Of a stretch of 20,164 nucleotides of DNA, positions 1 through 20,164 are shown in pieces (within the stretch, counting starts at the first letter, position 1; every line of letters begins with the position of its first letter). Position numbers and translations under genes: made by a program. The notes below the pieces were generated by a model. It was not told the DNA's origin. It searched no databases and saw nothing but the letters and a program-made list of their open reading frames with translations. Origin of the DNA: a virus; the IMG/VR virus record IMGVR_UViG_3300042923_001796, positions 1 through 20,164 of that record; one strand, written 5' to 3'.

Positions 1-93
1 CTAGGTGAAAATTACAGAATTGCGCGTCAAATGCTCTTTAGATCTTGCGTACCTGAAGAGTACCAGATTATTGATGATAGGGATATACTATAA
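1..93 (+). CDS. 3' end of an unidentified gene (truncated by window start)
   Basis: The first frame is open from base 1 for 30 codons and stops at TAA 91-93. The visible peptide ends in PEEYQIIDDRDIL and is rich in charged residues, as in a normal protein C-terminus. It is followed by a 45-base gap and then the recombinase gene on the same strand, so it may be the last gene of the preceding phage block. Too little remains to identify it. The reading frame could also be open by chance, although no other frame here looks more coding. Confidence 0.4.
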   Translation, partial: LGENYRIARQMLFRSCVPEEYQIIDDRDIL

Positions 94-138
94 GCCGCTG
101 AAATAATTGAGAAATACATAAGAGTAGGAGGATACAAT

Positions 139-1149
139 ATGCAGGTAAATGTAGATGAGGTTATTTTGAGGATCCAGACAGCTATGTTTAAATTATTGGA
201 CCAAGAGCAGCTGAACGAATTAAAGAATGTTCTTTATATGAGTTTATGCCGGTATCAACTGATCGAAGAGGAAACAGCCATTGCAACAACCTTAGATGAT
301 AATTGGGATAAGGTGAATATGTTTCTTGCTACTCTGAAAATCGAAGGGAAGACCGATAACACGGTCAAGGCATACATAACGGAATATAAATTGTTTTTCT
401 CTCAGGTAAATAAAAACTTCCGGGATGTCACTACCAATGATGTCCGCATGTACCTTGCATATTGTAAATCCGTTCGGAGAAATTCTGATGTCACGCTGAA
501 TAACCGGATACATAACCTTATGAGCCTCTTCAAGTGGCTTAGTACCGAGGAGTATATCATCAAAAACCCTATGCTGAAGATAAAGATAGCCAAGACAGAA
601 AAGAGAGTGAAGGAAGTTCTTACCGATGAGCAGTCAGAGATTATCCGTTGCAATTGCAAACAGGAAAGAGATCTAGCGATTGTAGACATGCTTACAGCTA
701 CCGGAATAAGAGTAGGGGAACTGGTAAGACTGAACCGGTCAGACATGGACTTTGTGAATGGTCAGTGTGTCGTTTATGGTAAAGGGAGGAAGGAAAGACC
801 TGTATACCTTAATGGTAAAGCAAAGGTACATATGCTCAATTACTTTGATAGCAGAAAGGATAATAATCCAGCTCTCTTTGTAGGCCTGAAGGATCCACAT
901 GATAGATTATCAGGATCAGGCATAAGGGCAATGATGAAAAAAATAACCGGAGATAATCAAGTAAAGAATATTCACCTTCATCCTCATAAGCTCAGGAGGA
1001 CCATGGCGACCAATATGATCAACCGCGGAGCTCCTGTGGAATATGTACAAAAGATATTAGGACATGCCTCAGTACAGACAACATTACAGTGCTATGCGAG
1101 TATCAGTAATCAAATTGTGAAGGATGCTTATCGTAAGTATGCAAGTTAG
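139..1149 (+). CDS. Tyrosine recombinase / phage integrase
   Basis: 336 aa, about the size of XerC/XerD-like and phage integrases. A perfect AGGAGG lies at 126-131, 7 bases before the ATG. The N-terminal half (about 55-150) resembles the SAM-like core-binding domain (NTVKAYITEYKLFF, NRIHNLMSLFKWL). The C-terminal half carries the full catalytic set: R191 (TGIRVGELVRL), K215 (YGKGRKERPVYL), H283-x-x-R286 (HPHKLRRTMAT), H309 (LGHASV) and nucleophile Y319 (QCYA). It should cut and rejoin DNA through a 3'-phosphotyrosine link. Phage integration/excision is the likely role. Its position directly before the late operon, on the same strand, is less usual than beside a repressor, so a resolvase or Xer-like role is possible. 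Intact and probably active. Confidence 0.93.
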   Translation: MQVNVDEVILRIQTAMFKLLDQEQLNELKNVLYMSLCRYQLIEEETAIATTLDDNWDKVNMFLATLKIEGKTDNTVKAYITEYKLFFSQVNKNFRDVTTNDVRMYLAYCKSVRRNSDVTLNNRIHNLMSLFKWLSTEEYIIKNPMLKIKIAKTEKRVKEVLTDEQSEIIRCNCKQERDLAIVDMLTATGIRVGELVRLNRSDMDFVNGQCVVYGKGRKERPVYLNGKAKVHMLNYFDSRKDNNPALFVGLKDPHDRLSGSGIRAMMKKITGDNQVKNIHLHPHKLRRTMATNMINRGAPVEYVQKILGHASVQTTLQCYASISNQIVKDAYRKYAS

Positions 1150-1247
1150 TTACTATATGAAATCAAGACCCTAGATGTCTGAGCGAAGCGAGTTGACCTT
1201 GGGAGCATTTGGGTTATTAATTCAATCAAGAGAGTGAGGCAGCAGTT
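1150..1247 (+). other. Non-coding gap after the recombinase, possible attachment-site region
   Basis: A 98-base gap in an otherwise tightly packed region. It contains GAGCGAAGCGAG at 1181-1192, whose core GCGAAGC (1183-1189) is a known very stable DNA mini-hairpin, flanked by imperfect ACCC...GGGT complementarity. Gaps next to an integrase gene often hold attP, but no core or arm-type repeats can be proven from this window alone. Confidence 0.2.
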
Positions 1248-1493
1248 ATGGCCAGATATCCTCAATGCGAAAGATGTCCACATGAACATACCAGAAGATG
1301 TGATACATGTAATCCGGACAAGCCCAAGGAGCCGGAAGAAATTACGATAGAGAAAGCTATAGAGTACTTCGAAGAGGAAAACGAAAGATACGAAGGAATG
1401 TTAGGGGATCGGGTAAGTCTGTTAGAGGAGTACAGGATCAACCTGTTAGTGATAAAGGCACTAAAGATGATAGATAGTGAAGCCTTAATGTAA
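1248..1493 (+). CDS. Small Cys-rich (zinc-ribbon-like) protein of unknown function
   Basis: 81 aa. The first 21 residues hold two CxxC pairs (C7/C10 and C18/C21) with H12 and H14 between them, a layout that could bind one zinc ion. The rest is charged and probably helical (EEITIEKAIEYFEEENERYEGML), ending in a second helix. A purine-rich GAGAGTGAGG about 11 bases upstream can serve as a ribosome site. It lies between the recombinase and the lipoprotein gene on the same strand. I do not recognise the family; a small phage accessory or DNA/RNA-binding protein is the most that can be said. Confidence 0.7.
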   Translation: MARYPQCERCPHEHTRRCDTCNPDKPKEPEEITIEKAIEYFEEENERYEGMLGDRVSLLEEYRINLLVIKALKMIDSEALM

Positions 1494-1526
1494 ATAAAAA
1501 AAATTGAATTGTGAAGGAGATTTATT

Positions 1527-2093
1527 ATGAGAAAGAGAATTTTATCATTAGTGTTAATAGTAGCTCTTGTTTATGGTCTGGTAGGATGTGATACCACAGT
1601 CACGGCAAGCGATACATCGAAGCAGGAAGAGGTTCAAAAAACGTTATCTTCTAATCAGGAGACACCAACAGACATTGACTATTCATTAGAACGATACAAT
1701 TTGATTCGCAGGGCGTACTGGGTAAATGGACAGAGGGAGAAGGCAAATACATTGATATGTGAAATTGAGAAACCTTTGGGATACATAGTCTTAATTACTG
1801 AGAGTGGATCAATAATTGGTACCTTTATAGTAGATGGTAAAGTATCAAGCCTTAATTCATACTTAACACCAGATAGTGAGTATTATGAGATTAATCAGGG
1901 AGAAACCGGGACATGGGATGATTATAATCACTGGCTTGCTGATGTAGATGGTTCCTATGGATATAATGATGATGGAATATTTTTCTTTACTCCGGATGGA
2001 AAATACTTGGAATGGACAGGCACATATCTATATTCCGATATTCCGTTTGAAGTATCAGATCCTATCTTGAAAGTAGGTACCGTCAATGAATAA
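1527..2093 (+). CDS. Predicted lipoprotein, unknown function
   Basis: 188 aa with a clear type II signal peptide: positive MRKR, a hydrophobic stretch 5-19 and lipobox L18-V-G-C21. Lipid attachment at C21 would anchor it on the outer face of the cell membrane. A Thr/Ser/Glu-rich linker (about 22-45) leads to a folded part with many aromatics and Asp/Gly turns (GSYGYNDDG, FFFTPDGKYLEWTG). GAAGGAGA precedes the ATG by 6-7 bases. The next gene overlaps its end by 8 bases, so the two are translationally coupled. Known phage lipoproteins such as Ltp of Streptococcus phage TP-J34 block superinfection; that role is only an inference here. It is not a known structural family. Confidence 0.8.
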   Translation: MRKRILSLVLIVALVYGLVGCDTTVTASDTSKQEEVQKTLSSNQETPTDIDYSLERYNLIRRAYWVNGQREKANTLICEIEKPLGYIVLITESGSIIGTFIVDGKVSSLNSYLTPDSEYYEINQGETGTWDDYNHWLADVDGSYGYNDDGIFFFTPDGKYLEWTGTYLYSDIPFEVSDPILKVGTVNE

Positions 2094-2472
2094 ACTTCTT
2101 AAGGCAGCAGGATTATTTACTGTTGTATTGATTATTGGGATACTAATTTTTTACATCACACCTTCAGGCAGGGGAGCAATTAATAATTATTTCTTTAAGG
2201 TTCAGAAGGTAGATGATGTTACAAATTACGATACGATCAAAAAGGTTGAAGACACATGCAGGGCAATGATAAGCAGCTATGAGACAGACAAGCTCACATA
2301 TCTTCAGTATAAGGATAGTGCAAATGAGGAAAAGCTATCTTGGGCCGAACAGGCTAAAATGAGAGCTAACAAGACAGCGAATTCTTATAACAATTATATC
2401 CTCAAGAATTCTTTCATTTGGGAAGATAATATACCAGAGGACATAGATATAGAGCTTAAGCTTATAGAATGA
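2086..2472 (+). CDS. Single-pass membrane protein, unknown function
   Basis: 128 aa. One N-terminal transmembrane helix spans about residues 9-26 (LFTVVLIIGILIFYI) after a short basic MNKLLK start. There is no lipobox and no obvious cleavage site, so it is probably membrane-anchored. The remaining ~100 residues are hydrophilic and helical, with a charged, Lys- and Asn-rich middle (NEEKLSWAEQAKMRANKTANSYNNY). The start overlaps the lipoprotein gene by 8 bases, which suggests that both are made together and may form a complex. Such small membrane proteins occur in clostridial phages ahead of the late regulator, without an assigned role that I know of. Confidence 0.75.
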   Translation: MNKLLKAAGLFTVVLIIGILIFYITPSGRGAINNYFFKVQKVDDVTNYDTIKKVEDTCRAMISSYETDKLTYLQYKDSANEEKLSWAEQAKMRANKTANSYNNYILKNSFIWEDNIPEDIDIELKLIE

Positions 2473-2508
2473 AATCTAGTGGCAGCAGGATTACAGGAGG
2501 TGAAGCAT

Positions 2509-3021
2509 TTGACAGATGCACAGTTAATTGAAAAAACAATCAATGCTACAATACATAAGATTAATAATATTACGATGATTGATCGAGTGAAAATACTTAA
2601 AGAGGATACATTTAAAAATACAGAAAAGCTTTTATATAATTACTATACATTAAAAGAGCACGTAACCGATGAGGATGGATACTATGGGATGATGGATAAG
2701 AGAGGATCAGGAAGTATTATCAGATATAGTAAAAGTAAGGCTATTACTAATGATGATGAAATGCAGAGATGCAGAGAAGAGTCATATCTAAGAAGTAAAA
2801 ATGATCTCTCTAGATTAGATAAAGCTTTGTCTAAGGTAAGAAATAAAAAAGAGTTTAAGGTTATTGACTTAAGGTACCTGCAGAAGAACGAGTATGGAGA
2901 AACATATACTTTCGAGGAAATAGCTGAAATACTGGAAAAGGATGAAAAAACAGTGAGAGTATGGAAAAACAAAATTATCAAGGAAATATCAATATATCTC
3001 TTTGGATCGGATGCAATTTAA
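2509..3021 (+). CDS. ArpU/sigma-like late transcriptional regulator
   Basis: Start chosen at TTG 2509: AGGAGGTG (2495-2502) sits 6 bases upstream, whereas the earlier in-frame GTG at 2479 has no ribosome site. This gives 170 aa. The C-terminal part (about 115-160) reads like sigma-70 region 4: a conserved LRYLQKNEYGETYTFEEIAEIL segment followed by KDEKTVRVWKNKIIKEI as the recognition helix. This fits the ArpU/RinA-type regulators found just upstream of terminase genes in Firmicutes phages, where they turn on late transcription. The N-terminal part is charged and helical (TMIDRVKILKEDTF, YYTLKEHVTD). The stop is followed immediately by the late promoter region, its likely target. Family assignment is by pattern and position; exact subfamily unsure. 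Confidence 0.75.
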   Translation: MTDAQLIEKTINATIHKINNITMIDRVKILKEDTFKNTEKLLYNYYTLKEHVTDEDGYYGMMDKRGSGSIIRYSKSKAITNDDEMQRCREESYLRSKNDLSRLDKALSKVRNKKEFKVIDLRYLQKNEYGETYTFEEIAEILEKDEKTVRVWKNKIIKEISIYLFGSDAI

Positions 3022-3050
3022 TGCTTGACAAAATGCCCGATTTATCACCC

Positions 3051-3079
3051 TGTTAATGTCCGTTTTAACGTGATATAAT
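3051..3079 (+). promoter_or_regulatory. Late promoter with extended -10
   Basis: TGATATAAT at 3071-3079 is a perfect extended -10 element (TGnTATAAT). At the expected -35 position there is only TGTTAA (3051-3056), a poor match, so the promoter may need an activator. An inverted repeat GTTAA (3052-3056) ... TTAAC (3065-3069) overlaps that -35 region and could be the activator or repressor site. Transcription would begin near 3086 and enter the packaging genes after passing the hairpin at 3153-3190. Confidence 0.6.
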
Positions 3080-3152
3080 TTTTACAATGAAATTTTTATA
3101 AATAGTTACCAACTGTGTTGTGTTCCTCCATTCCAACAACAATATTATAGCA

Positions 3153-3190
3153 AGAAAAGCCATCCTGATTATCTCTGGGGTGGCTTTTCT
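3153..3190 (+). terminator. Rho-independent terminator / attenuator in the late leader
   Basis: AGAAAAGCCATCC (3153-3165) pairs with GGGTGGCTTTTCT (3178-3190) over 13 base pairs with one G-T wobble, around a 12-base loop. The U-rich part (TTTTCT) is inside the 3' arm, and the A-rich 5' arm means it could work in both directions. It lies after the extended -10 promoter and before the TerS-like gene, so late transcripts must read through it or start after it. Confidence 0.7.
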
Positions 3191-3225
3191 GTGTTAAATA
3201 AATCTAAATAAATGAGGTGGTGATT

Positions 3226-4065
3226 TTGGCAAGAGGTAGAAGCCCTAACAGAGATAAAGCCTTCGACGTTTATAAAAAGCATAAGGGGAAGATTAAGAAT
3301 AAAGATATTGCCGAAATGCTCCATGAGGATCCTAAAACAGTGTCTAAATGGAAGACGTTAGATAAGTGGGAAGAGCGATTAAGTAATTCGAAAAAAGAAA
3401 AAGGAAATTCGAAATTCGAAAAAACTAATAATACTGCTGAAAATGAAGTGCTGAAAGGTGAGGTTTTTGATGATCTAAATGAGATAGTAGAAAACGTCGA
3501 CTTAAATGAGAAGCAAATTCTTTTTTGCATTTATTTTATAAAGTCTTTTAATGCTGCAAAAGCATATCAAAAAGCATACGGGTGCGATTTGGTTTCGGCA
3601 TATACTGCCGGCTCAAGATTGTTAAAGAATGTTCATATAAATATGGCTATAGAAAAGATGAAACAGAATAGATTTAGTCAGGCCATGCTAAGACCAGAAG
3701 ATATAGTCCAAAAATATATAGATATTGCTCATTCAGATATTACCGATTATATAACTTTTGGAAAGAAACAAGTGCTTACGGGATTCACAAAAGAAAAAGT
3801 AGCCATTTATGAGAATATCAATTATGTGGATTATAAAGAGAGTATAGATATAGATGGCACTTTGATCACGGAATTTAAGGAAGGTAAAAATGGTTTCTCA
3901 ATTAAATTAATGAATAGGGAAAAGGCACTTCAGTGGTTATCTGATCATATGGATATGGCTACAGAAGAGCAAAAAGCTAGAATAGATCACCTTAGAAACA
4001 AAGTAAAGGTTGATAATGAGACTCTTGAAATCAAAAAGAAACAAGCAGAAAAGGATGATTGGTAA
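3226..4065 (+). CDS. PBSX-type terminase small subunit-like protein
   Basis: Start chosen at TTG 3226: AGGTGG (3215-3220) lies 5 bases upstream, while the in-frame GTGs at 3217/3220 fall inside that ribosome site. This gives 279 aa beginning MARGRSPNRDKAF, typical of the family. Residues about 20-45 form a helix-turn-helix (KNKDIAEMLHEDPKTVSKWK), followed by a Lys/Asn/Ser linker. About residues 90-215 match the Terminase_2 type (LNEKQILFCIYFIKSFNAAKAYQKAYG, ... RPEDIVQKYIDIAHSDITDYI). The C-terminus is charged and helical. Such proteins recognise phage DNA and load the large terminase. A second, P27-like candidate sits directly before the large subunit, so the division of labour is open. First gene after the late leader. 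Confidence 0.8.
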   Translation: MARGRSPNRDKAFDVYKKHKGKIKNKDIAEMLHEDPKTVSKWKTLDKWEERLSNSKKEKGNSKFEKTNNTAENEVLKGEVFDDLNEIVENVDLNEKQILFCIYFIKSFNAAKAYQKAYGCDLVSAYTAGSRLLKNVHINMAIEKMKQNRFSQAMLRPEDIVQKYIDIAHSDITDYITFGKKQVLTGFTKEKVAIYENINYVDYKESIDIDGTLITEFKEGKNGFSIKLMNREKALQWLSDHMDMATEEQKARIDHLRNKVKVDNETLEIKKKQAEKDDW

Positions 4066-4778
4066 TGAGTACTGGAGTATTGCATGCCTTCTATAATTCC
4101 AAAGAGTGGCTGACATTCAGGGAAATATATATATTAAAACATATCAAGCAGCACAACGGAGTTATATGCTCTGCATGTGGTAAGCATATTGTCGACCGTG
4201 GAGACATACAGCTGGACCATTATCCAATTGAGCTTACCGAAGATAACTATAAAGATGTCAATATATCGATGAATGAAGAGAATATAGAATTGAAATGCAG
4301 GAGCTGCCATAACAAGCGGCATGGAAGGTTTTCCGGTGGTGGGCATAAGAGAAAAGAAAAGGCGGTGTATCTGGTATATGGACCGCCATTGGCAGGTAAG
4401 ACAACTTATGTCATAGAGAACATGGAACCTGGAGATATGGTTGTAGATATGGACAGGCTATATCAGGCCATAAGTATGCAGCCTATGTATGATAAACCGG
4501 ATAACCTTAAGTACAATGTATTCTCTGTTCGCAATCATATCACAGAGAATATTAGGACAAGGTATGGAGGCTTTCGTACCGCATGGATCATAGGAGGATA
4601 TCCAGAGAAGTTTATTCGTGATAAGCTGACAGAAGACTTAGGGGCGGAGCTGATCTACCTAGAGACACCTAAGGAGTTATGCTTTGCGAGGTTGGATGAA
4701 TGTAATGATTATAGGTCCGATCATAAAGACGAATGGAGACAGTACATAGATAAATGGTTCGAAGATTATTCGAATTAA
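4065..4778 (+). CDS. HNH endonuclease fused to a P-loop kinase-like domain
   Basis: Start ATG 4065 shares one base with the previous stop (TAATG), after an AAGGATGA ribosome site. 237 aa in two parts. Residues 1-88 are an HNH nuclease: Cys35/Cys38 and Cys78/Cys81 as the zinc knuckles, D51-H52 as the first catalytic pair, N73, and H82/H86 in CHNKRH. Residues about 100-237 hold a Walker A motif GPPLAGKTT (G106 to T114, K112), then VVDMDR (D128, D130), and a later kinase-like segment (ELIYLETPKELCFARL). HNH proteins next to terminase genes take part in cos cleavage and packaging in HK97-like phages. The second half looks like a small nucleotide or polynucleotide kinase; its substrate is unknown. 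No frameshift joins the halves, so it is a true fusion. Confidence 0.85.
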   Translation: MSTGVLHAFYNSKEWLTFREIYILKHIKQHNGVICSACGKHIVDRGDIQLDHYPIELTEDNYKDVNISMNEENIELKCRSCHNKRHGRFSGGGHKRKEKAVYLVYGPPLAGKTTYVIENMEPGDMVVDMDRLYQAISMQPMYDKPDNLKYNVFSVRNHITENIRTRYGGFRTAWIIGGYPEKFIRDKLTEDLGAELIYLETPKELCFARLDECNDYRSDHKDEWRQYIDKWFEDYSN

Positions 4779-4890
4779 TATATCCCCCGTGCCTGTCTTT
4801 TTGTTTTGTCCAAAGGACCGTAGGAGGATGAAGGCATTTGTGAGACAAACTGAAATTTTGACTTTTTTCTAAAAAGATTTGCAGAAAGCT
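4779..4890 (+). other. Intergenic gap between HNH and TerS genes: cos-site candidate
   Basis: About 110 bases without a convincing gene between the HNH nuclease and the P27-like TerS. It begins with a GC-rich stretch, CCCCCGTGCC (4784-4793), in a very AT-rich neighbourhood, and further on holds TAGGAGGATGAAGG (4821-4834) and the T-rich GACTTTTTTCT. In HK97-type phages with an HNH gene the cos site commonly lies in this gap. That is inference from position and composition; the cut itself cannot be read from the sequence. Confidence 0.35.
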
Positions 4891-4900
4891 GGTGATGTTT

Positions 4901-5215
4901 TTGGATATAAAACAAGAGTATGAGAGAATCAAAGAGTTATTCAAGGATTGTGATGATAATCAGCTAGCTTTGTTGGATGGATCCTTTTGGGAATGTGCAA
5001 GGTTAAGAGTTGAGCTCAATGATTTGCATGATATAGTTAAGAAATCAGGACTGGTTAAGGTTAATCCAAAAAACCCAAGTCAGCAATTAGAGCTGCCGGT
5101 ATCCAAATTAATAGTAAGAGTAAGAGCAAATTACTTAAATTATATAGCAAAACTATCTAATATTTTAGGTAAAGTAGTTTCTGAAGAGGATGATGAACTT
5201 GAAGACTACGAATAG
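4901..5215 (+). CDS. P27-like terminase small subunit
   Basis: Start most likely TTG 4901, with GGTGAT (4891-4896) 4 bases upstream, the same arrangement as other TTG starts here; ATG 4895 is the alternative and would add two residues. About 104 aa, acidic at the C-terminus (EEDDELEDYE). Helical throughout, with GLVKVNPKNPSQQLELPVSKLIVRVRANYLNYIAKLSNILGK resembling the Terminase_4/P27 pattern of a 'NP' turn followed by a long helix ending near LG. It lies directly before the large subunit and its 3' end overlaps that gene. Large subunits of the Terminase_1 class usually pair with P27-type partners, which supports the call. The match is by pattern only; it could be an uncharacterised terminase accessory protein. 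Confidence 0.6.
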   Translation: MDIKQEYERIKELFKDCDDNQLALLDGSFWECARLRVELNDLHDIVKKSGLVKVNPKNPSQQLELPVSKLIVRVRANYLNYIAKLSNILGKVVSEEDDELEDYE

Positions 5216-6932
5216 TTACATATTAGAGTATTACGAAGAAATAAAAGCCGGCAATATCATTGTTGGTCAAGAGCTTCTAATGATGCTCAAGAAGTTAGTT
5301 GATGAAGTTCAATGCAGAAATGTATTAAGGAATAATATCCGGATAGATTTTGATGACTCTGAAAAGAGAATTAAATTCATAGAAAAGGAATGTAAACACT
5401 ATGAAGCACCTCATGCCGGTAAGCCTTTTATTCTAGAACTTTTTCAGAAAGCATTTATAGAGTCAATATTTGCAATTAAAATATATGATGAAGAATTGGG
5501 AAGGTACGTTAGGAAATATCAAAACGTACTTTTTTTAGTGGGAAGAAAGAACGGAAAGACACCGCTGATAGGAGCCATTTGCCTTGCAGAGTGGTTTTGC
5601 GGTCCGGCTGGATTAAAGATACTATGTGCTTCGAATGATTATGATCAGGCTGATCTGATGTTCCAGGCAATCAATAATATGAGAGAAGAAAGTAAGACTC
5701 TCGAAAAGGTAACTAGAAAAAATAATAAAGGTATCTTCTTTGGAAATCTAAAGCAGCAGAAAAAGAAAGGCAAGTTCACTAAGCAGAATAAGGGAAATAT
5801 TAAAAAATTATCTGCAAGAGCGAATGCTAAAGAAGGTAGAAATATAGGTATCGGCGCAGTAGATGAAGTATTTGAAATGGAAGATAACAGTTTAGTAATG
5901 CCGATCAGGCAAGCTTTATCGACTCAGGATGAACCGTTGTACTTTGAATTAACTACGGAAGGATTTACAAACGGTGGGTACCTGGATGAAAGACTGATTG
6001 AAGCTAGACAAGTGCTTAAAGGAGAATTAGAAAATGAGAGATGGTTAATATGGCTATACACTCAGGATAGTGAAAAAGAGGTATGGAGTAATGAGAGCAG
6101 CTGGTTTAAATCCAATCCGGGACTAGGTAAAATCAAAAAATGGTCTTTCCTTCGTCAGATGGTCCAGGAAGCAAGGACAAATTCAAGTACTAAAGCATTC
6201 GTTCTTGCTAAGGATTTTAATGTTAAGCAAAACAATGCCCAGGCATGGTTACAACCAGATGATATCAAGAATGATCTGACCTATGATATGGAAGAGCTCA
6301 GAGGATGCATATCAATTGGTGGTGTGGATTTGTCTGAGACGGGTGACCTTACTAATGCAAGAGCATTAATTCTTAAACCAAATTCGAAAACTAAGTACTT
6401 CATTACCAAGTATTTTATCCCAAGCTCCAAACTTGAACAGATGGAGGGAGAAGAGAAAGCAAAATACATGAAATGGGTAAAGGATGGCTACCTGATAATA
6501 TGCGATGATACAGAGGTCAATCAATCAGATGTAGTAGCTTATTTTGTAAAGCTATTTAAGACATATAAAATAATGACTATCAGAACAGGTTATGATAAAT
6601 GGCAAGCCAAGGCTTTTAAGAATGAAATGACAGATTATGGCTTTGATATTGAGAAGATTGAACAGGGTTATGATTTGTCGAATGCCATGACAAGCTTAGA
6701 GACCGATCTGAAAGCAAAGAATGTTAACTTCAATCAGAATCCGATAGACATCATGTGCTTAGAGAACGTAGCCGCAAGGTGGAATTCGAAAGGAACTAAA
6801 AGAATGCCTGAAAAAGTTCAAGGAGATTACACTAAAAAGATTGATGGTGCTGTTACGATGCTTATCTGCTATGAAACATTAGATAGATATAGAAAAGATT
6901 ATATGGATTTAATAAATAAGAACAGGAGGTGA
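5199..6932 (+). CDS. Terminase large subunit
   Basis: Start chosen at TTG 5199 (MKTTNSYILEYYEEI): GAAGAGGA (5183-5190) lies 8 bases upstream, whereas ATG 5190/5193 are too close to any ribosome site. 577 aa, normal for the Terminase_1 / HK97-type family. The ATPase half has the Walker A-like VGRKNGKTPL (about 114-123) and Walker B with catalytic Glu in IGIGAVDEVFEM (D222, E223). The nuclease half has the acidic residues of an RNase H-like fold: D377 in GGVDLSETGDL, D383, and D549 in KKIDGAV. It drives DNA into the prohead and cuts it to length, working with the small subunit and probably the HNH protein. Overlaps the previous gene by 17 bases, so translation is coupled. Confidence 0.95.
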   Translation: MKTTNSYILEYYEEIKAGNIIVGQELLMMLKKLVDEVQCRNVLRNNIRIDFDDSEKRIKFIEKECKHYEAPHAGKPFILELFQKAFIESIFAIKIYDEELGRYVRKYQNVLFLVGRKNGKTPLIGAICLAEWFCGPAGLKILCASNDYDQADLMFQAINNMREESKTLEKVTRKNNKGIFFGNLKQQKKKGKFTKQNKGNIKKLSARANAKEGRNIGIGAVDEVFEMEDNSLVMPIRQALSTQDEPLYFELTTEGFTNGGYLDERLIEARQVLKGELENERWLIWLYTQDSEKEVWSNESSWFKSNPGLGKIKKWSFLRQMVQEARTNSSTKAFVLAKDFNVKQNNAQAWLQPDDIKNDLTYDMEELRGCISIGGVDLSETGDLTNARALILKPNSKTKYFITKYFIPSSKLEQMEGEEKAKYMKWVKDGYLIICDDTEVNQSDVVAYFVKLFKTYKIMTIRTGYDKWQAKAFKNEMTDYGFDIEKIEQGYDLSNAMTSLETDLKAKNVNFNQNPIDIMCLENVAARWNSKGTKRMPEKVQGDYTKKIDGAVTMLICYETLDRYRKDYMDLINKNRR

Positions 6933-6939
6933 GTAGAAG

Positions 6940-8181
6940 GTGGGAGTATTTGATTTTATTAAGTCATGGTCCGGGGATAAGAAGAGTATGGCTTATGCAA
7001 AAATGATGAAGGGATATATCCCGGTATTTTCACAGTTCGGTGAAGACATCTATGCTAGTGATATTGTACAGATTGCAATACGATGTGTAGCGAATGAGAT
7101 AGGAAAACTCAATCCGCAGCATATCAGGACAGATAACGAAGCGCTACAGACTGTTGTTAGAGATAGTATTCATAGGCTACTAAGATTTGGACCAAATCCT
7201 TTAATGACTACAACGGATTTTCTTGAAAAAATTGTGTATTTACGGGAAATAAATAAGAATGCGTATATATATCCGACATATGAAACTGTTAAATTAAAAA
7301 ACGATACATACGTGAGGGAATATACTGGCCTATACCCACTAAATCCGCTAGAAGTAGAGTACTTAGAGGATACAACCGGTAAGTTATTCATTAAATTCTA
7401 CTTTGTCAATGGATATAATTACACCATGCCATATGAAGATATTATTCACTGGAGAAAAGACTTTACAGCCAATGATTTCGTAGGTGGGGATGCTCAGGGG
7501 CGAGCTGATAATAAGGCTCTACTTAAATTACTGGCTACGGATGATACCGTAATTCAAGGAATTGAAAAAGGTATCAAGACAACCATGGTTATACGAGGTG
7601 TACAAAAGATACTTACAATGGCTGACGATGAAGAGCAAAAGAAAGAAAGAGAAAAGTTCGAACAAAAGGTGAATGAGGCTCAAAGCGGAATACTTGCTGT
7701 AGATATCAAGGGTGAATTTACACCAATTAAGTTGGATCCTAAATTCATAGATAAAGATACGATGGAATTCATCGATAAGCGAATCTTAGCAAATTACGGA
7801 GTATCACTAAAGATTTTTAATGGTGAGTTTACAGAAGAAGATTACCAGGCATTTTACGAAAAGACATTAGAACCTCAGATTATTGGTCTTGGAAGGGTAT
7901 TCAGTAAGGCATTATTTACTAAAAGAGAACTTGAAGTAGGAAATGAAATTATTTTCTATAACCAAGGGCTTATGTTTATGAATACCACCAATAAGATCAA
8001 TGCAACGACGATCATGTCTAATCTTGGAACACTGACAGATAACCAGATACTCGCAATATTTGGGTATCCTCCTTTTGAAGGCGGTAATGTTCGCAAGCAA
8101 TCATTAAACTATATCAATCGAGATATAGCGGATCAGTACCAATTAACCAAAACAATGGGAAAGGAGAAACAAAATGAATAA
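6940..8181 (+). CDS. HK97-family portal protein
   Basis: 413 aa starting at GTG 6940, with AGGAGGTGAG (6924-6933) 6 bases upstream, overlapping the end of the large terminase gene. Family features include the N-terminal GVFDFIKSW, the YASDIVQIAIRCVANEIGKL helix, the PLNPLEVEYL segment, IIHWRKDFTANDFVGGDA, and a C-terminal part with ILANYGVSLKIFNGEFTEEDYQAFYEKTLEPQI and a FGYPPFEGG motif. The length matches the HK97/phage_portal family (PF04860). Twelve copies should form the ring at one capsid vertex through which DNA is packaged and ejected. The 3' end overlaps the protease gene by 8 bases, as often seen in this gene pair. Confidence 0.93.
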   Translation: MGVFDFIKSWSGDKKSMAYAKMMKGYIPVFSQFGEDIYASDIVQIAIRCVANEIGKLNPQHIRTDNEALQTVVRDSIHRLLRFGPNPLMTTTDFLEKIVYLREINKNAYIYPTYETVKLKNDTYVREYTGLYPLNPLEVEYLEDTTGKLFIKFYFVNGYNYTMPYEDIIHWRKDFTANDFVGGDAQGRADNKALLKLLATDDTVIQGIEKGIKTTMVIRGVQKILTMADDEEQKKEREKFEQKVNEAQSGILAVDIKGEFTPIKLDPKFIDKDTMEFIDKRILANYGVSLKIFNGEFTEEDYQAFYEKTLEPQIIGLGRVFSKALFTKRELEVGNEIIFYNQGLMFMNTTNKINATTIMSNLGTLTDNQILAIFGYPPFEGGNVRKQSLNYINRDIADQYQLTKTMGKEKQNE

Positions 8182-8770
8182 GCCTCAGAATGAACAAAGA
8201 TACATAGAATTCAGAGCGGTTGAAAATGATGAAGGAAAGATGATCATTGAAGGTTATGCTATTACATTCGACCAGCCAGCTACTCATGAATATGGTAATT
8301 ATAAATTTACGGAAACAATCAGAAAAGGCGCTCTCGATTTTACCGATATGAAGGATGTTCCTCTTCGTTACAACCATAACGACACATGGATTATTATTGC
8401 AAGGACCAGAAACAAGAGTCTGCAGTTGATAATCGATGATATTGGATTGAAAATCAGAGCAGAACTTATCGATACGCAAAGTAACAAAGACATCTATAAA
8501 TCAATTCAAGCCGAATTGATAGATAAGATGTCTTTTTCGTTTACTGTATCTAACAAAGGAGATACATGGACTTACGGAGAAAATGAAACATTCCGTGAGG
8601 TAACGGCTATTAACCGTTTATATGACGTAAGTGTGGTGGATACCCCATTTTATGATACAACAAGTGTTTATGCAAGAAGTGTTGAATTACTGGAGAGTAA
8701 TAGGGCACAGCTGGAGAGCTTTGACTTGCGAAAACGTAAGTTGGAAATGCAACTCAAATATAACTATTAA
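8174..8770 (+). CDS. HK97-family prohead protease
   Basis: 198 aa, typical size for family U35 prohead proteases (PF04586). AAAGGAGAA sits 6-7 bases before the ATG. Family marks: FRAVENDEGKMIIEGYAITFDQPA near the start, catalytic His68 in RYNHND, catalytic Ser120 in DKMSFSF, and RLYDVSVVDTPFYDTTSVYAR, the usual strand that follows. It cleaves the N-terminal delta domain of the capsid protein during maturation and is itself lost from the head. Placed between portal and capsid genes as expected, with an 8-base overlap with portal and 26 bases before the capsid gene. Confidence 0.92.
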   Translation: MNKPQNEQRYIEFRAVENDEGKMIIEGYAITFDQPATHEYGNYKFTETIRKGALDFTDMKDVPLRYNHNDTWIIIARTRNKSLQLIIDDIGLKIRAELIDTQSNKDIYKSIQAELIDKMSFSFTVSNKGDTWTYGENETFREVTAINRLYDVSVVDTPFYDTTSVYARSVELLESNRAQLESFDLRKRKLEMQLKYNY

Positions 8771-8796
8771 ATTCTAAGAAAGAAAGAGGTATATGT

Positions 8797-10092
8797 ATGA
8801 ATTATTTAGAACAATTGAAAGCAGCAAGAGAAAAAAGAAATGCTCTTTTACCACAGATTAGATCTGCCGTTGATGGAGCAACATTGGACAACCTTGAGTT
8901 GGAATTAAGAAAGGTTAATAATGAAATCAGAATGCTTGAAGAATTAATCGCAGCAGAGGGTGGAGAAGGTGAAGGAGATCTTTCAGCTGACCCTGCTGCA
9001 AGAAGCGCAGGAGGTGCTACACCTCAGGGGCAATTAAATCCTGTAGCTACTTTCAGAACAGCAGGCAATGCTAATCAGACGGCAGTAGAGGAAGATCCGT
9101 ACTCTTCTATGGAGTACAGACGGGCTTTTCGTAATTACATGGTATCCGGTACTCCTATTCCGGACAAGTTTAGAACAGCTGAGCAGAGAGCAGATGCTCT
9201 GACCACTGTTACTGAAGTGGCAGCAGTGATCCCGACAACCATTCTAAATAAGGTTGTTGAGGATATGACAGTAGAAGGAAAGATATTCTCTCGCATTACT
9301 CAGACTGCATTCCAGGGTGGAATTCAGATTCCGATTTCTGAGATTAATCCGATAGCAACCTGGTTAGAAAGTGAAGCTGTTGTATCTGAGGAACAGAAGG
9401 CAGAGATGAAGGCTAAGTTATCCTTTGCATATCATGTATTAGAGGCTAAGATTGCCGTAGGTTTGTTATCTGCAACGGTTACTCTCGGAATATTTGAAGC
9501 AACAGTTGTTAAGCAACTTAAGAAGGCAATGATTAAGGCTATCGAAACAGCAGTTGTCAGCGGTTCCGGTAGTGGACAACCGTTAGGTATTACTAAGTAT
9601 ACACTGCCTACAGATCAGAACATCACCTTCACAGCTGCTCAGGTTAAGACTGTTGCAGGATGGGCAAGGGTTGAAGCAGCTGTTCCGGAAGCTTATGAAG
9701 ATGGTGAAATCTATCTGATGAATAAGGCAACTTGGGAGCTCTATCTTAATGGGATGACAGATAACAATGGTCAGAGAATTGGCCTTGGCAAGATCAATGA
9801 GAAGGGACAGAAGATACTCAATGGTAGAGAGGTTCTTTGTAGCGATAAGTTCCCGAACTTTGATGCAGCTGCTTCCGGTGATGTCTTCGGTGCTCTTGTT
9901 AATCTAGAGCAGTACTGCCTAAATTCGAACCTGGCAATGTACTATAAGAAGTACTTTGACGAGGATAAGAATAAGTGGATACATAAGGCACTCATGATTG
10001 CCGATGGTAAGATGACTATCGGAGAGGTACCGGATGGTGCAGGCACTAAGTTGATCGGTGCCAAAGGCCTTATTTACCTTAAAAAGGCATAA
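8797..10092 (+). CDS. HK97-family major capsid protein with N-terminal delta domain
   Basis: 431 aa (PF05065 type). Residues 1-50 are a charged coiled coil (QLKAAREKRNALLPQIRSAV, LELELRKVNNEIRMLEELI), then a Gly/Ala/Pro-rich linker to about 95, together the scaffolding delta domain that the upstream protease should remove. The HK97 fold follows: RAFRNYMVSG, VPxT-like AAVIPTTILNKVVEDM, IQIPISEINPIATWL, and a C-terminal Gly-rich GEVPDGAGTKLIGAKGLIYL. The exact cleavage point, probably near residue 110-135, cannot be fixed from sequence. GAAAGAGGT precedes the ATG. No separate scaffold gene exists nearby, in agreement with a built-in scaffold. The strong hairpin just after the stop may protect or limit this mRNA. 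Confidence 0.94.
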   Translation: MNYLEQLKAAREKRNALLPQIRSAVDGATLDNLELELRKVNNEIRMLEELIAAEGGEGEGDLSADPAARSAGGATPQGQLNPVATFRTAGNANQTAVEEDPYSSMEYRRAFRNYMVSGTPIPDKFRTAEQRADALTTVTEVAAVIPTTILNKVVEDMTVEGKIFSRITQTAFQGGIQIPISEINPIATWLESEAVVSEEQKAEMKAKLSFAYHVLEAKIAVGLLSATVTLGIFEATVVKQLKKAMIKAIETAVVSGSGSGQPLGITKYTLPTDQNITFTAAQVKTVAGWARVEAAVPEAYEDGEIYLMNKATWELYLNGMTDNNGQRIGLGKINEKGQKILNGREVLCSDKFPNFDAAASGDVFGALVNLEQYCLNSNLAMYYKKYFDEDKNKWIHKALMIADGKMTIGEVPDGAGTKLIGAKGLIYLKKA

Positions 10093-10102
10093 TAACAATT
10101 TC

Positions 10103-10135
10103 ATACTACGTCCGATGCTAAATCGGACGTAGTAT
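10103..10135 (+). terminator. Perfect hairpin after the capsid gene (no T tract)
   Basis: ATACTACGTCCGAT (10103-10116) and ATCGGACGTAGTAT (10122-10135) form a perfect 14-bp stem with the 5-base loop GCTAA. No run of T follows (ATAAGGACGG), so it is not a classic terminator. It probably stabilises the 3' end of the capsid mRNA, serves as a processing site, or weakly attenuates transcription into the neck genes. Confidence 0.75.
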
Positions 10136-10152
10136 ATAAGGACGGTGATAGA

Positions 10153-10443
10153 ATGGATGATACAACCTTAGTAACAAAGGTAAAAGAAGCGTTAGGAATT
10201 ACCACAAACGATGAAGCAGTGATCAATAATATTAAGCTCAAGACAATGACTGCGAAAGGATATCTGATTAAAGGCGGGGCTTTACACATGAAAAATGATC
10301 CTGTCACCAAGGAGAATCTAATCGATGATATTGACGTTTCTTGTATCGCCATCGGAGTGAATGATTTGCTAAACTGTAAGCCGGGCGAGACTAAGTTTTC
10401 ACCAGCGTTCAATATACTTTCTTTACAGATATGTAGGGGGTGA
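10153..10443 (+). CDS. Head-tail connector (phage gp6-like)
   Basis: 96 aa from ATG 10153, with AAGGACGGTGA upstream. An N-terminal helix VTKVKEALGITTNDEAVINNIKLKTMTAKGYLIKGG matches the family in which a helix and a short acidic turn precede a long helix. A second helix (IDVSCIAIGVNDLL) and a C-terminal FSPAFNILSLQICRG follow. Proteins of this kind (PF05135-like) sit under the portal ring and extend the DNA channel. It is the first gene after the capsid hairpin. Its stop TGA is 10441-10443, and the ribosome site of the next gene overlaps its end. Confidence 0.8.
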   Translation: MDDTTLVTKVKEALGITTNDEAVINNIKLKTMTAKGYLIKGGALHMKNDPVTKENLIDDIDVSCIAIGVNDLLNCKPGETKFSPAFNILSLQICRG

Positions 10444-10447
10444 TATT

Positions 10448-10783
10448 ATTCAACGTATTATCCCAATCCTCTTATGTGCCACACAATACAGCGCAGCAAC
10501 GAATGATATCGGTGAACCAATAACTTCTACCTCTTTCGAAAGAAGGGTGTATGTTAGTGAAGAGTCTGTAAAGAGAAGTGAATTTTATCAGGCAAATGCT
10601 AATGGTTATAAGGTTGAGAAAGTTTATAATATTCTGAAGTTCGAATATAATAACGAACCAACTATCAAGGTAACATTGGGAGATACCATAGAAGAATATG
10701 CTATTTTGCGTACAGATGATCTGAAAGACGGAACCATGAATTTGATACTAACGAAGGGAGTGAATAGATCTGTCAGTACCTAA
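10448..10783 (+). CDS. Head closure / head-tail adaptor protein, apparent ATT start
   Basis: The frame is open from about 10397 to the stop at 10783, but it has no ATG, GTG or TTG before an internal GTG at 10547. Starting at 10547 leaves 78 aa and removes the N-terminal strands of this family. AGGGGGTG (10435-10442) is followed by ATATT and then ATT at 10448, exactly the spacing of the TTG start at 17236 (GGTG-ATATT-TTG). With ATT the protein is 111 aa, the normal length of phage head-closure/adaptor proteins. Recognisable segments are RRVYVSEESVKRSEFYQANANG and KFEYNNEPTIKVTLGDTIEEYAILRT. It should plug the portal-connector channel. The alternative is a start at ATT 10445 or a sequencing error; the product call is firmer than the start. 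Confidence 0.7.
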   Translation: MQRIIPILLCATQYSAATNDIGEPITSTSFERRVYVSEESVKRSEFYQANANGYKVEKVYNILKFEYNNEPTIKVTLGDTIEEYAILRTDDLKDGTMNLILTKGVNRSVST

Positions 10784-11219
10784 ATCTGTAGTCAAGTTCG
10801 ATAAAAACGGAGTAAAGTACACCTCAAGCGTGGACAAAGCGCAGTACACTATAAGAGAGCTGACAAGAGCAGCCTTAAAGGATGTCGGCAGATTTATTTG
10901 TAAGAAATTCCGAGATAATTATTATTCGCATTTTAAGAGACGAAAAGGAAGAGTTGGAAAGTATACTCAATATTGGGTCAAAAATAAGCAAAAAGAGCCG
11001 GAGCTTCTGGTAGGAATAAAGTCTTTTGCTTTTTACGGAGGTTTTCAAGAACTCGGTTCGAGTAAAAATGAAAGATTGGGACTTCTTACCAAAGCTGCCC
11101 AGGATAACATTAATACAATTATCGAGATAGAAAGCCAGTATCTAAGCGCGCTTGAAGATGAAGCAAAAGCTCTGTCTCTGATATCAGAAAATGATTATGA
11201 AGGTGATGCTGATGGCTAA
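10770..11219 (+). CDS. HK97 gp10-like tail/neck protein, apparent CTG start
   Basis: AAGGGAGTGA (10754-10763) lies 6 bases before CTG 10770, giving a 149-aa protein beginning MSVPKSVVKFDKNGVKY. That peptide is well-formed family N-terminus sequence. The next usable codon, GTG 10830, has no ribosome site and would drop 20 residues. The rest carries the HK97-gp10 pattern: TIRELTRAALKDVGRFICKKFRDNYYSHFKRRKGR, then GIKSFAFYGGFQELGSSKNERLGLLTKAAQDNI. Such proteins join the neck to the tail tube. The CTG overlaps the end of the head-closure gene by 14 bases, so re-initiation by coupled ribosomes may help a weak start codon. The 3' end overlaps the next gene. Confidence 0.72.
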   Translation: MSVPKSVVKFDKNGVKYTSSVDKAQYTIRELTRAALKDVGRFICKKFRDNYYSHFKRRKGRVGKYTQYWVKNKQKEPELLVGIKSFAFYGGFQELGSSKNERLGLLTKAAQDNINTIIEIESQYLSALEDEAKALSLISENDYEGDADG

Positions 11220-11592
11220 TAAGTCTGAGGAATTAAGAAAAGTCATAACCGGCTTACTTAAGTTGAGCTGTGAAAGAACATATTATGCAGATGCCGAAGA
11301 TGACACAAATCATCCTTATCAAGTTTTTTCATTTGATAGTGGAAGTAGGGAACAGTATCCCAGAAACGATGATATTATCATCATCGATATATGGGATAAG
11401 AGTAAAAGCTGGACTGAGGCAGAGAGATTAGCGGATTTAGTAGAAAGTAATATGAACATGGTTAATAAACCAAATCAGAACATATTGCCGACATTCTACG
11501 TGATTGATAGAAAAAATCTTCGAGATCCGGAAAAGATACTAAAGCATGTACAGTTAAAAATCCAAGTTCAAAATTATTTTATAGGAGCGTGA
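11212..11592 (+). CDS. Tail completion / tail terminator-like protein
   Basis: Start chosen at ATG 11212 (MANKSEELRKVI), with AAGGTGA (11200-11206) 5 bases upstream; in-frame ATGs at 11191, 11197 and 11206 lie before or within that site. 126 aa. The fold pattern is helix (SEELRKVITGLLKLSC), a strand with YQVFSFDSGS, DDIIIIDIWDKSKSWTEAERLADLVESNMN, then C-terminal strands VQLKIQVQNYFIG. This is the layout of minor tail-completion proteins (DUF3168/gp11-like) encoded between the gp10-like and major tail genes. It overlaps the previous gene by 8 bases. The assignment leans on position as much as on sequence. Confidence 0.7.
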   Translation: MANKSEELRKVITGLLKLSCERTYYADAEDDTNHPYQVFSFDSGSREQYPRNDDIIIIDIWDKSKSWTEAERLADLVESNMNMVNKPNQNILPTFYVIDRKNLRDPEKILKHVQLKIQVQNYFIGA

Positions 11593-11596
11593 GAAT

Positions 11597-12115
11597 ATGG
11601 CAATGAAAAAACTTGCCGGTACCGGATTGATAACCGATGCCGATTATAAGCAGATTAAATGGGTTGGCAAGACCAAGGGTGGAAAAGCCGTACAGATCAT
11701 TTTGTTAAATGCTATTAATCTTGGTAACACGGAATGGGCATTTGCGGATAAAGATGATACGGTTTCTGAAGCAGTGTTCACCGCTTGCTACCTACAGGCA
11801 GATTTAGATGCAGGTACACTTACCGAACCATGGACAGTTGAATACGATGATAGCGTTACTAAGGCCGAAGAAGAAATCATGTTAGGTGCCGGTAAGTTCT
11901 ATATCGGAGAAACTGCAATTGCATTAACTCGCGGTGGCGGTAAGTTCAGTAGAGAAGTCGAGTATAGGGAAATTGGGGCCGATGGTGATCCTGGACCGGT
12001 GAAGGGAAGGGTAGTAATCGACAAGGTAAGAGCAACACTTACTATGAATACGCTTCAGATACTTACAAGATTAGCAGATCTGTACACAGGGATGCAGGTT
12101 GTAACAACACCATAA
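11597..12115 (+). CDS. Major tail (tube) protein
   Basis: 172 aa, with TAGGAGCGTGAGA just before the ATG. It lies directly before the frameshifted chaperone pair, the normal place for the tail tube gene. Mostly beta strands: GTGLITDADYKQIKWVGKTKGGKAVQIILLNAINLG, then EWAFADKDDTVSEAVFTACY, FYIGETAIALTRGGGKFSREVEYREIGADGDPGPVKGR and VIDKVRATLTMNTLQILTRLADLY. The 'reeigadGDpGPVKGR' segment and final long helix are typical of the short major tail proteins in clostridial siphophages. Rings of this protein stack to form the tail tube. A strong terminator follows 17 bases after the stop. Confidence 0.85.
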   Translation: MAMKKLAGTGLITDADYKQIKWVGKTKGGKAVQIILLNAINLGNTEWAFADKDDTVSEAVFTACYLQADLDAGTLTEPWTVEYDDSVTKAEEEIMLGAGKFYIGETAIALTRGGGKFSREVEYREIGADGDPGPVKGRVVIDKVRATLTMNTLQILTRLADLYTGMQVVTTP

Positions 12116-12132
12116 CAAAATTATAGAAAATT

Positions 12133-12174
12133 GGAGAGTTATTACTTCATTGAAGTGATATACTCTCCTTTTTT
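12133..12174 (+). terminator. Rho-independent terminator after the major tail gene
   Basis: GGAGAGT (12133-12139) pairs with ACTCTCC (12162-12168), and the stem continues inward through TAT and ACTTC/GAAGT with one bulged base. Six T residues follow at 12169-12174. It lies within the late operon, right before the ribosome site of the chaperone gene, and should let most transcripts stop after the abundant tube protein while a fraction continues into the tail-tip genes. Confidence 0.85.
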
Positions 12175-12186
12175 GTGGAGGTTAAT

Positions 12187-12519
12187 ATGAGAAATTTACA
12201 GGCAAGAGATTTATTTGCAGCATGCCGAGTGCTGAATGCAATTGGTATAAAGGATGAAATTAAAGAGGTAGCAAAGGATTCCGAGAAGGTAACAGATATT
12301 TGGGATATGGGGTTTGATTTGGTGTTTAAGATCTTTGAAAAAGCCGTATCTCAGAATGCTGAAAGACCTATCTATGAATTCATAGCAGGCATTTTTGAGT
12401 GCAAATGGGAAGATGTACAGAGTATGGATCTATTTGAGATGATTGAAAAGCTGAAAGAGGTAGCTTCACCGGAGAAATGGAAGCTTTTTTTCAAGAATGC
12501 AGCAAACTTGATGAAATAG
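12187..12519 (+). CDS. Tail assembly chaperone (gpG-like, zero frame)
   Basis: Start ATG 12187, just after GGAGGT (12177-12182); the earlier in-frame GTG 12175 overlaps the terminator T tract and has no site. 110 aa, acidic and helical (MRNLQARDLFAACRVLNAIGIKDEIKEV, MGFDLVFKIFEKAV, FIAGIFECKWEDVQSMDLFEMIEKLKEV). It sits between the major tail and tape measure genes, where lambda gpG-type chaperones lie. Near its 3' end a -1 slippery heptamer lets a fraction of ribosomes enter the next frame and produce the longer gpGT-type protein. These chaperones coat the tape measure during tail assembly and do not enter the virion. Confidence 0.85.
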   Translation: MRNLQARDLFAACRVLNAIGIKDEIKEVAKDSEKVTDIWDMGFDLVFKIFEKAVSQNAERPIYEFIAGIFECKWEDVQSMDLFEMIEKLKEVASPEKWKLFFKNAANLMK

Positions 12520-12800
12520 AAATCAAGGAGTTGCTGCTTAGAAAATATCACAATATTAACTATATCATGTCAATGGAGGCAGTGGAATTCATTACATTTC
12601 TGGAAAAAGCGCTCTGTATAGATACGGAAGATAAACTGTTTCAGATGTGGCTCCAGAGGTTCACTTTGATGGATAAGGATACCTATATATCATTTAAAGA
12701 TTTTCGTAGCAATGCAATGGGAGAGAACATTGATAAACGCTCTACCACTGAGATATTGGAAGAAATCGAAGAAGTTGAAGCTTTGTTTGAGAGAAGGTGA
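12477..12800 (+). CDS. Tail assembly chaperone, -1 frame extension (gpT-like)
   Basis: This frame is entered by -1 frameshifting at TTTTTTC (12486-12492) from the upstream chaperone. The fusion then contains about 102 residues of the first frame followed by QECSKLDEIEIKELLLRK... to the stop at 12798-12800, about 204 aa in all. An ATG at 12477 exists in this frame but has no good ribosome site and only recodes a stretch of the first gene, so independent translation is unlikely. The extension is helical and acidic (SMEAVEFITFLEKAL, TTEILEEIEEVEALFERR). In lambda the gpGT fusion recruits tube subunits to the tape measure; the same is expected here. The tape measure gene starts 4 bases after its stop. 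Confidence 0.82.
   Translation: MEAFFQECSKLDEIEIKELLLRKYHNINYIMSMEAVEFITFLEKALCIDTEDKLFQMWLQRFTLMDKDTYISFKDFRSNAMGENIDKRSTTEILEEIEEVEALFERR
12486..12537 (+). promoter_or_regulatory. -1 ribosomal frameshift signal (slippery site plus stem-loop)
   Basis: Slippery heptamer T TTT TTC (12486-12492, in phase with the first frame), a 6-base spacer, then a two-tier hairpin: GCAGCAA (12499-12505) with TTGCTGC (12531-12537), and inside it CTTGAT (12507-12512) with ATCAAG (12522-12527) around a 9-base loop. The zero-frame stop TAG (12517-12519) lies in that loop. Spacer length and stem position are those of classic frameshift stimulators. Confidence 0.85.
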
Positions 12801-12804
12801 GAAT

Positions 12805-14634
12805 TTGGCATTAGAAATATTTAAGCTTGTGGGTTCGATCTTTGTTAACAGTGACGAAGCTGATAAAAGTATGGCAAAGACGGAAAAAAAAGCACAAGGA
12901 ATAGGCTCTACACTGTTAAAAGGAGTAGGAACAGCAGCTAAGTGGGGGGTAGGCATCGTTGGAGCTGCAGGTGCCGGAGTGGCAGCATTAGGAGGTTTAG
13001 CTTCCAAAGTTGCTGACACAACCGGGGCGATACAGGACAGTGCTGACCGAGCGGGTGTAACTGCAGAATCTTATCAAAAGTATGCATATGCAGCTAAGAT
13101 GAGCGGTATTGAGACTAATAAACTGGATGCGTTAATGATTAAATCACAGAAGACATTTGCTGATGCTAAAACTGGATCAGATAAAGCTGGGGAAGCCTAT
13201 TCAAAGTTAGGTGTTGATATCAGTAAGATTGGTAACTCCTCCGATGCCTTCGATGCGACGATTGCAGCACTGGCCAGTATGGAGGATGAAACGCAGAGAA
13301 ATGCTTTAGCGAATGATATCTTCGGTAAATCATATGCTGATCTCGCTCCATTACTAAATGAGGGAACCAATGGCATAGCTGCATTGAAGAAAGAAGCCGT
13401 TGATATGGGCGCAGTAATGTCGAATGAGGCAGTGGCAGCAGGAGAAAAGTTTGGAGATACCATAGATAAGGTAAAATCAGTAGGTGCTGGATTATTTAAT
13501 TCATTAGGCACATCACTGATACCGATTATTCAGACTTTTGCGGATCTACTCTTGACGAATACTCCGATGATACAGCAGATGTTTGCATCACTGGCACCGG
13601 TAATTACTACCCTGTTTTCAAACTTATTACCTCCGATCATGGACCTGGTTAACATGTTACTGCCTACATTTTTATCCCTTATGCAGACTCTGTTACCGCC
13701 GTTAACACAGATATTAAGCGAAGTCTTACCGATTGTGATTGAACTTCTGAATATGCTTCTTCCACCAATCATGGAAATAGTTCAGGCTCTTTTACCTCCG
13801 TTGCTTGAGATTATATTAGCACTAACACCAATATTGCAGACAGTGATAGACCTGTTGAAGCCTATTTTGGATTTGTTTATGGGCTTATTGAGACCGATAT
13901 TAGATCTCATTACCACGGCTATTGCACCGCTTATAACACAGTTTGCAGGGCTGATTAATACGGTGTTAAAGCCGATTATACCAATTATTCAAATGCTTGG
14001 CGGTATACTCACCAATGTATTAGGAGCTGCATTTGAAGCTCTTGGACCATACATAGATAATGTTATGGGTTATTTAAAGGGATTGATTGATTTCATAACT
14101 GGAGTGTTCACCGGTAACTGGAAGCTAGCATTCGAGGGATTAAAAAGTGTAGTAAAAAATATATTCGAAGGGATGGTCAATCTCGTAAAAGCACCGATCA
14201 ACGTTATTATCAAAGGTATAAATGCCTTTATTGGTGGTTTGAATAAACTAAAAATCCCTGATTGGGTGCCGGAAGTAGGAGGCAAGGGTATCAATATTCC
14301 GGAAATTCCTCTCTTAGCAAAGGGTGGTACCGTAACGAGAGGTGGACGTGCGATTGTCGGAGAAGCAGGAGCTGAACTTCTTGACTTGCCTGCAGGTGCA
14401 AGAGTGACCCCACTTAACGGTAGTCATATGGCAGATGGCGAAGTTGTGAGTTTATTAGCTAAAATGCTGGAGTTTTTTGCTGAGTACTTCCCAGAGTTCT
14501 TAGTTGCTTTACAAAACAACGGAATTATTCTAGATGGTGAAAAGGTCAACAAAAAATTAGCACCTGGAATGAGCAAAGAGTTAGCATCTCTAAATAAATC
14601 CGGCTCAAGAAGAATCGGGGTGGTACCTGGATGA
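12805..14634 (+). CDS. Tail tape measure protein
   Basis: Start chosen at TTG 12805 (MALEIFKLVGSIFVNSDEADKSM), with AAGGTGA (12794-12800) 4 bases upstream; the start MALEIF and the VNSDEADKSMAKTEKKAQ helix are typical of this family. 609 aa. Order: N-terminal helical part with a Gly/Ala-rich stretch (about 30-65), a helical domain to about 260, eleven tandem 11-residue repeats (263-383) with Pro at the third position, further helices, and a C-terminal GGTVTRGGRAIVGEAGAELL segment common to clostridial tape measures. It sets tail length and is expelled into the cell with DNA. At about 0.15 nm per residue a tail near 90 nm would be expected. Stop and the next ATG overlap (ATGA). Confidence 0.93.
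   Translation: MALEIFKLVGSIFVNSDEADKSMAKTEKKAQGIGSTLLKGVGTAAKWGVGIVGAAGAGVAALGGLASKVADTTGAIQDSADRAGVTAESYQKYAYAAKMSGIETNKLDALMIKSQKTFADAKTGSDKAGEAYSKLGVDISKIGNSSDAFDATIAALASMEDETQRNALANDIFGKSYADLAPLLNEGTNGIAALKKEAVDMGAVMSNEAVAAGEKFGDTIDKVKSVGAGLFNSLGTSLIPIIQTFADLLLTNTPMIQQMFASLAPVITTLFSNLLPPIMDLVNMLLPTFLSLMQTLLPPLTQILSEVLPIVIELLNMLLPPIMEIVQALLPPLLEIILALTPILQTVIDLLKPILDLFMGLLRPILDLITTAIAPLITQFAGLINTVLKPIIPIIQMLGGILTNVLGAAFEALGPYIDNVMGYLKGLIDFITGVFTGNWKLAFEGLKSVVKNIFEGMVNLVKAPINVIIKGINAFIGGLNKLKIPDWVPEVGGKGINIPEIPLLAKGGTVTRGGRAIVGEAGAELLDLPAGARVTPLNGSHMADGEVVSLLAKMLEFFAEYFPEFLVALQNNGIILDGEKVNKKLAPGMSKELASLNKSGSRRIGVVPG
13591..13953 (+). repeat. Eleven 33-bp degenerate repeats in the tape measure gene
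   Basis: Eleven in-frame units of 33 bases encode 11-residue blocks such as LAPVITTLFSN, LLPPIMDLVNM, LLPPLTQILSE, LLPPIMEIVQA, LKPILDLFMGL and LRPILDLITTA. Proline stands at position 3 and hydrophobic residues recur at fixed places. The DNA is diverged between units but the protein period is exact over 121 residues. Confidence 0.85.
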
Positions 14635-15431
14635 TCATTATAAACGGCAAAAAGTTAAGCGAGTACGGAATAATCTGTCAGCGTGGATATATTCACCCGT
14701 CTACCCCGAACATATCAAATAAAGAGCTTTCAATCCCGGGCAAAGACGGTATTTATGATTTCGGTGTACAGGTCGGAGAGAGAAGATTTTCTTTTCCGTT
14801 GGCACTTATTAATGATAATAACACATATCTTCAGCACGGGATTAGAGCGTTTATTATGGATCTATTCGACCATTACGGCAAGCCAAAGACTATCACGCTT
14901 GTATTTGACTATGAGCCTGATAAATACTATAAAGCACGATGCACAAGCCAGATATCGCCGGATAAGATTACAAGAACCGGGCTGTTTACAATTGAATTTA
15001 CTGCATACGATCCTTACGCGTATTCTCAAGTCCTTGCCGATGAGGTTTTATGGGGCAGCAACGTAATAACATTTCAATCAAGCTACAAATTAGGGCGTGG
15101 AGCTTCGGACGGGTTACGAACAATTACCGGAGAGACCACGCTTAATATTATAGTGGATGGCATTGCGGTTAAGCCGGTCATTGAAATTGTCGGTTCCGGT
15201 ACGAACGTAGTTTTAACCGCTAATGGCTATACAATAACCCTTGGAACGTTCACAGGAGCTACATGGGTGATAGATTGCGATAAATATACGGTGTTAAAAA
15301 ACGGGGCAAGCGCATTCGGGGAGGTCTCATTAAGGGACTTCATATTATTACCTGGAAGTAATACGATTGAAATTGCTGGAATGGGAATAAATTTTACAAT
15401 ACGCATCAAGGCAAGAGATAAATATATTTAA
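14631..15431 (+). CDS. Distal tail protein (Dit)
   Basis: 266 aa, ATG overlapping the tape measure stop. The N-terminal half fits the Sipho_tail/Dit family: MIIINGKKLSEYGIICQRGY, SIPGKDGIYDFGVQVGERRFSFPLAL, IRAFIMDLFDHYGKPKTITLVFDYEPDKYYKARC and FTIEFTAYDPYAYS. The C-terminal ~115 residues are beta-rich (GETTLNIIVDGIAVKPVIEIVGSGTNVVLTANG, IEIAGMGINFTIRI) and look like the galectin-like extension of longer Dit proteins. It forms the hexameric hub at the tail end to which the tip and receptor-binding proteins attach. The next gene is a spike protein, not the usual Tal. Confidence 0.9.
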   Translation: MIIINGKKLSEYGIICQRGYIHPSTPNISNKELSIPGKDGIYDFGVQVGERRFSFPLALINDNNTYLQHGIRAFIMDLFDHYGKPKTITLVFDYEPDKYYKARCTSQISPDKITRTGLFTIEFTAYDPYAYSQVLADEVLWGSNVITFQSSYKLGRGASDGLRTITGETTLNIIVDGIAVKPVIEIVGSGTNVVLTANGYTITLGTFTGATWVIDCDKYTVLKNGASAFGEVSLRDFILLPGSNTIEIAGMGINFTIRIKARDKYI

Positions 15432-15443
15432 GTAGACAATATA

Positions 15444-15472
15444 TTGCAAAATGTGTAAATTAATTCTATAAT
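15444..15472 (+). promoter_or_regulatory. Sigma-70-type promoter before the spike gene
   Basis: TTGCAA (15444-15449) and a perfect TATAAT (15467-15472) are separated by 17 bases. Transcription would begin near 15479, almost at the ribosome site. It would give the spike gene its own transcript apart from the late operon. Confidence 0.55.
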
Positions 15473-15487
15473 TGTCACGAGGTGACA
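15473..15487 (+). promoter_or_regulatory. Inverted repeat enclosing the spike ribosome binding site
   Basis: TGTCAC (15473-15478), loop GAG, GTGACA (15482-15487) form a perfect 6-bp hairpin, and the ribosome site GAGGTGAC lies within it. It begins immediately after the -10 box, so it could be a DNA operator or, in a long read-through RNA, a hairpin hiding the ribosome site. RNA started at about 15479 would lack the 5' arm and leave the site open. Confidence 0.45.
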
Positions 15488-15492
15488 TTATT

Positions 15493-17223
15493 ATGAAAAA
15501 ATTACTATTTTGTGTTTGTCTACTAATCATCGTGAAAGGTGGAATTAGTATGGCGGATTTAATATTACAAGGCGACAGCCTTGTGGTTGGAAGTCAAAAA
15601 ATGAATGCTGCAATGTTGGCATTTGAAGAAGCTATGAAAACGGGAGATTCCAGTTTTGAGGCTGCGCACGCAAGGGTTAACGCGTCCGGAGCAAGATTTA
15701 ATACATTGAGAGATAGACTTAATGACTCTGACAAAACAATAAATAGCAAAGTTGACAAGGGGTATGTTGACTCAGTGGCAGAAAGTATAGCAAGCGGGAG
15801 CCCCAAACCGTTTGCAACACTGGCGGCATTACAAGCGGATAGCACTGCGAATACTGTTGACGGAAAAAAGCGAACTTATGTTGTAACCGCTGACGGCAAA
15901 TGGTATTGGTGGAACAGCACGGCATGGACAGTGGGCGGCACCTACCAGAGCACAGGGATAAGTAATAATTCTGTTACGCTAAACAAACTAGATGCAGGCT
16001 TGCGTGCAGAAATAACCAATCTTGTTGATGATTACAGGGGGTATAGTGTCGTTGCTGGAAATAGCAATTTGTTGCCAGGAGCAAAGACTGTATCAAATAC
16101 TATAGCCAATGCAAGCGATAACAAGTTTCTTTGCACTGAGCTTATTGATATTAGCAACTATGACTTTCTCGCTGTTAACCACGAGAACAGCGCAGGGTAT
16201 AAACTTTTGGTGTACGGCAACATCATGGACGCCAGCCTGACCAAGTTAACAGGCGCATGGGTCAACAGATTAAACGGAGACATAATACTTAATCGGGCGG
16301 CGACATTAAATGCATATCCAACAGCTAAATACGTGGCCTTTACCTTCGCGTTTTCCGCTACAACCGAGGCAAGCGGAATCACGACACTGCCAAGCACTTA
16401 CCAAATAGAGGTAAGGCATTATCAAGCAAAAGGCGATAGCTATGAAAATGTATTAGTAGTAGCAAAAAGCGGTGGAGATTTTACTTCGATACAAGCAGCT
16501 GCAACGGCAGCTAATTCCAGCCTAAGAGTCACTATTTTAGTCATGCCTGGTATATATGAAGAGGCAGCATCCGCAGTTGGTAAAAATATATCTATCGTAG
16601 GAGTAAACAAACACGAATGCATCCTTATAGACCATAGCGGAAATTACGACACTCCTCCGTTAGAAATATCAGCTCCATTTTATGTTGCGAACATGACTAT
16701 AATAGCGACTCACGAAGAAAGCATAGAAACCAATAAAAGCCTCTGGAAATCATATGCTGCTCATGTTGACTATCCGAGTTATAGCGGTGTTGGTGAATTT
16801 AACAACTGCATACTCGAAAGTGATCACATGGCGGCCATAGGTGCTGGATTAGGGCAAGACACAACGCTAAAACTGGTCAATTGTGAGCTAATATCAAATA
16901 CAGATTCGGATAGTGAGTGGCTTAACTATGGTGCTTTGTATGCGCACAACAAATTATCGGCAGCGACCAACCAGCATCTAATAATTGATAATTGTAAAAT
17001 TATCAGCAAAAACGGACAAGCAATGAATATTAAAGATACTCTTGTGGGCGGCAGCGTTATGGATGTAAGTGCATATAACAATATGGTATATTCGAAGATA
17101 TTAGGTAAGACCGGAGTTTTGCAAGTGACCACTCCAGTAGGACCCGGTAAGCTCAGTGGTAATTCTATATCTTTAAATGCTGACAGTTACGGAAATAACA
17201 TATCTGTTCTAAATGCAGAATAA
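15493..17223 (+). CDS. Tail spike / receptor-binding protein with beta-helix domain
   Basis: Two in-frame starts are credible. ATG 15493 (576 aa) follows GAGGTGAC by 6 bases and adds a 19-residue hydrophobic leader. ATG 15550 (557 aa, MADLILQGDSLVV) follows AAAGGTGG by 7 bases and looks like the natural tail-protein start. From that start: 1-75 a helical attachment region, 84-135 a module with YVVTADGKWYWWNSTAW common in Firmicutes phage fibres, about 165-290 a beta-rich domain, 300-557 a right-handed beta-helix resembling pectin lyase/pectinesterase folds (GGDFTSIQAAATAAN, TILVMPGIYEE, NISIVGVN). It probably binds, and may cut, a cell-surface polysaccharide. No catalytic set can be named. 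Codons such as GCG and GGC are commoner than in the head genes, hinting at exchange. Confidence 0.75.
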   Translation: MKKLLFCVCLLIIVKGGISMADLILQGDSLVVGSQKMNAAMLAFEEAMKTGDSSFEAAHARVNASGARFNTLRDRLNDSDKTINSKVDKGYVDSVAESIASGSPKPFATLAALQADSTANTVDGKKRTYVVTADGKWYWWNSTAWTVGGTYQSTGISNNSVTLNKLDAGLRAEITNLVDDYRGYSVVAGNSNLLPGAKTVSNTIANASDNKFLCTELIDISNYDFLAVNHENSAGYKLLVYGNIMDASLTKLTGAWVNRLNGDIILNRAATLNAYPTAKYVAFTFAFSATTEASGITTLPSTYQIEVRHYQAKGDSYENVLVVAKSGGDFTSIQAAATAANSSLRVTILVMPGIYEEAASAVGKNISIVGVNKHECILIDHSGNYDTPPLEISAPFYVANMTIIATHEESIETNKSLWKSYAAHVDYPSYSGVGEFNNCILESDHMAAIGAGLGQDTTLKLVNCELISNTDSDSEWLNYGALYAHNKLSAATNQHLIIDNCKIISKNGQAMNIKDTLVGGSVMDVSAYNNMVYSKILGKTGVLQVTTPVGPGKLSGNSISLNADSYGNNISVLNAE

Positions 17224-17235
17224 TGAGGTGATATT

Positions 17236-18810
17236 TTGATCATAGTGAAAGATAAGAACCTTAACGAGCTTGGTATTATAGAAAATGCCTATAATACACC
17301 AATAGAGAGAACTGTCAACGAGGTTTGGCAGTTCTCTTTTTCTGTGCCGAAGGATGATCCAAAGAATGTTCTGTGCACACACATGAATTACATTGATGTG
17401 TGTGGAGCATCTAGAAGGTACTACGGTCTATACCGCATAATGCCTACGGAAACCAGAATAAGCGCATCGGATAACAGTATTACATACCAATGCGAGCATG
17501 TAGTATCTACTCTTCTTGACGATGTAATTGACGGATATCTGCAACTATCCGGTATGAGTACGGCGCAATCCTTACAAGCATTGCTAGATTTACAGGAGAC
17601 CGCCAATTGGGTGCTTGGAGAGGTTGATTTCCCCAATACATACGAATATTCATTCGAGAACGAGAACGGGCTTCTTGCGCCAATTCTAAGCATACCAAAG
17701 GCATTTAACGAAGCTTACGAGTTTACTTATGATACAACCTCATACCCTTGGGTGTTAAACCTTAAAACCGCTTCCAATACCGTAAAGTCAGAGATCCGGT
17801 GGGGAAAGGACATGGAGGATTTTAACAAGGCATCCGACCCTACGGAGATAGTCAATTACATCATCCCAAAGGGAGTGGGAGAGGGAAGAAATCAATTAAC
17901 CATAGCTAGAGCCAACGGTGGACTGAATTATATTAAGGATGATGTTTCTATCGCTCAATGGGGAAAGCGGTCATATATTTGGATTGATACCTCAATAGAA
18001 GATTCGGCAACCTTAAAAGCTAGAGCCCAAGCACTACTCGAAGAAAAGAAGAGCCCAAAGATAAGTTTTTCCGTGGGAGCCGCAGACCTTTCAATCCTAG
18101 AGGAATATAAAGCTGAACGCAGATTACTAAACACTGTCACTCGGATTGTCGTAGGTGAAGAAGAATACGCAGCCCGGATCATTAGTGAAAAAATAGCTGA
18201 TATTACAAAGGAATATGATGTCGAGTATGTAATCAACAACAAAATCACGGATATCGCAACTACGAGCGCAGATTTGGAGAGAAAAGTTTCCGTATCTACC
18301 GCTTACTCACAGGGCGCAACTAATATTTATAGCTTTACCTATCAAGATAATTGCGACCAGAATGTACCGGCTCATATCAGTTTTTATGTTGACAATGATG
18401 TAGTAAATGTTAATACTTGCGAGCTAACATTTGAAACAAAGAAGTATCGAGGGTATAACGAAGTGTCAAATGTGTACGACCCGTCATCCGGCACCACTGA
18501 CCTAGCCGATGGGCCAGGGACTCATTCTCATGGATTCGGAGTCCCTTCACACAAACACTTTGTTACACCAGGTGTTGTTGAATACGAAATAAATGTAACA
18601 AACCTAAGTATTTTAGTCGACGGAAACGCAGTACCAGGCACCGCGGTCAACATGGATAGACTCAACATAATACCATATCTCAGCAAGACGGGCGGAGTTA
18701 TCAACAGGGGCAAGCACGAAATCGATATTCTTCCGGACAATCCAGCGAGGATTGAAGCGAATGTAATATTAAGAGTATTTATACAGAGCCGATTAGGGGG
18801 AAACTATTAG
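17236..18810 (+). CDS. Tal-type tail tip protein (prophage endopeptidase tail family)
   Basis: TTG start at 17236 after GAGGTG with the ATATT spacer. 524 aa. The N-terminal ~350 residues match the conserved minor structural protein / Tal pattern: NLNELGIIENAYNTPIERTVNEVWQFSFSVPKDDP, YYGLYRIMPTETRISASDNSITYQCEHVVSTLLDDVIDGY, and a middle ALLEEKKSPKISFSVGAADLS. The part beyond about 360 is beta-rich and includes HSH (430-432) and HKH (439-441) in GTHSHGFGVPSHKH, like metal-binding HxH sites at tail tips. The hub protein of this family forms the tip trimer beneath Dit. No clear separate peptidase domain is visible. A terminator-like hairpin lies within its first 35 codons. Confidence 0.85.
   Translation: MIIVKDKNLNELGIIENAYNTPIERTVNEVWQFSFSVPKDDPKNVLCTHMNYIDVCGASRRYYGLYRIMPTETRISASDNSITYQCEHVVSTLLDDVIDGYLQLSGMSTAQSLQALLDLQETANWVLGEVDFPNTYEYSFENENGLLAPILSIPKAFNEAYEFTYDTTSYPWVLNLKTASNTVKSEIRWGKDMEDFNKASDPTEIVNYIIPKGVGEGRNQLTIARANGGLNYIKDDVSIAQWGKRSYIWIDTSIEDSATLKARAQALLEEKKSPKISFSVGAADLSILEEYKAERRLLNTVTRIVVGEEEYAARIISEKIADITKEYDVEYVINNKITDIATTSADLERKVSVSTAYSQGATNIYSFTYQDNCDQNVPAHISFYVDNDVVNVNTCELTFETKKYRGYNEVSNVYDPSSGTTDLADGPGTHSHGFGVPSHKHFVTPGVVEYEINVTNLSILVDGNAVPGTAVNMDRLNIIPYLSKTGGVINRGKHEIDILPDNPARIEANVILRVFIQSRLGGNY
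17306..17341 (+). terminator. Terminator-like hairpin inside the tal coding sequence
   Basis: AGAGAACTGTCAA (17306-17318) pairs with TTGGCAGTTCTCT (17325-17337): 13 base pairs with one G-T wobble and the 6-base loop CGAGGT. Five T residues follow at 17337-17341. It has the form of an intrinsic terminator though it is translated (codons for ERTVNEVWQFSF). Active translation would suppress it; slow translation from the TTG start would let it terminate. Confidence 0.65.
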
Positions 18811-18853
18811 GCTCTTTTATTATGCAAAATAAAAAAGAAAGAAGGTAAAAGGA

Positions 18854-19285
18854 ATGGAAAAAATCAGTATTATCAAGCTATGGTTCATAACGATATTCGG
18901 GGCAATCGGAGCATTTGTCGCACAACTCTTGGGAGGATGGACAAGTGATATGCAGACACTTGGAATATTAATGGTTGTTGATATTGTCATGGGGTTCGCT
19001 ATTGCGGCGTTCTGGAAAAAGAGTGGCAAGTCCATCACTGGTGCATTGAATAGCGTTTCAATGTGGAAGGGTTTGTGCCGTAAAGGGGTGTCGCTTCTTA
19101 TTATACTTGTAGCTCACCAGTTAGACATAACCATGGGAACCGAATATATCAGATCGGCTGTTATAATTGCATTTATCGTAAATGAATTAATCTCAATTGT
19201 AGAGAATGCAGGGATAATGGGGGTGCCGATACCCACGGTAGTTACTAGGGCGATTGAGGTATTGAAGAAGAAGGAAGGCGATTAA
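18854..19285 (+). CDS. Holin (Cph1/TcdE-like phage holin family)
   Basis: 143 aa. GAAGG and AAAAGG lie before the ATG. Hydrophobic segments at about 8-28 (LWFITIFGAIGAFVAQLLGG), 35-53 (TLGILMVVDIVMGFAIAAF), 78-88 (VSLLIILVAHQL) and 98-113 (SAVIIAFIVNELISIV), with the GRK-poor loop KKSGKSITGALNSVSMWKGLCRKG between, match the Phage_holin_4 family (PF05105), to which TcdE-type holins belong. The C-terminus is charged (EVLKKKEGD). It makes holes in the cell membrane at the end of the lytic cycle and so lets the amidase reach the wall. The amidase ATG follows its stop with no gap. Confidence 0.92.
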   Translation: MEKISIIKLWFITIFGAIGAFVAQLLGGWTSDMQTLGILMVVDIVMGFAIAAFWKKSGKSITGALNSVSMWKGLCRKGVSLLIILVAHQLDITMGTEYIRSAVIIAFIVNELISIVENAGIMGVPIPTVVTRAIEVLKKKEGD

Positions 19286-20164
19286 ATGGCACAGATTAAA
19301 ATAGCTATAGACTCAGGTCATGGATCCAACACGGCAGGCAAGCGAACATGCAAGCTCACGAAAGATATTGGTCCTTACAAAAAGGGTGCTCAGGTTCGGG
19401 AACATTGGATTAATACCTACATCTGCAACCGATTAGCTTTTAATCTCACAAGGATGGGTTATTCTATCGTGAAATCCGCATGGGACAACAATATAGGTAC
19501 TGACGATCTTGATGTTGGACTTACTGAGAGGCAGAAGATAATTAAGAATGCTAAGTGCTTATACTCGGTCAGTGTACACTTAAACGCTTTCGGTGATGGA
19601 GTTAAGTACAATTCTGGTAACGGTACCGAGGTTCTTATACATAATGATCCTGCAAGAGTGGGCGATTCCTTAAACATGGCTAAATACGTACTCAAAGAGA
19701 TGATCAAAGGCACCAAGCAGACCAATCGAGGCGTAAAGCCTCAGGCTCTAGCAATGTGTAACTGTAAAAATCTCGGTACAAAATCGGCTATACTTTGCGA
19801 GTGTGCATTCATGACTAATCAGCACGAAGTTGAAACCATGATCACCCAGGAGGATTACTGGCAAGAGTGTGCCGATGAAATTGCCGAAGGGATTAATAAT
19901 TACATCCTGTCTACGCATACAGTTCCAACCTCAACAATCAGCAACAAATCATCCGGCAATGATGTTATGTGGCTGCAGATTAAAACCAATAAAGCTCTGA
20001 GATCACTTGGAAGTAAAACCGTTCTTAAGGTTGACGGTAATTACGGTACTAATGTTAAAAATGGAGTGCATGAACTTTGGGAGCTTCTCGGATGGAATAA
20101 AGAGGGTAAAGACACCGGAGAAAAAGCCGGAGCAAAGACTATGGCAAAGCTGAAAGAGTTTTAA
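19286..20164 (+). CDS. N-acetylmuramoyl-L-alanine amidase (phage endolysin)
   Basis: 292 aa, ending at the last base of the window. AAGGAAGG lies before the ATG, which directly follows the holin stop. Residues 1-208 are an Amidase_3 domain: zinc ligands H12 (DSGHGSNTAG), E39 (VREHW) and H98 (SVSVHLNAFG), and catalytic E172 (AILCECAFMTN). It cleaves the bond between muramic acid and the stem peptide. A Thr/Ser linker (210-222) leads to a C-terminal domain of about 65 residues resembling a peptidoglycan-binding domain (VMWLQIKTNKALRSL, LKVDGNYGTNVKNGVHELWELLGW). There is no signal peptide, as expected for an endolysin released through the holin. Confidence 0.94.
   Translation: MAQIKIAIDSGHGSNTAGKRTCKLTKDIGPYKKGAQVREHWINTYICNRLAFNLTRMGYSIVKSAWDNNIGTDDLDVGLTERQKIIKNAKCLYSVSVHLNAFGDGVKYNSGNGTEVLIHNDPARVGDSLNMAKYVLKEMIKGTKQTNRGVKPQALAMCNCKNLGTKSAILCECAFMTNQHEVETMITQEDYWQECADEIAEGINNYILSTHTVPTSTISNKSSGNDVMWLQIKTNKALRSLGSKTVLKVDGNYGTNVKNGVHELWELLGWNKEGKDTGEKAGAKTMAKLKEF

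Follow-up and report, generated by a model that had tools for sequence, protein, structure and literature searches.

The window analysed here, a 20,164-nt stretch of viral DNA (IMG/VR record IMGVR_UViG_3300042923_001796), encodes a 237-aa protein (4065..4778, + strand) in which an HNH nuclease is fused to a P-loop kinase domain of the polynucleotide kinase (PNK) fold, and a predicted cos element follows its gene. We consider it reasonably probable that this protein serves a cos-type packaging machine as its HNH component, with a PNK-fold kinase domain appended. The HNH half very probably works with TerL to nick the cos element, which lies 40 nt past the end of its gene, and so gives a 3' overhang of about 11 nt. 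Some role of the kinase half at the packaged DNA end is also fairly probable, and a true DNA 5'-end kinase is possible if somewhat doubtful.

The ATG start of the gene lies at 4065; the mechanically defined ORF begins earlier, with a TTG at 4059. The ORF, Pfam, PHROG, AlphaFold2 and fold searches together define an HNH domain (aa ~8-90; 4086..4334, + strand) that a flexible linker joins to a P-loop kinase domain (aa 97-237; 4353..4775, + strand), and in the AlphaFold2 model of the window protein (pLDDT 92.5, pTM 0.62) linker residues 90-96 scored below 50. The HNH half matched Pfam HNH with E 0.0015, which is below the cut-off of that family, as well as several PHROG HNH families. With a 120-sequence profile it matched 5h0m, the packaging HNH nuclease of phage GVE2, at E 9.6e-7; the window sequence by itself gave no useful match in the PDB. 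The alignment for structure work comprised the window protein and 119 of the 143 relatives listed. Zinc cysteines and catalytic residues had been claimed for this half, and C35/C38, C78/C81, H52, N70/N73, H82 and H86 are indeed in place: H52 and H82 are found in 146/146 distinct relatives, N70 in 144/146 and C35, C38 and C81 in 140-142/146. Lactococcal relatives of the HNH half are labelled homing endonucleases, a reading against which the fixed position of the gene and its conservation in multiple lineages argue. The HNH half is instead reminiscent of HK97 gp74 and GVE2 HNHE, which share the zinc cysteines, a gene beside the terminase and a cos phage with a 3' overhang; these proteins are HNH only, whereas the window protein has a kinase domain fused behind the HNH. 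HK97 gp74 is described as promoting TerL cleavage at cos and the HK97 3' overhang as being 12 nt long (PMC9410871), and GVE2 HNHE as nicking DNA (PMC5304195).

In a phage collection, 473 records matched the window protein, 22 of them over at least 80% of its length, and most of the remaining matches covered the HNH part only (e.g. in Lactococcus phages). Scanning with profiles confirmed 233 relatives among viral contigs and 107 among sequenced genomes; from each source 80 were kept, together with two phage records. This survey of how widespread the fusion is placed it at 164 loci encoding 146 distinct proteins, almost all from Bacillota, and its recurrence in all three kinds of source rules out an assembly artefact. 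Residue counts and the tree described below are based on the 146 distinct sequences. Four loci (L159, L173, L177 and L186) come from bins labelled as Nanoarchaeota, Saccharibacteria, Bacteroidaceae and Bacteroidales; they are probably mis-binned phage contigs, and L173 ends at cos.

The suggestion that the protein takes part in cutting at cos is strongly supported and sharpened because a cos element, missed in the original prediction, sits 5-90 nt after the stop codon. This predicted element (4784..4868, + strand) is conserved in 11 aligned relatives and was defined from these and from contig ends. In the window it consists of a C-run (4784-4788), a core (GGACCG, 4815-4820, read as GGAC|CG) and the tail ATTTTGACTTTT (4853-4868, AAATTTTGACTTTTTT), and the window and its relatives share the order of C-run, GGACCG-like core and tail AATTTTGACTTTT behind the stop codon. 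A run of at least five Cs within 70 nt of the stop codon occurs at 82/146 loci as compared with 72/16,254 background tiles. A strict version of the whole pattern was found downstream of the gene in 78/139 loci, upstream in 0/138 and on the reverse strand in 6/139, with a shuffle mean of 0.65; it begins within 60 nt of the stop codon in 53 of the 78 and otherwise further on, behind small genes. The strict pattern was missed in 61/139 loci, in some of them owing to its strictness.

Contig ends of relatives coincide with this element. Fourteen contigs break off within 600 nt of the stop codon, eight of them at the same position of the element and six elsewhere. The contig end is the AC of the core in L064, L075, L081, L089 and L164 and the equivalent AAG in L173, and L087 and L088 terminate likewise, past one extra small gene. 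Three contigs, L087 (37,843 bases), L088 (55,321) and L068 (49,555), have the HNH-kinase at their right end and TerL at their left. Of the 23 contigs that start no more than 1400 nt ahead of the post-cos gene, 15 begin 44-60 nt before it, ten at exactly 54 nt. The left ends of L087, L088, L068 and these 15 contigs mostly lie 21-22 nt before the tail. The distance from core cut to tail in intact copies is 32-33 nt in 26 of the 42 scored (14 of the 56 intact copies went unscored, and the short distances in 16/42 are probably later ACCG matches), and in the window itself it is 34. Between the right and the left contig ends of relatives 11 nt are therefore missing; they are lost rather than duplicated, as would be expected if a 3' overhang had been trimmed. 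By homology with these ends we predict a cut at 4818|4819, with the right virion end at 4818, the left near 4830 and a 3' overhang of 11 nt (11-13 possible) at 4819..4829. Cos-type ends near the gene are thus seen in relatives as contig ends and in the window by homology. Annotated genome ends agree in two phages: BFK20 has a 13-nt 3' end just behind its HNH gene, and Mbo4 a 3' overhang just behind its kinase-HNH gene. The nicking role given to the HNH half rests on gene position, nuclease residues, the cos element and the ends of relatives, and co-operation with TerL is extrapolated from HK97 gp74. Similar cos elements are found in the HNH-only phages L005, L211, L214 and L215; therefore the kinase is not needed for cutting, and the idea that this type of cos requires it was rejected.

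The second half was claimed to contain an intact Walker A and a DxD-like motif, and both are present, as GPPLAGKT (G106 through K112-T113; aa 106-113, 4380-4403) and D128/D130, with R185 and R209 as further residues of the pocket. The fold and family evidence excludes a Walker motif arising by chance. When the proposed structure prediction and fold search were run, polynucleotide kinases came first, with other kinases scoring about as well. The best Foldseek match of the kinase model was 4gp6 (E 1.1e-5), and comparison by VIA with 4xrp gave a Z of 13.1 over 133 residues (rmsd 2.5) and with T4 Pnk one of 12.8, but PFK-2 (12.5) and PSTK (12.1) were tied or nearly so. The structures nearest to the model are those of Pnkp1, T4 Pnk and Clostridium Pnkp, and PFK-2 and PSTK lie no more than about 1 Z behind. 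Alignment with T4 PseT by hhalign (probability 88, E 3.5e-6) pairs K112, T113, D130 and R209 with T4 K15, S16, D35 and R122, of which D35 is the general base and R122 a lid residue. The likeness to T4 Pnk (PseT) and Clostridium thermocellum Pnkp thus extends over the fold, Walker A, the general-base Asp and the first lid Arg. In contrast, R38, D85 and T86 of T4 Pnk, its acceptor-binding residues, are replaced by Y133, G178 and Y179 in this one alignment. The window kinase further differs from T4 Pnk and Pnkp in that no phosphatase or ligase partner was seen, in its place within a packaging module and in the frequent decay of the P-loop in relatives. The label of polynucleotide kinase therefore holds as far as fold and the catalytic-base and lid residues are concerned, but the acceptor residues differ and PFK-2 and PSTK fit about as well; phosphorylation of DNA ends by the kinase half is no more than plausible.

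Across the 146 distinct relatives, G106, P108, D124 and R185 are invariant, and D128 (143), D130 (144), R209 (140) and K112 (139) are nearly always kept. The Walker Lys is followed by Ser or Thr in 94/146; in 45 the Lys stands without Ser/Thr and in seven it is absent, so that 52 sequences are degenerate. Absence of the Walker Lys from close homologues had been named as evidence against a kinase, and here the result is divided: all close relatives keep the Lys, but the closest of them, at 81% identity, has lost the Ser/Thr (GKI), and the pair is damaged in 52/146. In a quick tree of the 146 sequences the intact state changes 25 times, at least 15 of these changes being forced by well-supported branches. 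The 52 degenerate kinases nonetheless retain the rest of the pocket (D130 and R185 in 52/52, R209 in 51/52, D128 and C206 in 51-52/52), and their pairwise identity over the kinase domain (0.60) is no lower than that of the intact set (0.48). Repeated loss of the Ser/Thr with retention of D130, R185 and R209 indicates that the nucleotide-holding loop decays repeatedly and the rest of the pocket is held. In L052, L059 and L120 (Paenibacillus and viral contigs) the Walker Lys is replaced by His plus two acids in an otherwise intact gene; the variant reads GHED (CHED in L059) and possibly reflects altered use of metal or ligand.

This pattern of decay is what favours the main rival to an end-acting kinase, namely that the domain is a pseudo-enzyme or structural adaptor which docks the HNH on terminase, portal or DNA, phosphoryl transfer being irrelevant even where the P-loop is intact. 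The recurrent losses, the preserved pocket, the undiminished identity of the degenerate set and the GKI of the closest relative would all be accommodated. However, Lys with Ser/Thr is kept in most relatives, the Lactobacillus, staphylococcal and actinophage kinases that we retrieved keep Walker A save in split or frameshifted halves, and a pure adaptor would have no need of the base Asp. We regard this explanation as rather unlikely.

Kinase relatives in other arrangements were collected by tblastn, and the same kinase proved to be repeatedly recombined with HNH in different orders, which supports a packaging role. The HNH-kinase order is found in the window family, Lactobacillus phages and Gordonia McGonagall; the kinase-HNH order in Staphylococcus IME1354_01 and, judging from match position and annotation, in Gordonia Moosehead and Eyre and Rhodococcus Mbo4; and separate adjoining genes in BigNuz (gp81/82) and M. 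abscessus prophages. Corynebacterium phi16 encodes a kinase-RapZ_C-HNH protein (ORF101, L030:3998-5092). In CL31, clg_01 (L276:63-1334) joins two tandem kinases and an HNH in one protein, the last gene before the genome end. In a further set of phages the kinase is linked to the prohead protease rather than to HNH: it is fused N-terminally to the serine protease (Peptidase_S78) in BFK20 gp5 (L273:3772-4824), annotated as a structural protein, and in the staphylococcal phage vB_SauS_308 (L275:4685-5704), and phi673 and phi674 have the same arrangement as judged by position. The RapZ_C domain (PF22740, above cut-off) lies inside the phi16 fusion and beside the kinase-protease in BFK20 gp4 (L273:3494-3775), echoing the pairing of a P-loop domain with RapZ_C in cellular RapZ.

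Actinophage genes named polynucleotide kinase (BigNuz gp82, Moosehead gp76, Eyre gp73) belong to the same kinase family and stand just before the genome end; they adjoin or are fused with HNH, mostly as a separate gene or in the opposite order to that of the window. Moosehead gp76 and Eyre gp73 also carry the note 'HNH endonuclease', so the pairing had been annotated before. The 'terminase small subunit' of Lactobacillus phages A2, LJ and PL-1 has the HNH-kinase architecture of the window at about 25% identity, and in A2 and PL-1 no other gene separates it from the end of the record. The A2 gene is split (ORF60/61, L025:2512-3314) and relatives about 97% identical have one ORF, which is probably explained by a frameshift in the record.

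This placement bears on a second alternative, in which the kinase repairs or modifies a target other than cos (nucleotides, RNA ends or damaged DNA, perhaps in counter-defence) and has merely hitched to the late operon. T4 Pnk acts in tRNA repair as counter-defence and RapZ is an RNA adaptor; the best fold matches are the T4 Pnk and Pnkp1 RNA-repair kinases, RapZ_C has been added in two Corynebacterium phages, and the acceptor-site residues are unlike those of T4 Pnk. Against this, one search, whose 60 records were reduced to 44 distinct phages by removing duplicate accessions, placed the kinase within 1000 nt of the right end of the record in 25/44; of the other 19, 13 are prophages, three have the protease fusion, JustASigh has the kinase at 1,426 nt, and two have records that seem not to have been opened at cos. 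Moreover, packaging or head proteins and the RapZ_C domain were the only fusion partners seen for the kinase. Its constant place at cos and its fusions to the prohead protease speak for a role in packaging or in the head over the anti-defence step that had been proposed, which received no specific support, and we judge the alternative improbable.

The original description of an HNH and a kinase in one chain next to the terminase is confirmed by the gene order of the window: TerS candidate (Terminase_2 type, 3217..4065, + strand; PF03592, E 2.1e-31), HNH-kinase, a 107-aa protein (4892..5215, + strand; PHROG 1066, found behind cos in most relatives), HK97-like TerL (5190..6932, + strand; PF20441/PF03354, PHROG 9), portal, prohead protease and capsid. 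TerL lies downstream of the HNH-kinase gene in 134/161 loci. A tyrosine integrase gene (139-1149) lies a short way upstream of the late packaging genes, in the same orientation. A Terminase_2 gene precedes the HNH-kinase in only 46/146, and a relative of the 107-aa protein follows it in 103 loci, 133 having at least 600 nt of room. The 107-aa protein may be the true small terminase; hhalign gave no support for one of the A2, BigNuz or BFK20 type. That the HNH-kinase is itself the small terminase, as its match to PHROG 4581 'terminase small subunit' (E 8.8e-47) and the same label on A2, LJ, Lrm1 and other phage records would have it, is very improbable and was rejected, because a Terminase_2 protein is already encoded just upstream, A2 and LJ each carry a separate small terminase beside TerL, and HNH and kinase account for the whole length, with no terminase or HTH domain matched in Pfam or NCBIfam at E 0.1; the label looks positional.

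Our preferred explanation is therefore that of a packaging protein whose two halves serve the same DNA end. The HNH half and TerL would nick cos, leaving the overhang of about 11 nt, and the kinase half would act within that complex or the head, most likely through binding to the 5' ends that arise at cos; action on these ends is the simplest common factor for the kinase. In lineages with an intact P-loop, the window included, it may phosphorylate 5'-OH ends, so that the injected genome could be ligated into a circle, and in lineages with a decayed P-loop the domain probably retains only a binding or structural role. HNH nucleases and terminases would be expected to leave 5'-phosphates on the ends they cut, so that the need for a kinase is unexplained. 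As HNH-only relatives have a similar cos and cuts by such nucleases should already bear a 5'-phosphate, the kinase may safeguard or hold the ends instead of being needed for the cut, and the proteins in which it is joined to the prohead protease suggest that presence in the packaging or head complex is what matters. More broadly, we tentatively propose that the module belongs to the cos packaging and head-assembly machinery of many Bacillota and Actinomycetota phages, has been repeatedly fused, in several orders, to HNH or prohead protease, acts on or holds packaged 5' ends and in several lineages has become a pseudokinase with its substrate pocket retained.

HNH nucleases are established in cos packaging, and the window protein is of this known kind with a kinase fused. 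Its recurrence, its position at cos and the decay of its P-loop were not found described in the literature searched; that literature, to which two PNAS papers of 2014 about HNH proteins in packaging did not belong, gave no account of an HNH-kinase packaging protein. The same place at cos in many domain orders, the protease fusions and the decay of the P-loop with the pocket kept indicate that the domain is of importance in packaging or the head, and that ATP-dependent phosphorylation alone does not account for its role in every lineage. If the broader proposal above is true, packaging in these phages would include a step of DNA-end phosphorylation or end-holding that is not known from model phages. 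Finally, with the cos element virion ends can be predicted for many Bacillota phages and prophages whose records call this gene 'terminase small subunit' or give it no name.
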